Shown: in pieces, positions 1 to 64,000 of the stretch
Layout: every line of letters starts with the position of its first letter
Position numbering within the stretch: the stretch's first letter is position 1
Source: Verrucomicrobiaceae bacterium E54
GTDB lineage: Bacteria > Verrucomicrobiota > Verrucomicrobiia > Verrucomicrobiales > Akkermansiaceae
NCBI GenBank assembly: GCA_022548915.1
Contig: JAKZES010000002.1
Location: 186,001 to 250,000 of the forward strand
Length of the DNA: 64,000 bases
Direction: 5' to 3'
Position numbers and translations under genes: made by a program
Notes under the pieces: generated by a model
The model's input: the letters and a program-made list of their open reading frames with translations, nothing else
Told to the model about the DNA's origin: nothing
The model's database searches: none

Positions 1-108
1 GTCCGACGTGCTTCCGCCCGATGCACACCTGAACATGGCACCAAGGGGCAGGGGATTTGCCCCAAGGTCCTATTCCATTGTGAAAGCGACGCGTCCAGTC
101 TTCGAGGC

Positions 109-480
109 TTGAGCAAGGCATCCAACAGGATCGTCGTCGTCGATGACGACCCCGGAATCCGGCAGGCACTGGTGCGACTGTTGAGTGCTGCCGGGCTTGA
201 AGTGACGACCTTCGAATGCGGCGAAACCCTCCTGGCAGCCGGCGATGCGGCCCACAGCGGCGTGCTCATCCTCGACATCCAGCTTCCCGGGATGAACGGC
301 CTCGAAGTCCATGACCGGCTCCAACTCCAAGGCATGTCGATCCCGACCATCTTCATCACCGGCCGGGCCGGAGAGCGTCAGCTGGAACAGATCCAGCGCC
401 TCGGCACCCCCTGCTTCAGCAAACCCTTTCCCGGTGCCGCCCTGATCAACGCCGTCCGCAAACGGCTCCCCGCCGCCTGA
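109..480 (+). CDS. single-domain response regulator (CheY-like receiver)
   Basis: The 123-residue product is a bare phosphoacceptor receiver domain. The acidic triad D12-D14 follows the first beta strand, D56 (LDIQLP) is the expected phosphorylation site, T84 sits in FITG and K105 in KPF, so all five conserved receiver positions are present. No DNA-binding or enzymatic output domain follows, so it probably acts by protein-protein contact or in a phosphorelay. The receiver is closest in style to FixJ/NarL receivers. The start used is a TTG; the frame stays open to the left edge, so a longer N-terminus cannot be excluded, but the residues upstream do not look like protein. No histidine kinase is visible in the window. 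Confidence 0.75.
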
Positions 481-508
481 TCCACTCTCCCAACCAACCC
501 CAACTCCC

Positions 509-1210
509 ATGAAAACATCCAACAAACTCCTCGCCGAATTCTTCGGCACCTTCTGGCTCGTTTTCGGCGGCTGCGGCAGCGCCGTGCTCGCCGCCACCTT
601 TCCCGATGTCGGCATCGGCCTCCTCGGCGTGTCCTTCGCCTTCGGCCTTACCGTGCTGACCATGGCCTACGCGATCGGCCACGTCTCCGGCTGCCACCTC
701 AACCCGGCGGTCACCATCGGCCTCTGCGCCGGTGGGCGGCACCCGTGGTCGGAGGCCGGCGGCTACATCGTCGCCCAGGTGGTCGGCGGGCTTGCCGGTG
801 CCGGGGTGCTCTACCTGATCGCCAGCGGCAAGGCGGACTTCACCGCAGCGGACGGCTTCGCCTCGAATGGCTACGGCGAACACTCGCCCGGTGGCTACTC
901 GCTGCTCGCCTGCCTCGTCGCCGAGGTCGTGCTGACCTTCTTCTTCCTCATGATCATTCTCGGCGCGACCGACAAGCGGGCACCCGCCGGCTTCGCACCC
1001 ATTGCGATCGGCCTCGGCCTCACGCTCATCCACCTGATCGGCATCCCGGTCACCAACCTCTCCGTCAACCCCGCCCGCAGCACCGGTCCCGCCGTCTTCG
1101 TCGGCGGCTGGGCCATCCAGCAGCTCTGGCTGTTCTGGCTCGCCCCGATCGTCGGCGCCGCGCTGGCCGGCATCGTTTACCCGAGAGTCGCGGGTTCAAC
1201 CGACTCCTGA
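509..1210 (+). CDS. aqpZ: aquaporin Z, water channel
   Basis: A 233-residue MIP-family channel that passes water across the inner membrane. Both NPA boxes are intact: NPA at residues 65-67 and at 187-189, the second followed by R190. H175 and R190, with an aromatic near residues 43-45, match the narrow aromatic/Arg filter of AqpZ rather than the wider glycerol-facilitator filter. The segment [17 protein letters not shown] is nearly that of E. coli AqpZ. Six hydrophobic segments and two half-helices are seen. It lies 28 nt after the receiver gene, so co-transcription is possible but no functional link is known. Confidence 0.95.
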
Positions 1211-1249
1211 AACATCCTCCAACAACCCCAACAAGAAAGACATAGACCA

Positions 1250-2794
1250 ATGAGAACGAAACCACCCTTGATCCGCTTCCTGCTCACCGCCGCCGTCGCC
1301 TTCGCGGGCGTGGCCTCCGCGCAGGCCAAAAAACCGAACATCCTCGTCATCTGGGGCGACGATATCGGCTGGTTCAACCCAAGCTGCTACCACCGCGGCA
1401 TCATGGGCTACCAGACGCCGAACATCGACCGCATCGCCAACGAAGGCGCGCTCTTCACCGACTGGTATGGCGGCCAAAGCTGCACCGCCGGCCGCGCGGC
1501 CTTCATCACCGGACAATCACCGATCCGCACCGGCCTCACCAAGGTCGGGCTGCCCGGCGCTCCCGAGGGCATGCAGAAGGAAGACCCGACCATCGCCACC
1601 CTTCTGAAAGCACAGGGCTACATGACCGGCCAGTTCGGCAAGAACCACCTCGGCGACCGCGACGAGATGCTGCCGACCGCCCATGGTTTCGACGAGTTCT
1701 ACGGCAACCTCTATCACCTCAATGCCGAAGAGGAACCGGAGAACCCCGACTACCCCAAGGACCCGGAATTCAAGAAGCAATTCGGTCCCCGCGGCGTGAT
1801 CAGCTCGACCGCCGACGGCAAGATCGAGGACACCGGCCCGCTGACCAAGAAACGCATGGAGACGGTCGACGAGGAAGTCACGGCCAGGGCGATCGATTTC
1901 ATGGACCGCGCCAAGAAGGCGGACAAGCCGTTCTTCATCTGGTGGAACGCCACCCGCATGCACGTCTGGACCCACCTCAAGGAGGAATCCGAGGGCAAGA
2001 CCGGCCTCGGCATCTATCCGGACGGCATGGTCGAACATGACAAGCACATCGGCATGATCCTCGATCACCTCAAGGAACTCGGCCTCGAGGAAGATACCAT
2101 CGTGATGTATTCGACCGACAACGGCGCCGAGATGATGACTTGGCCCGATGGCGGCACCACGGTCTTCCGCGGTGAGAAGAACACCAACTGGGAAGGCGGA
2201 TACCGTGTGCCCACCGTCATCCGCTGGCCCGGCGTGATCAAGCCCGGCACCGTGATCAACGACATCGGCTCCCACGAGGACATGCTCCCGACCCTGCTCG
2301 CCGCCACCGGCGACACCACCGTGAAGGAGGATCTCAAGAAAGGCCGCAAGGTCGGCTCGATGAACTACAAGGTCCACCTCGATGGCTACAACCTCATGCC
2401 TGCCCTCAAGGGCGAAGGCGAGTGGCCGCGCAAGGAGTTCCTTTACTGGACCGATGACGGCAGCGTCGCCGCCCTTCGCTACAACAACTGGAAGATGGTA
2501 TTCCTCGAACAGCGGGGACATGGTTTCGACGTCTGGCAGGAGCCCTTCGTCGAACTCCGCCTGCCGAAGTTGTTCAACCTGCGCACCGATCCCTTCGAGC
2601 GCGCCGATCACGAGGCGATGTCCTATCCCAAGTGGAGGATGGAACGTGCTTTCCTGATCGCTCCGGCCGGTGCCTACGTCGGCCAGTGGCTGCAGAGCTT
2701 CAAGGAGTTCCCGCCCCGCCAGGAACCGGGCAGCTTCAACCTGAGCAAGGTCATGGAAGCCGTCACCGCCGGCGCCAAGGGCACCGGTAACTGA
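1250..2794 (+). CDS. secreted arylsulfatase-type sulfatase
   Basis: A 514-residue sulfatase (PF00884, alkaline phosphatase superfamily) that would hydrolyse sulfate esters. An N-terminal signal peptide (about residues 1-26) points to the periplasm or outside. The formylglycine motif is C78-T-A-G-R82, the type that needs conversion of Cys by a formylglycine-generating enzyme or an anaerobic maturase; neither is in this window. Metal ligands are visible as D37/D38 near the N-terminus and D290-N291. Verrucomicrobiota carry many such sulfatases for sulfated polysaccharides, but the substrate cannot be read from the sequence. A strong terminator follows the stop. Confidence 0.93.
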   Translation: MRTKPPLIRFLLTAAVAFAGVASAQAKKPNILVIWGDDIGWFNPSCYHRGIMGYQTPNIDRIANEGALFTDWYGGQSCTAGRAAFITGQSPIRTGLTKVGLPGAPEGMQKEDPTIATLLKAQGYMTGQFGKNHLGDRDEMLPTAHGFDEFYGNLYHLNAEEEPENPDYPKDPEFKKQFGPRGVISSTADGKIEDTGPLTKKRMETVDEEVTARAIDFMDRAKKADKPFFIWWNATRMHVWTHLKEESEGKTGLGIYPDGMVEHDKHIGMILDHLKELGLEEDTIVMYSTDNGAEMMTWPDGGTTVFRGEKNTNWEGGYRVPTVIRWPGVIKPGTVINDIGSHEDMLPTLLAATGDTTVKEDLKKGRKVGSMNYKVHLDGYNLMPALKGEGEWPRKEFLYWTDDGSVAALRYNNWKMVFLEQRGHGFDVWQEPFVELRLPKLFNLRTDPFERADHEAMSYPKWRMERAFLIAPAGAYVGQWLQSFKEFPPRQEPGSFNLSKVMEAVTAGAKGTGN

Positions 2795-2823
2795 GCATCC
2801 CAAAAAAACCCGAAAGCCTGACG

Positions 2824-2864
2824 GACTCCGCGCGCTTCAACCTGCAAGTGCGCGGAGTCTTTTT
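2824..2864 (+). terminator. intrinsic terminator after the sulfatase
   Basis: A 14-bp stem (2824-2837 paired with 2846-2859, one G-U pair), an 8-nt loop and then five T (2860-2864). The outer ten pairs GACTCCGCGC/GCGCGGAGTC are perfect. It sits 30 nt after the sulfatase stop and just upstream of the next start at 2884, so the HAD gene needs its own promoter. Confidence 0.9.
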
Positions 2865-2883
2865 CTCTCACCTCGTTCTTCCC

Positions 2884-3858
2884 ATGAAGCTCACACTCAT
2901 CCTCTCGGGACTGCTTCTGGCAACCCTTCCCGCCGACCCCCTGCCGTCGTGGAACGGAAACCCGGCCAAGAAGGCCATCATCGAATTCGTCGGAAAGGTG
3001 ACCACGCCCGGTTCGCCCGACTACGTCGATCCGGCCGCGCGCATCGCCACTTTCGACAACGACGGCTGCCTGTGGTCCGAGCAACCGATGTATTTCCAGG
3101 CCTTCTATATCTTCGACCGGATCAAGGAACTCGCACCCGACCACCCCGAGTGGAAGGACAAGGAGCCCTTCGCCTCGGTGCTGAAAGACGACATCAAGGG
3201 TGCCCTCGCGGGAGGTGAGAAAGCGTTGCTCGAAATGGCCATGGCGACCCACGCCGGCCTTACCGACGAGGAGTTCCGCAAGGCGGTCCGTGACTGGCTC
3301 GACACCGCCCGCCATCCGAAGACCGGCATGGCTTACGACAAGATGCTCTATCAGCCGATGCTCGAGCTGCTTGCCTATCTCCGCGCCGAGGGTTTCAAGA
3401 CCTTCATCGTCTCCGGTGGCGGCATCGACTTCGTGCGCGTCTTCGCCGAGGAAGCGTATGGCATTCCGCCCGAGCAGGTGATCGGGTCGAGCATCAAGGC
3501 CGGCTACGAGCTGCGCGACGGCAAGCCGGTCGTCGTCAAGCTGCCCGAACTCAACTTCATCGACGACAAGGCGGGCAAGCCGGTCGGCATCCACCAGCAC
3601 ATCGGCCGCCGCCCGATCTTCGCCGCGGGCAACTCCGACGGCGACTTCCAGATGCTCGAATGGACCACCGCCGGCGAGGGCGCTCGCTTCGGGCTGCTCG
3701 TACACCACGACGACGCCGAACGCGAGTTCGCCTATGATCGCGAGAGCCACGTCGGGAAGCTCGACAGGGGCCTCGACGAGGGCCCGAGGCGCGGCTGGAC
3801 GATCGTCAGCATGAAGGACGACTGGGCGAGGATCTATCCACAAGCTGACGACAACTGA
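2884..3858 (+). CDS. HAD-superfamily phosphatase (SerB-like), exported
   Basis: A 324-residue haloacid-dehalogenase-like phosphohydrolase. All four HAD motifs are visible: motif I D58-N-D60-G-C-L-W, motif II S177-G-G-G, motif III K229, and motif IV G-N-S-D252-G-D254. A helical cap lies between motifs I and II, as in phosphoserine-phosphatase-type (C1 cap) members, but the substrate is not known. The N-terminus is hydrophobic (residues 1-18), a likely signal peptide. A GTG in the same frame at 2848 was rejected because it lies inside the terminator of the preceding gene. The gene is followed by the first hairpin repeat of the Bat operon region. Confidence 0.85.
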   Translation: MKLTLILSGLLLATLPADPLPSWNGNPAKKAIIEFVGKVTTPGSPDYVDPAARIATFDNDGCLWSEQPMYFQAFYIFDRIKELAPDHPEWKDKEPFASVLKDDIKGALAGGEKALLEMAMATHAGLTDEEFRKAVRDWLDTARHPKTGMAYDKMLYQPMLELLAYLRAEGFKTFIVSGGGIDFVRVFAEEAYGIPPEQVIGSSIKAGYELRDGKPVVVKLPELNFIDDKAGKPVGIHQHIGRRPIFAAGNSDGDFQMLEWTTAGEGARFGLLVHHDDAEREFAYDRESHVGKLDRGLDEGPRRGWTIVSMKDDWARIYPQADDN

Positions 3859-3864
3859 TTTATC

Positions 3865-3941
3865 ACAAAAGGTCGCAAAGTTCGCAAAGGCCAAAGTTGA
3901 CCACACCCCATCCCCTCTTTGCGTCCTTCGCGACCTTCTGT
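3865..3941. repeat. hairpin repeat copy 1 (CTTyGCG 9-nt-unit element)
   Basis: Left arm 3865-3890, loop of 26 nt, right arm 3917-3941. The right arm is three 9-nt units of the form CTTyGCGnn ending in CTTCTGT; the left arm is its imperfect reverse complement. The element fills the gap between the HAD phosphatase and moxR. Four more copies lie within the next 6 kb. Confidence 0.9.
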
Positions 3942-3956
3942 AGAAACCTGCATACC

Positions 3957-4916
<960 letters not shown>

Positions 4917-4920
4917 TTTT

Positions 4921-5419
4921 ACAGAAGGACGCGAAGAGCGCGAAGGATTGATGGAGGATGCATTCGAAATTCCAGAGAGCGGATGAACTGAGTCACCTCG
5001 CGATTGGCGCGGCGATTGAAGCCCATAAACTCAAGGGACCGGGCTTGATCGAATCGATCTTCGAAAAGTGTCTGATGCGGGAGCTTTTCCTCCGGGACAT
5101 CGAAGCGCAGCAGCAGTTGAGGGTTCCAATCGAATACAAGGGATTGGTGTTCGAAGAGCCGCTGAGGCTTGATGTTCTTCTGGAAGAGAACCTAGTCCTG
5201 GAACTCAAGGTGGTTGAGAAGTTCCTCCCCATCCACAAGGCCCAACTCCTCAGTTACATGAAGCTCCGGGACGTTCCTCTCGGTCTTATCATCAACTTCC
5301 AATCGCTGCGTCTCGTCGACGGCGTGCATCGCCTCATTCTCCCCGGTGCCGACAAACCCGAAAATCCCCCATCCATCCACTGAACAACCCGAGCCTTCGC
5401 GTCCTTCGCTGCCTTCTGT
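4921..5419. mobile_element. hairpin repeat copy 2, expanded loop carrying a GxxExxY gene
   Basis: Left arm 4921-4946 and right arm 5394-5419 are 26-nt imperfect inverted repeats of the same 9-nt-unit family found at four other sites in this operon. In those the loop is 26-31 nt; here it is 447 nt and is filled almost exactly by one gene (4958-5383), leaving about 11 and 10 nt on the two sides. That geometry suggests a small mobile element, with the other copies as gene-less relatives. Calling it mobile is inference: no target duplication is evident. Confidence 0.6.
4958..5383 (+). CDS. GxxExxY protein (PD-(D/E)XK nuclease-like)
   Basis: A 141-residue member of the GxxExxY family (PF13366). 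The signature is G29-L-I-E32-S-I-F35, with Phe in place of the final Tyr. D72 and E82-L-K84 (LRLDV and LELKV) form a D...ExK pattern like the PD-(D/E)XK nuclease fold. The family is highly multiplied in Verrucomicrobiota and Planctomycetota genomes and its role is unknown. GGAGG directly abuts the ATG. The gene interrupts the otherwise conserved moxR-DUF58 order and lies inside the arms of a hairpin repeat, so it is probably an inserted passenger and not a Bat component. Confidence 0.88.
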   Translation: MHSKFQRADELSHLAIGAAIEAHKLKGPGLIESIFEKCLMRELFLRDIEAQQQLRVPIEYKGLVFEEPLRLDVLLEENLVLELKVVEKFLPIHKAQLLSYMKLRDVPLGLIINFQSLRLVDGVHRLILPGADKPENPPSIH

Positions 5420-5434
5420 AAAAATTCTTCCCGC

Positions 5435-6346
5435 ATGCCTGCCCGCGTCACTGTCGACCTCGACCACCTCGTCCTGCTCAAGGCCGAGGCGCACGGGTTC
5501 TCGCTTCTGTCCCGCCAACCGGTCGGGTCGCTGCTCGCCGGCCGCCATGCCTCGCGGCTTCGCGGCCGCGGCCTCGCCTTCGAGGAAATGCGCCACTACC
5601 ACCCCGGCGACGACATCCGCACCATCGACTGGCGCGCCACCGCCCGCCTGCGCTCACCGCACGTCCGAGTCTACTCCGAGGAACGCGAACGACCGGTCTT
5701 TTTCGTGGTCGACCAGCGGAGCCCGATGTTCTTCGGCAGCCGCCGCGCGATGAAATCGGTCGCCGCCGCCGAGTTGGCCGCGCTCGGTGCCTGGCGCTCG
5801 CTTGGGGCAGGAGATCGCGTCGGCGGGATCGTCTTCAATGAGTCGGAGATGGTCACCCTCCGACCCAACCGCGGACCCACCCAGGCACTGAGGCTCTTCC
5901 ATGAGATCGTTCGCCTCAATCAACGGCTCGCGGATGGCGATCCTCCTGCAGGCCAAGTGACGCTCAACTCCGTACTCGAGACCGCAGTGCAACAGGCGAA
6001 ACACGATCACCTGGTGGTGGTCGTCACCGACCTCGACGGCGCCGATGCCACCACCGGCGAACTCGTCACCCGCCTGGGCGTGCACAACGACGTGTTGGTC
6101 GCTGCGGTCTATGATCCTCTGGGTGTCCGGCTCACCGGCAGTCCGGGAATGCGGGCCGCCGACCGTGGCCGGAGTTGGGACATCCCGGCCGGTGGCGGCT
6201 TCGAAGAAAAGTTCCGCAAGGCCTTCGAGGACGTCCTCGAGCATTGGCGGACGATCTTCCGCGACCTGCAGATCCCGCTTTTCCCTGTCTCCACCGCCAC
6301 GCCGGTGATCGATCAGATTCACGAACTCCTCGGTGCCCGGCAATGA
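5435..6346 (+). CDS. DUF58 domain protein of the MoxR/Bat operon
   Basis: A 303-residue DUF58 (PF01882) protein. The family hallmark is clear at residues 52-71: R-x-Y-x-P57-G-D-D60-x-R-x-I-D-W66-x-x-x-A-R. The C-terminal half has a VWA-like alternation of strands and helices (FFVVDQRS, LVVVVTDLDG). DUF58 proteins are always found next to MoxR and VWA genes and are presumed MoxR clients at the membrane. It begins 15 nt after the right arm of hairpin copy 2 and is followed by hairpin copy 3. Confidence 0.9.
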   Translation: MPARVTVDLDHLVLLKAEAHGFSLLSRQPVGSLLAGRHASRLRGRGLAFEEMRHYHPGDDIRTIDWRATARLRSPHVRVYSEERERPVFFVVDQRSPMFFGSRRAMKSVAAAELAALGAWRSLGAGDRVGGIVFNESEMVTLRPNRGPTQALRLFHEIVRLNQRLADGDPPAGQVTLNSVLETAVQQAKHDHLVVVVTDLDGADATTGELVTRLGVHNDVLVAAVYDPLGVRLTGSPGMRAADRGRSWDIPAGGGFEEKFRKAFEDVLEHWRTIFRDLQIPLFPVSTATPVIDQIHELLGARQ

Positions 6347-6358
6347 CGATGGTTCTCA

Positions 6359-6434
6359 ACAAAAGATCGCGAAGGACGCAAAGTCAGATCCACAACATCA
6401 TTCCAGAAGCTTCGCGCTCTTCGCGTCCTTCTGT
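6359..6434. repeat. hairpin repeat copy 3
   Basis: Left arm 6359-6383, 26-nt loop, right arm 6410-6434, the same 9-nt-unit family (right arm ending CGCGTCCTTCTGT). It fills the whole gap between the DUF58 gene and the DUF4381 gene. Confidence 0.9.
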
Positions 6435-6449
6435 AAACCACCCAAGCGA

Positions 6450-6899
6450 ATGACCGATGATCCCGCCAGCCTCGACAAGCTCCACGACATCGTCGTGCCC
6501 GAGCCGGTGTCGTTGTGGCCCATGGCGCCGGGCTGGTGGGTCCTGCTGACGCTCGTCTCCGCTTTCTTTCTGATCCTCGCGATCCGTCACTTTCGCCGCT
6601 GGCGGGCCAATGCCTACCGGCGCGCCGCGCTTCAAGAACTCGCGAAGTCGGAAAGCGCGGAGCACGTCGCGGTCATCTTGCGCCGCACGGCCCTTGCCAT
6701 CGTTCCGCGGGAATCCATCGCCGCGCTCCACGACGATGCCTGGATGGCCTGGCTCGCCGGTCGGTCACCGCTGGCGGTGCCCGACTCCATCCGGGCCGCG
6801 CTCACCCGATCGCTGTATGCCGGGGAGCCCGCGGCCGACCTCGACGAGCTGCGGAATTTCGCCGAGTGCTGGATCCGCCAACACACCCGACCATGCTGA
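6450..6899 (+). CDS. DUF4381-like membrane protein of the Bat operon
   Basis: A 149-residue protein with one transmembrane helix (about residues 26-46) and a basic cytoplasmic start after it (HFRRWRANAYRR). The size, the N-terminal LHDIVVPEPVS-type lead and the position between DUF58 and BatA match DUF4381 proteins, which accompany MoxR/VWA operons. Its biochemical role is unknown. The ATG at 6450 was chosen because the frame upstream is the hairpin repeat. Its stop overlaps the ATG of the next gene by 7 nt, which suggests translational coupling. Confidence 0.8.
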   Translation: MTDDPASLDKLHDIVVPEPVSLWPMAPGWWVLLTLVSAFFLILAIRHFRRWRANAYRRAALQELAKSESAEHVAVILRRTALAIVPRESIAALHDDAWMAWLAGRSPLAVPDSIRAALTRSLYAGEPAADLDELRNFAECWIRQHTRPC

Positions 6900-7918
6900 G
6901 CTTCGCCCATCTCTGGCTGCTTCTGCTGGCTCCGCTGCCCTGGCTGGTCTGGAAGCTCGCGCCTCCGAAACCGCCGTCCCGCGTGGCGGTGCGGGTGCCC
7001 TTCGGTCGCCGGCTCGAGCAGGCGCTCGGGTCCGGCTCGCCCGGCACCACCGGCGGCGACAGCCGCCTCGGACTCCTCTGGCCCACGCTTGTGTGGCTAT
7101 TCGTGCTGCTCGCCCTCGCCCGCCCGCAGTGGATCGAGCCACCGATCGAGCAGATGCTCCCCACCCGCGACCTGTTGCTGCTCGTCGATCTCTCCGGTTC
7201 GATGGACCAGAAGGACTTCACCAATTTCCAAGGCAAGACGGTGAGCCGACTCGATGCGGTGAAGGAGATCCTTGGCGACTTCCTCGAAAGGCGGAAAGGC
7301 GACCGGGTCGGCCTGGTGGTGTTCGGCGATTCACCTTTCCTTCAGGCTCCCTTCTCCACGGACCTGTCCCTTTCCCGTGAACTTCTCGACGAGACTGCCG
7401 TGGGCATGGCCGGTCCGAAGACCGCGCTCGGCGATGCCATCGGCCTCGGCATCCACCTCTTCGACGAAAGCGAGGCTCCGGCCAGGACCATCATCGCACT
7501 CACCGACGGCAACGACACCAAGAGCCAGGTGCCGCCGGTCGAGGCCGCCCGCATCGCCGCCGACCGCGGGATCCGCATCCACACGGTCGCCATCGGGGAC
7601 CCCACCACCGCCGGCGAGGACAAGCTCGACCGGGAGACGCTCGACCAGGTGGCGCTAAGCGCGGGCGGCAAGTCCTTCTTCGCCGCCGACCGTGACGAGC
7701 TCGTCGGGATCTACGCCGAGTTGGATCGCATCGAAACGCGCGAGGTGAAGACCATCAGCCATCGTCCCCGCCGCGACCTATTCCACCTTCCGCTGCTGGC
7801 CGCCCTCCTGACCTCGACGCTATCCCGACTCATCTCCATCCGCGGAGCGCACGGTGCGGAAACTCCACGCCGCCCCCTGCGCGTCCATCCCGTCACCGGC
7901 GAACTCGAACTCAGTTAG
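6893..7918 (+). CDS. VWA-domain protein, BatA-like
   Basis: A 341-residue inner-membrane protein with a von Willebrand A domain. Two N-terminal hydrophobic segments (about 5-21 and 62-76) precede the VWA domain. The metal-ion-dependent adhesion site is intact: D99-L-S101-G-S103-M, with the matching TDGND loop later, so it should bind a divalent cation. BatA with BatB-BatD and MoxR forms an envelope system linked to aerotolerance or stress survival in several bacteria; the exact function is unsettled. It starts inside the end of the DUF4381 gene and is followed by hairpin copy 4. Confidence 0.88.
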   Translation: MLSFAHLWLLLLAPLPWLVWKLAPPKPPSRVAVRVPFGRRLEQALGSGSPGTTGGDSRLGLLWPTLVWLFVLLALARPQWIEPPIEQMLPTRDLLLLVDLSGSMDQKDFTNFQGKTVSRLDAVKEILGDFLERRKGDRVGLVVFGDSPFLQAPFSTDLSLSRELLDETAVGMAGPKTALGDAIGLGIHLFDESEAPARTIIALTDGNDTKSQVPPVEAARIAADRGIRIHTVAIGDPTTAGEDKLDRETLDQVALSAGGKSFFAADRDELVGIYAELDRIETREVKTISHRPRRDLFHLPLLAALLTSTLSRLISIRGAHGAETPRRPLRVHPVTGELELS

Positions 7919-7938
7919 ACTCCGATATCCGATGTTTC

Positions 7939-8016
7939 ACAGAAGCACGCAAAGCTCGCGAAGCACGACTGATGATGTCTCTCAGTTGATCCTTTGCGCT
8001 CTTCGCGACCTTCTGT
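7939..8016. repeat. hairpin repeat copy 4
   Basis: Left arm 7939-7964, 26-nt loop, right arm 7991-8016 (ending CTTCGCGACCTTCTGT). It fills the gap between the two VWA genes, ending 12 nt before the next ATG. Confidence 0.9.
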
Positions 8017-8028
8017 GAGTCCAACAGC

Positions 8029-8940
8029 ATGACCGAACCCTTCCAGTTCCTCCGCCCCGCCGCGCTGCTTTTGGCACCGGTGGTGGTCGTGCTGTGGTGG
8101 CTGTGGCAGCGCCACGCCGATCCGCTTCGCGGATGGCGCGCCCAGATGGATCCGGAAATCCTCGGTGCCTTGGTCGATCGATCATCCGCCGGCCGAGGCC
8201 GCGCCTGGCCGTTTCTCGCCGCGTGGCTGTTTGGCGTGCTCGCCATCGCCGGCCCTTCGTGGCGACCCGAGCCGAGCCCATTTGCCGAGGACGCGACGCC
8301 GCTCGTGATTCTGCTCAAGGCCGACCTGAGCATGGAGACGCCCGATCCCGAGCCTTCGAGGATGGAGCGCGCCCACCTCAAGATCCGCGACCTCTCGGAG
8401 GCGCGCAAAGGCCAGCCGCTCGGGCTGATCGCCTATGCCAGCAGCGCGCACCTCGTGCTGCCGCCGACCAAGGACACCTCCGCCGTGGCCACCATGGCGG
8501 CGGAGATTTCCCCGGAGATCATGCCCGAGCCCGGCGACCGGCTCGATCTCGCCATCGCCCGGGCGGCCCGGCTTCTCGAGAATCAAACCGGCAGCCTGCT
8601 GATCATCACCGACACGGCCAGTGCCGCGACCGAGGCCCTCGCCGAAGCGTGGAAGAAGGCGGGCTCACCCGACATCCAGATTCTCGCGATCTCCCCGCCT
8701 GCAGCCTCGGTCGAACCGCTCGAGCCCATGGCGAAGTCGCTCCGCGCGCCACTCGTTCCGATGAGCACCGATGACGCCGACATCGCCGACATCGTCCGCC
8801 ACGCCGCCCGGACACCGGTCGCACGCGATGCCAAGGGCAATGCCCGACGCAAGGACGACGGCTACCTCCTGGTCCCCGTCATTGCCGTTCTCGCTCTGCT
8901 TCCCTTCCGCCGGGAAACCCGAACCCTTTCCGAGTCATGA
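8029..8940 (+). CDS. VWA-like protein with degenerate MIDAS, BatB-like
   Basis: A 303-residue membrane protein with hydrophobic segments near residues 10-26 and 60-75 and a VWA-like domain after them, plus a C-terminal hydrophobic stretch (LVPVIAVLALLPF). In the place of the usual DxSxS motif it reads K97-A-D-L-S101-M, so the first Asp is lost, and the usual GT loop reads PGDRLDLA. Metal binding is therefore doubtful. Its order after BatA and before a TPR protein marks it as BatB. Its stop overlaps the next ATG (ATGA at 8937-8940). Confidence 0.82.
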   Translation: MTEPFQFLRPAALLLAPVVVVLWWLWQRHADPLRGWRAQMDPEILGALVDRSSAGRGRAWPFLAAWLFGVLAIAGPSWRPEPSPFAEDATPLVILLKADLSMETPDPEPSRMERAHLKIRDLSEARKGQPLGLIAYASSAHLVLPPTKDTSAVATMAAEISPEIMPEPGDRLDLAIARAARLLENQTGSLLIITDTASAATEALAEAWKKAGSPDIQILAISPPAASVEPLEPMAKSLRAPLVPMSTDDADIADIVRHAARTPVARDAKGNARRKDDGYLLVPVIAVLALLPFRRETRTLSES

Positions 8941-9527
8941 GCCTCCACGGTCCATCCGGCATCCTCGCCTCCATCGCGTTCGCGGCCACCTTCTGGTTCA
9001 CCGCCGACCAGCAGGGGCAACGCTCCTTTGAGCGAGAGGATTTCACCGAAGCCGCCGAGCATTTCAACGATCCGATGTGGAAGGGCGTCGCCCTCTATCG
9101 TGACGGCGAGTTCAAGCAGGCTCAGGCGGTCTTCGCCCGTCTCGACACCGCCGAAGCGCACTACAACCGCGGCAATTGCCTGGTCTTCCTGGGCAAGTAT
9201 CAGGACGCCGTCGCGAGCTACGACCGAGCGCTCACCCGCCGCCCCGGCTGGATCGAGGCCGGGGAGAACCGGGCCATCGCCGAGGCCCGCGGCGAGGCCA
9301 CCAAGAACGAAGGTGGTGACATGGGTGACCAGAAGCTCGGCGCCGACAAGATCGTCTTCGACAAGAAGAAGCCCGGTGGCCAGGAGACCCAGGTGACGGG
9401 TGAGCAGTCGGCCGACCCGGCATCCATGCAGGCGCTGTGGCTGCGCCGGGTCCAGACCCGGCCCGCCGATTTCCTCAGGGCCAAGTTCGCCTATCAGAAT
9501 CAGTTCGGAGAGGGGGTGGAGGAATGA
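8937..9527 (+). CDS. TPR protein, BatC-like
   Basis: A 196-residue protein with an N-terminal hydrophobic anchor or signal (about 8-22) followed by tetratricopeptide repeats: an FTEAAEHF unit, an FKQAQAVF unit, and a canonical YNRGNCLVFLGKYQDAVASY unit. The C-terminal part is polar and lysine-rich, with no recognisable domain. In Bat operons this TPR protein is thought to hold BatA/BatB/BatD in a membrane complex. It is coupled by ATGA overlaps both to the gene before it (8937-8940) and to the gene after it (9524-9527). Confidence 0.85.
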   Translation: MSLHGPSGILASIAFAATFWFTADQQGQRSFEREDFTEAAEHFNDPMWKGVALYRDGEFKQAQAVFARLDTAEAHYNRGNCLVFLGKYQDAVASYDRALTRRPGWIEAGENRAIAEARGEATKNEGGDMGDQKLGADKIVFDKKKPGGQETQVTGEQSADPASMQALWLRRVQTRPADFLRAKFAYQNQFGEGVEE

Positions 9528-10807
9528 GGCTTCTCTCACAGAAGTTCGCGAAGGACGCGAAGTTTTGGATGTCCTTCATCTGCTCCCTCATCCCTTCGCG
9601 ATCTTTGCGAGCTTCTGTGGGCATCTTCCTGTTCCCACTCGCCGCCCTCGCCGGGCCCTCCGCCCGTCTGGAGACCCCGACCACGGAAGCCTGGACTGGC
9701 CAGCGGATCGCCTTCTTCATCGAGCTTCACGCTCCCGGCACCTTCGACGGCGCGGCGTCTTTCGACATCCCGCGCATGCCGCAGTCGGTGGTGCTCAAGA
9801 CAGGCAATCCGGTGCTCGGATCGGTCACCGAGGGCGACACTGAATACTTCACCCAGCGCCACGAGTTCGCCCTCTTCTCCCAGGCCCAAGGCGAGGTCGA
9901 GCTGCCTCCCATCACCGCACGCTTTGCCCACAAGAAGGGCTACACCGGCCCCTCTTACGAGGCGGTCGAAACGATTCCCACCACGCGCTTCACCATCCGG
10001 CGTCCGCCCGGCAGTGAGCACCTTGATTTCCTCGTAACCACCGAGTCGCTGGAAATCAACGAGCGCTGGGACCCCGAGCCGGGTCCGGTGGAAACGGGCG
10101 CCGTCTTCAAGCGGATCATCATTCAGAGGGCATCGGATATCACCGGCATCGCGCTTCACCCCGCTCCCACCGACGAGATCGAGGGCATCCGCACCTATGC
10201 GGGCGATGCCGAGATCAGCGACCGCACGGATCGCGGCACGCTCAATGGCGAACGACGCGAGACCCTGACCTACCTCGTGCGAGAACCGGGCCTGCACACC
10301 CTCCCGGCGATCCGCTACGACTGGTGGAACCCGGAAACCCGGTCGCTCGAGTCGAAAACCCTGCCCGGTGTCTCCTTCACCGCGACCGCCCCGCCTCCGA
10401 CTCCACCGCAGCCTTCGCGCCGACGCCATCTATGGTGGGCGATCCCGCTGGCGGTCGCGGTGCTGCTCGTCCGTTTCCGTCATCGGCTTCGAGATGCCAT
10501 CCAGCGCTGCCGCGATTGCCTTGATCCACCCGACCGGCGGGCGGCCCGGCGATTTCTGCGGGCCTGCCGCCGCCACCAACCCGCCCGGGCGGCGCAGACC
10601 TGGAGCGACTATCAGGCCGTGGATCGCTGCTTTCAGGGGAGCCGGGAGTTCCACGACGAGCTGCTGGCCCTGCGACGGATTTCCCACGGTCCGGGCACCG
10701 CACCACGGTCGTGGCGCGGAGACCGGCTCGCCACCGCCTTCCGGGCTTCCAGGGTCCGGCGCCCACGACCGGATGCACGCTCTCCGCTTCCTGGGTTGAA
10801 CATCTGA
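9524..10807 (+). CDS. BatD-like protein
   Basis: A 427-residue protein with an N-terminal signal sequence, a run of beta-rich Ig-like domains (residues about 45-295) and a transmembrane helix at about 302-320 followed by a basic cytoplasmic tail. This architecture and the operon position match BatD (oxygen tolerance) proteins. The ATG at 9524 overlaps the preceding stop (ATGA); an alternative ATG is at 9569. Hairpin copy 5 (9538-9618) lies within the first 95 coding bases, so the n-region of the signal peptide is encoded by the repeat. Function within the Bat complex is inferred from context. Confidence 0.82.
   Translation: MRLLSQKFAKDAKFWMSFICSLIPSRSLRASVGIFLFPLAALAGPSARLETPTTEAWTGQRIAFFIELHAPGTFDGAASFDIPRMPQSVVLKTGNPVLGSVTEGDTEYFTQRHEFALFSQAQGEVELPPITARFAHKKGYTGPSYEAVETIPTTRFTIRRPPGSEHLDFLVTTESLEINERWDPEPGPVETGAVFKRIIIQRASDITGIALHPAPTDEIEGIRTYAGDAEISDRTDRGTLNGERRETLTYLVREPGLHTLPAIRYDWWNPETRSLESKTLPGVSFTATAPPPTPPQPSRRRHLWWAIPLAVAVLLVRFRHRLRDAIQRCRDCLDPPDRRAARRFLRACRRHQPARAAQTWSDYQAVDRCFQGSREFHDELLALRRISHGPGTAPRSWRGDRLATAFRASRVRRPRPDARSPLPGLNI
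9538..9618. repeat. hairpin repeat copy 5, inside the batD signal-peptide region
   Basis: Left arm 9538-9562, loop about 31 nt, right arm 9594-9618. It belongs to the same 9-nt-unit family, but unlike the other copies it lies downstream of an overlapping ATG, so it is probably translated. Because the unit length is a multiple of three, the element stays open in frame. Confidence 0.85.
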
Positions 10808-10886
10808 AGCCCGGAACTCCCTGCCTGTTCCCGACCTTGGAACTCGCCCTGCCCCCCGAATCTCACTAAGCCAATACCAGCAACAC

Positions 10887-11678
10887 ATGAACAAACCGAT
10901 CCTCATCGCCGCCGCCCTCTCGGCCTCCCTTCCGCTTCACGCCGGAACCACCACCATCCCCGCAGGTCCGGAGCCGGTCATGACGACCACCACCGACAGC
11001 GGCTGGCAGCTTACCCTCGGCCTCTACGGATGGGTGGCCGGACTCAACGGCGACCTCGGGGCGGCCGGCTTCATCGTACCGGTCGACCTCTCCTTCAGCG
11101 ACATCCTCGACACTCTCGACATGACGGCGATGGGCATGGTCGAGGTCAACAAGGGACCGTGGATGTTCCAGCTCGAGGGTCTCTACCTCCGGAACTCGGT
11201 CAAGGGACTGCTCGCCACCACGCCGGTCCTCAACCGCCCGCTTTCGGCCAAGCTCACGGCGGAAACGACCCGTCTCGAAGGCATCGTCGGCTACCGCCTG
11301 GTCGATCGCGACACGACCTCCCTCGACCTGTTTGCGGGTGTCGTTTACTACAACATCGAGAACTCGCTGGACTTCTATGGTCCCCTTGCCGTGCGGGGTG
11401 TCGAGGGCGGGGACGACTGGTTCGACCCGATGATCGGGTTCCGCCTCCGACAGCAACTCGGCGGACCCTGGAGCGCCCAGATCCGCGGGGATGTCGGCGG
11501 CTTCGGCGTCAATGCCGACATCGCCTGGCAGGCCGTGGCCTTGCTCGGATATCAGCTGAACCCGTCTTCGACCGCCTACGTCGGCTGGCGGCACGCGGCG
11601 GTGGATTACCGGAATGGCGGCTTCGTCTACGATGTCTACTCGACCGGACCGATACTCGGTGTCGCCTTTTCCTGGTGA
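10887..11678 (+). CDS. outer-membrane beta-barrel protein, unknown function
   Basis: A 263-residue protein with a signal peptide (cleavage near residue 19-20, LHA-GT). After it come alternating amphipathic strands separated by polar turns, and the chain ends with an aromatic strand (GPILGVAFSW), the usual C-terminal signal for barrel assembly. It is most likely an 8- to 12-stranded barrel. I do not recognise a named family. It is followed by the lipase-like lipoprotein gene after 8 nt, so the two are probably co-transcribed. Confidence 0.7.
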   Translation: MNKPILIAAALSASLPLHAGTTTIPAGPEPVMTTTTDSGWQLTLGLYGWVAGLNGDLGAAGFIVPVDLSFSDILDTLDMTAMGMVEVNKGPWMFQLEGLYLRNSVKGLLATTPVLNRPLSAKLTAETTRLEGIVGYRLVDRDTTSLDLFAGVVYYNIENSLDFYGPLAVRGVEGGDDWFDPMIGFRLRQQLGGPWSAQIRGDVGGFGVNADIAWQAVALLGYQLNPSSTAYVGWRHAAVDYRNGGFVYDVYSTGPILGVAFSW

Positions 11679-11686
11679 GCGGAAAC

Positions 11687-12991
11687 ATGTCGTTCCTCCC
11701 GAAAGCCGTTGTTTCCAACGCGATGTCCGTCGTCCTTCTGGCAGTCGGATGCACCGGCTGTGCCAACTTCCGTCGTCTCGGCGAGGACCTGAAGTTCATC
11801 GAGAAGACCCACATCATCACCGCCACCATCGACAACGCCTCCCGCTACCCGAGGGTATACGGCGTGACGGTCGATTGGGACCGCGAGGCCGGGAAAATCG
11901 ACTCGGCCGATTTTTCCGAGATCGGCGATATGGGGATCTTCGGCTTCTTTGTCGAAGGCACCGAGCGCCACTACCTGATGGCCTTCAGCGACAGCGACGA
12001 CGACGGCCGCTACGACGAGGGCGAACCGGCGTGGATCCACACCGGAGCGGACGGCGAGGCTGAACCCGTCTCGATCGAACCCGGGACCGGCAGGGCCCGC
12101 CTGCGGGGCCGGCTTTCGCCGGCAACGAGCCTGCCTGCGGATTGCCTCGCGGCGGCGAGGGAGCTGCGGGGCGATCGCAATATCGAAGAGGTTGCGCGAG
12201 GCTGGCGGATCCCGGTCGAGCTCGGCACGATCGCCGAGCTCGACGATCCGAAGTTCAGCACGGAACGGGGATCCATGGGTTACTGGGAGCCGGCCTCCTA
12301 TCCAATGGAGACCGGCATCGGCATCTATTTTCTCGAAGCATACGACCCGACGCGGATTCCCGTGCTCTTTGTTTACGGTGCCGCCGGCTCACCCCAGGAC
12401 TGGCGGATCTTCTTCGAGCGGATCGACCGGCGCAAGTACCAGCCGTGGTTCCTTCATTACCCGACCGGCCGCCGCCTCGACGAAACGGGAACCTCACTGA
12501 ACAACGGAGTGAAGATCCTCCAGAGCTACTATGGTTTCAGTAAGATCCACGTCGTCGCGCACAGCATGGGAGGACTTGTTACGCGCGATTTCATCCTCAA
12601 GAACCTTGGCGAGGGCAACCGCTACATCGGCCGTTACGTCACGATCTCCACGCCCTGGGGCGGACAGGAGTTCGCCGAGTCCGGCGTCAAGCGCGCACCC
12701 TCGGTGATTCCCTCCTGGCTCGACATGGTGCCGGGCAGCGATTTTCAGGAGCAGGTCTTCGATCACCGCCTGAGGGGCCGCGTCGATCACCTGCTGATGT
12801 ACGGTCATCGCTCGAAGCGCTCGCTGGTGCTGCCGAAGGAGAACGACGGCACGGTCAGCGTGAAGAGCCAGACCGACCGGCGGGCGGCGAAGGACGCCGT
12901 CGAGGTCATCGGCTTCGACGAGGATCACGTCTCGATCCTCTCGAATGACGAAGTGCTGCGCCACGCGTTCCGCCACCTCGACGGCGGATGA
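11687..12991 (+). CDS. alpha/beta-hydrolase lipoprotein, lipase-like
   Basis: A 434-residue protein. The N-terminus has a hydrophobic stretch ending in cysteines (LAVGCTGC), a plausible lipobox, so it may be lipid-anchored. A domain of about 200 residues with a Ca-binding-like stretch (DSDDDGRYDEGE) precedes an alpha/beta-hydrolase domain. There the nucleophile elbow is H-S293-M-G-G, and D387 (ENDG) and H414 (DEDHVS) are placed as a Ser-Asp-His triad. The early strand FVYGAAGSP supplies the oxyanion region. Substrate unknown; esterase, lipase or lysophospholipase is possible. Expected to act in the periplasm or at the outer membrane. Confidence 0.8.
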   Translation: MSFLPKAVVSNAMSVVLLAVGCTGCANFRRLGEDLKFIEKTHIITATIDNASRYPRVYGVTVDWDREAGKIDSADFSEIGDMGIFGFFVEGTERHYLMAFSDSDDDGRYDEGEPAWIHTGADGEAEPVSIEPGTGRARLRGRLSPATSLPADCLAAARELRGDRNIEEVARGWRIPVELGTIAELDDPKFSTERGSMGYWEPASYPMETGIGIYFLEAYDPTRIPVLFVYGAAGSPQDWRIFFERIDRRKYQPWFLHYPTGRRLDETGTSLNNGVKILQSYYGFSKIHVVAHSMGGLVTRDFILKNLGEGNRYIGRYVTISTPWGGQEFAESGVKRAPSVIPSWLDMVPGSDFQEQVFDHRLRGRVDHLLMYGHRSKRSLVLPKENDGTVSVKSQTDRRAAKDAVEVIGFDEDHVSILSNDEVLRHAFRHLDGG

Positions 12992-13051
12992 TTCATGCCC
13001 GGGACGCCGGCACGTCGCCACGGGGGCCTGATCCGCTTCATGGATCACTGA

Positions 13052-13127
13052 GGAGAAGGGACTTCCAGTCCCTTTCCCCGGCGACTCGACTGCGACCTGG
13101 GTAAAAGGGACTGGAAGTCCCTTCTCC
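13052..13127. repeat. nested palindrome, possible bidirectional terminator
   Basis: Arms 13052-13075 and 13104-13127 are perfect 24-bp inverted repeats with a 28-nt spacer. Each arm is itself a hairpin: AAGGGACT, a 3-nt loop, then AGTCCCTT. It lies between two convergent genes (lipase-like on plus, aminotransferase on minus), so a terminator role for both is plausible, though the T-runs are only 3-4 nt. Confidence 0.85.
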
Positions 13128-13132
13128 GACGA

Positions 13133-14299
13133 TCAGTGCTCCCGGCAGAACTGCTCGAAACGGGTCAGACCCTCGTTGAGAATGTCGAGCGTCGTGCAGT
13201 AGCTCAGGCGGATGCCGTCGTCGTAGCCGAAGGCAACGCCCGGGATGGCGGCGACCTTGTAGCGCGACAGCAGCTTGTCGCAGAGGTTCTGCGACTTCAG
13301 GCCGATGTCGCCGGTGCGGACGAAGAAGTAGAAGGCTCCCTTCGGCTCAACCACGCGGACGTTGTGGATCGCCTGCAGGCGCGCGAGCATGAACTGACGC
13401 CGTCCGTCGTATTCCTCGCGCATGTCGGTGATGAAGGTCTGGTCGCCCTCGAGCGCCGCCACGCCGCCGAACTGGGCGAAGGTCGTGGCATTGGACACCG
13501 AGTGGCTCTGGATCTTGATGATGGCTTCGGCGATCGCCGGAGGGGCGGCGGTGTAGCCGAGGCGCCAGCCGGTCATCGAGTAGGCCTTGGAGAAGCCGTT
13601 GACCGTGATCGTGAGGTCGTAGAGCTCCTGGCTCAACGAGGCGATCGAGACGTGCTTGGTTTCGCCATAGACAAGCTTCTCGTAGATCTCGTCGGAAAGG
13701 ATCACGATGTCCTCGTAGAGCGCCACCTCGCCGATCGCGCGCAGCTCCTCCTCGCTGTAAACCGCGCCGGTCGGGTTCGAGGGGGAGTTGAGAATGACCA
13801 TCTTGGTCGCCGGGGTCATCGCCGCCTCGAACTGCTCGGGCGTCATCTTCCAGCCGTCGGACTCCAGGGTATCGACGATCACCGGCGTGCCGCCCGCCAG
13901 GCGGACCATTTCCGGATAGCTCACCCAGTAGGGCGAGGGGATGATGACCTCGTCGCCTTCCTCGACCACCGCGAGGATGGCGTTGAAGCAGGCCATCTTG
14001 GCCCCGGCGGTCACGCAAATCTGCTTCGGCTCGTATTCGAGGTCATTGTCGGCCGCGAGCTTGGCGGCGAGACCCTCGCGAAGCTCCGGGATGCCGCCGG
14101 AAGCGGTGTACTTCGTGCGGCCTTCCTGGAGCGCGACGATCGCGGCCGCCTTGATGTGGTCCGGCGTGTCCAGCTCCGGCTCGCCACCGGCCAGTCCGTA
14201 GACTTCCTCACCCCGGGCGGCCATGGCCTTGGCCTGGTTGGTGACGGCGAGGGTGAGCGACGGGTTGACCTTCTCGATGCGGGATGAAATGGAGTCCAT
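13133..14299 (-). CDS. aspC: aspartate/aromatic aminotransferase, PLP class I
   Basis: A 388-residue fold-type I aminotransferase of the aspartate transaminase 1b kind. K238 in SKAYSMTGWRLGY is the Schiff-base lysine; N175 (NSPSNPTG), D203 and Y206 (SDEIYEKL) contact pyridoxal phosphate, and the glycine-rich TAGAK (98-101) holds the phosphate. It would interconvert aspartate and oxaloacetate with 2-oxoglutarate, possibly also aromatic substrates. It is cytoplasmic, as there is no signal. It lies downstream of prmA on the same strand, but a terminator hairpin separates them. Confidence 0.92.
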   Translation of the reverse strand: MDSISSRIEKVNPSLTLAVTNQAKAMAARGEEVYGLAGGEPELDTPDHIKAAAIVALQEGRTKYTASGGIPELREGLAAKLAADNDLEYEPKQICVTAGAKMACFNAILAVVEEGDEVIIPSPYWVSYPEMVRLAGGTPVIVDTLESDGWKMTPEQFEAAMTPATKMVILNSPSNPTGAVYSEEELRAIGEVALYEDIVILSDEIYEKLVYGETKHVSIASLSQELYDLTITVNGFSKAYSMTGWRLGYTAAPPAIAEAIIKIQSHSVSNATTFAQFGGVAALEGDQTFITDMREEYDGRRQFMLARLQAIHNVRVVEPKGAFYFFVRTGDIGLKSQNLCDKLLSRYKVAAIPGVAFGYDDGIRLSYCTTLDILNEGLTRFEQFCREH

Positions 14300-14313
14300 G
14301 GGAAACGATTGAT

Positions 14314-14347
14314 GAAAATAAAGGAGGCCGCCGGATCGGGCGGCCTC
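14314..14347 (-). terminator. intrinsic terminator after prmA
   Basis: Stem GAGGCCGCC (14324-14332) pairs with GGCGGCCTC (14339-14347), 9 bp with a 6-nt loop. On the minus strand it is followed by CTTTATTTTC. It lies between the prmA stop (14430) and the aspC start (14299). Confidence 0.7.
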
Positions 14348-14429
14348 AATGGATGAACGCCCTCCCGGCGGAACGAAGGGTTTCTGACCGCGGGCTGCCT
14401 CTCGCGCAAGTGAGATTTGCAGGAATTCC

Positions 14430-15284
14430 TCAGTCGCCCTCGCCCGCCACGAGATCTGCCATCCACCCCCCCCTCGCCGTCACCCATTTCCCCTTCCGGA
14501 CGACTTCGGGAAATCCCAGCCCCTCGCCGGCCGCCGCCTCGAAAACCTCCCACGCCTGATCGGCCAGAATCCCTGAAAGCACCAGATCTCCACCGGGCTT
14601 CAGCACCTTGCGGATCACCGGAAAGGCCCGGATCAGCACCGTCGAGAAAAGGTTGGCCAGCACCACGTCGTGGCGCTTGCCGGGCTCCCACTTCAGAATG
14701 TCGAGCTCCTCGACCTCGATGGCCGGCGCGTCGTGGCGCGCCGCATTGCGCCGGGTCACCGTCACGGCGAAAGGATCGAAATCACAGGCGAAGACCGAGG
14801 TTGCCCCCAGCTTGACCGCCGCCACCGCGAGGAGTCCCGTGCCACAGCCGAGATCGGCGCAGGTCCAGGCATCCCGGCGCCGGCGGGCAATGTCGACGAG
14901 AAGCCGCAGGCAGGCGGAAGTGGTGGCGTGATCGCCGGTGCCGAAGGCCATTTCCGGCGGAATGCAGATCACCTCGCGATCCGGATGCCGGGCTGCCAGA
15001 TCCTGCCATCCGGCCTCATCCTGCGTGATCAGGAAGCGGTCGCGGATCTTCACCGGCGGCGGCGCGGGTGGCGGCGTCTTCCAGTCGGCATCCTTGAGCG
15101 ACCGGACCCGCCCCCCGAAGCGCTCGACAATCGCCTCCACCTCCTCGCGGGAATCACGGAAAACCTGGACCCGCAGCGTCCGCCCGCCCTTGAGCAAATG
15201 GACCACGAAGCCCGGGTCGCCATGGAACCGATCCTCCCAGGCATCGAGCCACTTCGCTGCGGAAAGCTTCTCCCACATCCACAT
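14430..15284 (-). CDS. prmA: ribosomal protein L11 methyltransferase
   Basis: A 284-residue SAM-dependent methyltransferase that trimethylates ribosomal protein L11. The N-terminal substrate-recognition domain (WEDRFHGDPGF onward) is followed by the hallmark FGTGDHATT, the SAM-binding motif I DLGCGTGLLAVAA, an acidic D after strand 2 (CDFDPFA) and the catalytic-loop VLANLFS that replaces NPPY in PrmA. The ATG at 15284 gives a normal length; longer in-frame starts would add an unlikely arginine/glycine-rich head. It is divergent from the carbonic anhydrase gene. Confidence 0.9.
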   Translation of the reverse strand: MWMWEKLSAAKWLDAWEDRFHGDPGFVVHLLKGGRTLRVQVFRDSREEVEAIVERFGGRVRSLKDADWKTPPPAPPPVKIRDRFLITQDEAGWQDLAARHPDREVICIPPEMAFGTGDHATTSACLRLLVDIARRRRDAWTCADLGCGTGLLAVAAVKLGATSVFACDFDPFAVTVTRRNAARHDAPAIEVEELDILKWEPGKRHDVVLANLFSTVLIRAFPVIRKVLKPGGDLVLSGILADQAWEVFEAAAGEGLGFPEVVRKGKWVTARGGWMADLVAGEGD

Positions 15285-15445
15285 GCCCGGCCTTTTAGGC
15301 GGATCGGCACCGAAAACCAAGCCCCCGGGCCGGTTGGAAAATCCACCGCGCTTTTCCAACCACTAAAGCACGAAAACATTTGCATGCATCAAAATTCGGT
15401 CAATGGTTTCCCCGTCACAGACAACCTCCAATTCGAATCAACCTC

Positions 15446-16132
15446 ATGAAGAACATCATCTCCACCACCAGCCTGCTCTCCCTTCTCGCGGTCGGCGGAC
15501 TCTCCGCCGCGACGCTCCAGCCGGATGCCGAGGCCCAGAAGGCCCTCACGCCCGACGGTGTCCTCAAGGACCTGATGGAAGGAAACGCCCGCTACGTTGA
15601 AGGAAAGCTCAGCGACGCGAACGTCACCGCCCGCATCAAGAAGGCCACCGAGGGCCAGTTCCCGAAGGCCTACATCCTCTCCTGCGTCGACTCGCGGGTT
15701 CCGGTCGAGCAGGTCTTCGACCAGGGGATCGGCGACATCTTCGTCGGCCGCGTGGCCGGAAACATCGAAGGCGTCGAGCAACTCGGCTCGATGGAATTCG
15801 CCTCCGCCGCCGCCGGCGTGAAGCTGGTCATGGTCCTCGGCCACGAAGCGTGCGGGGCCGTGAAAGGTGCCTGCGACCACGTCGAGCTGGGCAACCTGAC
15901 CGAGCTCCTCGCCGAGATCAAGCCGGCCGTGGATGCCGTCAAGACCGAGGGCGACCGTTCCTCCAAGAACAAGGAATTCGTCGACAAGGTCATCGAGGCC
16001 AACGTCCGCAAGACCGTCGCCGACCTGCGCGAGCGCAGCGAAGTGCTCGCCGGACTGGAGAAGGAGGGCAAGATCAAGATCGTCGGCGCTCTCTACTCCC
16101 TGCAGGACGGCAAGGTCACCCTGGTTGACTGA
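15446..16132 (+). CDS. beta-carbonic anhydrase, exported
   Basis: A 228-residue beta-class carbonic anhydrase, catalysing CO2 and bicarbonate interconversion. Zinc ligands C80, H133 and C136 and the Asp-Arg dyad D82-R84 are all present (CVDSR, GHEACG). An N-terminal signal peptide (residues 1 to about 21, SAA) implies a periplasmic enzyme, which is less usual than the cytosolic form. The gene has its own terminator at 16178-16209. It is divergent from prmA with a 161-nt gap in which I see no clear operator. Confidence 0.92.
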   Translation: MKNIISTTSLLSLLAVGGLSAATLQPDAEAQKALTPDGVLKDLMEGNARYVEGKLSDANVTARIKKATEGQFPKAYILSCVDSRVPVEQVFDQGIGDIFVGRVAGNIEGVEQLGSMEFASAAAGVKLVMVLGHEACGAVKGACDHVELGNLTELLAEIKPAVDAVKTEGDRSSKNKEFVDKVIEANVRKTVADLRERSEVLAGLEKEGKIKIVGALYSLQDGKVTLVD

Positions 16133-16177
16133 CCGGACTTCCCGATTCTCACATCGCCCCGCCTCTTGGCGGGGGAA

Positions 16178-16209
16178 GGGCCCGCTGGAGAGACCGGCGG
16201 GTCCTTTTT
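16178..16209 (+). terminator. intrinsic terminator after the carbonic anhydrase
   Basis: An 11-bp stem (16178-16188 with 16194-16204, two G-U pairs), a 5-nt loop AGAGA and five T (16205-16209). A smaller 7-bp hairpin CCCCGCC/GGCGGGG lies just before it. Confidence 0.85.
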
Positions 16210-16267
16210 CTTGCCGGTGAGAGGCACCCTGATCGGCCGGCGCGGCGTCTTGGCGCCCGGCATCCGG

Positions 16268-16305
16268 GAAAAGACAAGGCCCCGCCGGTTTCCCGGCGGG
16301 GCCTT
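16268..16305 (-). terminator. intrinsic terminator of the tRNA-Gly gene
   Basis: A perfect 13-bp stem AAGGCCCCGCCGG (16276-16288) with CCGGCGGGGCCTT (16293-16305) and a 4-nt loop, followed on the minus strand by GTCTTTTCCC. It starts 2 nt after the tRNA CCA end. Confidence 0.88.
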
Positions 16306-16307
16306 GA

Positions 16308-16382
16308 TGGAGCGGGTGATGAGATTCGAACTCACGACATCAACCTTGGCAAGGTTGCGCTCTACCCCTGAGCTACACCCGC
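16308..16382 (-). tRNA. tRNA-Gly(GCC)
   Basis: Read on the minus strand it begins GCGGGTGTAGCTCAG and ends GTTCGAATCTCATCACCCGC, then discriminator T and an encoded CCA. The seven-pair acceptor stem GCGGGTG/CACCCGC is perfect. The anticodon loop CTTGCCAA carries GCC, which reads GGC and GGT glycine codons. The D-arm (GCTC...GAGC) and T-arm are standard and the length with CCA is 75 nt. Confidence 0.97.
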
Positions 16383-16402
16383 GTCGCGTGAACGCGTGCG
16401 GG

Positions 16403-16430
16403 TTTCTACATCTCCGCACCGTCCGGGCAA
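16403..16430 (-). promoter_or_regulatory. likely sigma70 promoter of tRNA-Gly
   Basis: On the minus strand TTGCCC (16430-16425), a 16-nt spacer and TAGAAA (16408-16403), with 20 nt to the mature tRNA 5' end. An A/T-rich stretch just upstream (GAAAAAATTC) resembles an UP element. Confidence 0.5.
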
Positions 16431-16516
16431 GAGAATTTTTTCGAATCCGTCGCCGTCGCATTCCACCCGACCTCCATCCGCACATCACCTCCACCCCCAC
16501 GCCCGCCACTCTCCCT

Positions 16517-16558
16517 CCACGCTCCCTGCCACGCTCCCTGCCACGCTCCCTGCCACGC
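16517..16558. repeat. 12-nt tandem repeat
   Basis: Three perfect copies of CCACGCTCCCTG (16517-16528, 16529-16540, 16541-16552) and a partial fourth. It lies between the tRNA promoter and trpC. A further hairpin TTGCTGCT/AGCAGCAA is at 16574-16597. Confidence 0.9.
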
Positions 16559-16617
16559 ATGTCCGAACCGCCATTGCTGCTAAAAAACCAGCAGCAACAC
16601 CCCGCTTCCGCCAAGGT

Positions 16618-16645
16618 TTGGAACTTGGAACTTCTCACTTGGAAC
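16618..16645. repeat. TTGGAAC heptamer array in the trpC leader
   Basis: TTGGAAC occurs at 16618, 16625 and 16639, all in a 7-nt register, with a degenerate unit at 16632. It lies 23-50 nt before the trpC start codon. Confidence 0.8.
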
Positions 16646-16667
16646 TTCGGAGCCATAGGCTCCGCCC

Positions 16668-17477
16668 GTGTCCGACAAGCTTGCCGAGATCATCGCGACC
16701 AAACGCCTGGAGGTCGAAGCCCTGCTGCCCCGCGCCGCCCACATCCGGGCCGCCGCCCTCCAGCGTGACGACTTCCGCGGTTTCCGCTCGGCGCTGGACC
16801 GCGGGCCCGACCGGCTCGGGGTGATCGCCGAAATCAAGAAAGCCTCCCCCTCCGCCGGGGTGATCGATCCCCACTTCGATCCCATCCGGCAGGCCAGGCG
16901 CTACCTCGATGGCGGGGCCTCCTGTCTGTCCATCCTCACCGACGAACCCTACTTCCAGGGTTCGCTGAGCTACCTCAGCAAGATCGCCGAATTTTCCGAA
17001 GCCCCCCTGCTCCGCAAGGACTTCACGATTCACCCGGTCCAGATCCACGAGGCGGTCGTCGCCGGGGCCGATGCGATCCTGCTCATTGTCGCCGCCCTCG
17101 ACGACGAGCAGCTCAAGTCGCTCTACCAAGAGGCCCGGACCTTCCAACTCGACGTGCTGGTCGAGGTCCACGACCTGCCGGAAATGGAGCGGGCGCTGGA
17201 GATCGACGCCGACCTGATCGGCATCAACAACCGCAACCTGAAGACCTTCACCACCGACCTCGGAACCACCGAGAAGCTCGCCGACGAGGTGCCTGACGGC
17301 ACGCTGCTCGTTTCCGAGTCGGGCCTCAAATCCCTCGCCGACTGCCAGCAGGTCCTCGACGCCGGAGCGAATGCCGTGCTGATCGGCGAGACGCTGATGC
17401 GGGCCCACGATCCCGCCTCGGAAATCGTCAGCATCCTCGAGCTCGGTTCCGATCCCACCACCGAATCGTTGTCATGA
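16668..17477 (+). CDS. trpC: indole-3-glycerol-phosphate synthase
   Basis: A 269-residue TIM-barrel enzyme for the fourth step of tryptophan synthesis (CdRP to indole-3-glycerol phosphate). Family marks are visible: IAEIKKASPSAG with the catalytic lysine, LRKDF for the second lysine, ADAILLIVAAL, GINNRNLKTF, and SESG near the phosphate site. It starts with GTG. It is not fused to TrpF and is far from trpB (39.1 kb), so the trp genes are scattered. I see no leader peptide rich in Trp. Confidence 0.95.
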   Translation: MSDKLAEIIATKRLEVEALLPRAAHIRAAALQRDDFRGFRSALDRGPDRLGVIAEIKKASPSAGVIDPHFDPIRQARRYLDGGASCLSILTDEPYFQGSLSYLSKIAEFSEAPLLRKDFTIHPVQIHEAVVAGADAILLIVAALDDEQLKSLYQEARTFQLDVLVEVHDLPEMERALEIDADLIGINNRNLKTFTTDLGTTEKLADEVPDGTLLVSESGLKSLADCQQVLDAGANAVLIGETLMRAHDPASEIVSILELGSDPTTESLS

Positions 17478-17992
17478 AAACCTCGAGCGCCGTCATCCTC
17501 ACCGCCGTTGTCACCTTTCTCGTCACGAGCGGGCTCTGGGTGGTCGCCTTCGTCGCCTGGCAGGCCTTCCAGACCGCCAGCACATTCAGCCTCGGCAGCG
17601 GCGGCTTCGGCTCGGGCTCGACTTTTTCCGTGATCCATCGCTGCCCGCCGGAGGTTCAGGTGGGCGACTCGATCGACCTCATCCTGGAGATCACCAACCC
17701 CGGCACCACCGACGAGGATCTCGAGAGCATCGATCTCTACTACGATTTTCTCAACGGCTTCACCATCACGTCCGTTTCCGAGGCCTACCGCGGCGAGAAC
17801 ATGTTCGGCGACTTCGAAACCCTGTGGATCGAGCCCGCGGTCACGATCCCGGCCGGCACGACCCACACGGTGACGATCACCCTCGAAGGCGCGAAGCCCG
17901 GCACCTGGTCCGCCGATGTCGACGTCTGCGGCGCGGGGATCGACTTCGCGACGGTGGTCCCCCGCGTCGAAGTCAAGCCGGCCGCGCCGTAA
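17474..17992 (+). CDS. membrane-anchored Ig-fold (CARDB-like) protein
   Basis: A 172-residue protein of unknown function. A transmembrane anchor (about residues 8-29) is followed by a glycine/serine-rich linker and one beta-sandwich domain with the phrasing of CARDB/DUF11 domains (VGDSIDLILEITNPG, IPAGTTHTVTITLEG). The start overlaps the trpC stop (ATGA), implying translational coupling, but no metabolic link to tryptophan is apparent. Confidence 0.7.
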   Translation: MKTSSAVILTAVVTFLVTSGLWVVAFVAWQAFQTASTFSLGSGGFGSGSTFSVIHRCPPEVQVGDSIDLILEITNPGTTDEDLESIDLYYDFLNGFTITSVSEAYRGENMFGDFETLWIEPAVTIPAGTTHTVTITLEGAKPGTWSADVDVCGAGIDFATVVPRVEVKPAAP

Positions 17993-17995
17993 GCG

Positions 17996-18580
17996 TCAGT
18001 CCTGCTTGCCCTCGATCGCGCAGAAGAGCACGGCGGCCGCCAGGCCCATGCGGCGGTCGAGAAGGCCGCCGCCGTCCATCGAGAAATCGAGGTAGGTCTT
18101 GGTGACGAAGGGATTCCGGGTCTGCTGAAAGGTCAGCACCGGCCTCTGCCCGATCCGGCCGTGGTGCTGCTGCGGGGCGAACAGGTTGACGATTCCCCCG
18201 AGAAACCGGCGCAGAAACGCCAACCCGCCGGAGTCCTCCTGAATCATCCCGACCTCCTGGTCGGCGGTGTCGAGAATGAGCCACTCGTCCTTGAAGATCG
18301 ACTTGATCCCCTTGCGCCGAAAAGCCCCGATGGGTGCCCCGGTCGCGCCATCCCTGACGTCGTAGGTGACCCCGAAATCGAGGATCTGCCGCGCCCGCAT
18401 GGTCACAATCTCGGTCTGCTTGTCCGGTCCCAGGATGCGGATGTCCTCGCGCAGCTTGAAGGCGCGCATCTTGGTGTAGAGCAGGATATTCCCCTGCGGG
18501 TCCATGATCTGGAACCACTGGTGCCAGAAATTGAAGATGTTCTTGCGGGCGACGAGCTTCGGGGCGGTGAGGGCATCCAT
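17996..18580 (-). CDS. LURP-one/tubby-C-like (scramblase-fold) protein
   Basis: A 194-residue cytoplasmic protein resembling the LURP-one-related/tubby C-terminal fold, which in bacteria is a small beta-barrel round a central helix. Visible elements are the repeated beta hairpins (GNILLYTKMRAFKLRED, YDVRDGATGAPIGAFRRKG, EWLILDTADQEVGMIQED) and a C-terminal hydrophobic helix (RRMGLAAAVLFCAIEG), which suits the buried helix of this fold. The function in bacteria is not established. It is convergent with the 17474-17992 gene, 3 nt apart. Confidence 0.6.
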   Translation of the reverse strand: MDALTAPKLVARKNIFNFWHQWFQIMDPQGNILLYTKMRAFKLREDIRILGPDKQTEIVTMRARQILDFGVTYDVRDGATGAPIGAFRRKGIKSIFKDEWLILDTADQEVGMIQEDSGGLAFLRRFLGGIVNLFAPQQHHGRIGQRPVLTFQQTRNPFVTKTYLDFSMDGGGLLDRRMGLAAAVLFCAIEGKQD

Positions 18581-18661
18581 GATGTTGGCGCGAAGGCCAC
18601 GAGAAATCTAACTGCCTCACGCCATCCAAGCGAGGCGAAACGAACATGCGGAAAACGAAGG

Positions 18662-18821
18662 CCTCCTGAAGCAGGGACTACGTACGCCACTGGCCCGCCT
18701 GTTCGGTTCGTGGTTCCTCCTTCAGGAGGTCCCATCTTCCCCTGCTTCGGTGCGCGACAGCGTCGCGCGTTCCTGACTTGGAGGCGGCGCACCCCTGCGC
18801 CGCAACCGACGGGCGCAGGGG
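18662..18821. repeat. cluster of three palindromes downstream of the TonB receptor
   Basis: Three hairpins in a gene-free stretch: CCTCCTGAAG (18662-18671) with CTTCAGGAGG (18720-18729); GCGCGAC/GTCGCGC (18752-18768); and CCCCTGCGCC (18792-18801) with GGCGCAGGGG (18812-18821). They may stop transcription from the receptor gene, but none has a T-run on the minus strand. Confidence 0.75.
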
Positions 18822-18841
18822 CAAGCTCGAATGACCGCAGC

Positions 18842-21088
18842 TCAGAACGTCGCCTCGACCCCGGTGAACCAGGTCCGCGGCAGGTTGGTGCGCGGACCCT
18901 CGGGCAGGCGGGTGGTGATGCCTCGCTCGTCGAAGAGGTTCTGGATGCCACCAACCAACTTGAAGTTTTCACAAACCTGATAGTAGCCGGTCAGGTCCAC
19001 CAGGAAGAGCGAGTCGATCTTCCCCTGGCGGGCGGTGGTGACCGGCACGTTGGAATTCAGCGCCGTGCCGTAGGTGTGGCTGGTGAAGTAGGCGTCCAGG
19101 TTCACACCCCAGTCGGCGGCGATGAAACCCACCCCGGTCGCGAGCTTCCACTCGGGCACGTAGGGAATGTCGGCCCCCGGCTGGCCGCCGGCGTAGATGT
19201 TGTCGGCACCGCCGGCCACCAGCGCCTCCTGCAATTCGGCACTGGTCCAGGTGGCGCTCAGATACATCGGCAGATTGAAGCCCAGGCCCCGGTCGAACAC
19301 CGGGTCGTAGGTGATCATGCTCTCGACACCCCAGACCTCCGCCGCGCCGGCGTTCTGGCTGTTGCCGCCACCGCCCAGTCCGGCATCCACGCCGATCAGG
19401 TTGTCGAAGTCGGTGAAAAAGGCCGCCGTATCCACGAGCAGCCCGCCCTTGCGATACCGCCAGCCGAGTTCGTAGCCGAGGCTTTCCTCCTCGCGCACCC
19501 CGGTATTGATGTAGGCGCGCGGACCGGGCACCGAGACGCCGCGGAAGATGCCGCCGTAGGTGCTGTGGCACTCGTTGAACTCGTAGTTGAACCCGATGCC
19601 GCCGGCCCAGATGCCGTAGGCGTCGTCCATCTTCATCCCGGGGCCGAGGAACTCGGTCCACGAGATGTCGAGATGCTCGTAGCGGAAGCCCGGGCGCAGG
19701 GTCAGGTTGCCGATCCGCATCTCGTCCTCGACGTAGACGGCGGTCGCGAAGGTTTCCTGCAGGCGGTTGCTTTCCGCCCCGGGAACCCCGGAACTGAAGA
19801 GCGTGAAGTTCGAGCCGCCGTTGGCGTTGTAGACGTCGTTCCACTGCTCGCGGAATATCCGGTCGTAGTGGAAGCGGAGCCCGGCGGTCAGCTCGTGATC
19901 GACCGGCCCGGTCGTGAAGTTCCACGTGGCCTGGTTCTGCCAGCCGTAGGCGTTGTAGTAGCGGGCGTTCGCCTTGACCCCGATCGAGCCGGTCGCGTTG
20001 CCTTGAAGAACGGCCGTGAGGGCGGGATTCAGCAGGGCCGTGTGGAGGTCGGTGCGTCCGGTGCCGATCCGGCCACGGCCGTCGATCGCCGGGCTCTGGG
20101 TCAGCGAAACATCGCCGAGCTTGTACCAGTTCCGCCGGAAGTTGTTCCAGTAGAGCGTCGACTGCAGCGAGAAGTCCTCGCTCGGCTCGAGGATGTAGCG
20201 GAAGTAGGAACGGTACTGCTTGGTGTCCATCAGGTCGAACTGGGTCGCCGCGTAGCGCGTGTCGGGACTGAAGCGCGCGTCGGCCTCGGTCAGGCCCAGG
20301 TAGCCCTCGTCGGACTCGAAGTCGGTCATGCCCAGCTTGACCTCAAAGCGCTGCTTCACGGCGCCGTCGATTTCCCAGAAGGCCTTGAGCATCGGCTCGA
20401 AGAAGCGGTAGCCGCTGTCCCCCTCGGCCGGACCCGTGAAGTTGCGGAAGCCGTCGCTCCTTTCGCCGTGGAATTCGAGCAGGTAGCCCCAGCGGCCGTA
20501 GTCGGTCTCGAAGGTGTCGCCGTACCAGGTGTGGTTCTTGAAGGTGCTGTCGCTGCCACCGGTGGTGCGCGAGTAGAAATTCGGCCCGCCGTCACCGGGG
20601 ATGGGCGTCGAAAGGAAGTTCAGCACGCCGCCGGTGGTCTGCGGACCGTAGCGGACCTGGCTCGACCCCTTCAGCACTTCGATCGCCGACATCCGCCCGC
20701 TCTTCGGGAAATAATAGGCCGCCGGGGCCGAGTAAGGCGCCGGGGCGGTGAGGATGCCGTCCTCCATCACCGTCACCTTCGAGGTCCGGGTGCCATCGGC
20801 ACCGCGCATCGAGATGTTGGGGAAATTGCCGTAGCCGTCCTCCTGACGGAGATACACGCCCGGCACCGTGGCCAGGATCTGATTGATGTCGGTGTAGCCC
20901 CGGTCGCGGAACTGCTCGGCCTCAATGTAGGCAGCCGCCCCCGCCAGATCCCAAACCGCCTCGCTGCTGCCGACCACCGTCAGCCCTTCGAGCGTTCCGA
21001 TCCCCTCCAGCGCGTCCTGCGCACCCGCCACCGTCACGCCCACCGCCAGTGCGGCAGCCGCCCGCCGGATCACCCCGGCTTCCGGCAT
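18842..21088 (-). CDS. TonB-dependent receptor, FecA-like siderophore type
   Basis: A 748-residue outer-membrane receptor. The signal peptide (MPEAGVIRR, then a hydrophobic run to AGA-QD) leads to a plug domain with GYTDINQILATVPGVYLRQEDG, SMRGADGTR and IEVLKGSSQVRYGP, followed by a 22-strand barrel ending in the aromatic WFTGVEATF. The plug phrasing is that of FecA-type Fe(III)-carrier receptors. No FecA signalling domain is present before the plug. The ATG at 21088 is preferred over one at 21139 because the latter lies in a Fur-box-like palindrome. No TonB/ExbB is in the window. Confidence 0.88.
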   Translation of the reverse strand: MPEAGVIRRAAAALAVGVTVAGAQDALEGIGTLEGLTVVGSSEAVWDLAGAAAYIEAEQFRDRGYTDINQILATVPGVYLRQEDGYGNFPNISMRGADGTRTSKVTVMEDGILTAPAPYSAPAAYYFPKSGRMSAIEVLKGSSQVRYGPQTTGGVLNFLSTPIPGDGGPNFYSRTTGGSDSTFKNHTWYGDTFETDYGRWGYLLEFHGERSDGFRNFTGPAEGDSGYRFFEPMLKAFWEIDGAVKQRFEVKLGMTDFESDEGYLGLTEADARFSPDTRYAATQFDLMDTKQYRSYFRYILEPSEDFSLQSTLYWNNFRRNWYKLGDVSLTQSPAIDGRGRIGTGRTDLHTALLNPALTAVLQGNATGSIGVKANARYYNAYGWQNQATWNFTTGPVDHELTAGLRFHYDRIFREQWNDVYNANGGSNFTLFSSGVPGAESNRLQETFATAVYVEDEMRIGNLTLRPGFRYEHLDISWTEFLGPGMKMDDAYGIWAGGIGFNYEFNECHSTYGGIFRGVSVPGPRAYINTGVREEESLGYELGWRYRKGGLLVDTAAFFTDFDNLIGVDAGLGGGGNSQNAGAAEVWGVESMITYDPVFDRGLGFNLPMYLSATWTSAELQEALVAGGADNIYAGGQPGADIPYVPEWKLATGVGFIAADWGVNLDAYFTSHTYGTALNSNVPVTTARQGKIDSLFLVDLTGYYQVCENFKLVGGIQNLFDERGITTRLPEGPRTNLPRTWFTGVEATF

Positions 21089-21123
21089 GCTTCCGGCCTT
21101 TCGGCCCCGAAATGATTCCTTAT

Positions 21124-21138
21124 TGAGATTGAGTCTCA
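21124..21138 (-). promoter_or_regulatory. Fur-box-like palindrome before the TonB receptor
   Basis: Minus strand TGAGACTCAATCTCA is a 7-1-7 inverted repeat with one mismatch, in the pattern of Fur sites (TGAtAATnATTaTCA). It ends 36 nt before the preferred start at 21088, a fitting place for iron-dependent repression. Confidence 0.5.
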
Positions 21139-21257
21139 TGCGCGGCCCATTTGCCGCGATTGGAGTCCGCTGTCAATTCCGTTCCCAAAAAAATCCGAGA
21201 ATGCCCCTGCCGGCGCCCGGGTTGTCTTCGCCGACGGGCTTTTCAGGCGGCTGGCGT

Positions 21258-21884
21258 CTAGTCGACTTTTTCCGTCGGGTAACGGTCCCACCACAAGGGG
21301 GCGAAAGGGGTCCGGTCCTTGGCGACGATCGCCTCGGCCACGGTTTCGTACATCGATTTTGCCCACCAGCGGGTCTGCTCCTTGGCCGTCGCCTTCTCCA
21401 GGCCGGCCGCACGAGACCCTTCGCTGGCGACGCCCGGACCGGACACCGTCAGGGCGATGCCCTCCACATCCCCCTCGTTGGGCCGATCCTCTCCAGTCAG
21501 CTTCTCGAGCGTGTCGGGACCGATGAAGGCGATGAGGTGGGCCTCGCCATCCTTGGCCCGGATGTTCTGGAACGTGATCTCACCGGTCAGCATCACGTTC
21601 TTTTTCCCACCCGGGGCCGTCTTGTCGATGGCCCGCACGATGGCGAACCAGTTGGTCCGGAGTTCCGGGATGAATTCGGTGTCGGTCAGGCTCTCGACCT
21701 CGAGTTCGGCCTCGATCTCAAGCCAGTAGCGCGGATCGAAGGGCTTGTCCTTCAGGCCGGACACCTGATAGCGCGGAGTCTGTTGAATGGTGGTGTTGAT
21801 TTCCTTGATCTCGACCCGGTGAAGGTCGGCACCCGGGGCCAGGCCGATGAGGGCCGAGAAAGCGATGATCCTGATGACGTTCAT
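21258..21884 (-). CDS. Amuc_1102-like pilus-associated protein (probable)
   Basis: A 208-residue exported protein with a signal peptide (residues 1 to about 19, LIGLAPGA). The body follows the pattern of the Amuc_1102 family of Akkermansia: VEIKEINTTIQQTPRY, then WLEIEAELEVES, a central MLTGEITFQNI, and IGPDTLEKLTG. That family sits with a type IV pilus-like gene set in Akkermansia. Here it stands alone, upstream of nothing pilus-related. The longer in-frame start was rejected because its extension is arginine/glycine-rich and lacks a signal. The family call is from memory of the pattern and is moderate. Confidence 0.6.
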   Translation of the reverse strand: MNVIRIIAFSALIGLAPGADLHRVEIKEINTTIQQTPRYQVSGLKDKPFDPRYWLEIEAELEVESLTDTEFIPELRTNWFAIVRAIDKTAPGGKKNVMLTGEITFQNIRAKDGEAHLIAFIGPDTLEKLTGEDRPNEGDVEGIALTVSGPGVASEGSRAAGLEKATAKEQTRWWAKSMYETVAEAIVAKDRTPFAPLWWDRYPTEKVD

Positions 21885-22039
21885 GGCAACCCTCACCCTA
21901 GCAGCTCCACCGCCCGATGCACGCAGGATTCCGTCACGACCGCCGGGCCGGGCTTCCAGACGGGGCCGCTCCATCCGCCGTTCGACCCCCTCCCCCGCGC
22001 TTGCCCCGCGCCGGATCGCCCCCTAGGGTCCGCCCCCGT

Positions 22040-23236
22040 ATGATCGTTGCGCCGAAGATCCGAGGATTCATTTGCACCACCTCGCACCCCGATGGCTGTG
22101 CCCGGCACGTCGCCGACAAGATCGACCTGGTCAAGTCCCGCGGCCCGATCGAGAACGGCCCCAAGCGGGTGCTCGTGATCGGTTCCTCCACCGGCTACGG
22201 CATCGCCTCGCGCATCGCCACCGCCTTCGGCTGCGGGGCCTCGACCATCGGCGTGTTTTTCGACAAGCCGGGCTCCGAAAAGGGCACCGGGACCGCGGGC
22301 TGGTACAACACGGTCGCCTTCGAGAAGGAAGCCAAGGCCGCCGGCCTCTACGCCCGATCCTTCAACGGCGACGCCTTTTCCCACGAGATGAAGAAGACGG
22401 TGATCGACGCCATCAAGGCCGACCTCAAGCAGATCGACTGCGTCGTCTACTCGCTCGCCTCGCCCCGCCGCCAGCACCCGGACAGCGGCGAGATCTTCAA
22501 GTCGGTGCTCAAGCCGCTGGCACGGCCCTTCACCAACAAGAACCTCAACACCACCACCAAGGTGGTCAACGAGATCACCCTCGAGCCCGCCAACCAGACC
22601 GAGATCGACCACACCGTCGCCGTGATGGGCGGCGAGGATTGGGAGATGTGGATGGACGCACTGCTCGAGGCCGGCGTGCTGGCCGACGGCGTGCAGACCG
22701 TTTCCTACTCCTACATCGGCCCCGAAGTCACCTGGCCGATCTACACCAACGGCACCATCGGCGCGGCCAAGACCGACCTCGAAGTCACCCAGCGGCGGCT
22801 CGACCGGAAGCTCGCCCCGCTCAACGGCAAGGCCTGGGTCTCGGTGAACAAGGCGCTGGTCACCCAGGCCTCCTCCGCCATCCCGGTCGTCCCGCTCTAC
22901 ATCTCGCTGCTTTACAAGGTGATGAAGGCCAAGGGCACCCACGAGGACACCATCGAGCAGATGGACCGCCTGTTCCGCGAACGACTCTACGGCAAATGCG
23001 AGCCGCAGCCCGATGACCAGGGCCGCATCCGGGTCGACGACTGGGAAATGGCCCCCGACGTGCAGGCGGCGGTCGATGAGGCTTGGAAGGTCGTGAACAC
23101 CGAGAACCTCCAGCAATACGCCGACATCGAGGGCTACGATGCCAGCTTCCTGCGGCTTTTCGGCTTCGGGCTCGAAGGCGTCGACTACGAGGCCGACACC
23201 GACACCACCGTCGAGGTCCCCTCCCTCCAGGCCTGA
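22040..23236 (+). CDS. fabV: trans-2-enoyl-ACP/CoA reductase FabV
   Basis: A 398-residue NADH-dependent enoyl reductase for the last step of the fatty-acid elongation cycle. FabV is set apart from FabI by a Tyr-X8-Lys spacing, and here Y235-TNGTIGAA-K244 fits exactly and at the usual numbers. The cofactor loop VLVIGSSTGYGIASRIATAFG and the family opening MIVAPKIRGFICTT are clear. FabV gives intrinsic triclosan tolerance in other species. It stands alone in its direction. The ATG at 22040 gives the family length. Confidence 0.96.
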   Translation: MIVAPKIRGFICTTSHPDGCARHVADKIDLVKSRGPIENGPKRVLVIGSSTGYGIASRIATAFGCGASTIGVFFDKPGSEKGTGTAGWYNTVAFEKEAKAAGLYARSFNGDAFSHEMKKTVIDAIKADLKQIDCVVYSLASPRRQHPDSGEIFKSVLKPLARPFTNKNLNTTTKVVNEITLEPANQTEIDHTVAVMGGEDWEMWMDALLEAGVLADGVQTVSYSYIGPEVTWPIYTNGTIGAAKTDLEVTQRRLDRKLAPLNGKAWVSVNKALVTQASSAIPVVPLYISLLYKVMKAKGTHEDTIEQMDRLFRERLYGKCEPQPDDQGRIRVDDWEMAPDVQAAVDEAWKVVNTENLQQYADIEGYDASFLRLFGFGLEGVDYEADTDTTVEVPSLQA

Positions 23237-23240
23237 CATC

Positions 23241-23282
23241 GCTTCCCGCTTCCCGCTTCCCGCTTCCCGCTTCCCGCTTCCC
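23241..23282. repeat. GCTTCCC heptamer tandem array (six copies)
   Basis: Six perfect copies of GCTTCCC fill 23241-23282, immediately after the fabV stop and before the leader of the next gene. A TAATAT (23302-23307) lies 19 nt after the array, so the tract covers the place of a -35 box. Confidence 0.95.
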
Positions 23283-23340
23283 GAAATCATACGCGATCCC
23301 GTAATATCCGGATCGCCAAGACGTGGCATGCTCGGCCTCG

Positions 23341-23868
23341 ATGAAGAGCATCCTGTTCCCGACGCTCGCCGCACTGGTCCTCCAGATTGGCCCGACCCAG
23401 GCCGAAACCATTGCATCGCAGCCCTTGCGCCCCTCCCAGAAGACCGCCGTCCTCGAGCACGCGAAGGAACTTCTGTTGAGATCCGTCCGTTTCGAGGCCG
23501 ACGGCACCGCCGCCAGCCACTACCTCCGCCGCGGCATCAAGACCCGCGTCGAGTGGCGCAACCTGGTCTTCCGCCAGCTCATCCTCGGCTCCGTAAGCCC
23601 GAGCGAGCGCGAGCGCGGCATTGACCGCCGCATCTACGCCCAGCTGGGCAGCGACGCCTACCGCCTGATCGATGCCACGGGCATCAGCCCGTGGCGCAGC
23701 GGCCACTGCCCCGGCTTCCCCGGATTCGTCACCATCGAGGAAATCCACGGCGAACTGTTCGTCCACGCTCCCGAGCTGGACGAATTTGTCATCAATCCCG
23801 GGCAGATTCCCGCCCAACCCAACCGACCCCAACTCGGTGACGACCGCGCGGTGGCCAAGAAATTCTGA
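23341..23868 (+). CDS. exported hypothetical protein
   Basis: A 175-residue protein with a signal peptide (about residues 1-21, GPTQA-ET). The mature part is mixed helix and strand, with basic stretches (LRRGIKTRVEWRN) and a C-terminal proline-rich tail. I do not recognise a family. It may be phase- or copy-number-sensitive at its promoter through the heptamer array before it. It is followed by a clear terminator. Confidence 0.6.
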   Translation: MKSILFPTLAALVLQIGPTQAETIASQPLRPSQKTAVLEHAKELLLRSVRFEADGTAASHYLRRGIKTRVEWRNLVFRQLILGSVSPSERERGIDRRIYAQLGSDAYRLIDATGISPWRSGHCPGFPGFVTIEEIHGELFVHAPELDEFVINPGQIPAQPNRPQLGDDRAVAKKF

Positions 23869-23895
23869 GCCCAGAAACCAAAGCGCGTTCGTGAG

Positions 23896-23922
23896 CGCCC
23901 TTCCCGACCGGGAAGGGCGTTT
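23896..23922 (+). terminator. intrinsic terminator
   Basis: A 10-bp perfect stem CGCCCTTCCC/GGGAAGGGCG (23896-23905 with 23910-23919), loop GACC, then TTT. It lies 27 nt after the stop of the exported hypothetical gene. Confidence 0.75.
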
Positions 23923-23975
23923 GGCGTTCCGGGATGACAGATCGGGTTCCCGGCAGAGGTAAACAGCGGCCGAAA

Positions 23976-26900
23976 ATGACCCGCCTGTTTCTCACCCTCC
24001 TCGCACTCGCGGTGCCTCTCGAAGGTGCCACCCCGCCGGTGTCCGGCGAACGCATCGGCCTGATCGGCAACGGCCTCGGCGAACGGATGCTCGACCACCC
24101 GTGGCTCGAGACCGAGCTGCATCTCCGCTACCCCGACAAGAAGCTCGTCGTCCGTAATTTCTGCCGCCCGGGTAACACCGCCGGCTTCCGGCCCCACCCG
24201 TCGCGCCCGTCGCAGTGGGCCTTCCCCGGCGCGGATAAATTCCATCCGGATCGCAAGGTCCACGCCGGACGCGGCCACCACCCGACCCCCGACGAGTGGC
24301 TGACCACGCTCAAGATCGACACCCTGCTCGCCTTCTTCGGCTACAACGAGTCCTTCGACGGCGAGGCCGGACTCGAGCATTTCAAGGGCGAGATCGACGC
24401 CTTCATCACCCACACCCGGGCTCAGAAATACAACGGCACCTCGGCCCCACGCCTGATCCTCGTCTCGCCCATCGCCTTCGAGGACCTGTCGGCGGAGCGC
24501 GACCTGCCCGACGGCACCGCTGAAAACGAACGCCTCGCGCTCTACACCGCCGCGATGAAGGAAGTCGCCGCCGCGCGAAAGGTCGAGTTCATCGACCTCT
24601 TCACCGCGACGGCCCGCCTCTACCCCGGGTTCGGGGGCGACTTCACCCGCAACGGCTTCCTCCCCACCGACGCCGGCTACCGGAAGCTCGGCCCGGCACT
24701 CGCCGATCTGGCCTTCGGTCAGGATCCCCGCCGCTCGCATGCCGACCCGGACAAGCTCGCCGAGGCCGTCCGCGACAAGAATTGGTTCTGGTTCAACGAC
24801 TACCGGATGCTCAACGGCGTCCACGTCGACGGCCGCCGCTACAAACCCTTCGGGCCCGACAACTACCCTGCCGAAACCAGGAAGCTGCGCGCCATGACCG
24901 AAGTGCGCGACGACTACATCCACTCCGCGCTCGCCGGAAAGGCCTTCGATCTCGCCGCGGCCGACTCCCAGACCCCGGAACTGCCGGAGGTCAAAACCAA
25001 TTACCGGCCGAGCAACAAGAACGGCCAGCCGGATTACGCGGACGGTGCCGAAGCCGTGAAAGACCTCACCGTTCCCGAAGGCTACAAGGTCGAACTCTTC
25101 GCCTCGGAGGCCGACTTTCCCAACCTCGCCAACCCGGTCCAGCTGTCCTTCGACGACCGCGGCCGGCTGTGGGTCGCGACCATGCCAAGCTACCCTCACT
25201 ACCGCCCCGGCGACGAGCGCCCCGATGACAAGCTGCTGATCTACGAGGATACCGATGGCGACGGCCGCGCCGACAAGGAGACCGTCTTTGCCGACCGCCT
25301 GCACCTGCCGACCGGCTTCGAACTCGCGCCCGGGGGCGTTTACGTCGCCGAAAACCCCCACCTGATGCTCCTCCGCGACGAGGACGGCAACGACCAGGCC
25401 GACTCGCGGGAGATCGTGCTCACCGGATTCGACACCCACGACACCCACCACGCCGCCGGCGCGTTCTGCGCGGATCCTTCCGGTGCGATCATGATGGCCG
25501 AGGGCGTGTTCCTCCACACCGGCGTCGAGACCCCCTACGGTCCGGTCCGCGGGGTCGACGGCGGCTTCTACCGCTTCTCGCCGCAGCGCACCAAGCTCGA
25601 GCGCACCGTGCAGATGGGCATCCCGAATCCATGGGGCATCGCCTTCGACGACTGGGGCCAGTGCTTCTTCCTCCACACCTCCGGGCCGGCGATCAACTGG
25701 ATGCTGCCGGTCGCCCTCAAGACCCCCTACGGCGCCAAGAACCCCGGCACACCGAATCTCGCGCCGAAGGGCAACGCCGTCCGCCCGACCTCCGGCCTCG
25801 AGTTCGTCTCCTCCTCCCATTTCCCGGATGAGGTCCAGGGCGACATGCTGGTCTGCAACACCATCGGCTTCCTCGGCATCAAGCAGCACCGGATCGAGGA
25901 CGACGGCACCGGCTACAAGACCACCTTCCGCCAGGATCTGCTCAAGTCGTCCGACGGCAACTTCCGCCCGGTCGACCTCGAGTTTGCCCCCGACGGCTCG
26001 CTCTACGTCGCCGACTGGCAGAACGCGCTCATCGGCCACATGCAGCACAATGCCCGCGACCCGATGCGCGACCAGGCCCACGGCCGCATCTACCGCATCA
26101 CCTACCCCTCGCGACCGCTGGTGAAGGCCCCTCCGATCGAGAGTGCCCCGCTCGCCGTGCTGCTCGAGAACCTCAAGCACCCGGACTACCGCGTCCGCTA
26201 CCGCACCCGCCGCGAGATCCGTTCGCACGATCCGGAAAAGGCGCTTCCCGCCCTGTCCGCCTGGGTGCAGTCACTCGACCCGGAGGATCCCGCCCATGGA
26301 CACCATCAACTCGAGGCCCTGTGGGCCACCTGGGGCCTCAACCGGATCGACACCGGTCTCCTGCGCAAACTACTAGGTTCGCCGGACTTCAGGGTCCGCT
26401 CCGCCACGGTGAAGGCCCTGCGCTACAACTTCCGCGAGTTCGACGACCACACCGCCCTGCTGATGGCGGCCGCCGGTGACGACCACGGCCGGGTAAGGCT
26501 CGAAGCCGTCGCCGCCGCCTCGTGGCTCGACAACAACGCCGCGAAGAAGATCGTCGCCGCAGCCGCGGCCCTGCCACTCGACAACTGGTCGAAGAACCCG
26601 ACGCACACCGCCGCCTCCCGCCTCGCCGGCAGGGAGGAGGTCGAGGTCGAGGAATTTCCGGCTCCCAAGCCGCCCGCCCGCCTGACCGAAGCGGAGCGCG
26701 CCCGCTTTCTCGCCGGCCACGAGATCTACCACCGCGAAGGCCACTGCGTGACCTGCCACCAGCCCGACGGCGAAGGCCTCCCCTCGACCGGCTTCCCGCC
26801 CATCGCCGGAACCTTCTGGGTACAGGGCAACGAGGAGCGGCTGATCAAGCTCACCCTCCACGGCCTCATGGGGCCGCTGGAGGTCAAGGGCGTGAAGTAT

Positions 26901-27104
26901 CCCGGCCAGGTGCCGATGACCCCCTTCGCCGGCCTGCTCGACGACGAGGAAATCGCGTCGGTCCTGACCTACGTCCGCAACCATTTCGGCAACGAGGCCT
27001 CCGCCATCACCCCGGAAAAGGTCGCCGAGGTCCGCAAGGCCACCGGAAGCCGGCTCTTTTATTCGCCGGAAGAGCTCTTGAAGGAACATCCGGCCGAAAA
27101 CTGA
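23976..27104 (+). CDS. PVC-type haem-binding CxxCH protein with SGNH N-domain
   Basis: A 1042-residue exported protein. Domains in order: signal peptide (1 to about 18), an SGNH-hydrolase-like domain (about 25-240, with FGYNES and a late GFLPTDAGYRKLGPA), a beta-propeller of the PVC membrane-bound dehydrogenase type (about 355-700, VPEGYKVELFASE onward), a HEAT-like helical part (about 710-880) and a C-terminal c-type cytochrome with C924-V-T-C-H928. Such proteins are typical of Verrucomicrobiota and Planctomycetota and are thought to oxidise sugars or polyols in the periplasm, passing electrons to the haem. The substrate is unknown. The ATG at 23976 directly precedes the signal peptide. Confidence 0.88.
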   Translation: MTRLFLTLLALAVPLEGATPPVSGERIGLIGNGLGERMLDHPWLETELHLRYPDKKLVVRNFCRPGNTAGFRPHPSRPSQWAFPGADKFHPDRKVHAGRGHHPTPDEWLTTLKIDTLLAFFGYNESFDGEAGLEHFKGEIDAFITHTRAQKYNGTSAPRLILVSPIAFEDLSAERDLPDGTAENERLALYTAAMKEVAAARKVEFIDLFTATARLYPGFGGDFTRNGFLPTDAGYRKLGPALADLAFGQDPRRSHADPDKLAEAVRDKNWFWFNDYRMLNGVHVDGRRYKPFGPDNYPAETRKLRAMTEVRDDYIHSALAGKAFDLAAADSQTPELPEVKTNYRPSNKNGQPDYADGAEAVKDLTVPEGYKVELFASEADFPNLANPVQLSFDDRGRLWVATMPSYPHYRPGDERPDDKLLIYEDTDGDGRADKETVFADRLHLPTGFELAPGGVYVAENPHLMLLRDEDGNDQADSREIVLTGFDTHDTHHAAGAFCADPSGAIMMAEGVFLHTGVETPYGPVRGVDGGFYRFSPQRTKLERTVQMGIPNPWGIAFDDWGQCFFLHTSGPAINWMLPVALKTPYGAKNPGTPNLAPKGNAVRPTSGLEFVSSSHFPDEVQGDMLVCNTIGFLGIKQHRIEDDGTGYKTTFRQDLLKSSDGNFRPVDLEFAPDGSLYVADWQNALIGHMQHNARDPMRDQAHGRIYRITYPSRPLVKAPPIESAPLAVLLENLKHPDYRVRYRTRREIRSHDPEKALPALSAWVQSLDPEDPAHGHHQLEALWATWGLNRIDTGLLRKLLGSPDFRVRSATVKALRYNFREFDDHTALLMAAAGDDHGRVRLEAVAAASWLDNNAAKKIVAAAAALPLDNWSKNPTHTAASRLAGREEVEVEEFPAPKPPARLTEAERARFLAGHEIYHREGHCVTCHQPDGEGLPSTGFPPIAGTFWVQGNEERLIKLTLHGLMGPLEVKGVKYPGQVPMTPFAGLLDDEEIASVLTYVRNHFGNEASAITPEKVAEVRKATGSRLFYSPEELLKEHPAEN

Positions 27105-27121
27105 CGGCGGAGCCGCTGGCA

Positions 27122-27155
27122 TAGGTCCCATGGGACGTATGGGTCCTATGGGAAG
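27122..27155. repeat. 9-nt imperfect repeat before cdaA
   Basis: Four related 9-nt units: TAGGTCCCA, TGGGACGTA, TGGGTCCTA, TGGGAAG(AC). The first and second units are also partly self-complementary (GGTCCCATGGGAC). It lies between the cytochrome gene and cdaA, 70 nt before the cdaA start. Confidence 0.75.
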
Positions 27156-27224
27156 ACCGCCCGCCACGATTCCCGAAACTGCAAGTGACAGCCCGCACCC
27201 CGTGCCGCTAAGCTCCGGCAGCCC

Positions 27225-28109
27225 ATGTGGGAATTCATCCAACAGAATTGGCGCTACGGCGTCGAGATCCTGATCCTGAGCATCGGGATCTATCAGATCT
27301 ATCGCGCCTTCAAGGCGACCCGCGGCGCCCGCATCCTGGTCGGCTTGATGGTCATCCTGCTGATGCTCACGGCGCTGCTCCAGATCTTCAAGTTCCAGGT
27401 CATCAGCTTCCTCGTCACCCGCGGCCTGCTGGTCCTGCTCATCGCCCTGCCCGTGATCTTCCAGCCGGAGATCCGCACCGCGCTGGCCCGGGTCGGCAGC
27501 AGCCGCTGGCTCGACTGGCTGCTGCGCAACGACCGCCGCCAGCTCGACTTCCTCGAAAGCCTCGAGCAGGCCGTGATGTCCTTGTCGAAGAAGCGCATCG
27601 GCGCGCTCTTCGCCATCGAGCGGAACATCTCGCTCAAGAGCCAGCAGGACACGGGTGCCACGCTCAATGCCGACTTTTCTCCGGAGCTTGCACTCTCGAT
27701 CTTCTTTCCGAAGTCGCCGCTCCACGATGGCGCGGTGATCCTCGCCGATGAAAAACTGGTCGCCGCCGGCTGCGTGCTGCCGGTCAGCCAGAAGGAACTC
27801 GCCGACCGCTCGATCGGCCTGCGCCACCGCGCCGCAATCGGCCTCACCGAGGAAACGGATGCGGTCTGCGTGGTGGTCAGCGAGGAAACCGGCGGCATCT
27901 CGCTGTGCTCCGAGGGAAACATCGAGCGCAACCTGAAGAGCGAGGACTTCAGCGAACGGATGGAGGAGATCTTCCTCAACAAGAACAACGAAGATGAGAA
28001 AAGCGTTTCGGAAGAACTGGGGACCGAAGATGATGTCGCTGATTCTGGCGACGGCGATCTGGATGCTGATTCAGAAGTATCTGGAAGCGAACGGAATGTG
28101 GGAGGTTGA
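27225..28109 (+). CDS. cdaA: diadenylate cyclase CdaA (c-di-AMP synthase)
   Basis: A 294-residue membrane enzyme that makes cyclic di-AMP from two ATP. Three transmembrane helices (about residues 10-82) lead into the DAC domain, with D168-G-A170 (PLHDGAVIL) and R200-H-R202 (RHRAAIGL), the two catalytic signatures. Gram-positive CdaA sets turgor and wall synthesis; here the output is unknown. The last 40 residues (after about 252) are acidic and low in complexity, and their DNA also encodes the start of the next gene in another frame. Confidence 0.93.
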   Translation: MWEFIQQNWRYGVEILILSIGIYQIYRAFKATRGARILVGLMVILLMLTALLQIFKFQVISFLVTRGLLVLLIALPVIFQPEIRTALARVGSSRWLDWLLRNDRRQLDFLESLEQAVMSLSKKRIGALFAIERNISLKSQQDTGATLNADFSPELALSIFFPKSPLHDGAVILADEKLVAAGCVLPVSQKELADRSIGLRHRAAIGLTEETDAVCVVVSEETGGISLCSEGNIERNLKSEDFSERMEEIFLNKNNEDEKSVSEELGTEDDVADSGDGDLDADSEVSGSERNVGG

Positions 28110-28371
28110 GGAACCGCCCCGCGCCCAGCCCGCCCCCAAGGACGACCAGATCCGGGACCTCGAGTCCCGCATCGAGGAACTCCGCGGCCAGGTGGCCAGC
28201 GCCGAGGAACTTCGCAAGCAGCTCGAGGAGGAACGTCGCGAACAGCAGCAACGCGAAGAGGAACGCCGCAAGGCCGCCGAGGCCGCCAAGGCGGCCGCCG
28301 AAGCGGCCAAGGCGGCAGCCGCCGCGGCTGAACCCGAGTCCAAGCCCCCGGAAACCCCTGAAAATCCATGA
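27994..28371 (+). CDS. CdaR/YbbR-like membrane stub with coiled coil
   Basis: A 125-residue protein that starts inside cdaA in a different frame, overlapping it by 116 nt. The opening MRKAFRKNWGPKMMSLILATAIWMLI has the layout of CdaR (YbbR) proteins: basic, NWG-K, then a transmembrane helix ending in W. In place of the repeated YbbR domains there is an alanine/glutamate/lysine coiled coil (about 45-115) and a proline-rich end. cdaR normally follows cdaA and its product regulates the cyclase, so a reduced CdaR is the best reading. Its stop overlaps the bioD ATG. Confidence 0.72.
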   Translation: MRKAFRKNWGPKMMSLILATAIWMLIQKYLEANGMWEVEEPPRAQPAPKDDQIRDLESRIEELRGQVASAEELRKQLEEERREQQQREEERRKAAEAAKAAAEAAKAAAAAAEPESKPPETPENP

Positions 28372-28991
28372 GCTGGTTCATCACCGGAACCGACACCGAC
28401 GTCGGCAAGACCTACTTTTCCCGCCTCCTGATCCGCGCGCTGCGCGAGGCCCGCGTCGATGCCGTTGGCTTCAAGCCGGTCTGCTGCGGCGAGCGGACCG
28501 ACGCCGAACTGCTCGCCGAAGCCTCCGGCGGACTCGACGTGGAGACCGTCAACCCGCTGTGGCTGCAGGCCCCCGTCGCGCCGCAGGTCGCCGCCATGCT
28601 GTCGAATGCCGAAATCAATCCCGCCTCGCTGGTCGCTTCCGGCAAGATGCTCGAAAAGCAGCACCAGGCGATCATCATCGAAGGTGCCGGCGGCTGGCGG
28701 GTGCCGCTGGCCAAGGGCTACGACATGGCCGACCTCGCCACGGATTTCTCGCTGCCGGTGATCGTCGTCGTCGCCAACCGCCTCGGCGCCCTCAACCACA
28801 CCATCCTGACCGTCGAAGACATCCGTGCCAGCGACCTCGAAGTCGCCGGACTGGTCCTCAACAACCTGCAGGAGGAGCAGGACACCGCCGCCATCACCAA
28901 CAAGGGAGTGATCGAGGAACTCACCGACGCCCCCATTCTCGCGGAACTCATCCACGGACAGGACTTCGTCGACGTGGAGGCGTTTCTTTGA
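28368..28991 (+). CDS. bioD: dethiobiotin synthetase
   Basis: A 207-residue ATP-dependent carboxylase of biotin synthesis, closing the ureido ring of dethiobiotin. The P-loop is G7-T-D-T-D-V-G-K-T15, followed by FKPVCCG (family FKPV) and EGAGGWRVPL near the middle, all as in BioD. It starts on the stop of the CdaR-like gene (ATGA). No other bio gene is in the window. Confidence 0.93.
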   Translation: MSWFITGTDTDVGKTYFSRLLIRALREARVDAVGFKPVCCGERTDAELLAEASGGLDVETVNPLWLQAPVAPQVAAMLSNAEINPASLVASGKMLEKQHQAIIIEGAGGWRVPLAKGYDMADLATDFSLPVIVVVANRLGALNHTILTVEDIRASDLEVAGLVLNNLQEEQDTAAITNKGVIEELTDAPILAELIHGQDFVDVEAFL

Positions 28992-29100
28992 GCGGGCGGC
29001 ACGACTGCACCACAACACCTTCCTCGCGCCCAAAGTTCCTATGATTACCGTAGTAAATTCCTCCGAATGCATGGCACCTGGGACTAACCGACGCACGTGA

Positions 29101-30036
29101 TCAGGCTACCGCAATCTTCAGACTCGGATCGGTTTCGCAATCGGCAATAATGCGGTTGTAGCGAACAATGAGTTCTTCAAGCGTGGCCCGCCGTTTACTT
29201 CCGTTGAAAGACGTCCATTCGAGGACATTCGCGACAAGAAATTGAGTGATATCGAGTGCTTCGACACGCTTGGAAATCTGGAGTTCATCGGCGAGGGTTT
29301 CTGCCATTTGCGCTCCGGCAGCATTCGAGATAACGAGGGGGCGGAGGCCTTTATCTAAGTTCTCCTGGCACTTCAGGAGGAGCAGTTTTGACGGAGCGGT
29401 TGTAACGTGAATGACACAGTCTCCTATTTCGAAGTCTCCCGATCTTCCCGTTGGCGCATCTGCGACCGAGTAGCCGCTATGCATAATTTCTTGGTCAGGA
29501 TAGAGCGTTTCGAGCTTTGCTCCGACGAGATGCTGCATGACCGCGCCCACCACCGTTGAGCCATGATTCTCAGCTTGACGGCGTTTTGCTTCATCGAAAA
29601 TGCCTGTGAGGCAGGCTTTAAGCGATGAGCCGGCATCCACCTTCAATTTGATTGGTGAGGCATCGAAAAAATCCCGGACGCGGGCTACCCACCACTTCTC
29701 GACGGCGCTCAAATTGAACCCAGAGGTCGCACTCTGCTTGTTAAGAAACGCGACGTAATCCTGCATGTTTCCGAGACTGCCTCGGCTCGTTCTACCCCCT
29801 TCGGCAGCAAGAATCTTGGTGACTTTGTGGTCGGATAAAACCTTCTGAACACCACTTTTGCCCAAGCCTAAAACCTGGCCCTTCGCCTTGGTCACCAGCT
29901 TGCCCGGATCAAGGGGAAGCCCCTGCTCAATGGCCGCCCTTGTGATCACGAGGGCAACGCATAAAGCACCTTTTTGCCCGAGGAAATTATGCGCTGAGGC
30001 GAATTCTTGCAGACTCCTTTCGAGATCTCTTGGCAT
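29101..30036 (-). CDS. DUF4928 protein, probable type II restriction endonuclease
   Basis: A 311-residue cytosolic protein matching the DUF4928 pattern (DLERSLQEFASAHNFLGQKGALCVALVITR, then HSGYSVADAPTGRSGDFEIGDCVIHVTTAPS). DUF4928 proteins stand next to 5mC methyltransferases and are taken to be the restriction partner; a clear D-ExK core cannot be pointed to, though D197 (GDF) with the following strand is a candidate. The ATG at 30036 was preferred over an upstream TTG. It overlaps the end of the methyltransferase gene by 50 nt. The gene is AT-richer than its neighbours, a sign of transfer. Confidence 0.75.
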   Translation of the reverse strand: MPRDLERSLQEFASAHNFLGQKGALCVALVITRAAIEQGLPLDPGKLVTKAKGQVLGLGKSGVQKVLSDHKVTKILAAEGGRTSRGSLGNMQDYVAFLNKQSATSGFNLSAVEKWWVARVRDFFDASPIKLKVDAGSSLKACLTGIFDEAKRRQAENHGSTVVGAVMQHLVGAKLETLYPDQEIMHSGYSVADAPTGRSGDFEIGDCVIHVTTAPSKLLLLKCQENLDKGLRPLVISNAAGAQMAETLADELQISKRVEALDITQFLVANVLEWTSFNGSKRRATLEELIVRYNRIIADCETDPSLKIAVA

Positions 30037-31114
30037 AGGACTTGGAAAGCTTGGCAAGGGGAGCAAGGAGGTGTTCCGCGAGGTGTTTGACTACCGGAAC
30101 TGCAACAGCATCACCCATGGCGCTGTAGGCTTCGTTGTAGTTGGCAGCAAGTTGATACGAATCAGGCGCTCCCATCAGGCGCGCGGCCTCCCGGGTGGTA
30201 ATGAGACGAGCAGTCCACTTTCCTTTCTCATGTAGGATGAGAAACTGACGACTGCTACCTCCCTCCGCTGTGCGGAGGCAACCCGAAATATTGTCGAAGC
30301 GCAGCTCCAAGACTTGCTTCCCGTTGCGGGTCCGGCGGTAGCCCGGGAAGACCGCACGTTGACTCTTTGGGATACTTTTGAGACGGGACGTGTGCCTCGC
30401 CGCAATAATCGAAAGAAGTTGCTCGGTCTTGGCTTCATCGAAAACCGGTACTTCCCAATCGATAATTTCCGAAAGTTTCTTGGGACGATTTTTTGGGAAA
30501 GGCATGCTCCAAAACACGCTTCCTTCAAGGGAAGTAATCACTTGAGTCACAGAATCTGAGTGCAACCAATTTGGGCCTAAATCTTCATGGTCTGTCGCAT
30601 CAAAATGCTCTTGGACGGCGACGACGAACACCCTCGGACGTGACTGTGGCAGCCAATGCCGAGCATCAATTACCATCGGGCCGATCCTGTAGGAGCGGGC
30701 GCGGAGCGCTTTGTGAAGGAGGCGATAGTCTTCTCCTCCGTTCGAGGAAAGCAGACCTGTGACATTCTCGAGCGCAATCACCTTGGGCCGTTCCGGCATC
30801 TCATCAAGTACGCGAAGCCATTCCCAGAAGAGTCCACTGCGGGAGGCTGCAAGGCCACCCATCTTACCTGCGAGCGAGAGGTCTTGACAGGGGAAGCTGG
30901 CCCAGACGATGTCACCTTGGGGAATCGTGGAGCCGTTTACGTTCTCGATGGAGTCTTGGTGAAAATGGCCCGTGCCGTGGTTTGCGGTGTAGATGGCGGC
31001 CTTCTTTGGGCAGATGTCGTTCGACCAGACAGGAGTGCAGGCATGCTGGGCTCCTTGGGTGACCAGGCCGCTCCCGGCAAAGAAATCGACAAACGTTGGA
31101 AAACCGGAAGTCAT
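29987..31114 (-). CDS. DNA (cytosine-5-)-methyltransferase
   Basis: A 375-residue C5-methylase of a type II system. Motifs in order: I DFFAGSGL (10-17), IV FPCQDLS with the catalytic C76, VI E116-N-V, VIII QSRPR (156-160), a variable target-recognition region (about 180-290), and IX/X near the end (TTREAARLMG, GDAVAVPVV). It has the full set for activity. The recognition site cannot be read from sequence. Base composition is AT-richer than the surroundings, with the partner gene overlapping downstream: a compact restriction-modification island between bioD and the DUF1080 gene. Confidence 0.92.
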   Translation of the reverse strand: MTSGFPTFVDFFAGSGLVTQGAQHACTPVWSNDICPKKAAIYTANHGTGHFHQDSIENVNGSTIPQGDIVWASFPCQDLSLAGKMGGLAASRSGLFWEWLRVLDEMPERPKVIALENVTGLLSSNGGEDYRLLHKALRARSYRIGPMVIDARHWLPQSRPRVFVVAVQEHFDATDHEDLGPNWLHSDSVTQVITSLEGSVFWSMPFPKNRPKKLSEIIDWEVPVFDEAKTEQLLSIIAARHTSRLKSIPKSQRAVFPGYRRTRNGKQVLELRFDNISGCLRTAEGGSSRQFLILHEKGKWTARLITTREAARLMGAPDSYQLAANYNEAYSAMGDAVAVPVVKHLAEHLLAPLAKLSKSYAKRSRKESARIRLSA

Positions 31115-31116
31115 GA

Positions 31117-31149
31117 GTTCATGTGAACAGTTTCGACTCAGGCTGTCAA
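31117..31149 (-). promoter_or_regulatory. possible promoter with overlapping palindrome before the methyltransferase
   Basis: On the minus strand a perfect TTGACA (31149-31144), then 17 nt to a weak -10 (TCACAT, 31126-31121). The palindrome GTTCA-TG-TGAAC (31117-31128) covers that -10 and ends 3 nt before the start codon, an operator-like position. The transcript would be almost leaderless. Confidence 0.35.
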
Positions 31150-31292
31150 CGGAAGATTAGGCATGTAATGCATCGTTGAGAAGGCGCGAGTCACTAGATT
31201 CGAATTTTGAAGCCGTTAACGACTGCGACGCCTCCGGCGGCCGGGCCAACCCATGTTCTGTCGGCTGACCAGAACCTTTAGGAACCAGCGAC

Positions 31293-31937
31293 TTAGGAGG
31301 CCTCAATCGAGATCTTCCGGTACCAGACATTGTGCCCGTGGTCCTGGAAGCCGATGTGGCCGGTGCGCGGCAGATCCTTGAGCGCGGTCTTGAACTTGTT
31401 CTTCGACCCGTCGGGATTCTTGTTGGGCGTGTCCCAGCGGTCGAGATCGAGGTCCTGCACCTGCACGCCGTTGATCGTGACGGTGATTTTCGGACCCACG
31501 CACTCGAGCCGGAAGGTGTTCCACTGGCCGGCGGGCTTCTCGGGCATGCTCGACGCGGGTGACGCATCGTAGAGTGCGCCGGTGTTGTGGGTCGTCGGTT
31601 CCTGGCCGTGGGAGTCGAAGATCTGGATCTCGAATCCGCCCTGCACCGGGTTGTCCGGATCGGTGCGGAAGAAGACGCCGCTGTTGCAGCCCTTGCTGAC
31701 CTTGTACTCCATCTCCAGTACGAAATCACCGAAGGCCTCCCGGGTCCACAGGTAGCTGCCGCCCGGCTGGCGCGCGATCATCGGCTCGCCCTGCTTGTCC
31801 TTCACCACCCGCCACACCGGCGGATGCTCGGGCTTGACCATCCAGCTGTCCATGCTCTCGGCGTCGAAGACTTTCTCGGCCGTCGCCGACCCCGCCATCA
31901 TCGCCCCCGCCAGAAGGGCAATGCTCAATCGTTTCAT
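31293..31937 (-). CDS. DUF1080 protein (3-keto-disaccharide hydrolase family)
   Basis: A 214-residue exported protein with a signal peptide (residues 1 to about 20, GSATA-EK) and one DUF1080 (PF06439) jelly-roll domain. The typical phrases are there: FGDFVLEMEYKVSKGCNSGVFFR, then NTFRLECVGPKITVTINGVQVQD and GHIGFQDHGHNVWYRKI. DUF1080 proteins are laminarinase/concanavalin-like; some act on 3-keto-sugars, and they are greatly expanded in Verrucomicrobiota and Planctomycetota. It stands alone between the restriction island and the lipid operon. Confidence 0.9.
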   Translation of the reverse strand: MKRLSIALLAGAMMAGSATAEKVFDAESMDSWMVKPEHPPVWRVVKDKQGEPMIARQPGGSYLWTREAFGDFVLEMEYKVSKGCNSGVFFRTDPDNPVQGGFEIQIFDSHGQEPTTHNTGALYDASPASSMPEKPAGQWNTFRLECVGPKITVTINGVQVQDLDLDRWDTPNKNPDGSKNKFKTALKDLPRTGHIGFQDHGHNVWYRKISIEAS

Positions 31938-32012
31938 GCTCCGAATGGAATGACTCCAACCCCCCGGTCGCCAAGGACATTCGACGGACGTTCGTCCGAT
32001 GAACGGCTCATC

Positions 32013-32750
32013 TCAAGCCGCCAGCCCGGGCCTCTGGTGACCGGTCGACCGCCCGAGCTCCACGACGGCATCCTCGAGCCGGTGCGCGATGTCGCGCCAG
32101 GCGCCGGATCCCGCCGGGGCATCCGCGAAGCACTGCGGTCGGCCGATCCGGAGCTCCAGCTTGCCGCGCGACGGGAGCCGGTGATCGGCCGGCCATGCCT
32201 GGTGGGTCCCGCGGATGTGGCAGGGCACGACCGGGATCGGGGTGCCGGCCACCAGCATGCCGATCCCCGGCTTGAACCGTCCCATCTCCCCGTCCCGGGA
32301 ACGGGTGCCCTCCGGAAACAACAGAAACAAGCCCTGCTGCTCGACAAGGGACTCCCGCAGCCGCTGGAGTGCATGCGGCTGAAGACGGTTCCGCCAAAGG
32401 GGACGCAGGTTGAGACAACGCGACGACAACCAGCTCTGGAGGGGATTCCGGAAAAAGGTGTCGCCCGCCGCAAGCGGCGAAAAGCGGGCACGCAGTCGTG
32501 CCGGCAACGACGCGCCGAGCAGCAGGGTGTCGAGGTGCGACGCATGGTTGGCGACGAGCACCGCCGGACCTTCAAGCGGCAGGTGGGACGCCCCCCGGAT
32601 CGAAAGTTGGTGCCGATGGAAGACGCCGACTCGCACCAGCGACCAGGTCAGGTGATGCAGGACGTGTTCCCAGGCGGGGGGTTTCCGGTCGGGAGACACC
32701 CGGGGATGATCGACCCAGGGGGCAGGCAGGGAGGGAGAAGAGAAGATCAT
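32013..32750 (-). CDS. 1-acyl-glycerol-3-phosphate acyltransferase (PlsC family)
   Basis: A 245-residue PlsC-type acyltransferase that would make phosphatidic acid from lysophosphatidic acid. The acyltransferase boxes are N-H-A-S-H-L-D (HX4D) and F-P-E-G-T-R-S, with an interfacial hydrophobic stretch between. The start overlaps the cdsA stop (ATGA at 32747-32750), so it is the last gene of a four-gene coupled operon whose products together would make and move a phospholipid. Confidence 0.88.
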   Translation of the reverse strand: MIFSSPSLPAPWVDHPRVSPDRKPPAWEHVLHHLTWSLVRVGVFHRHQLSIRGASHLPLEGPAVLVANHASHLDTLLLGASLPARLRARFSPLAAGDTFFRNPLQSWLSSRCLNLRPLWRNRLQPHALQRLRESLVEQQGLFLLFPEGTRSRDGEMGRFKPGIGMLVAGTPIPVVPCHIRGTHQAWPADHRLPSRGKLELRIGRPQCFADAPAGSGAWRDIAHRLEDAVVELGRSTGHQRPGLAA

Positions 32751-33727
32751 GGCAGCAGGGCGTGGAGGTGTTCGGGTTGGAAGCGGGTCAGGCGCTCGAT
32801 CAAGGCGAGGGAAAGCGCGAGGACCGGGGCCGCGAAGACGAGGCTGTCGCAACGGTCGAGCAGGCCCCCGTGCCCCGGCAGCGACTCCGCGAGGTCCTTG
32901 AGATCGAGGTCGCGCTTGATCGACGAGAGGATGAGGTCGCCAGCCGTGCCGGTCAGGGCGAGGACCAGGCCGAGGGGAACGAGGAGCCGGACCTCGCCGA
33001 CGGGTTCGCCGCCAAAGAAGAGGATGCCGGTGAGCGTGACGAAGGCCGTGGTCAGGACGAGGGAACCGATCAGGCCCCCGCGGGTCTTGCCGGGGCTGGT
33101 GTTCGGGCAGAGTGCCCGACGCCCGAGGAGTTTGCCCGAAAGGTAGGCGAAGACGTCGTTCAACTCGACCGCCAGGATCATCCACAGCAGCAGGGCGGGA
33201 CTGGTCCACTGGGCCAGGAACCCGAGGTGCGCGGGCCAAACCCCGCAGATCATGAAGCCGAGATTGGCGCAGCCGATCCGCCTGAGATAGCCCGCGGGCC
33301 GGTCCTTCCACAGGCCACCGGCCATGGTCAGGGCGGCAAACAGGGGCGCGCTGAAAAGAAGGAGGGCATACTGCTGCCGGATCATCGCCGCCGCGATCAC
33401 CCCGAAACCGACAAGGAGGGCAAAGCCAAGCGAGCGATCCGCCTGGATGCCGGTCGCCCGGGCAAACTCACCAAAGAGAAGAAGTCCGAGAAGGATGATG
33501 CCGACGGCGAGCGCCACCGGCCCGAGCAGGATGGGGAGCGAGACCGTCGGGATGATGACGGCCCACGTGCGCATGCGGCGGATGAGCTCGGCGTGGACGG
33601 GGGCACTCAGCTTGCCGAGGCGCGACGCGATCATGGTGATGACCCAGCCCAGCAGCAGCGCGGTGGCTGCGGTGACGACGAGCGACCAGAAACGCGGATC
33701 GGAATGGATGTCGAAGACAGGATTCAT
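32747..33727 (-). CDS. cdsA: phosphatidate cytidylyltransferase
   Basis: A 326-residue integral membrane protein making CDP-diacylglycerol from phosphatidic acid and CTP. About eight transmembrane helices, and the C-terminal CdsA signature SSIKRDLDLKDL-x3-LPGHGGLLDRCDS (S-x3-KR...KD...PGHGG-x2-DR-x-D). It overlaps the genes on both sides by 4 nt. The product is the donor for the CDP-alcohol transferase encoded just upstream. Confidence 0.92.
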   Translation of the reverse strand: MNPVFDIHSDPRFWSLVVTAATALLLGWVITMIASRLGKLSAPVHAELIRRMRTWAVIIPTVSLPILLGPVALAVGIILLGLLLFGEFARATGIQADRSLGFALLVGFGVIAAAMIRQQYALLLFSAPLFAALTMAGGLWKDRPAGYLRRIGCANLGFMICGVWPAHLGFLAQWTSPALLLWMILAVELNDVFAYLSGKLLGRRALCPNTSPGKTRGGLIGSLVLTTAFVTLTGILFFGGEPVGEVRLLVPLGLVLALTGTAGDLILSSIKRDLDLKDLAESLPGHGGLLDRCDSLVFAAPVLALSLALIERLTRFQPEHLHALLP

Positions 33728-34401
33728 GATTCACGGACGGATTCGAGGTGACGGGAGGCGAGGACGAGGCGACGGACGGAGGTCACGGCGGTGCCGACGA
33801 CCACCACGCCAAGCGCGAGGGCCATCGGCCCCATTTCCGCTGCGGACCACGAAGCCGGGCCGGCGGCCAGGGCGACCAAGGCCGCCACACAGGCGACCAT
33901 CCGCGCCGGCTTGGCCATCGGCCCGGCATAGTCGGCCGGAGCACCGGCGATCTGCACCTGGACCCGCACATAGGCCGTGGCCAGCGCACCGAGGGCCGCG
34001 GCAAACCCGAGCAACGGATGGCTTCCGACGGCAAATCCCGCACCCACCAGCATGGCCACGTCGGAAACGCGGTCGGGCACCTCGTTGTAAAGAAGGCCCA
34101 CTCGCGACGCCCGGCCGGTCTCCACCGCGAGCACGCCGTCGAAGATGTTGCAGGCACCGCGCAGCACCACCAGAACGATCACGGCCAGACAGGTCCCCCG
34201 CTGGAGCGGGCCGCCGGCCGGCATGCCCGCCGTCAGCGCGAGAAGCGCGCCGCCACCGAGGCCGGCGAGCATGCCGACGACGGAAACCATGTTGGGGGTC
34301 AGGCCGCTTCCGGCCAACCGCCGGCGCAGCCAGTCCCAGAGCGGGATGTCCCGTGCGGCGAGTGGCCGGCGACGTTCGGTTTGTTCCTGGATCGAGATCA
34401 T
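33724..34401 (-). CDS. CDP-alcohol phosphatidyltransferase, variant motif
   Basis: A 225-residue membrane protein of the CDP-OH-P family (PF01066), with about six helices. The family motif is D-x2-DG-x2-AR-x8-G-x3-D-x3-D. Here it reads NIFDG-VL-AV-ETGRASRV-G-LLY-N-EVP-D, then RVSD: the first Asp is Asn, the Arg is Val and the third Asp is Asn, yet the spacing is kept and an extra DRVSD follows. It may use a different alcohol or metal set. It lies between cdsA and an SMR-like gene with 4-nt overlaps on both sides, so its role in the same lipid pathway is strongly implied. Confidence 0.85.
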   Translation of the reverse strand: MISIQEQTERRRPLAARDIPLWDWLRRRLAGSGLTPNMVSVVGMLAGLGGGALLALTAGMPAGGPLQRGTCLAVIVLVVLRGACNIFDGVLAVETGRASRVGLLYNEVPDRVSDVAMLVGAGFAVGSHPLLGFAAALGALATAYVRVQVQIAGAPADYAGPMAKPARMVACVAALVALAAGPASWSAAEMGPMALALGVVVVGTAVTSVRRLVLASRHLESVRES

Positions 34402-34769
34402 GACGTTTTTCCCATCAGATAGATGCCGGAGACGAGGAGCGTCATGCCGGCGAGGTTAACCGGGCGGATCGGAGTGCCGAAGGCGAGCAGCGAAAGTCCG
34501 GCGGCGAAGATGAAGGTGGTGGCGTAGACCGGATAGAGGACGGTCAGTGCCCCACCCTTGCGGAAGGCGGCGACGAACAGGACCATCACCGCGATGTAGC
34601 AGGCGACCCCGCCGAGCAACCGGGGATTGAGCAGGAGGTCGACCGTCCGTCCCCCCGCGGCGTTGGCACCGGTCTTGTAGAGGAAGGAGCCGAGCGCTCC
34701 ACAAAGCGACGCCCCGAGGATCATGAGGATGGAAAGGGGATGGGTGGCCTCTTGCATGATGGTCTTCAT
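34398..34769 (-). CDS. small four-helix EamA/SMR-like transporter
   Basis: A 123-residue protein with four transmembrane helices, the size and shape of small multidrug-resistance proteins and of ArnE/ArnF-type lipid flippase halves. The first helix has the SMR-like glycine pattern ASLCGALGSFLYKTG. It is the first gene of the lipid operon and overlaps the CDP-alcohol transferase by 4 nt. A lipid or lipid-precursor flippase is a reasonable guess; drug export is the other option. Longer in-frame starts run into the divergent promoter region and were not used. Confidence 0.7.
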   Translation of the reverse strand: MKTIMQEATHPLSILMILGASLCGALGSFLYKTGANAAGGRTVDLLLNPRLLGGVACYIAVMVLFVAAFRKGGALTVLYPVYATTFIFAAGLSLLAFGTPIRPVNLAGMTLLVSGIYLMGKTS

Positions 34770-34869
34770 CTCCCTTCCTCGGGATCGGCCGGGGCGGGTT
34801 ACAGGAAAGTTGGCGGGGCCGCTTCTTTTCTCCCCTCGGTACCCACGGCGTGTTAGGAATGGTGCCTCG

Positions 34870-35619
34870 ATGGCGGATGGATCCTCGACACAGGGCACCG
34901 CGGGCTCGGGAGGATTCTTCCCCATGACCCGCTGGAGCATGGTGGTGGCCGCCCGGGACTCCCCCAGTATCGAGCGGAGCGAGGCCCTCGGGGAATTGTG
35001 CCGTCAGTACTGGCGCCCGGTGTATCTCTACGTCCGTCGCCGCGGTCATTCCGCCGAGGAAACCGAGGACCTGACCCAGGACTTCTTCTTCCGCCTCATC
35101 AAGGGTGACCTGCTGAAGTCCGTCGAAGGGCCGGAGAAGGGGCGGCTCCGCTCGTTCCTCTGCGTCGTCCTGAAGCGATTTCTGGTCGACGACTACCACC
35201 ACAGGATGGCCCAGAAGCGGGGCGGAGGCCGGCACATCGTCGATATCGACGGCCCGTCGATGGAAGGGCAGATCATCGAGGGCAGGTCGGAGGATCCCGT
35301 TCAGGCTTTCGACCGGCAATGGGCGATCGATCTGTTGGAGGATGCGCTGCGTCGCCTGAAGGCGGACTACTCCCGGGCGGGCAAGGAGGAACTGTTCGAG
35401 GCCTTCCAACCGACCATCAACCCCCAGTCCGAGCGGGTGAGCCCGGCGGCCCTGGCGGGCGAACTCGGGATGAAGGAGGGAGCGGTGAAGGTGGCGGTCC
35501 ACCGCTTCCGGCAGCACTACCGGGTGTGCCTCATGGCGGCTCTCAAGGACACCCTGGCGGATGGCGAGGATCCCGAGGAGGAATTGCGCTACCTGCTGTC
35601 GCTGTTCACGCGTTCGTGA
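34870..35619 (+). CDS. ECF-like RNA polymerase sigma factor
   Basis: A 249-residue sigma factor of the PVC expanded ECF type. Region 2 is about residues 35-110 (ELCRQYWRPVYLYVRRRGHSAEETEDLTQDFFFRLI), and region 4 is near 185-225 with a helix-turn-helix (AALAGELGMKEGAVKVAVHRFRQHYR). A long linker separates them. There is no anti-sigma gene; instead a Ser/Thr kinase is encoded convergently 4 nt after the stop, which fits the phosphorylation-controlled ECF classes of Planctomycetota and Verrucomicrobiota. Confidence 0.87.
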   Translation: MADGSSTQGTAGSGGFFPMTRWSMVVAARDSPSIERSEALGELCRQYWRPVYLYVRRRGHSAEETEDLTQDFFFRLIKGDLLKSVEGPEKGRLRSFLCVVLKRFLVDDYHHRMAQKRGGGRHIVDIDGPSMEGQIIEGRSEDPVQAFDRQWAIDLLEDALRRLKADYSRAGKEELFEAFQPTINPQSERVSPAALAGELGMKEGAVKVAVHRFRQHYRVCLMAALKDTLADGEDPEEELRYLLSLFTRS

Positions 35620-35623
35620 ACGC

Positions 35624-38600
35624 TCAATCGGCATCCGCCACGCGCGCCCGCACGACGATGGGAATATCGGCCTTCTCGAACTTGCGCATGTTCGTCCAGT
35701 CGATGCCGAGCTTGTCGAACTCTTCCCGCACCGCCATCAGGTCCCAGATAAACAACCGGCCATCCCGGCCCTCGGTTCCGATGAGGGTCCCGTCGCGACT
35801 GATCGCGAGTGGCCATTGCTTGTCGAAATTCGGCCGCGTCAGCGTGGTCATGGGCGTGGTCCGTGGATTGAGCACCTTGAGTTCGTCGCGCTGATGCGAG
35901 ACGGCAAGGGCCGTCCCCCGGGGGCTGAACACCATCCGGCCCGGGATGTCGGCCATGTGGTTGGCAATCCGGAGATCGGGGAGCTCATCCCAGCCAGCCG
36001 ACGGATCCCAGAAGCGGTAGTCGGTCGAGTTGCCGGTCGCCAGCAGCACGCGGCCATCCTCGAACACCGGGGAAAAGGCAACACTGCCGGCAGTTGGCAG
36101 CGACGCGACCTCGCGTCCGTCGCCGAGGTCGAAGATCCTCACCTGCTCGGGGGCCGTGCTGCCGACCGCGAGCCAACGACCCTCGAAGTCGACGTCGATC
36201 TTCGAGACATGAACCTCGTCGGAAAGGCGCTCGCTGGAGCCGTCCGCCGTCGAAATCCGCCAGATCCCCGTGTCACTGGCGGCGATCAGCGAGGAACCAT
36301 CGGGCGTGAGGGCGAGCTGCCCGCAGGCGCCCGGCCGGCTGAACACCTCGCTCGGCCCGAAGTGGATCTCCAGCCGCCCTTCGGCATCGGGCCGCAGCGC
36401 CAGGGAACGCCGCACGATGCCTTCCCGTCCGGCGATGTAGAGCCACTCGGGAGCAAACGCGAGACCGAGGGGCCGGGTCACCTCGGTGAAGCGCGCCAGG
36501 GCCGCACCACTGCGGTTCCAGACGATCACCGAGTCGTTTCCAGCCGTCGCCAGAGTCAGGCTGAAGGACCCGCGGGGGCCTTGGTGAATGTCCCATGCCG
36601 AGGCGAGGACCCCATCGCCACCCGGATGCCCGATCGCGCGGTGGCAGACTTCGGAATGCTGGATCTCCAGCTGGAACATCCGCTCCTCCCAGATGGCGGG
36701 ACCGAGCTGCCTTCCATCGGGCGAGAATGAGAAGTCGCCGGCCCGCGCCTTGTAGGTGGAGAGCAGTGACCCATGGCGGCCATCCCACAGCCGGATCTCC
36801 CAATCGGTGCTGGCGGTGGCCAGCAGGCGGCCGTCGGCGCTCCAGGCGATCTGCTGAATGGCATCGAGGTGGCCCTGAAGCCGATGGGCCGATCGCGTCA
36901 TGCCCGCTTCAAATATCGAGAGCTCCCCGTCGAGGTTGCCCATCGCCAGGCGACGACCGTCGGGACTCCACTTCAACCGGGACGGCTGGAAGTTCATCGC
37001 TTCGTGGACCAGTTCTCCGGTGGCCCGGTCGATCAGGTGGAGGTGGGTGCCGCGATCCGGTCCGGTCAGGCTTTCCAGCCCGACCGCCAGCATCGTGCCG
37101 GCGGCCTGGAGACTGAGTGAAATTGGCGCCGCCGGAAGCGGCAGCGGCGCCTCAATCTCCCCCCCTTCCCAGTCGACAAAGCGGATCTGGTCGGCCTCGC
37201 CGAGCGCCAAGCCCCGGTGGTCCGGCAGAAGATCGCAGACCTGGCTCTCGATCCGGGTGGGCGGCAGCATGCAGCGGCCCTCGCGCCAGTCGACAACCTC
37301 GACCCGCCCCTCGCCGGGCGCCGCCACAATGACGAGGTAGCGTTGGTCCTCTCCACCGAACAAGAGCCGGCTGCCCTTGAGTCCAAGGCGGGTCGAAACG
37401 GTGGCGAGGACCGCCTCGTCGGGATGCGACCGGATCTCGACCCGCTCGGGTCCCCAGCCCAGCGCGCAGAGGCGGTGGCCGCCGTCGAAGGCGATCGGCA
37501 GCAGGGATTCCCCGAGCGGGCTGCCTTCGCCGTGCTTGGCCATGTCGGACCAGGCCAGGCAGGCAAGAGCCTCGTTCCGCAGGTCCTCGTCGATGGCGAT
37601 CTCCGAAGCCTCGCCGATGGCCGCGAGGGAAGTACTACGCCACCCGGAGACGTGGGACAGCCGCTGCGCCTTGGCCTTGCCGATGAGGATCTCGCGGCGG
37701 GCCTCCCGCTCCGAACGATAGGCCGCGACACTCGCAAAGATCCCGATCACGAGTGCGAGAACCGTGCAGCAGGCGGCGATCACCGCGACGCGATTGCGCC
37801 GGACGAACTTGCCGACGCGGTAGGCGGTGCCGGGCGGACTGGCACTGACCGGCAAGCCGTCCATGAAGCGGCCGATGTCCATGGAGAATCCCTGGGCCGT
37901 GTCGTAGCGGCGCTGCCGGGATTTCTCGATGGACTTCAGGATGATCCAGTCGAGATCACCCCGCAGGTTCCGCTCCAGACGCGGCGGATCGGTCTGCCGG
38001 GCCGCCGCGATCTTCTTCCGCTGGTTCTCATCCAGTGAAGCAAAGTGAGCCGACGGCCTCGGGGCCTCGACCTCGCGGATGATGCGCCGCATCTCGTCGA
38101 AGCCACGGGTGACCAGCGCCTCCCGGCTGTGCGGCACGGTCCCTGCAAGAAGCTCGTGGAGAAGCACGCCAAGCGAATAGATGTCGCTTCGGGTATCGAC
38201 ATCGATGGCGTTGAGTTCCGCCTGCTCGGGACTCATGTACTCCGGGGTGCCCACCAGCCGACCGAACAGGGTGAAGAAGGTCTGTTCGGTGAGCTCGACC
38301 CCGATCGCCTTGGCGACACCGAAGTCGATGATCTTCGGACAGGCTTCACCGTCGTCGTCGCGATGGACCAGGACGTTGCTGGGTTTCAGGTCGCGGTGGA
38401 TGACGCCCTTCTGATGGGCGTGCTGAACGCCCACGCACACCCGTGAGAAAAGCTGGAGACGTTCCGGAAGGCTCAGGCGGTTCTTGTCACAAAAGGTTGT
38501 CAGCGGAAGGCCCTCGACGAACTCCATCACGAAATACGGCCGGCCCAGAGCGGTCGTCCCCGCGTCGTAGACCTTGGCGATGTGCGGGTGGTCCATCAGG

Positions 38601-38932
38601 GCGAGCGCCTGGCGTTCGGCCTCGAACCGGGCCACCACCTCCCGGGAGTCCATCCCGGGCTTGATGACCTTCAGCGCGAGGGTGCGTCGCACCGGCTCCC
38701 TCTGCAGCGCACGGAAGACCACGCCGAAGCCCCCTTCCCCGATCTGCTCGAGGAGTTCGAAGCGGTCAATCACATCACCCGGCTTCTCGGCGATCGGGTC
38801 GAGACTCTCGTCCACCGGTTCGTCGATCCCGTCGAGACCGACCTTCAGAAAGCAGGCCGGGCAGTAATCGCCCCGGGGGGAGGTCACCTGCTCGGCACCA
38901 CAGTCGGGGCACCTTGAAGGACGGGAACTCAA
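35624..38932 (-). CDS. Ser/Thr protein kinase with WD40 propeller
   Basis: A 1102-residue Hanks-type kinase. Order: zinc-ribbon-like knuckle (C8-x2-C11 ... C24-x2-C27), kinase domain about 59-340 with GEGGFGVVF, K88, H179-R-D-L-K-P-S-N and D203-F-G, a transmembrane helix near residue 385, and then a long periplasmic or sensory region with WD40 repeats to the C-terminus (for example SADGRLLATASTDWEIRLWDG). It is convergent with the sigma gene. Kinase and ECF partners are commonly adjacent in this phylum, so the sigma factor or its region is a likely target. Confidence 0.92.
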   Translation of the reverse strand: MSSRPSRCPDCGAEQVTSPRGDYCPACFLKVGLDGIDEPVDESLDPIAEKPGDVIDRFELLEQIGEGGFGVVFRALQREPVRRTLALKVIKPGMDSREVVARFEAERQALALMDHPHIAKVYDAGTTALGRPYFVMEFVEGLPLTTFCDKNRLSLPERLQLFSRVCVGVQHAHQKGVIHRDLKPSNVLVHRDDDGEACPKIIDFGVAKAIGVELTEQTFFTLFGRLVGTPEYMSPEQAELNAIDVDTRSDIYSLGVLLHELLAGTVPHSREALVTRGFDEMRRIIREVEAPRPSAHFASLDENQRKKIAAARQTDPPRLERNLRGDLDWIILKSIEKSRQRRYDTAQGFSMDIGRFMDGLPVSASPPGTAYRVGKFVRRNRVAVIAACCTVLALVIGIFASVAAYRSEREARREILIGKAKAQRLSHVSGWRSTSLAAIGEASEIAIDEDLRNEALACLAWSDMAKHGEGSPLGESLLPIAFDGGHRLCALGWGPERVEIRSHPDEAVLATVSTRLGLKGSRLLFGGEDQRYLVIVAAPGEGRVEVVDWREGRCMLPPTRIESQVCDLLPDHRGLALGEADQIRFVDWEGGEIEAPLPLPAAPISLSLQAAGTMLAVGLESLTGPDRGTHLHLIDRATGELVHEAMNFQPSRLKWSPDGRRLAMGNLDGELSIFEAGMTRSAHRLQGHLDAIQQIAWSADGRLLATASTDWEIRLWDGRHGSLLSTYKARAGDFSFSPDGRQLGPAIWEERMFQLEIQHSEVCHRAIGHPGGDGVLASAWDIHQGPRGSFSLTLATAGNDSVIVWNRSGAALARFTEVTRPLGLAFAPEWLYIAGREGIVRRSLALRPDAEGRLEIHFGPSEVFSRPGACGQLALTPDGSSLIAASDTGIWRISTADGSSERLSDEVHVSKIDVDFEGRWLAVGSTAPEQVRIFDLGDGREVASLPTAGSVAFSPVFEDGRVLLATGNSTDYRFWDPSAGWDELPDLRIANHMADIPGRMVFSPRGTALAVSHQRDELKVLNPRTTPMTTLTRPNFDKQWPLAISRDGTLIGTEGRDGRLFIWDLMAVREEFDKLGIDWTNMRKFEKADIPIVVRARVADAD

Positions 38933-39099
38933 GGTTGCCAGACTAGGGCCCGGAAACGTCGAGGCAAGAAGATCCCCTTCCGGAAAAGGCGATAAGCGGC
39001 ACCCGCCGCAAGCCGGACGGTTCCCGCGCCCCGGATTGGCCGGCTCCCCGGGGATTTTTCGCCTGTCCCGCCGCGCCTGCTGTGCTTTCTTTTCCGCCC

Positions 39100-40302
39100 A
39101 TGGCGACCACCACCCTGCCAGACGCGACCGGACACTTCGGAGAGTTCGGCGGCATGTTCGTGCCCGAGACGCTGATGACGCCGCTCGAGGAGCTGTCGAA
39201 GGCCTATGATGAAGCCCGGGCGGATCCCGCGTTCCAGGCCGAGCTCGACCACCTGCTCGGCGACTACTGCGGGCGCCCGACCCCGCTCTACTTCGCCGAG
39301 CACTGGACCGAGAAGCTCGGTGGGGCGAAAATCTACCTCAAGCGCGAGGACCTGCTCCACACCGGTGCCCACAAGATCAACAACGCCATCGGCCAGATCC
39401 TGCTGGCCAAGCGGCTCGGCAAGACCCGCATCATCGCCGAAACCGGCGCCGGCCAGCACGGCGTGGCGACCGCCACCGTGTGCGCCCGCTTCGGCATGGA
39501 GTGCGTCGTTTACATGGGCGCGGTGGACATGGAGCGCCAGGCGCTGAACGTCGCCCGCATGCGGCTGATGGGCGCCGAGGTCCGCGCCGTGACCGCCGGC
39601 CAGGCGACGCTCAAGGAGGCGGTCAACGAGGCGATGCGCGACTGGGTCGCCAGCTTCGAGCACACCCACTACATCCTCGGCTCAGCCCTCGGTTCGCATC
39701 CCTTCCCGATGATGGTCCGCGACTTCCACCGGGTGATCGGCGTCGAGTCCCGCCGACAGATCCTCGAAAAGGAAGGCCGCCTGCCCGACCTGCTGGTGGC
39801 CTGCGTCGGCGGCGGATCGAATGCGATCGGACTGTTCCATCCCTTCCTCGACGACGAAAACGTCCGCATGGTCGGCGTCGAGGCTGGTGGCGACGGCATC
39901 GTGCCGGAACGCCACGCGGCCCGCTTCCAGGGCGGCAAGCTCGGCGTACTCCAGGGCACCAAGACCTGGCTGCTGGCCAACGACGACGGCCAGATCGAGC
40001 TGACCCACTCGGTTTCGGCGGGTCTCGACTACGCCGCGATCGGACCCGAGCACGCCTACCTGCAGAACATCGGCCGTGTCGAGTACACCTACGCCACCGA
40101 TGCCGAAACGCTCGCCGCCTTCCGCGAGCTTGCCGAGGTCGAGGGCATCCTTCCCGCGCTCGAGAGTGCGCATGCGATGGCCTACGTCTCGAAGATCGCG
40201 CCCAGCCTGCCGAAGGATTCCATCCTCATCGCCAACCTCTCCGGTCGCGGCGACAAGGATGTCGAGCAGGCCGCGAAATACCTGCTCGGAGACGATTCTT
40301 GA
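39100..40302 (+). CDS. trpB: tryptophan synthase beta chain
   Basis: A 400-residue TrpB1-type enzyme joining indole and serine with PLP. K92 in [10 protein letters not shown] is the Schiff-base lysine, ETGAGQHG and the glycine-rich GGGSNAIG phosphate loop are present, and the C-terminal SGRGDKD is standard. trpA does not follow and trpC is 22 kb away, so tryptophan genes are dispersed. It is divergent from the kinase gene with a 167-nt gap. Confidence 0.97.
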
Positions 40303-40337
40303 TTTGCCCCCCGGCGCTTAACGTGCTTCCTGATTCG

Positions 40338-41540
40338 ATGCACAGCAACGGGAGGGCTTGGGCTTTCGTAACTTGGCGGTTTCTCCTTCTGCTGCTGGCT
40401 CCCGCCGCCGCAGCCTCCGACGGTGACCTCTTCCGTCGCATCGACACCCCCCTGCACACGATTTCCTGCACCTGTTCCAGCTGCGGGGCGGCGCAAAGTG
40501 CGGGCTCGGATTTTACCTTGGAACCAGCGGGAGGAGCCATCTCCCCTTCCGGCCTGATCGTGGAGCCCTCGAGTGGTGCCTTCGACATCATTATCAATCC
40601 CAATCAGGACCTTCTCAACAACGCACCCGCACTCGCTGCCTTCGAGCGTGCCGCGGCGACCTGGGAAAGCCTGATTTCGGATCCTATCACGGTCACCCTC
40701 GACGCGAATCTTGCCAGCCTCGGCACCGGGATCCTGGGCTCGGCCAGCTCGGTCCTGTTGACCGGAGGCTACGACACGATCCGCAACCGGATGGTGGCCG
40801 ATGCTTTCTTCGAAGCGGACGACGCCGTTGTCGCCGCTCTGCCCACCTTCGCCCAGTCGAACTTCACGACACCGGCTGGATTTTCCACCTCCAGCAGCCT
40901 GACCGCCAACAAGGCCGCCCTCAAGGCGATGGGCTTCACCGGGCTCGACACCTCGTTCGGCGCCGCCGACGCCACCATCACCTTCAGCACGAACTTCGCT
41001 TTCGATTTCGACAATTCGGACGGCGTGGGTGCCGGACTGTTCGACTTCGAGACCATCGCCCTTCACGAGATCGGGCACGCCCTCGGCTTCACCTCGACCG
41101 TGGACACCGTCGATTCCCTCTCGGCCCAGAACACCCCGGGCGAGGTCACTCCCCGCGTTCTGGACCTCTTCCGTTTCGCCGCCGGCACCGAACCTGGAGA
41201 CGCCACCAGCTTCACCACCGCGACGCGGATGCTCGAACCGGGGGTTGAGGCCACCTTTTCCGATACCGTCCTTGAGGGAGCCATGTCGACCGGCCGAAAT
41301 ACCGGCGACGGCCAGCAGGCCAGCCACTGGAAGGACAACAACCTGACGGGTCTGCCGCTCATCGGGGTCATGGATCCGACGTTGGCACCACAACAGGTGG
41401 AGGGCCTGAGCCTGCTGGACCTGCGGACACTCGACGTGATCGGCTACGACATTTCCTTCGTGCCGGAGCCCTCGTCGCTCTGGCTCGCGCTCGGCGGCCT
41501 CGTGCTTTGCCTGAGGCGTCGCCGTGGCCATGGATGCTGA
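40338..41540 (+). CDS. PEP-CTERM metalloprotease-like exported protein (NF038122-like)
   Basis: A 400-residue exported protein. A signal peptide (to about residue 26, AAAA-SD) is followed by a catalytic-type domain with H243-E-I-G-H247 (HEIGHALGF) and a C-terminal PEP-CTERM tag: VPEP, a hydrophobic helix and a run of arginines. The third metzincin histidine is missing (Ser at +10), with an Asp three residues later, a form I associate with the NF038122 PEP-CTERM proteases. The tag implies sorting by exosortase, which is not in this window. An N-terminal cysteine pair (CTCSSC) is also notable. Confidence 0.82.
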   Translation: MHSNGRAWAFVTWRFLLLLLAPAAAASDGDLFRRIDTPLHTISCTCSSCGAAQSAGSDFTLEPAGGAISPSGLIVEPSSGAFDIIINPNQDLLNNAPALAAFERAAATWESLISDPITVTLDANLASLGTGILGSASSVLLTGGYDTIRNRMVADAFFEADDAVVAALPTFAQSNFTTPAGFSTSSSLTANKAALKAMGFTGLDTSFGAADATITFSTNFAFDFDNSDGVGAGLFDFETIALHEIGHALGFTSTVDTVDSLSAQNTPGEVTPRVLDLFRFAAGTEPGDATSFTTATRMLEPGVEATFSDTVLEGAMSTGRNTGDGQQASHWKDNNLTGLPLIGVMDPTLAPQQVEGLSLLDLRTLDVIGYDISFVPEPSSLWLALGGLVLCLRRRRGHGC

Positions 41541-42339
41541 GGAAAATTTCGCAAGCAGTCAGGACACAACGCCCCGCAAGCGGTCGCTTCTGGCGTTCTG
41601 GCTTCTCGGTCTCGCCACGATCGCGGTGCTGTGGGCGGTGAGCATCGGCTGGCTGCTGATTCAGTCGCCCGAGGCGCCACCTGCCGGACCACGTTCGCCG
41701 GTGGTCGAGGCACCCGCCGGGCCCGAGGCCATCGCCATGGCCGAAGCGGCATGGAATGCCTTCGTTGAGGCGGAAGACCTGCGCCAACGTCAGGCACTCG
41801 TGCTGAATCCGGAGCAGGTCGCGCCGATGATGGAGGATTATCATGAGGTGCGGGGACATCCGTGGCCGACGATGAGCACCCGCTCCCCGGGGCGTGAGAT
41901 CCAGCGCAACGGGCTGCCGGTCGTCGTCCTTGAAGTCGAGGACTTCGGCGGGCGGGTTTATCCGGTGGCGATCGGCTGGGACGGCCGGCGTTACGCCGTC
42001 GATTGGGAAAGCCTCACGGCCTATGGCACGATGGACTGGGCCCAATTGCTGGAGCGCCGCCCGCAGGCCCGCCAGACCTTGCGCCTCTACCTCGGGCGGC
42101 TTCCCGAAGAACTGCAGCCTCCACCCTCCATTGCGGCCGGCCATACCTTCATCCGAATGGAACATCGCGATTCACCCACGACCGCCCCGCTCGCTGTCCC
42201 TCCCCAACTCGTTCATGGGATCCTGCCGATGATCGAAGGGCGACGCGTGCCCTGCACCATTGAAGTGGCGTGGAACCCGGATCTCCAAGCCTTCGTGCTC
42301 CAGCGGCTGGTCCGCCAGGGGTGGAGTTCGGCGTTCTGA
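41530..42339 (+). CDS. single-pass membrane protein, unknown
   Basis: A 269-residue protein with one N-terminal transmembrane helix (about 22-42), a proline-rich linker and a soluble domain. The soluble part begins EAAWNAFVEAEDLRQRQALVLNPEQVAPMMEDYHE, the phrase of DUF4440/NTF2-type folds (a helix that precedes a barrel), followed by strands. No catalytic residues stand out. It overlaps the metalloprotease gene by 11 nt, so the two are probably co-translated. A GTG two codons upstream is an equal alternative start. Confidence 0.65.
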   Translation: MDAEENFASSQDTTPRKRSLLAFWLLGLATIAVLWAVSIGWLLIQSPEAPPAGPRSPVVEAPAGPEAIAMAEAAWNAFVEAEDLRQRQALVLNPEQVAPMMEDYHEVRGHPWPTMSTRSPGREIQRNGLPVVVLEVEDFGGRVYPVAIGWDGRRYAVDWESLTAYGTMDWAQLLERRPQARQTLRLYLGRLPEELQPPPSIAAGHTFIRMEHRDSPTTAPLAVPPQLVHGILPMIEGRRVPCTIEVAWNPDLQAFVLQRLVRQGWSSAF

Positions 42340-42351
42340 GCGGGATTCCCC

Positions 42352-42600
42352 TCAGCCTCTCCACCAGTCCTCCTTGCGTTCCCACGGCTGGCGTGAGGCG
42401 CTCTCGTCAACCGGTCCGGCCTTCTCCGGTTTGCGATCCTCCTCGGCGACCTCCTTGATGAGCTTCTCCACCTCGCACTCGTCGGCCTTGCCCCGCCGGA
42501 AGACCATCACGACGATCAACAGCACGCAGCCGAAGGACAGCGCGAGCACCACCAGCATGGTGATGGCCAACGCGTCGGACTCGTTGAACGCGCCGGTCAT
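42352..42600 (-). CDS. small single-helix membrane protein
   Basis: An 82-residue protein with one transmembrane helix (about 13-33) and a charged, acidic cytoplasmic tail ending in WERKEDWWRG. I do not recognise a family. The start codon shares one base with the GNAT stop, so it is the second gene of a two-gene unit. Confidence 0.6.
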   Translation of the reverse strand: MTGAFNESDALAITMLVVLALSFGCVLLIVVMVFRRGKADECEVEKLIKEVAEEDRKPEKAGPVDESASRQPWERKEDWWRG

Positions 42601-43103
42601 CAGGAAAGCTCGATCACCCGCCGCATCGGGATCATGTTCGAGTATTCAAAGCCGTACTTGCGGAAGAAATTCTGCGACTCCGCCGAGATCTTGTCGGTGA
42701 GGATCGTGATCCGCCGGAAGTCCTTCTGTTTCGCAAACTCGACCACGTGCTGGAGCAGTTGGCCGCCGTAGCCCTGCCCGCGGTGGTCGGGGTGGATGAC
42801 CACGTCCTCCATCTGGATCACGAAGCCACCCATGGCGGTCGAAATCGTGAACAGCAGGTTGACCATGCCGACGATCCGGTGGCCGTTTCGCAAAACAAAG
42901 ATCCGCCCGCGCGAGGGCTGCTCGAGGATAAGGCCGAGCCCCCGCTCCTGGGCGGCCGGGTCCGGCTGATACTCGCCCTGGAGCCGGAAAAGCTCCATCA
43001 CCAGCTCGACCAGCTCCGGAAGGTCCTCGATGGTCGCGGCTTCCACCCGCGGGGCGTCACTGACGGCGGGCGGCGGAGCCGGAGCAAAGGCGGAATCAGT
43101 CAT
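42600..43103 (-). CDS. GNAT-family N-acetyltransferase
   Basis: A 167-residue GCN5-type acetyltransferase. After a proline-rich head (about 1-22) comes the GNAT fold; the acetyl-CoA loop is H-P-D-H-R-G-Q-G-Y-G-G (motif A), and FFRKYGFE marks the C-terminal end. The substrate is unknown: a small molecule or protein N-terminus. It is divergent from rpmH. The longer upstream start was rejected as it runs into the rpmH promoter region. Confidence 0.85.
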   Translation of the reverse strand: MTDSAFAPAPPPAVSDAPRVEAATIEDLPELVELVMELFRLQGEYQPDPAAQERGLGLILEQPSRGRIFVLRNGHRIVGMVNLLFTISTAMGGFVIQMEDVVIHPDHRGQGYGGQLLQHVVEFAKQKDFRRITILTDKISAESQNFFRKYGFEYSNMIPMRRVIELS

Positions 43104-43193
43104 CCCCGGAGTCTGGCACGGTGGCTCGCGGGTGGCACGCCCTTTCCGTCCCCCGCAGCGCAAAAAATTTGTAATTCCGGCCCGATTGGCGGA

Positions 43194-43221
43194 TTGACAA
43201 GGGTCGGTCTGTCCCTAGAGT
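43194..43221 (+). promoter_or_regulatory. sigma70-like promoter of rpmH
   Basis: A perfect -35 TTGACA (43194-43199), a 16-nt spacer and -10 TAGAGT (43216-43221). A/T-rich DNA upstream (43161-43176, CAAAAAATTTGTAATT) looks like an UP element. The rpmH ATG is 42 nt downstream of the -10. Confidence 0.75.
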
Positions 43222-43263
43222 GCCCGCCCGCTCCGCTGAGGGGCGAATTCCATCTCCACTGCC

Positions 43264-43446
43264 ATGAAACGCACCTACCAGCCCTCCAAGCGTGTCCGCA
43301 AGCGCCAGCACGGATTCCGCGCCCGCATGGCAACCAAAGCCGGCCGCGGCATCTTGCGCAACCGCCGCCGGAAAGGCCGCAAGCGGCTCCTGCCCAAGGG
43401 CGCCGAGCTCCACTACGAGCGGCACACCACCCAGCACGGCCGCTGA
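43264..43446 (+). CDS. rpmH: 50S ribosomal protein L34
   Basis: A 60-residue, strongly basic protein. The start [21 protein letters not shown] is that of L34 throughout bacteria. The C-terminus is about 14 residues longer than the usual 44-46 ([19 protein letters not shown]), a feature of this phylum. It opens the rpmH-rnpA-yidD-yidC cluster, all on the plus strand. Confidence 0.97.
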
Positions 43447-43466
43447 AGAGCCGCCGCTTCCGGGCC

Positions 43467-43829
43467 ATGCGCCTCTCGCGGAAGCACAGCATGACGCAAC
43501 GGGCCGACTTTTCGACGGTCCGCCAAAACGGTCGCGCGAAAGCCGGCCGTTTCGTCGTCTTGAGCACCCTCGAGGAGCCCGGGCTCGAACACCTGATGGT
43601 GGGCATCATCACCACCCGCAAGGTCGGCAAGGCCCACGACCGCAACCGCGTCCGGCGCCGCATCCGCGCCATCATCAGCCGGCACGGCGACCATCTCGAC
43701 GGCCAACGGCGCTTTCTGGTCACCATCCCCCGCCCCGGCTGCGCCGACGCGACCTACGCCGAACTGGAAAAGGACTGGCTCAAACAGGCACGCCGGCTGT
43801 CGCTGCTGCCGCAACCCGGCGAATCGTGA
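43467..43829 (+). CDS. rnpA: ribonuclease P protein component
   Basis: A 120-residue basic protein that helps the RNase P RNA trim tRNA 5' ends. The RNR signature K[13 protein letters not shown] (with an RNRVRRRIR core) is present and preceded by a hydrophobic strand ([14 protein letters not shown]). It lies 20 nt after rpmH, as in most bacteria. Its stop overlaps the yidD start. Confidence 0.93.
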
Positions 43830-44089
43830 CCTTTCTCATCCGCGTCCTGATCCGCTTCTACCAGCGCCTGATCAGCCCGGTGCTGCACGCGCTTGGGGGG
43901 CCTCTCACCGGATGCCGCTTCGAGCCGACCTGCTCGCACTATTTTCTCCAGGCGGTGGAGGTCCACGGCCCGTGGAAAGGCTCCTGGCTGGGGATCTGCC
44001 GGATTTTCCGCTGTCATCCGTGGGGCGGCCATGGTTATGACCCCGTGCCGCCGCGCCGGGGGGAGAATGACCCGCCCGCCAAGGACTGA
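43826..44089 (+). CDS. yidD: membrane protein insertion efficiency factor YidD
   Basis: An 87-residue protein with the YidD pattern: an amphipathic N-terminal helix ([15 protein letters not shown]), then [23 protein letters not shown] and a final [13 protein letters not shown]. Conserved cysteines are intact. It begins with GTG overlapping the rnpA stop by 4 nt. It assists YidC, encoded next. Confidence 0.94.
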
Positions 44090-44113
44090 AGGCGACCCCC
44101 GATTTTCCTCATC

Positions 44114-45976
44114 ATGTACGACCGCAAGACCTGGATCGTCGTCGGCATCTGTGCCGTCCTGCTCGCCCTCAATTTCCACTACGGAAACAAGCGGGCCGCC
44201 GAAGCCGCGAAGCAACGCCAAGCCGAGCAACGCCAAGCCGCCCCGCCGGCGGAGCCGGGCGAGGTCCCGGAACAGCCGGGCGTGCTCGAGGAGGTCGAGC
44301 CGACTCCGGCCGAGGTGCTCGAGGCGCAGACCTACACCCTCGAAACCGAAAAGACCGTCTTCACCCTGACCACTCTCGGCGGCGGGGTCGAAACCGCGGA
44401 ATTGAAGGACCAGGCCTCGCTCAACGACCCGGACACCCGCGTCACGCTGAACGACGGCAGCAGCTCGGCGATCGGCTCGATCGCCGAGGGACCCGACCGC
44501 ATGGAGCGGGTCAATTACCGCTACCTCGAAGGTGAATCGCAGCCGGGCCAGCGTGTCGTCTTCGCCGCCAAGCACCCGTCCGGCCTCGTCGTGAAGAAGA
44601 CCTGGTCACTCACCGATCCCGAGTCTCCGGGGGCCGACTACCTGCTCGATTTCACCCTGGAGGTCCAGAACTCGAAGGACTCCACCCAGCGCCTGCCGCT
44701 CGAAACCTTCAGCCTCTTCCTCGGTGAAGCCGGCCCCCTGCACAAGGGCGAGGGCCGCCTGACACCCTCGGGTTTCTTCTGGCGCGACGACGGCGATTTC
44801 CACCTGACCAAGGCCAGCAAGTTCACCGGCGGGATGTTCTCCGACGACCAGGCGCTGATCGCCGAGACGGTCCCCGAAATCGAATACGCCGGCGTCTCGA
44901 ACCAGTTCTTCGCCACGCTGCTCAAGCCGGCGGAAGTTTCCAACGGGGGCGTCTGGGCCAAGCCGCGGGAAATCAAGGTCGAGGGCGATGACAAGCCCGG
45001 CATCGCGGTCCGCGCCGGCATGGTCCTGCCAAGCGTCGCCCTCGAACCTGGCAGCGCCTCGGTCACGCTCAACTACCAGCTCTTCATGGGCCCCAAGGAG
45101 AACCGGATGCTCAACCGCATGGGCGAGGGCTGGGGCGACCTGATGAACTACGGCTGGGCCATCATCGGCGTCTTCTCATGGATGCTGAACTACGCGCTGG
45201 TCTACATCCACGACGTCGTCGCCAAGGTCTCCGGCCCGTGGTCGTGGGGCATCGCGATCGTCGTGGTCACGCTCGTCGTGCGCACGATGATGTGGCCGCT
45301 TTATGCGCGCTCGAACCGCACGATGAAGCGGATGGGCAAGCTCAAGCCGGAGATGGACCGGTTGAAGGAAAAGTATCCCGACGACCCGGCGAAGATGCAG
45401 CAGGAGGTCATGGGCCTCTACCGCAAGTACGGCATCAACCCGGTCGGCGGCTGCCTGCCGATGCTCGCCCAGATGCCGATCTTCTTCGGCTTCTACCGGA
45501 TGCTCCAGTACGCGGTCGAGCTGCGCGGGCACGGCTTCCTGTGGGTCGACGACCTCTCGATGCCCGACACCGTCGGCACCATCGCCGGCTTCCCCATCAA
45601 CGTCCTGCCCATCATCATGGGGCTCTCCAGCTTCGCGCAGATGGCGATGATGCCGAACACCTCGGGCGACAAGACCCAGATGGCGATCATGAAGATGATG
45701 CCGCTCATCTTCCTCGTCTTCTGCTACAACTTCGCCGCCGCGCTGGCGCTCTACTGGACGACCTCGAACCTGTTCTCGATCTTCCAGACCTGGCTGACCA
45801 AGCGGATGCCCGAGCCGGAACTCAAGGAGCGCAAGGGTCCGCCGAAGAAGTCGTTCATGGAGCGCATGGCCGCCGCCGCCGAGCAGCAGCAGAAGATGAA
45901 ACAAGCCCGTGGGCGGGTGGTCGACGACGAGAAGTCCAAGCCGAAGAAACCGCGCGGTCCGCGCACCGGGGGCTGA
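44114..45976 (+). CDS. yidC: membrane protein insertase YidC
   Basis: A 620-residue inner-membrane insertase. One N-terminal transmembrane helix (about 8-24), a proline/glutamate-rich linker, a large periplasmic beta domain (about 75-330) and five C-terminal helices with the conserved core LKPEMDRLKEKYPDDPAKMQQEVMGLYRKYGINPVGGCLPMLAQMPIFFGFYRML. The strictly conserved Arg in the cytoplasmic cavity is in the TLVVRTMMWPLY helix. A basic tail follows. Confidence 0.97.
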   Translation: MYDRKTWIVVGICAVLLALNFHYGNKRAAEAAKQRQAEQRQAAPPAEPGEVPEQPGVLEEVEPTPAEVLEAQTYTLETEKTVFTLTTLGGGVETAELKDQASLNDPDTRVTLNDGSSSAIGSIAEGPDRMERVNYRYLEGESQPGQRVVFAAKHPSGLVVKKTWSLTDPESPGADYLLDFTLEVQNSKDSTQRLPLETFSLFLGEAGPLHKGEGRLTPSGFFWRDDGDFHLTKASKFTGGMFSDDQALIAETVPEIEYAGVSNQFFATLLKPAEVSNGGVWAKPREIKVEGDDKPGIAVRAGMVLPSVALEPGSASVTLNYQLFMGPKENRMLNRMGEGWGDLMNYGWAIIGVFSWMLNYALVYIHDVVAKVSGPWSWGIAIVVVTLVVRTMMWPLYARSNRTMKRMGKLKPEMDRLKEKYPDDPAKMQQEVMGLYRKYGINPVGGCLPMLAQMPIFFGFYRMLQYAVELRGHGFLWVDDLSMPDTVGTIAGFPINVLPIIMGLSSFAQMAMMPNTSGDKTQMAIMKMMPLIFLVFCYNFAAALALYWTTSNLFSIFQTWLTKRMPEPELKERKGPPKKSFMERMAAAAEQQQKMKQARGRVVDDEKSKPKKPRGPRTGG

Positions 45977-46086
45977 GCAGCGCGGCTCCCCGAGCCGTGA
46001 TTTCCTCCCCGCCTGCCGGCGGCCGCGTTGGTTGGAAAAGCGGTGCGTTCTCGGCCGTAGAGTCCTCGCAACCGCCGCCTCCCGCC

Positions 46087-47181
46087 ATGAACCGCCGATT
46101 CCTTCTGCTGCTTTCCATCGGCCTGCCGGCCATTGCCTTCGGTCCGGCCGCAGGGGCCGCCCCCCGCCTTTCGCTCAATCCCTACGACGGGGTCGATTGG
46201 CGGCATGTCGGCCGCCACTTCGGCAGCTTCCACAGCCACACCACCGAGTCCGACGGCAAGCTGTCGCCCGCCGCCGTGATCGACCGCCACCACGCGATCG
46301 GCCACGACGTGCTCGCACTGACGGACCACAACCGAAACACCTGGCCCTGGTCGCGTTTCGACCGCGATCCGGAGCGCCTGGGCATGCTCGCCATCCCCGG
46401 CAACGAACTCTCGCGCCACGACCACACCCTGAGCCTGTTCACCGACCTCGAGACCGACACCAAGGATCACGAGACCGGCATCCGCGAAATCCAGGAGGCC
46501 GGAGGGCTGTCCGTGCTCGCCCATCCCGGGCGCTACTGGAAACCCGAGGGCGGCAAGGTGCCCGCGGACGTGCTCGACCGCTACGCGAGGCTGTTCCGGA
46601 CCTATCCCAGCCTTGTCGCGCTCGAGGTGATCAACCAGGCCGACCGCTATCCCCGGGACCGCGCGCTGTGGGACGCGCTGCTCACCGAACTGATGCCGTC
46701 GCGCCCGGTGTGGGGCATGGCCAACGACGACTCGCACCAGCAGGCCCACATCGGCTTGAACACCACCGTGCTGCTGCTGCCGCAACGGGACGAGGCGCAG
46801 GTGCGCGCTGCACTGACCGACGGCCGTTTCTATTTCACCACCCTCACCAGCCATCCCGAGGCCCGGCGCGACCGCGACCGGACTCCGGTGATCCGCGAGA
46901 TCGCGCACGACCGCAGCGCGGGCACCCTGATGCTGGAAGTCGACTGTGGCGGCGAGCCCTTGCCCGCCGATCGGATCCGGTGGATCAGCAGCGGAGGCGA
47001 AGAAGTGCATCGGGGACCGGTGCTCGACCTGGCCCTCGAGGGGATCGACAAGTATGTGCGTGCCGAGATCGCCGGCAGCGGCGGCACCACCTACACCCAG
47101 CCCTTCGGCATCGGGGCGGAAAACCCGTCGCACCCTCGAAATACCGCTGCCCCTACTCCAGGCCGATCACCGAGACGTTGA
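46087..47181 (+). CDS. exported PHP-domain metal-dependent hydrolase
   Basis: A 364-residue exported protein with a signal peptide (about 1-24). The PHP domain shows the standard metal motifs: SFHSHTTESDGKLSP, ALTDHN, and AHPGR, then NDDSH late. PHP proteins hydrolyse phosphoesters; family annotations run from histidinol phosphatase to nucleoside-monophosphate phosphatase, and the periplasmic ones are poorly known. The C-terminus is proline- and arginine-rich and overlaps the end of the convergent NHL gene by 29 nt. Confidence 0.85.
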   Translation: MNRRFLLLLSIGLPAIAFGPAAGAAPRLSLNPYDGVDWRHVGRHFGSFHSHTTESDGKLSPAAVIDRHHAIGHDVLALTDHNRNTWPWSRFDRDPERLGMLAIPGNELSRHDHTLSLFTDLETDTKDHETGIREIQEAGGLSVLAHPGRYWKPEGGKVPADVLDRYARLFRTYPSLVALEVINQADRYPRDRALWDALLTELMPSRPVWGMANDDSHQQAHIGLNTTVLLLPQRDEAQVRAALTDGRFYFTTLTSHPEARRDRDRTPVIREIAHDRSAGTLMLEVDCGGEPLPADRIRWISSGGEEVHRGPVLDLALEGIDKYVRAEIAGSGGTTYTQPFGIGAENPSHPRNTAAPTPGRSPRR

Positions 47182-48247
47182 ACGGGACGTCGGTCTTCGA
47201 GTTGGTCAGCCACTCGCAGTCCCACCACCAGTCCATGTTGACGACCACGAGGCGGTCGCCATCGACGAGCACCTCGCAGGGCTGGTCGAGCAGGCCACCG
47301 ACGCCGTCGGTGTCGCCGTTGCGGTGGAGCGTTTCGACCGAGCCGTCCATGGACACCACCTGCACGGCGTTGGCCAGCATGTCGGCGACGTAGATCCGGT
47401 TGTCCGCCGCGCGCCACTCGATGCCGTCGGCTGACTTCATGACAGCGGCCTTGGCAAATAGCTCGGGTCGCCCCGCCTCGCCATCGTCGCCGAAACGTGT
47501 GCGGTAGATCAGCCCGTCCTCGAAGATCGAGCAATATAGGTTGCCCTCGCCGTCGAAGGTCAGACCATCCGCCCCGAAGCCGATCCGACCACTGGTTTCA
47601 TAGCGCGCGATCAATCGCGGGTCGTGGGTCGTGGGGGTCGGCTGCGCGAGCTTCACCGCCCCCTTCTCCAGCTCCTTCATCGGAATCGCATACACCCCGC
47701 TCACCAGCTTGGTCCCCGCCTCCTCGTCGGCAGGGATCAGCACCGTGTCGCTGACGTAGACCGTGTCTCCCTTCCACGCCACGGCGTTGGCCACTCCGAA
47801 TCCTTCCACCACCGGCGCGCAGGAGACCGCCTTGCCGTCCTCGACGCGGATCCGCAGCAGCCTCGACCGGTATCCTGGTCCCTGGTTGTCGGCAAGATAG
47901 AGGTGCCCGTCGGGACCGAAGGCGCAGTCCATCGGCCCGACCACGCCGGTCTCCGGATGCAGTTCGGCGGGCTTGAATCGATACCACGTCTCAAGTTTCT
48001 CCTCGCGGGAGATCCGCATCATTCGGGCGGGTGCGGGCTTCTCCAACACACCCGCCTCGACCAGGCGCTCGTTGTTGAAATTCGGCACCGAGAGGATGAT
48101 CCCGCCCCTCGCATCCAGCGTGCAGCCGTCCGGCGTGTTGCATTCGACCGGCAGGTCGACAAGCACGCGGGGCGCCGGTGCGGCGATGGCAGCCACGGGC
48201 AGAAGCAGCGAAAGGATGGATCGGAACATGGTCTTGGATGGGTTCAC
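47153..48247 (-). CDS. exported SMP-30/NHL-like beta-propeller protein
   Basis: A 364-residue protein with a signal peptide and repeated beta-propeller blades of the SMP-30/gluconolaconase/NHL kind (AFGPDGHLYLADN, TFDGEGNLYCSIFEDG, AADNRIYVADMLANAV). Catalytic role, if any, would be lactone hydrolysis, but I cannot assign the metal ligands. The GTG at 48247 overlaps the preceding stop (GTGA) and is favoured for coupling; an ATG at 48229 gives a similar signal peptide. Confidence 0.8.
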   Translation of the reverse strand: MNPSKTMFRSILSLLLPVAAIAAPAPRVLVDLPVECNTPDGCTLDARGGIILSVPNFNNERLVEAGVLEKPAPARMMRISREEKLETWYRFKPAELHPETGVVGPMDCAFGPDGHLYLADNQGPGYRSRLLRIRVEDGKAVSCAPVVEGFGVANAVAWKGDTVYVSDTVLIPADEEAGTKLVSGVYAIPMKELEKGAVKLAQPTPTTHDPRLIARYETSGRIGFGADGLTFDGEGNLYCSIFEDGLIYRTRFGDDGEAGRPELFAKAAVMKSADGIEWRAADNRIYVADMLANAVQVVSMDGSVETLHRNGDTDGVGGLLDQPCEVLVDGDRLVVVNMDWWWDCEWLTNSKTDVPFNVSVIGLE

Positions 48248-50697
48248 TCCAGGCCGGGCCAGGCGATCTCGCCGCGCAACTGCGCCTCGCCGCCCTCCTT
48301 TTCATAGACGCCGTAGAAGTTCGACAGGGAGTCGAGCCACACGGTGATGCGGTGCATTTCCTCCGGGTCGAGGTCGACGTCGTAGTGCCCGTCGCGGAGC
48401 AGTTCGTAGAGACGCGATGCCTTCGCGCCGAACTTGCCGGGCGTGGTGCGGTAGCGGTCGCCGTAGCGCCAGAAACCGAACTCGTGGATCAGGCTGTCGT
48501 AGGAGCGGTAAACACGCGTCTTTCCCGGACCGAGCTTCGACTCGACAATGGTGCGGTCGAGCGGCGGTGCGCCCTGGTCCACCTTGTCGGCATGGCATTC
48601 GACGCAATGACGGTCGAGCACCGGCTGAACCAGCCTCGGGTAACTGAACGGACGGGTGCCGTCGACATCCGGCTGCGGAACCGACGGCGGACGCCGCAGC
48701 GCCATCACCGCGTGGCCGGGGGTCGCCGGGGCATGGCTCTTGTCCTCGTGGCAACCGTGGCAAAGCATCAACTCGCCCGGCTGGACCCAGGTCGAGGAGC
48801 GCATCGACTGCACCGCCAGCCCGTCCTGGTCGAGCGCCTGGAAATAGAGCTCCTTGAGCGCCGGCACGGTGAAGTGGGCGCTGCCGTCCTCCTCGACCGG
48901 CACGGTGCCGAGGATGCTGCGGGCGAGGTTCACCGAATCCCCGGCCTCGGCGATCCGGCGACCGGTTTCGTGGGGCGCCTGCCCGGAGGGCACCGAGCTC
49001 GGATGGATCTGATAGATCCGCAGCGCCTCGATCTTCGTTCCTTCGGGAAAAGCCAGCAGGCTGTTGTAGACATCCATCACCGCCATCGTGCCCTGCTTCG
49101 GCGGATCGACGAGCAGGCGGCTGCTCTTCGCGGGCACCACCGGAGGCGTCGGTCGGGGCCGCAGGGGCATCGGACTCAGGCAGGCGATCTCCGGATCGCG
49201 ATAGATCAGTTCCTTGTTGCCGAAGGCGTCGACCAGGTAGATGCCGTAGTCGCCGCGCTCGTGCTTGTTTCCCTGGCCGCCTCCCTTCTTGCGCATGCCG
49301 GCATCGTAGACGCACAGGAAGTAGTTCTCCCCAAGCGGCCAGGGCGTCCCGTAAACCTGCTTGCCGCCTTGCGTTTCGGGGAACCCGACATCCGGGGTCA
49401 CACGCTTGACCGGGGCCATCGCATCGTCGTCCGGGACCATCGGGTCGATCACGATGAGCGACCCGTAGGCCTGGCCGTGGTGTGGCGCGGCGGTGCCGAT
49501 GAGCTTGGGTGATCCCGGAATGGCCCGCAGGTCCATCTCCATGTCGGCCCGTTCCTTGTGCCGCGAGAAGTTGCCGTGGATCGCCCGCGAGTCGCGACCG
49601 TCCGGCGTCATCACCCACGGGTGGTGCGCCACGCAGCCGTGCCGGTCGACGTAGTCCCAGCGGGTGTAGATGATCATCCCGTCGTGGTTCACGCTCGGCT
49701 GCCACTCGTTGTTCTCGTGCGGGCTGAGGATGCGGATGTCCGACCCGTCGGGCTTCATGTCGTAAACCGTGTAGGAAGGGCAGGCGCGTCCGCAGCGGAG
49801 GTAGCCGCCACGCCTTTCCGAAATGAAGGCGACCCGCCCGTTGGGCAGCACACAGGGGTCGAAGTCGTTGAAGGTGCCGTCGGTCAACTGCCGCAAGTTG
49901 CCGACCCTGCCCTCCTCGCCGACCTCCACGGAAAACAGGTGATAGCAGCGACCGCGGTCCCAGTGTCCGTGGTTCTCGTGGTCGTGGTGCGCGATGTGCC
50001 CCTTCGGGCCCTCGCACTCCGTCCAGGCGAAGTAGATCCGCCCACCGTCGAAGCTCAGCTCGGGCGAAAGGAAGCTCCCTTTTTCAAGCGTCCGGCCGTC
50101 GAGCCTGCCACCCTGCACCTCGACTCCCTCCAGAAGATCCGTCACGCGCGGCACCGCACCGAACGGATCGCTGAGCACGAAGACCCCGCCACCGGGCACC
50201 GCGTTCACCCCGTAGTACTGATCGCACATGTGGTTGAAGGTCGAGCGGTGGCGCTTGATGAACAGGAGCCGGTCGAAGTCGAGCAGCGGATTGGAGAAGG
50301 CGATCTGCCGCCGGAGCCGGCTCGCCTCGACGAAAAGGGCGAGGCGCGCTTCGGTGCGTGCCACCTCGACCGCGCCGGACCGTCTCTCGAGATCGGTCAG
50401 CCATTCTTCCAGCGCCTCCATCTCCGGTGCCTCCGGCATCCGCGCGATGTCATCCAGCAGCACCCGGGTCCGTCGCAGAACGACGTCGAGCGGATCGCGG
50501 TCGGTCGCCTCGATCAACGCGGCGGGATGCAGCGTCTCGTCCCGAAACTTCTCGAAGCGTGCCCGGTTCTCGATGTCCGCCGCCAGAACCTCGTGCCGGT
50601 TCTTGATCTCCTCGTCGAGCAGGTCGGCGGCGCGGACCGGGATGAAGGACAACACAAGCACCACCGGAAAAAGCCCGATCCGCGTTCGCGTCCTCAT
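48244..50697 (-). CDS. HZS-alpha-like exported propeller protein with CxxCH motifs
   Basis: An 817-residue exported protein (signal peptide about 1-23). An N-terminal helical region is followed by a TolB-like propeller (repeated DPCVLPNGRVAFISERRGG, WQPSVNHDGMIIYTRWDY) and a C-terminal part with two haem-type sites, C646-H-G-C-H650 and C698-V-E-C-H702. The layout is that of the HZS_alpha domain family (named for hydrazine synthase) common in Verrucomicrobiota. It is not evidence of anammox. Electron transfer in polysaccharide or sulfide catabolism has been suggested for the family, without proof. First gene of a pair with the NHL protein. Confidence 0.82.
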   Translation of the reverse strand: MRTRTRIGLFPVVLVLSFIPVRAADLLDEEIKNRHEVLAADIENRARFEKFRDETLHPAALIEATDRDPLDVVLRRTRVLLDDIARMPEAPEMEALEEWLTDLERRSGAVEVARTEARLALFVEASRLRRQIAFSNPLLDFDRLLFIKRHRSTFNHMCDQYYGVNAVPGGGVFVLSDPFGAVPRVTDLLEGVEVQGGRLDGRTLEKGSFLSPELSFDGGRIYFAWTECEGPKGHIAHHDHENHGHWDRGRCYHLFSVEVGEEGRVGNLRQLTDGTFNDFDPCVLPNGRVAFISERRGGYLRCGRACPSYTVYDMKPDGSDIRILSPHENNEWQPSVNHDGMIIYTRWDYVDRHGCVAHHPWVMTPDGRDSRAIHGNFSRHKERADMEMDLRAIPGSPKLIGTAAPHHGQAYGSLIVIDPMVPDDDAMAPVKRVTPDVGFPETQGGKQVYGTPWPLGENYFLCVYDAGMRKKGGGQGNKHERGDYGIYLVDAFGNKELIYRDPEIACLSPMPLRPRPTPPVVPAKSSRLLVDPPKQGTMAVMDVYNSLLAFPEGTKIEALRIYQIHPSSVPSGQAPHETGRRIAEAGDSVNLARSILGTVPVEEDGSAHFTVPALKELYFQALDQDGLAVQSMRSSTWVQPGELMLCHGCHEDKSHAPATPGHAVMALRRPPSVPQPDVDGTRPFSYPRLVQPVLDRHCVECHADKVDQGAPPLDRTIVESKLGPGKTRVYRSYDSLIHEFGFWRYGDRYRTTPGKFGAKASRLYELLRDGHYDVDLDPEEMHRITVWLDSLSNFYGVYEKEGGEAQLRGEIAWPGLE

Positions 50698-50809
50698 GAG
50701 TCAGGGTTGTCGTGTCCACCGGCCCGGGAGCCGACCACCCGCCAACGGCGGACAGCCCCGATACGTCGGGGATCGTTCGGGAATTTCAAGCGGGTGGGGA
50801 CGGGCATCG

Positions 50810-53800
50810 TCAACGGGGCTGGACCTGCCGCACCTTCACCGGACCGATGAGTCCGCTCGGAAGCAACGGTGCCCGGGGTTGGAAGCGGTAGGGTTGGGAG
50901 ACGTGGCTCAGCCGCTCCGTGGGCGGGCGCCCGGCATCCGCGACCAGGCGGTTGTTCCAGGTGTTGGTGACCCGCACCCCGAGGGTGTTCGGCCCGGGCA
51001 CGACGTGGTCGGTGATGTCGATCTCCCACGGGCTGGTCCAGACGGTGCCCGCCTCCCTGCCATTGACCTCGACCGTGGCGATCACGCCGACCTTGCCGAG
51101 TTCGAGGATCACCCGCCGGTCACCGATGATCCCGGGCAGCGGAAAACTCGTTTCGTAGGTCGCGGTGCCGGCGTAGTGGCGGATCGTCTCGTCGGGATGC
51201 TTTGCCCAGTCGACGAGGGATTCGAAAGTCGTTTCCGCGGGCGCGCCCTGACCTTCGAAGCGCACCGTCCACGGGCCGGCCGGCGTGGCCTGCCCGAGCT
51301 TCCTGGGAGCGTTCGCCGTGGCGGTGCCGTCGGCGTCGGTTTGCTCCTGAAAAACGACGAAGATGCTTTCCGACGCGGCGAGGCGGAGAGGGACGGTGGT
51401 GCGCCCGTTCTTCTGCTTGAAGGCGGCCGCCTTGGTGACCGTGCCGGTGACCGCGTTCCACAGCCATGGCTGGCGGCCGCTGACGCGGAAGGTGGCCGTG
51501 AAGAACTCGAGCGACTTGTCGGAGGTATTTGACAGGAAATAGATCTCCCGCTCCGGCGTCGAGCGGTGCTTGAAGACAATGCCACCGCGCTTGCCGAGGC
51601 CGATCTTGCCGGCTCCCGCCGCGGCACAGAGCAAGCCCCCCCCGGATCCATGGGCCGTGACGTCGGGCTTGAGGCGGAGCCGGGAAGTCAGGACGGATTG
51701 GAGTTCGGCTCCTTCGTGAACCGTGCCCTTTCCGAGATTCCCCCAGGCACGATTGGCGAGGTCGACGACCTTGGCATCGCAACCGGGGTAGCCCGCCAGC
51801 GACGGACTCGAGCTTGGCTTCGGCCCGATGACCGTCGCCCCATCGGCGACCAGTCGCCGGACCGCCTCGACCACCTCGGGCCGCATCACATTCTGTTTCG
51901 GCAAAACCAGCACGGCGTAGGACGGGCCGTCCGGAACGGCAATCCGGCCGTCGACCACCTTCGCCCGGTGGATCAGCACGTCGGAGTTGATGAAGTCGAA
52001 GTCGTAGCCGTCGGGCAGAGACGGATCGAGCGGCCCCGTCATCACCGGCGTGCCCTCGCCGATGTAGTAGGCCACGTCGACGACCGGGCGGCCCGCCTTG
52101 AGCAGCACCGAACTACGACGTTGATAGTGGTTGAAGGCCTTCGACTGCTCGAACCAGGTGTTGTGCCGGTTGAAGGCGGTGCCGAACCACTGGATGATTC
52201 CCGGCTTGCGCTCGTCGGGCTGGTGGATGTTGACGTGCAGGATCAGGTGGTTGACGCCCGCGCCGTAGACCCAGTCGGTCCAGCGCTTCAGGTCGGCCGG
52301 GCTCTGCTTGAAGTTGCGGTTGGAGGTGAAGGCCTCGGAATAGACGTCGGTGCGGCCGTAGATGTGGGCGCAGCTCGACGCGGCGCGGCACTCGGTGTTG
52401 CCCAGCGCGCCGCCGCTTTCCCAGAACTCGCCGCCGACCTGGTCGGTCATCGAGCCGTAGAGCAGGAACTCCGAGGGGAAGCCCCAGTGGCCGTAGTTCT
52501 CGAGCCACAGGGTCAGGCCGTTCTCCGCACACACGTCGCGGAGCCCTCCCACGTAGTCGCGGGCGATCGACTCGGCGATCAGCCGCCGCCAGTCCCACAG
52601 GAAGCGCGACGACACCTGCGGGCTGTCGACCACGCGGCCGGTGAGGCACGGCAGGTAGCGCACCGGCGCATAGCCGAAGCGCTGCTCGAACTTCTCCGCC
52701 AGCCCGTCGGTCCAGTTCTGCGGGCCGGTCTCGTAGCTGTCGGCGATCACGTACTTCAGCGCCTCGCGCTCCTCCGGCGGGGTGCGTCGCAGGAACTCGC
52801 CGACCATGCCGTCGAACAGGCTGCGGATGTGCTCGCGGCTCATCTTGTCGACCTCGAGCCCGCGGCTTTCCGGGCTGGCCGGCGCGCACTGGGTGCCGAT
52901 CGGGACCATGCCGGTGCGCATCACCACCCAGTCCCCCGGCGGGGCCTGCCAGACGAGGCGGCCGTCGGCGTCCATCTTGTCGGTGAGGTCGAGCACCTCC
53001 GCCGCGGCGACCGCGCTACCGGGTGCCAGCGGTGCCTGCTCCGGCCAGTGGTAGGTGTCCCATGGCGGGTTGGTCGACGGGCTCGTCTCGCCCAGCTGCT
53101 TGCGGATGTAGTGGGAAAGCACCGCCCGGCGGCTCAGGCGCAGGCCGGAGAAGGATGCGGGCTTGTCACTGGAAAGGATCACCCGGAGGTGCGGCGATGG
53201 CGTCGCCGGCACCGGCACCAGCACCGGCTCCTTGTGCCGAGGCCCCTGGTGCCCGCGTTGTTCGACGTACCGGGTGATTTCCCGGAAGGTCCTTCCATCA
53301 TCCGATGCCTGCACTACGCAGGTCAGCGTGTAGGAGTGGCCGACCGGGTCGAGGCGCAGGCTCTGGACCGGCGAGGCGTCCTTCTCGAAGTCGATCTGCT
53401 GCGGCTCGGGTCCGATCGTCACCACGGTTTCCTCCGAATCGTCCTGCAAATCCGCGAGGTTGCGCACCGTGGGAGAGGTCAGCTTCACCTCGTTCGTGCG
53501 AAGATCGGCGCTCTCGGAAACCGGCTGGCGGAAGGCGATGACCTTCACATCCTGGAATTCCTTCTCGGTGAAGCGCGGCCCGGTCGGCTCCTGCTGCGAG
53601 CCCCCCGCCTTCGGGAAGGTCCGGATTTCCGGCACCGGCAGCAGCTGGTCGATCTTCCGGCCGCCCTCGATCACCGTCTCGCTGGCGTCGAGGAAACGCA
53701 TCGACTGGCCCGGCTCGATCCACGGGCCACCGGACTGGGACCAGCCGGGCGAATTGAAGAAGCCGATCTCGACGCCGCAGCGGCCGGCCTCCTTGACCGC

Positions 53801-54097
53801 CCACTGCAGGGCGTCCCACCATTCGTCACTCATGAAGGTGACCCCGCCCACCGGCGTGTCCTTGGCCCCCTTGTGGTTGAAGATGTGGCCGATGTAGGCA
53901 CGACCGATGCCCACCCGCGCCATCGCCTCGAGGTCGCGGGTGATGCCCTCCTTGCTGATGTTGTTGTTGATCCAGTACCAGTAGCAGCCCGGGCGGGTGT
54001 CCGGCGGCGGATCGCGGAAGGCGTCTTCGAGCCCGTCGGCGCCAAGGAGGCACGGCAAGACGGACAGCAGGGCGGCCGAAATGATGGCGGCTTTCAT
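50810..54097 (-). CDS. GH106-like glycoside hydrolase (alpha-L-rhamnosidase type), first of two
   Basis: A 1095-residue exported protein (signal peptide about 1-20). It begins in the GH106 manner: LEDAFRDPPPDTRPGCYWYWINNNISKEGITRDLEAMARVGIGRAYIGH, a modified TIM barrel, with later all-beta domains ending in a galactose-binding-like sandwich. GH106 enzymes release rhamnose from rhamnogalacturonan, ulvan-type and other polymers. It lies 16 nt after the stop of the second GH106 gene and is probably in one transcript with it. Confidence 0.85.
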   Translation of the reverse strand: MKAAIISAALLSVLPCLLGADGLEDAFRDPPPDTRPGCYWYWINNNISKEGITRDLEAMARVGIGRAYIGHIFNHKGAKDTPVGGVTFMSDEWWDALQWAVKEAGRCGVEIGFFNSPGWSQSGGPWIEPGQSMRFLDASETVIEGGRKIDQLLPVPEIRTFPKAGGSQQEPTGPRFTEKEFQDVKVIAFRQPVSESADLRTNEVKLTSPTVRNLADLQDDSEETVVTIGPEPQQIDFEKDASPVQSLRLDPVGHSYTLTCVVQASDDGRTFREITRYVEQRGHQGPRHKEPVLVPVPATPSPHLRVILSSDKPASFSGLRLSRRAVLSHYIRKQLGETSPSTNPPWDTYHWPEQAPLAPGSAVAAAEVLDLTDKMDADGRLVWQAPPGDWVVMRTGMVPIGTQCAPASPESRGLEVDKMSREHIRSLFDGMVGEFLRRTPPEEREALKYVIADSYETGPQNWTDGLAEKFEQRFGYAPVRYLPCLTGRVVDSPQVSSRFLWDWRRLIAESIARDYVGGLRDVCAENGLTLWLENYGHWGFPSEFLLYGSMTDQVGGEFWESGGALGNTECRAASSCAHIYGRTDVYSEAFTSNRNFKQSPADLKRWTDWVYGAGVNHLILHVNIHQPDERKPGIIQWFGTAFNRHNTWFEQSKAFNHYQRRSSVLLKAGRPVVDVAYYIGEGTPVMTGPLDPSLPDGYDFDFINSDVLIHRAKVVDGRIAVPDGPSYAVLVLPKQNVMRPEVVEAVRRLVADGATVIGPKPSSSPSLAGYPGCDAKVVDLANRAWGNLGKGTVHEGAELQSVLTSRLRLKPDVTAHGSGGGLLCAAAGAGKIGLGKRGGIVFKHRSTPEREIYFLSNTSDKSLEFFTATFRVSGRQPWLWNAVTGTVTKAAAFKQKNGRTTVPLRLAASESIFVVFQEQTDADGTATANAPRKLGQATPAGPWTVRFEGQGAPAETTFESLVDWAKHPDETIRHYAGTATYETSFPLPGIIGDRRVILELGKVGVIATVEVNGREAGTVWTSPWEIDITDHVVPGPNTLGVRVTNTWNNRLVADAGRPPTERLSHVSQPYRFQPRAPLLPSGLIGPVKVRQVQPR

Positions 54098-54113
54098 GGT
54101 TTGTCGAAATCGG

Positions 54114-57100
54114 TCAGGGCAGCGGAACGAGCCGGGCGGGACGCAGGGTGACCGGGCCGATCAGGCCGGAGGGCTGCAGCGGGTCGGCGGCGGTCCAGTG
54201 CTTCCAGGTGGTGAAGGTGACGCGCTCCTTCGACGGACGCGGCCTGCCCTCGACGAACCAATCGGGCCAGCGGGCGAGTGCCTTGCCGTCCCACTCGCAG
54301 TCGTCGGGGTGCTGCTCGTCGCCGATGAGGCGGTTGATCCAGAGGTTGGTGACCTCGACCTCGAGCGTGTTGTCACCCGACTGGAGGGCCCCGCTCACCT
54401 CCACCCGGAACGGCGGATGCCACAAAACCCCGAGTTCCTTGCCGTTGAGGCGCACCTCGGCGATGACCTCGACTTCGCCGAGATCGAGCCACACCTCGCC
54501 GTCCCCGGCCCGGAAACCATCCGGAAGCTGGAAGCGGCACTTGTAGGTGGCGGTGCCGGAGAAATGTCGGATCCCCGGGTTGGGATGCTCGTTCCAGGCG
54601 ACGAGCGGATCGAAGACCGCCTCGTCGACCGCACCGCGGCCGGGCGGGAAGCGGACGGTCCACGCGCCGTCCAAGGCCAGGGGCGCGGGCAGGCCGGTGA
54701 CCTCGAGCGGCACGGTCTTTCCCGAAGCACGGTGCAGGGCGTGGCGACCGTTGTGCCACGCACGCAGGCTGACCTCGCCGGTTTCGTCGCCGAAGGGGAT
54801 CAAACTGTCTTTCGCCGGATCCGTGGCGCGCACGACGGGATCGGAATCCAGCGTGGCCGGATACGGCTCGCGGAACACGACGAACACCGACTTGCCGGGC
54901 GCCAGTTGAAGGGGCACCCGGACGTGGTCCTCTCCGGCGCTCCAGCCGGCGGCGGGCCGGAGGGTGGCGGTTTCGGCATCCCAGAATTCGGGCCGGCGAC
55001 CCGGGGCACGGAATCCGGCTACGAGACTCATCGTAGATTCGGACGGGTTCGAGACGAAGAAACTGTCGGCCCCGTCGTGCCGGCGGTGGATCCACTCGAC
55101 CGGGGTTTCCCCGGGCAACTCCAGCGCCGGGGCGATCCCCATCTCGGCCAGAGTTTCGACGACGCTGATCCCGGAGAAGACACGGCCCTTGCCGAAGCGG
55201 TTCGAGGCAACGGTCGTGCCGTCGCATTTCCCCCAAACCTCATCACCGATGGCGGCAAGCTCCTGCTCGGAAGCCGGGAAGTTCCCGTTGCTCGGCGTGT
55301 GCTGCGGCTTGGGACCGTGCACGGTCGCCCCGGCACGCACGAGCTCGCGCAACTTGCGGGCCTGGGCCGGGGTGTGGAAGGAGTGATTCGGCAGCACCAG
55401 CAGGCGGTAGCGTTTGCCGCAGGGGACCACGACGTCGCCATCGTCGACGGTGAGCCCGGCGAAAATGTCGGTGCCGCAGGAATCGTAGCCGTAGCCGGCC
55501 GCCGAGAGGTCCTCGCGGTGGGCGGCGCCGTTCGGCATCGCGTTTCCGGCGAAGACCAGCACGTCGGCCCCGAACTCGCCGTCCTGCAGCAGGAACTGGG
55601 AACGCCGGATGTAGTCGAGCCACGCCCGGCCCGGCTCCCACCAGGTCGTGGTGCGCTCGAAGTGGATGCCGTACTGGCCCATCGTCATGCCCGGCACGAC
55701 GTCGTCCCACGGTTGGTGGGCGTAGCGATGAAAGACGAAGCGGTTGATGCCGGCGGCCCACGCCCGGTCGCCAACGGTCTTCATCGAGCCCGGGTGGTTC
55801 GTCCATTTGCCGATGTCCGGGCCGGCGGTGAAGGCCTCGGCGGCGGCGATGCGGCGGCCGTGGGTGTGGGCGGCGGAGGCGGCGAGCCGCATCGAGAATG
55901 AGTACTTTCCGTTCGACCAGAACTCCGCCATCGGGATGTCCGCCTTGCCGCCGATCTGCAGCCCCTCGAAGCAGGAGGTGTAGGGCTCGGTGGTGAAGAG
56001 CAGGCCGTGCTCGTGGCAGAGCTGCGCCATGTGGCCGTAGTAGTTCTCGGCAAAGAGGTCGGCAATGGTGCGGCGGAAATCCCAGTAGAAACGCTCGGTG
56101 GTGGGACCGTCGGTGATGGCCCGCCCGGTCAGCGCCAGCAGGTAGGGCGACGGATCGTAGCCGCGGCGTTTCTCGAATTCCTCCTTCATCCGCGGTGTCC
56201 AGTGGTGGAGGCCGGCCTCGTAGCTGTCGATGGTGAGGTGCTTGAAGGCCTTGCCGACATGCGGGCCGAGATGATCGAGCAACGGCTGGATGCCGTGTTT
56301 CCAGTGCACCTCGAGCCCCTCGCGGCGCAGCTTGTCGACCTCGAGACCGGTGACGTAATCGGGTGCCGGCTTGTTGGTCATGCCGGTCGGCGTGTGACCG
56401 AGGCGGATGATCTTCCACCGGCCCGCAGGCGCCCGCCAGGTGAGCGTGCCACTCCGCTCGAAGCGCCCGGTGACGTTGATGATCCGATCGGCCGGAATGG
56501 CCGCCCCTTGAGGCAGCGGATTCAGCGCGGGCTGGCGTCCAGCCGGGCCGCCGCGCTGGCCGGACTTGCTCTGCCACTTGGGCATCCGGAAGCCGGTATC
56601 GAGCTCGGCCGGAACGGCATAGACCGCGATGTCGCGGTAGTGGCCGAGGGCCACCTCCGGTTGCGGGAGCTTCTCGCTGATGGTTCGACCGCCTTCGACG
56701 ACGATCTCGGACGACACCAGCTTCTGCATCGCCAGCTCGGGCGTGATCCACGGGCCGCCGGTGGTGCACCACCCGGCGCAGTTGTGCATGCCGAACTCAA
56801 GCCCGAGGCGCTGGCACTCGTCCGCCGCATGTTTCATCATCTCGAGCCATGCCGGCCCGAGGTAGTCGACCGCCCCGCGCGGCGTGTCGCAGTTGTGATG
56901 GGGTCCCGCGAGGAAGAAGATCATGGCCCCGCCGATGCCGGCCTGTTCCATCGCTTCAAGGTCGGTGGTGATGCCCTCGCGGGAAACGTTACCATTCATC
57001 CAGTGCCACCAGGTGTGCGGTCGGGCGGAGTCCGGAGGATTGCGGAAGCCGGCTTCGAGATCCGAAGCGGCAGCGGGAAACGCCAGCGCGGCGGCGAGCA

Positions 57101-57122
57101 GGTGGACGAGGAAAAACTTCAT
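54114..57122 (-). CDS. GH106-like glycoside hydrolase, second of two
   Basis: A 1002-residue exported protein (signal peptide about 1-19, AAA-SD). Its start (LEAGFRNPPDSARPHTWWHWMNGNVSREGITTDLEAMEQAGIGGAMIFF) is close to the family consensus and clearly related to, but different from, the gene after it. Both end with the same beta-sandwich phrasing (GKELGVLWHPPFRVEVSG, NLWINRLIGDEQHP). They probably arose by duplication and now serve different linkages. Confidence 0.87.
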   Translation of the reverse strand: MKFFLVHLLAAALAFPAAASDLEAGFRNPPDSARPHTWWHWMNGNVSREGITTDLEAMEQAGIGGAMIFFLAGPHHNCDTPRGAVDYLGPAWLEMMKHAADECQRLGLEFGMHNCAGWCTTGGPWITPELAMQKLVSSEIVVEGGRTISEKLPQPEVALGHYRDIAVYAVPAELDTGFRMPKWQSKSGQRGGPAGRQPALNPLPQGAAIPADRIINVTGRFERSGTLTWRAPAGRWKIIRLGHTPTGMTNKPAPDYVTGLEVDKLRREGLEVHWKHGIQPLLDHLGPHVGKAFKHLTIDSYEAGLHHWTPRMKEEFEKRRGYDPSPYLLALTGRAITDGPTTERFYWDFRRTIADLFAENYYGHMAQLCHEHGLLFTTEPYTSCFEGLQIGGKADIPMAEFWSNGKYSFSMRLAASAAHTHGRRIAAAEAFTAGPDIGKWTNHPGSMKTVGDRAWAAGINRFVFHRYAHQPWDDVVPGMTMGQYGIHFERTTTWWEPGRAWLDYIRRSQFLLQDGEFGADVLVFAGNAMPNGAAHREDLSAAGYGYDSCGTDIFAGLTVDDGDVVVPCGKRYRLLVLPNHSFHTPAQARKLRELVRAGATVHGPKPQHTPSNGNFPASEQELAAIGDEVWGKCDGTTVASNRFGKGRVFSGISVVETLAEMGIAPALELPGETPVEWIHRRHDGADSFFVSNPSESTMSLVAGFRAPGRRPEFWDAETATLRPAAGWSAGEDHVRVPLQLAPGKSVFVVFREPYPATLDSDPVVRATDPAKDSLIPFGDETGEVSLRAWHNGRHALHRASGKTVPLEVTGLPAPLALDGAWTVRFPPGRGAVDEAVFDPLVAWNEHPNPGIRHFSGTATYKCRFQLPDGFRAGDGEVWLDLGEVEVIAEVRLNGKELGVLWHPPFRVEVSGALQSGDNTLEVEVTNLWINRLIGDEQHPDDCEWDGKALARWPDWFVEGRPRPSKERVTFTTWKHWTAADPLQPSGLIGPVTLRPARLVPLP

Positions 57123-57159
57123 GGGGGAAAGCCCCCAACCCTACGCAGCGGCGACGCCG

Positions 57160-60100
57160 CTACTTCCACTCGCAAAGGCTGCTGACGTGATCCGCCGAGC
57201 CGTCGCGCAGCCAGCCGTCGAGCTGCGCGGGATCCTTGAGCTGCTGGCCGCGCAGGCGCGGGACGACGAAGTAGCCGGCACGCGCTTCCGGCAGCAGGCT
57301 CAGGTCGCCCCACAGCTTCTCGAACTGGGTCACCGGGAACACGTCCTCCTGGCCATGGCCCCAGCGCTTCTTCACGTCCTTGATCGTGATGTACGTCGGC
57401 AGGCGCTCGGCGAGTCCGCGCAGGCCGGCGGTGACCGCCGCTTCGTCGTCCGACAGGATCTGCTCCCGGGTCAGACCACACATCCCGAGGAAGTGGTCGA
57501 GATCGATCCAGGTCGTCAGGGAGTTGTAGTACGAAAGCGCGAATTCGCATTCCTCGTCGGGCATCGCGAGTCCCTCGACGAGGCGCGGACGACCATCGAC
57601 CCGGGCCAGGCCGCCGCCGCGGTCCTCGAGCCGGCGGGTGATGACCTCGTAGGTGAGGCCGTGGCCCGACCGGCGGTGAAGCCCGAGCAGCACCGGATCG
57701 GCATCGGCCCCGAGGGTGTCGATGTTGTGAAGCAGCAACGTCCGCAACTGCGGGCGGTCCTCCAGCAGACCGCGCAGGGTGCCGTTGAGGATCAGGTTCG
57801 GGACCTCGAAAAAGTGGCCGACCGGATGCAGGCACTGGAGCGGCAGGTTGTCGGTGTAGTCCGAGGCCTCACCCGCGGACTTCGCCCAATGGATGAGTGC
57901 GGCGCGGCCCGAGTCGCGGACCTTCTGCTGCTGCTCATCGAGGACCTGCTGCGGCATTTCCTCCCAGGCGAAGCGCAGGTCGCGCTCGGTGGGCACCATC
58001 CGCAGCCCGACCGATCGACCCGGCGAGACGACCAGGGGACCTTCGTAGCCGTAGTTGCCGACGCTTTCGAGGAAGGCCTGCGTGGGTCCGGTGGTCAGGT
58101 AGGAGGTGGTGAAAAGGTGCGGAAGGGGCGCGCCGAAGCGGCGGCCGATCCGACGCGACTTGGCGAGGTGCGTCTCGATGAAAGTACGATAGGCACCGTC
58201 GATCGGCGCGAAGGGGTTGAGCGCCTTGCAGGTGCCCGCACCCCCGGTCCAGCGCGATCCGGCGCCGGCGGCGAGGCTGACCACCGCCACCTCGCCGGCC
58301 CCGAGGGCCGCCGCTCCGATGCGTTCCGCCTCCTCGAGGTCGTGCCGCGCCGCCGCCTCGGGCGATGAGACATCCATCACATCCTCCGCCCGCACGTCCT
58401 CGATCACGGTCGCGGGCGAAAGCCGGTTCTGGGCCAGACCGATGCGACCCGCCCGCAGGTCCGCGCGGATCTGCTCGTGCAGCTTGGAGTCGAAGCCGTG
58501 AGCCTCGAGCATGCCTGCCAGGCTGCCGTTCCCGCCGGACTCGCCTTTCCCCTCCTCCGAATCCCCCCCCTGCGGCGCGGTCAGCCGGTGATAGCCCGCC
58601 GGCAGCGCGGCGTGGCCGTCGTGACGGAGGTCGGCGGTGGTGCCGTCCGGATTGATCGCGAAATCGTAAACGACCGGATCCATGGCGAAGGGCAGCGCGT
58701 ACTGCAGCCGCGACTTGGCCTCGCTCATGATCTCCTGCATCGCCTCCTGAGCCTCGGCCTTGCGCTGCGGCGCGAAGATGAACCCCATGCCGCCGCCGGA
58801 CATCCCGCCAAGCATCCAGAAGCCCCAGAAATCGTCACCGAACCTTTCCTCGGCCCGGGCGATCAGGGTTTCGGTGAAAAGGTTGGTCGCCCACGGAATG
58901 ATGGTCTGGATCGGCCCGCGGAAATTCCGCATGGTCGCCCGACCCAAGGTGCGGATGTCGCCACGCTTCAGCGCATCGATCAGCTCCTCCAACAGCTCGA
59001 GCGCCTCCTGCCGGCCGCTCCACTCCTTGCCGGAGCGGAGCAGGTATTTCTCGGTGACCATCTCGAGGATGGGGCCGACGTTCTGGGCCATGCCGCCGTG
59101 AACCAGCACCAACGAATCCTGCAGCGCGCGGCGGGCGCTGTCGGGAATCTCATTCTCGTCGAAAACATGGTGCGAGGGCATCAAGCGCCCGCGGGAAATG
59201 CCGAACTCGGGATCATCCTCGCCGGCGGTCTCGCCGGTGATCAGCTTGATCCCCGGCCACACGCCGCCCGAATCCTGCCAGCCGCCGCCCGAGCCGCCGA
59301 TCCACTCGCCGAGAATCGCCCGCGCCAGCACCAGCCGGCGCTCGCTTTCCTCGAGCGGACCGGTCAGCGAGCGCGTCTGGCCGGTGGCCCGCATCAGCAC
59401 CCCGATGAGCGCCGCGAGCAGGTTGGTCGAAACGGCCAGACGTGACCCCTTCGGGATGTCGTTGACCGATGACACCAGCTCGATCCCGCGGCCCTTGCCG
59501 ACGAGACGCTCGAGCAGGCGCTCCAGGCGCTTGCCGCTGCCCTCGATGCCCGGCGGCACGATGCCCGCCGCGATCACCGCCGCCTTGAGCAGGCCGAGGT
59601 AGTCCTTCGCAAAGTCGAAGACCTCGCCGAGATTGTCGATCCGCGCCGTCGCCTTCAGATCGACCGAATGCAGCACGATCACCGGCTCGTCGATCACGCG
59701 CAGGTAGGCCTCGACCGGCGGCTTGGTTTCCTGATCCCGGCCATGCACGCCGAGATCGACGGAGACATTCAGCACCCGCGCCCCCTCGGGGTAGTCCATG
59801 CCGAGGAAGAAGATGTCCGACCAGCCGCTGTGGGAAAGATCCATCCGCACCGGCGTCCGCTCGCGCAGCACGGGATGCCCGCCCGCTCCCGGCTCCAGCA
59901 TTTCCCTGCGCATCTTCAGCGGATGGTCCGCCGGGTGACCCATGCGGAACATCCACTGGTTGCCGCGCACCGTGCGCACCGATCGGCGCACCTGGTCGGC
60001 GAGCGTCTGGAAGGCCAGTTCGTGGTAGGCCGAAGCCAGGGCCGACGACAGCGCATCGCCCGGGCCCTCGGCGGCGACCGCCTCCAGGAAGCCGTCAATG

Positions 60101-60408
60101 GCCTCGGCAAACCGCCGCCTCAGGAGGTACTCGTAGGCCGCGAAGGGAATCCGCCCGACTTTTCCCGCCGGCAATTTCGGCGGCAGGTGGAAACGGTGGA
60201 TGGCGTAGAGGAAGAACAAGGCCCGGACCCGCTCGTAGAGATTCTCCGCGTCGCGCCGAAAGGCATCCAGCTCGGCGCACTCGGCGAGCAGCCCCCCGGC
60301 ATCGAGTTCCCGGCACACTTCGGCGAGATCGGTGTCGCGCCGCGACGGGTCGCCGGTCGTGATGATCCCGACCAGGCGCGACTTCGAAGATGATGACGAT
60401 GAACTCAT
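57160..60408 (-). CDS. GHMP-kinase / UDPGP-type nucleotidyltransferase fusion
   Basis: A 1082-residue cytosolic bifunctional protein. The N-terminal part (to about 560) is a GHMP sugar-kinase: a fold-type opening, the ATP motif [17 protein letters not shown] (G321 to T328) and the C-terminal [10 protein letters not shown] (about 535). The C-terminal part (about 690-1060) is a UDP-sugar pyrophosphorylase with [19 protein letters not shown] (about 711-725). The usual kinase motif PxGSGLGSS is changed to KGSRLAVST, so kinase activity is uncertain. Such an enzyme would phosphorylate a sugar and load it on a nucleotide, like bacterial FKP but in the opposite domain order. Coupled (ATGA) to the next gene. 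Confidence 0.75.
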
Positions 60409-61250
60409 GCCCGCGAATTGGCCGTCGTCTCGATCAGCATGGTCAGAATCTCGTCCCGGTGCGGACCGGCGAGCGCCAGCGACAACTGCGCCCGCAGGAG
60501 TCCGTAGCGTTCGCCGATGTTGAAACGCTGGCCGTCGATCTCGACGGCGAGGTATTTCTCGGAGCGGGCGAGCTCCGCAAGCGTCGGGGTCAACCCCAGC
60601 GTCTCACCTTCCGAAAGGGCCGCCACCTGCCGGTCGAGGCGCTCCATCACCGCCGGGGTCAGCGCGTGGATGCCGAAAAAGCAGTAGTAGTTCCCCGCCC
60701 GCAGGCCGGAGACGAACAGCTCCTGCTCGGCCAGGGTGGGGGTCGGTTTCTCGACCATGTTGGCGACCTCGATGATCGAGGGCGAGGCCGGCACCCGCCG
60801 CCCGCCGATCGTGCCGTAAAGGTGCAGCTGGCTTTCATGCGTCGGCTGCACGCCGGACACACAGCCCGTGTGGGTCGCGGCGACGGCGAGAAGCTGCGCC
60901 ACGCAGGAAGTCTCCCGGCGGCTTTGGAAAAGGTGGTCGCCCACCAGCAGCACGAAAGGGTCGTCCGCGGTGAAATTTCGGGCCATCCAGACGGCATGGC
61001 CATATCCCCGGGGCTCGGCCTGCTCGATCAGCGTCAGTCGCTCGCCATGGGGGCCCGCCGCCCGGAGATACGCGTCCCGGGTTCCCGGGCAGATCACCAC
61101 CGCCGCTTCTTCGAGACCGGCGGCAAAAAGGTCATCCAGTAGAATTTCAAGGGCCGGACGGGACATCCCCTCCGGATCGACCAAGGTCTGGAGCGGCAGG
61201 TGCGACTCGGCCGGACTGGCCGCCGTCACCACGGCTTTGCGCAATTTCAT
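60405..61250 (-). CDS. GalU-like sugar-1-phosphate nucleotidyltransferase family protein
   Basis: A 281-residue protein with the UTP-glucose-1-phosphate uridylyltransferase fold: [49 protein letters not shown] and [10 protein letters not shown]. The GxGTRxxP nucleotide motif near the N-terminus is replaced by [11 protein letters not shown], so classical catalysis is doubtful; related Verrucomicrobial and Planctomycetal proteins share this change. It overlaps the fusion gene by 4 nt and may work with it. Confidence 0.72.
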
Positions 61251-61340
61251 GAGGGGATCTTTCTCATCGTCCGGGAATGTGCAATCCGCATTCCTGTCCG
61301 TGGCTGACGCTTCCAGCGGCAGGCCGTGGCTGCGGCTTCC

Positions 61341-61505
61341 CTTGTCTCGCCGGAGCCTCGGCGAAGGCGGCAGCCGCAGGATCGTGACCGTGGCTTCCAG
61401 CCGCGGAGTCCATTCCGGCCGTGGAGTCCTCCCCGCAGTCCATGACCGCGGCCTCCCTTCGCACGCCGAAGCCTTGGCGAAGGAAGCAGCGGCAGGATTC
61501 CTGAC
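61341..61505. repeat. pair of approximately 48-nt direct repeats in a gene-free gap
   Basis: Copy A 61341-61389 and copy B 61458-61505 share the frame CTTnnnnCGCCGnAGCC, then GGCGAAGG, GCAGCnGCAGG and TGAC. A third copy is at 63211-63259. The gap 61251-61600 contains no gene that I can support, only these units and similar GC-rich segments (for example GTGGCTTCCAGCC). Confidence 0.7.
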
Positions 61506-61600
61506 GAGGCGGCTGAAAGCCACCAAGACGGCCTGCGGCAAGGATGCCGCAGCCACCCGCGTTCCATGAAGGACTCTCCCGGTCCACACGTATCCCTGCC

Positions 61601-63184
61601 ATGACCCTCCGCCGCACCCTGCTCGCCCTCGCGCTGCTTCTTCCCACAGGCCATGCCCCCGCCGCGACACCCGACGAACCCGAAACCATCAAGGCCTACT
61701 GCCTCGACTTCAACTGGGTCCCGACGAACCGCCGCGGCAAACCCTTCGCCAAACCGGGTCAATGGGCGGGCGCCGACCCCGCCGCCCACGTCGAGTGGTA
61801 CAAGACCATCGGCGCCAACGTGATCCAGACCTTCTGCGTCTCCACCAATGGCTACGCCTGGTATAAGGACGGCTTCGTGCCGGAGCAACCCGGCCTGAAG
61901 CACGACTTCCTCCCCGAGGTCGTCAAGCTCGGCCACGCCGAGGGCATGCAGGTCTTCGGCTACTTCTGCATCGCCTCCAATCCCCGCTGGGCCGAGCTGC
62001 ACCCCGAGCAGAGCTACGGCAGCCCGACCACCTACCACATCCCCTACACTGACGAGTATCTCGACTTCCTCTCGAAATCGATCGGCGACGCGGTCAAGCG
62101 GACCGGCATCGACGGCTTCATGATCGACTGGGTGTGGATGCCGAAACGCCAATCCACCGAAGGCAAGTGGCTCGACTGCGAAAAGAAGCTCTACCAGCAA
62201 CTCATGGGCGAACCCTTTCCCGGCGAGGACAAGCTGACTCCGGCCCAGGACACCGCCTACAGCCGCAAGGCCATCGACCGCTGCTGGAAGGCCATCCGCA
62301 AGGCCGCCAAGGACGCGAACCCCGACTGCAAGATATGGCTGACCGTCAACCACATCAACCACCCGCACGTCGTCAATTCGGACATGTACCGGGAGGCCGA
62401 CTGGCTGATGAACGAGGCCGGCAGCGTCGAGGCGATCCGCAAGGTCGAGCCGATGGTCGGCGAGGACACCCGGATGATCACCTGCATGGCGCTGTGGAAC
62501 GGCCAGGACGCCTCGGTCGCGGTGCCCGAGGCGATGGAGGCCGGTATCGGGCTCTACGGCTTCACCGCCCCGCGCAACAACGATGGCCTCGTGCCCCTCG
62601 ACAAGATCTTCTCGCGCCAGGTCTTCGAGCTCAGCGGCGACGACCGCAACATCGCCGTCCTCGCCCGTGCCTACCACGGCATGTCGGTCCACGCGCTGTG
62701 GCAGGATGGCCGCTTCGTCGAACCGGAGAATCCCCCGCCCTTCCGCATCTCGCTCAAGGGCCGCGGCCGCGGCATGCAGGACACCGCCCGGATCGACAGC
62801 GCGGCGGACGAGGCATCCGTCACCATCCGTTCCCCCTACAGCAAGGGCCGCGGCGTGCTCGTGCGGGGTGCCGCGAAGTGGCCATCGAAGCTCTCCATCC
62901 GTTTCCACAAGAAGGAAGGCGAAGCCGTCACCTCCACCCAGTTCCGCATCGCCAACGGGTCGGTCGGTCTCGGCGTCACGCTGGATGATCCGGCAATCGT
63001 GACCTCCGGCCCTGTGGAAGGCGGCCTCGATCTCGGCCGCGGCTGGGACGCGGACTTTCTCAAGGACGCGGAGGCTCCCAAAGACTCACCCAGCATCCAG
63101 CAGACCACCGAGATTCTCGAAATCGTCATTCCCGCCGCCATGACCCGCGGAAATCCGGAGGTCATTGCCTTCGAATGGGAATGA
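61601..63184 (+). CDS. exported TIM-barrel glycoside-hydrolase-like protein
   Basis: A 527-residue protein with a signal peptide (about 1-21). The barrel strands are legible: IKAYCLDFNWVP, ANVIQTFCVSTNGY, QVFGYFCIASNP, DGFMIDWVWMP (D176, where GH29-like enzymes place the nucleophile) and ITCMALWNG. A beta-sandwich tail follows (about 400-527). It resembles alpha-L-fucosidase-type barrels, but I cannot assign the family with confidence. It lies divergent from the sugar-nucleotide pair. Confidence 0.65.
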   Translation: MTLRRTLLALALLLPTGHAPAATPDEPETIKAYCLDFNWVPTNRRGKPFAKPGQWAGADPAAHVEWYKTIGANVIQTFCVSTNGYAWYKDGFVPEQPGLKHDFLPEVVKLGHAEGMQVFGYFCIASNPRWAELHPEQSYGSPTTYHIPYTDEYLDFLSKSIGDAVKRTGIDGFMIDWVWMPKRQSTEGKWLDCEKKLYQQLMGEPFPGEDKLTPAQDTAYSRKAIDRCWKAIRKAAKDANPDCKIWLTVNHINHPHVVNSDMYREADWLMNEAGSVEAIRKVEPMVGEDTRMITCMALWNGQDASVAVPEAMEAGIGLYGFTAPRNNDGLVPLDKIFSRQVFELSGDDRNIAVLARAYHGMSVHALWQDGRFVEPENPPPFRISLKGRGRGMQDTARIDSAADEASVTIRSPYSKGRGVLVRGAAKWPSKLSIRFHKKEGEAVTSTQFRIANGSVGLGVTLDDPAIVTSGPVEGGLDLGRGWDADFLKDAEAPKDSPSIQQTTEILEIVIPAAMTRGNPEVIAFEWE

Positions 63185-63210
63185 TGCCACCCGGCGACAC
63201 TGACACTTGC

Positions 63211-63259
63211 CTTGGCCCTCGTAGCCTTGGCGGAGTGGGAAGCCGCAGTTCCCCTGACC
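63211..63259. repeat. third copy of the 48-nt repeat
   Basis: Reads CTTGG, then CGTAGCCTTGGCGGAG, AGCCGCAG and CCCCTGACC. It shares the core of copies A and B near 61.4 kb and lies directly between two convergent genes. Confidence 0.65.
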
Positions 63260-63260
63260 C

Positions 63261-63716
63261 TCACCTGGCCGACCCCGAACCACCAGCGACCTCCAACAGG
63301 CTCCAGCGCAGTCCGTGGGTCTCGTAGCGGCCGAACCCTCGATCGAAGGTCGCCAGCTCGTGCTTCGCCGCGATGGCGAAGGCCGCCAGATAGGCATCCG
63401 TCCACCAAAGACCGTGTGGCTCGGGCGATTCCCCTGCCGCCGGGAAAAGATCCCCCAATCCCGTCGGCTCCGCCTCGAACAGAATCCCCTCCTGCCGTTG
63501 CAGGTGCACCACCAAGCTCGCCGCCTCGCGGTTGCTCAGGACATCGGCTCCGAGGATCACGGGATTGGTCAGGTGCCGCAGCAGCGCCAACTGCGTCACC
63601 CGGCACAGCACCAGATCCTCCTCCCCGCCGGCCACCCAGGCCCGCGCGGCCGCCGCTGCGATGTGACCGTCCCACACCAGCGGGAGCCACACGTTAACGT
63701 CCAAAAATCTCGCCAT
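63261..63716 (-). CDS. vapC: PIN-domain toxin VapC
   Basis: A 151-residue PIN-domain RNase. The acidic residues are in FLDVNVWLP (D6), WWTDAYLAAFA and TFDRGF; WTDAYL is a recognisable PIN motif. VapC toxins cut specific RNAs, often tRNA, and are held by VapB. The start overlaps vapB by 23 nt. It is the second gene of the pair, in the usual antitoxin-first order. Confidence 0.88.
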   Translation of the reverse strand: MARFLDVNVWLPLVWDGHIAAAAARAWVAGGEEDLVLCRVTQLALLRHLTNPVILGADVLSNREAASLVVHLQRQEGILFEAEPTGLGDLFPAAGESPEPHGLWWTDAYLAAFAIAAKHELATFDRGFGRYETHGLRWSLLEVAGGSGSAR

Positions 63717-63993
63717 GCCGCTGCTCGTCATCCTCCAGTTCCTTCAATTTCTCGAGGGCGATGACCGCCTCGCCCGGCCGTGCGGAGCGGACCACCGGCA
63801 CGACAAAGCGGCCCGCCCGCTCGATTCCCACCCGCGCAGGCAACTCCGGGGCCGCATCGGTCCCGTTCTCGGCCAGACCCAAGTGCCGACGCAGGGCTTC
63901 ATTCACCACATCCTTCAGCTTGCGCCCATCCAGCGCCGCCTGAGCCCGCACCCGCCGCAACAGGCCTTCGGGAATATCCACCGTCGTCCTCAT
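63694..63993 (-). CDS. vapB: VapB-type antitoxin
   Basis: A 99-residue protein with an N-terminal ribbon-helix-helix-like DNA-binding segment (RTTVDIPEGLLRRVRAQAALDGRKLKDVVNEALRRHL) and a C-terminal, acidic, toxin-binding tail (EKLKELEDDEQRHGE). It would repress the vapBC promoter, which lies beyond the right edge. Only 7 nt of upstream DNA are in the window. Confidence 0.85.
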   Translation of the reverse strand: MRTTVDIPEGLLRRVRAQAALDGRKLKDVVNEALRRHLGLAENGTDAAPELPARVGIERAGRFVVPVVRSARPGEAVIALEKLKELEDDEQRHGEIFGR

Positions 63994-64000
63994 GACAAGC

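Follow-up and report, generated by a model that had tools for sequence, protein, structure and literature searches.

Small genes between inverted word arrays: GxxExxY loci as a candidate kind of tiny mobile element

We found that a small gene of the GxxExxY family lies between two inverted arrays of a short iterated word, and that this package of arms and gene recurs at unrelated sites in many bacterial phyla and in one archaeal genome. The word code is tied to the protein subfamily, and it is the words, rather than the base pairing, that are conserved in the arms. The original case sits at 4917-5423 of the window, the 64,000-nucleotide stretch analysed here (G000:C178:186001-250000, from a 5.9-Mb genome), and we put at about even the chance that it is a small autonomous mobile element whose PD-(D/E)XK protein reads its own word arrays as DNA. 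Taken as a whole, the package suggests a tiny mobile element of a kind not yet described.

The window element and its protein

The element begins directly past the stop codon of a host gene for a MoxR-type AAA ATPase (AAA_3; 3957-4916, forward strand). Its left arm (4917-4946, forward strand) carries ACAGAAGG at 4921-4928, followed by CGCGAAG words at 4930-4936 and 4939-4945 with a pitch of 9 nt, and the 11 nt left over between arm and gene (4947-4957, forward strand) hold a GGAGG that, as the sequence reads, resembles a ribosome-binding site. The GxxExxY gene (4958-5383, forward strand) encodes 141 aa with a minimal PD-(D/E)XK nuclease core consisting of D72, E82-x-K84 and Q96. The right arm (5394-5423, reverse strand) carries the same kind of words, inverted, and the host gene downstream, encoding a DUF58 protein (5435-6346, forward strand), starts 11 nt past it. 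The arms form an inverted repeat of 30 nt with 87% complementarity, and the gene takes up the 447 nt between them with 11 nt to spare on the left and 10 nt on the right, which confirmed the claim of the first-pass annotation that it sits exactly in a hairpin loop.

For comparison among loci, we defined the arm score as the best complementary match between the 200 nt upstream and the 250 nt downstream of the domain. None of 2000 dinucleotide shuffles of both window flanks reached the observed score of 20 (maximum 16), which excludes a chance origin of these arms. This genome has nine GxxExxY genes, eight of which have arms scoring at least 20, the ninth (L004) scoring 12.5, and the arm sequences differ among the nine.

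The window protein matched GxxExxY TIGR04256 (E 2.4e-33, 114.9 bits against a cut-off of 35) and PDDEXK_3 PF13366 (E 9.5e-33, 113.5 bits against a cut-off of 22). At E 0.001 PF13366 was the only match, with no HUH Y1 tyrosine transposase, and over both family searches this protein matched only the PDDEXK_3 / GxxExxY families and no DDE, HUH, tyrosine or serine recombinase. The D72...E82-x-K84 pattern of PD-(D/E)XK type, which had been noticed in the window protein by reading alone, is indeed present there and, like Q96, invariant in 55 sequences (the window protein and 54 relatives, mostly of one subfamily). In 32 more diverse proteins D72 was invariant, K84 and Q96 were kept in at least 90%, and position 82 was D in several; in the protein of locus L022 a T replaces K84, yet its arms are nearly perfect (score 34).

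An AlphaFold2 model built from the 55 sequences (pLDDT 93, pTM 0.85) was aligned by VIA-align first with Cas4 SSO0001 (Z 9.4 over 102 residues, 4.5 A) and next with a restriction-like protein (7.7), Cas4 (7.0) and Hjc (6.8), where Z values below 8 may reflect a mere common arrangement. Foldseek returned nothing for the model at E 0.001, the best match being a Cas4-like protein at 2.8e-3, and a sequence search of solved structures gave no convincing relative (best E 0.7). On this modelling, the predicted fold is nearest to Cas4 and other PD-(D/E)XK nucleases, and the protein is a predicted nuclease.

A role as a defence gene was considered and rejected, PADLOC giving no match for the window protein; when six proteins were run, one subfamily member (L017) had weak matches, mostly to Cas4b/Cas4, at 1e-3 to 6e-3. 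Viral spread was likewise rejected, a scan of viral contigs with the main subfamily yielding 21 pattern matches of which none was a relative. No match to the main-subfamily protein of L012 turned up among 50,697 phage records, and 8 of 72,556 plasmids matched it at E 1e-5.

Arms across phyla and the code of their words

We collected GxxExxY loci from this genome and its relatives, from a sample of the phylum and from many phyla (main subfamily only, the best 80 of 585), leaving out six duplicate loci, three fragments, one locus without a left flank and five without full flanks. Arms scored at least 16 in 130 of the 175 loci with full flanks, where orthologous loci from related species are counted separately and the 130 include inverted repeats other than word arrays (e.g. 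L078, L099 and L102). By set, this score was reached in 26 of 33 loci from this genome and its relatives, in 50 of 67 from the phylum and in 54 of 75 from the all-phyla set (main subfamily, from the best 80 of 585). The controls lay far lower: 2.4% of 3500 mismatched left/right flank pairs, 1.4% of 292 neighbouring ORFs (100-220 aa, same loci) and 0.18% of 2283 position windows. The arrangement of arms and gene that the first-pass annotation had expected in relatives was thus recovered, though the arm sequence varies. GxxExxY genes without such flanks, which the first-pass annotation had named as counter-evidence, do occur but form a minority, 45 of the 175 scoring below 16, and 24 of the 30 loci below 14 keep a word array on at least one of the two sides, compared with 98 of 1478 single control windows.

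We then have a further sample of 60 loci from genomes reached via the all-phyla loci, nearly all of other phyla (L396 is probably from the window's own phylum) and four of them repeating earlier loci. Here arms scored at least 16 in 35 of the 60, against 0.9% of 1171 mismatched pairs. In the window's phylum 69 of 145 genomes had a match, with 1-12 GxxExxY genes per genome, and the proposal of a self-contained unit of arms and nuclease-like gene, in several copies per genome, held up, with a wide spread across phyla. Could the arrangement be an ordinary feature, that is, a chance inverted repeat, a terminator or a REP-like repeat that a gene adjoins by accident? Intergenic repeats of this sort are frequent in the DNA examined, but all flank-pair, ORF, position and shuffle controls contradict this explanation, as does the association across phyla, and we consider it extremely improbable. 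As a separate observation, at 2819-3460 of L151 the gene is flanked by two complete short hairpins and does not lie inside one large loop; the loops of these hairpins hold terminator-like palindromes, and L141 (3355) has a similar loop downstream.

Each arm repeats one 7-nt word about three times, at a pitch of 8-10 nt, and the word varies between elements. Shifted against themselves, 81% of 131 arms matched in at least 7 of 8 positions, compared with 5% of letter shuffles. The word of the largest subfamily is CRCNRAG (CACAGAG, CGCAAAG, CGCCAAG, CACGGAG etc.), with start-to-start distances of 8 nt (53 times), 9 nt (57) and 10 nt (16); three words are commonest in its left arms (49 of 100). Across 83 left and 83 right arms of CRCNRAG type, a TTNAC cap (48-73% per base) precedes the first word at both ends, and on either side conservation reaches only about 6 nt outwards from that word. 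The arms had initially been taken for one shared repeat; this view had to be given up, as they are word arrays and each protein subfamily has its own repeats.

In ungapped stems of the main subfamily, mismatches occupied 107 of 218 spacer positions (49%) versus 75 of 1080 word positions (7%, p 2e-46), and within the word the free position N was mismatched in 33% and the other positions in 0-6%. Since the words are kept and the pairing is not, recognition of the words as binding sites is favoured over a selected RNA or DNA stem.

To relate words to proteins, we clustered 137 proteins at 40% identity and counted a word when it was present twice or more. CRCNRAG occurred in 86 of 100 members of the main cluster versus 2 of 37 others, CRCNRAA in 9 of 17 of the second cluster versus 0 of 120, CARGAT in 9 of 12 of the third versus 2 of 125, and CRCNRAT in 5 of 7 of the fourth versus 4 of 130. 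Protein similarity and arm similarity were correlated (Mantel rho 0.28, reached by 0 of 199 permutations), and within the main cluster the correlation for pairs below 70% identity was 0.21 (0 of 499 permutations). On a tree of 172 proteins, built from few columns and with many open forks, there were 7 changes of word type across the 141 typed rows, and every word group was more clustered than in all 500 shuffles, near-copies aiding the clustering. With the 31 untyped rows taken as a fourth group, the tree had 34 changes against a shuffled mean of 69.

In the further sample, word counts were made for loci with arms scoring at least 14 and without the four repeats. As predicted from the first set, CRCNRAG was present only with main-cluster proteins, in 9 of 17 of their loci versus 0 of 18 others (p 3e-4), and AT-ending words in 1 of 17 versus 13 of 18 (p 8e-5). 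A finer prediction of words failed among the smaller subfamilies, which were confined to the window's phylum in the first set and extend to others in this sample: cluster 4 proteins had CARGAT in 4 cases, CRCNRAT-type words in 5 and unclassed words in 5, and cluster 2 proteins had CRCNRAT-type words in 4 of 4.

Sister elements, movement and gene-less copies

Genes of a four-helix-bundle family (TIGR02436 / 23S_rRNA_IVP) also lie between arrays of iterated words (L039-L048 and L244-L272). Inverted arrays scored at least 16 at 21 of 39 such loci, against 0.4% of 455 mismatched pairs; the words (AGTGGCT, AGGCTTT, AGTTGAA etc.) are unlike those of GxxExxY loci and have a pitch of about 7 by eye. 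We know of no nuclease motif in the four-helix-bundle genes. Taken jointly, the two families suggest a common plan in which inverted arrays enclose a small gene, each gene having a word of its own, and with a twin that has no known nuclease motif, nuclease chemistry may not be what moves the units. The family is known from rRNA intervening sequences (IVS), which the relevant passages of PMC4990558 describe as about 430 nt long and excised by RNase III, the stem measuring 28 bp and the loop carrying the gene, the 23S rRNA IVS of Coxiella having 428 nt, a 28-bp stem and a patchy distribution.

Relative to their neighbours (117 elements, by longest ORF), 62 elements were in the sense of both, 22 were of type -+, 24 of type +- and 9 antisense to both; the idea of a fixed orientation was dropped, being true only in part. 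These counts enter on both sides of a reading in which the unit is an IVS-like RNA element, RNase III excising the loop from the operon transcript, the insertion being tolerated and the protein binding RNA. The 62 elements in the sense of both neighbours would fit, as would the size and layout, which match the 428-nt Coxiella 23S rRNA IVS as outlined in PMC4990558, and the presence of the IVS protein family in the sister elements. The 9 doubly antisense elements do not fit, a search of 3500-10500 of the window gave no Rfam match at E<=1, and stems with 49% of their spacer positions mismatched and their words kept are the opposite of selection for pairing. We consider this reading very unlikely.

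The unit moves: it stands at unrelated sites, and relatives have the junctions free of it. L066 and L074 come from two species of the same genus; over 500 bp they share 88% identity, their flanks are unrelated, and the homology stops at most 5 nt from the outer ends of the L074 arms. Both flanks of the L074 junction were found in 8 of the 11 relatives examined, and both flanks of the L066 junction in 12 of 13, with the element in none; at these junctions 38-138 nt of reference spacer on each side (once 459) are also unaligned, so the limits of the empty site are not fixed to the base. At the moxR-DUF58 junction of the window, inspected by eye, the element is present in G000, G001 and G002, whereas G007, G008, G010 and G017 have neither element nor word arms. 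The empty sites foreseen by the first-pass annotation accordingly exist as element-free sites, but in those examined the arms, too, are usually gone instead of staying behind as a hairpin with a 26-nt loop. At L276 and L290, by eye, the junctions lacking the element hold other gene-less word hairpins (ATGAAAG- and ATGGAAT-type).

Another junction, pheS-pheT, in which L002 lies, was compared among 17 genomes, partly by eye. GxxExxY elements are present in G000 (CGCRAAG words) and G018 (ACAGGATT words), four-helix-bundle elements in G001 and G011, and gene-less hairpins in G008 and G009, with a word phase similar to that of the gene-bearing copy of G000. Solo arms were seen by eye in G003, G007 and G010, a likely remnant in G013 and longer spacers in G004 and G005; no element was seen by eye in G002, G012, G014, G016 and G017.

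The hairpins of G008 and G009 at a place where G000 has the gene, in similar word phase, are what homing would produce, the nuclease cutting gene-less hairpins that bear its words and arm-mediated repair placing the gene in the loop. The exact fit of the gene in the loop speaks for it as well, and so does the pair L016/L031, in which the flanks are 85% and 91% similar and the elements only 66%. Word arms are, however, mostly absent from gene-lacking sites: by eye there were none in the four of seven genomes without the element at the moxR junction or at five pheS-pheT junctions, and the element-free L066 and L074 junctions mostly lacked them as well; moreover, the homology between L066 and L074 takes in the arms to their outer ends. 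We regard homing as quite unlikely; it and IVS-like excision fit less well because of the element-free sites and the mismatched spacers, respectively.

No target site duplication was found in bulk, the mean direct match for 122 elements being 1.98 against 1.90 for mismatched pairs, a test in which single cases could differ. In the further sample we saw no genome with near-identical copies of the gene at two sites (75% over 250 bp).

Gene-less copies accompany the window element. Four sister hairpins share its operon, at 3865-3941 (27-nt loop), 6359-6434 (26 nt), 7939-8016 (28 nt) and 9538-9618 (31 nt); the loop length of 26 nt first given for the sisters is exact for the second of these and close for the other three. 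A genome-wide search for the ACAGAAGG-type arm, with 3 mismatches allowed, gave 18 matches against 3 for the reversed pattern. Ten lie in five hairpins of the window operon, two each in one hairpin at C22, C201 and C206, one is a single arm at C7 and one, with 3 mismatches, is at C88. An identical 25-nt right arm stands at 9594-9618 of the window, at C201:5237 and at C22:20815 (L234 1501-1525, L227 1501-1525), and the three gene-less hairpins have different loops and left arms, a pattern that suggests single arms were copied. In 996,505 bases, chosen mostly for GxxExxY genes and hence giving no genome-wide rate, we counted 154 CRCNRAG array pairs of the right polarity (some overlapping), 57 with loops below 150 nt and 77 with loops of 350-500 nt; pairs of the wrong polarity numbered 46, of which 19 were below 100 nt. 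The gene-less relatives that had been postulated are therefore real, both as the four hairpins of the operon and as the 57 short-loop pairs. An origin of the gene-less copies by internal deletion found no support: some of their loops, set by eye beside the ends of the gene, showed no likeness to them. At 13052-13127 the window also holds an inverted repeat of a different sequence type, with perfectly complementary arms of 24 nt and a loop of 28 nt, just downstream of an ORF that we take to be aminotransferase-like.

Selection on the protein was assessed in pairs. The L066/L074 protein gave dN.046 and dS.44, that is, purifying selection between mobile copies, and eight of nine further pairs also showed purifying selection, the exception L081/L100 having almost no changes. 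For L001/L020, orthologous copies at one site, pN was.15 and pS.82, which is strong purifying selection and unusual for a purely selfish insertion.

This selection on orthologous copies counts against the element reading and in favour of an explanation in which host processes, namely template switching or recombination at hairpin-forming repeats, move the unit and both proteins are passengers, each binding the words of its own arrays and regulating, stabilising or trimming these. Further points on that side are the occurrence of the architecture, with different words, in two protein families that are unrelated and of which one lacks a known nuclease motif; arms that are sometimes copied or kept singly, with apparent single-arm copies and persisting solo arms; and L022, which retains good arms without K84. 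Among these, the four-helix-bundle twin is the strongest counterpoint to movement driven by the nuclease: if the two families move in the same way, the chemistry may be done by host processes, with the proteins perhaps guiding or protecting. The host-driven explanation has to contend with the link between word and subfamily and with the retention of D72, E/D82, K84 and Q96, which suggest that catalysis on the words matters, and with the recurrence of the unit at unrelated sites with both ends and the gene intact. On balance we rate it unlikely.

Proposed mechanism and relation to known systems

For the reading that we prefer, an autonomous element whose protein reads its own arrays, we propose the following steps. 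First, the protein would attach to the iterated words of the two arrays, or to a hairpin or cruciform that they extrude, and would cut at the bound arrays; the unit would then be pasted or copied into intergenic gaps without target duplication, and short gene-less copies bearing the same words would be moved in trans. Direct word binding, cleavage and catalysis of movement by the GxxExxY protein are inferred, and the first steps, those of word binding, are proposed because of the co-variation of word and protein and the contrast between words and spacers. To our knowledge, no PD-(D/E)XK protein acts as the sole enzyme of a transposable element.

Our literature search, with most subscription journals and preprints outside its scope, found, among the papers listed, no description of these repeats or of a link to GxxExxY, and nothing on PDDEXK_3 together with an inverted repeat. 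Of the sources consulted in part, PMC8934634 treats GxxExxY in passages that do not concern repeats, and the portions of PMC11637426 hold nothing on such elements. Searched as text, six arm sequences had matches only in animal work, judged by title and the start of the abstract.

Somewhat short of even, in our estimate, is the probability of a broader proposal: that word-array hairpin elements form a categorically new class of mobile DNA. Small proteins without relationship to one another, namely a stand-alone PD-(D/E)XK nuclease and a four-helix bundle akin to rRNA IVS proteins, would each read their own iterated word in inverted arrays, spread with it into intergenic sites across phyla, and seed gene-less copies. 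If this is true, a PD-(D/E)XK nuclease would for the first time be the only enzyme of a transposition system, in the GxxExxY branch, which would also offer a readable protein-to-word code. Because word and protein co-vary over subfamilies, such a recognition code is directly testable and could be read from existing genomes. A widespread family known only as 'GxxExxY protein' would gain a function and a DNA target, the several GxxExxY copies per genome would be explained, the dispersed CACAGAG-, CGCAAAG- and ACAGGATT-type repeats would be accounted for, and rRNA intervening sequences would be connected with a broader set of hairpin elements.

Hairpins that carry a gene in their loop (IVS) and genes paired with palindromes (REP/RAYT) are already known, and several systems share features with the present one. 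IS elements with MITEs have terminal inverted repeats, gene-bearing and gene-less forms and no other cargo. The terminal inverted repeats and both forms are found here too, but without a DDE transposase or target site duplication, and with ends made of iterated words. Tn7- and Mu-type ends carry several transposase sites each, and TnsA is a PD-(D/E)XK nuclease. Likewise, each end here has several repeats, putatively protein-binding, and the protein is a predicted PD-(D/E)XK nuclease like TnsA; in contrast, the unit has one 141-aa protein, no DDE partner and no AAA regulator. With Cas4 or RecB-type nucleases and Hjc, the window protein shares the predicted fold (Z 9.4; Hjc 6.8) and the D...ExK...Q residues, but it is smaller and is encoded inside its own repeat.

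The 23S rRNA IVS resembles the unit in its size of about 430 nt, its terminal inverted repeats of about 28 bp, its one small loop gene and its patchy distribution, as far as described in the passages of PMC4990558. Unlike the IVS, the unit here has a PD-(D/E)XK gene, lies between protein genes and outside rRNA, and has arms of iterated words with mismatched spacers; the S23p gene is absent from the window element and present only in the sister four-helix-bundle elements. REP/RAYT systems (REPtrons) and TIRtrons, in the sections of PMC3733652 that treat them, combine dispersed short intergenic palindromes with a gene-bearing, repeat-flanked form. The analogy to REP/RAYT drawn by the first-pass annotation is sound in its logic, in that dispersed gene-less palindromes and a gene-bearing form occur here as well, and fails in its parts. 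There is no HUH tyrosine transposase, and in the 83 left and 83 right CRCNRAG-type arms no GTAG or CGTC tag stands at the repeat end, where the terminal consensus is TTNAC-CRCNRAG. In further distinction from REP/RAYT, several word families occur per genome here, each tied to a protein subfamily.
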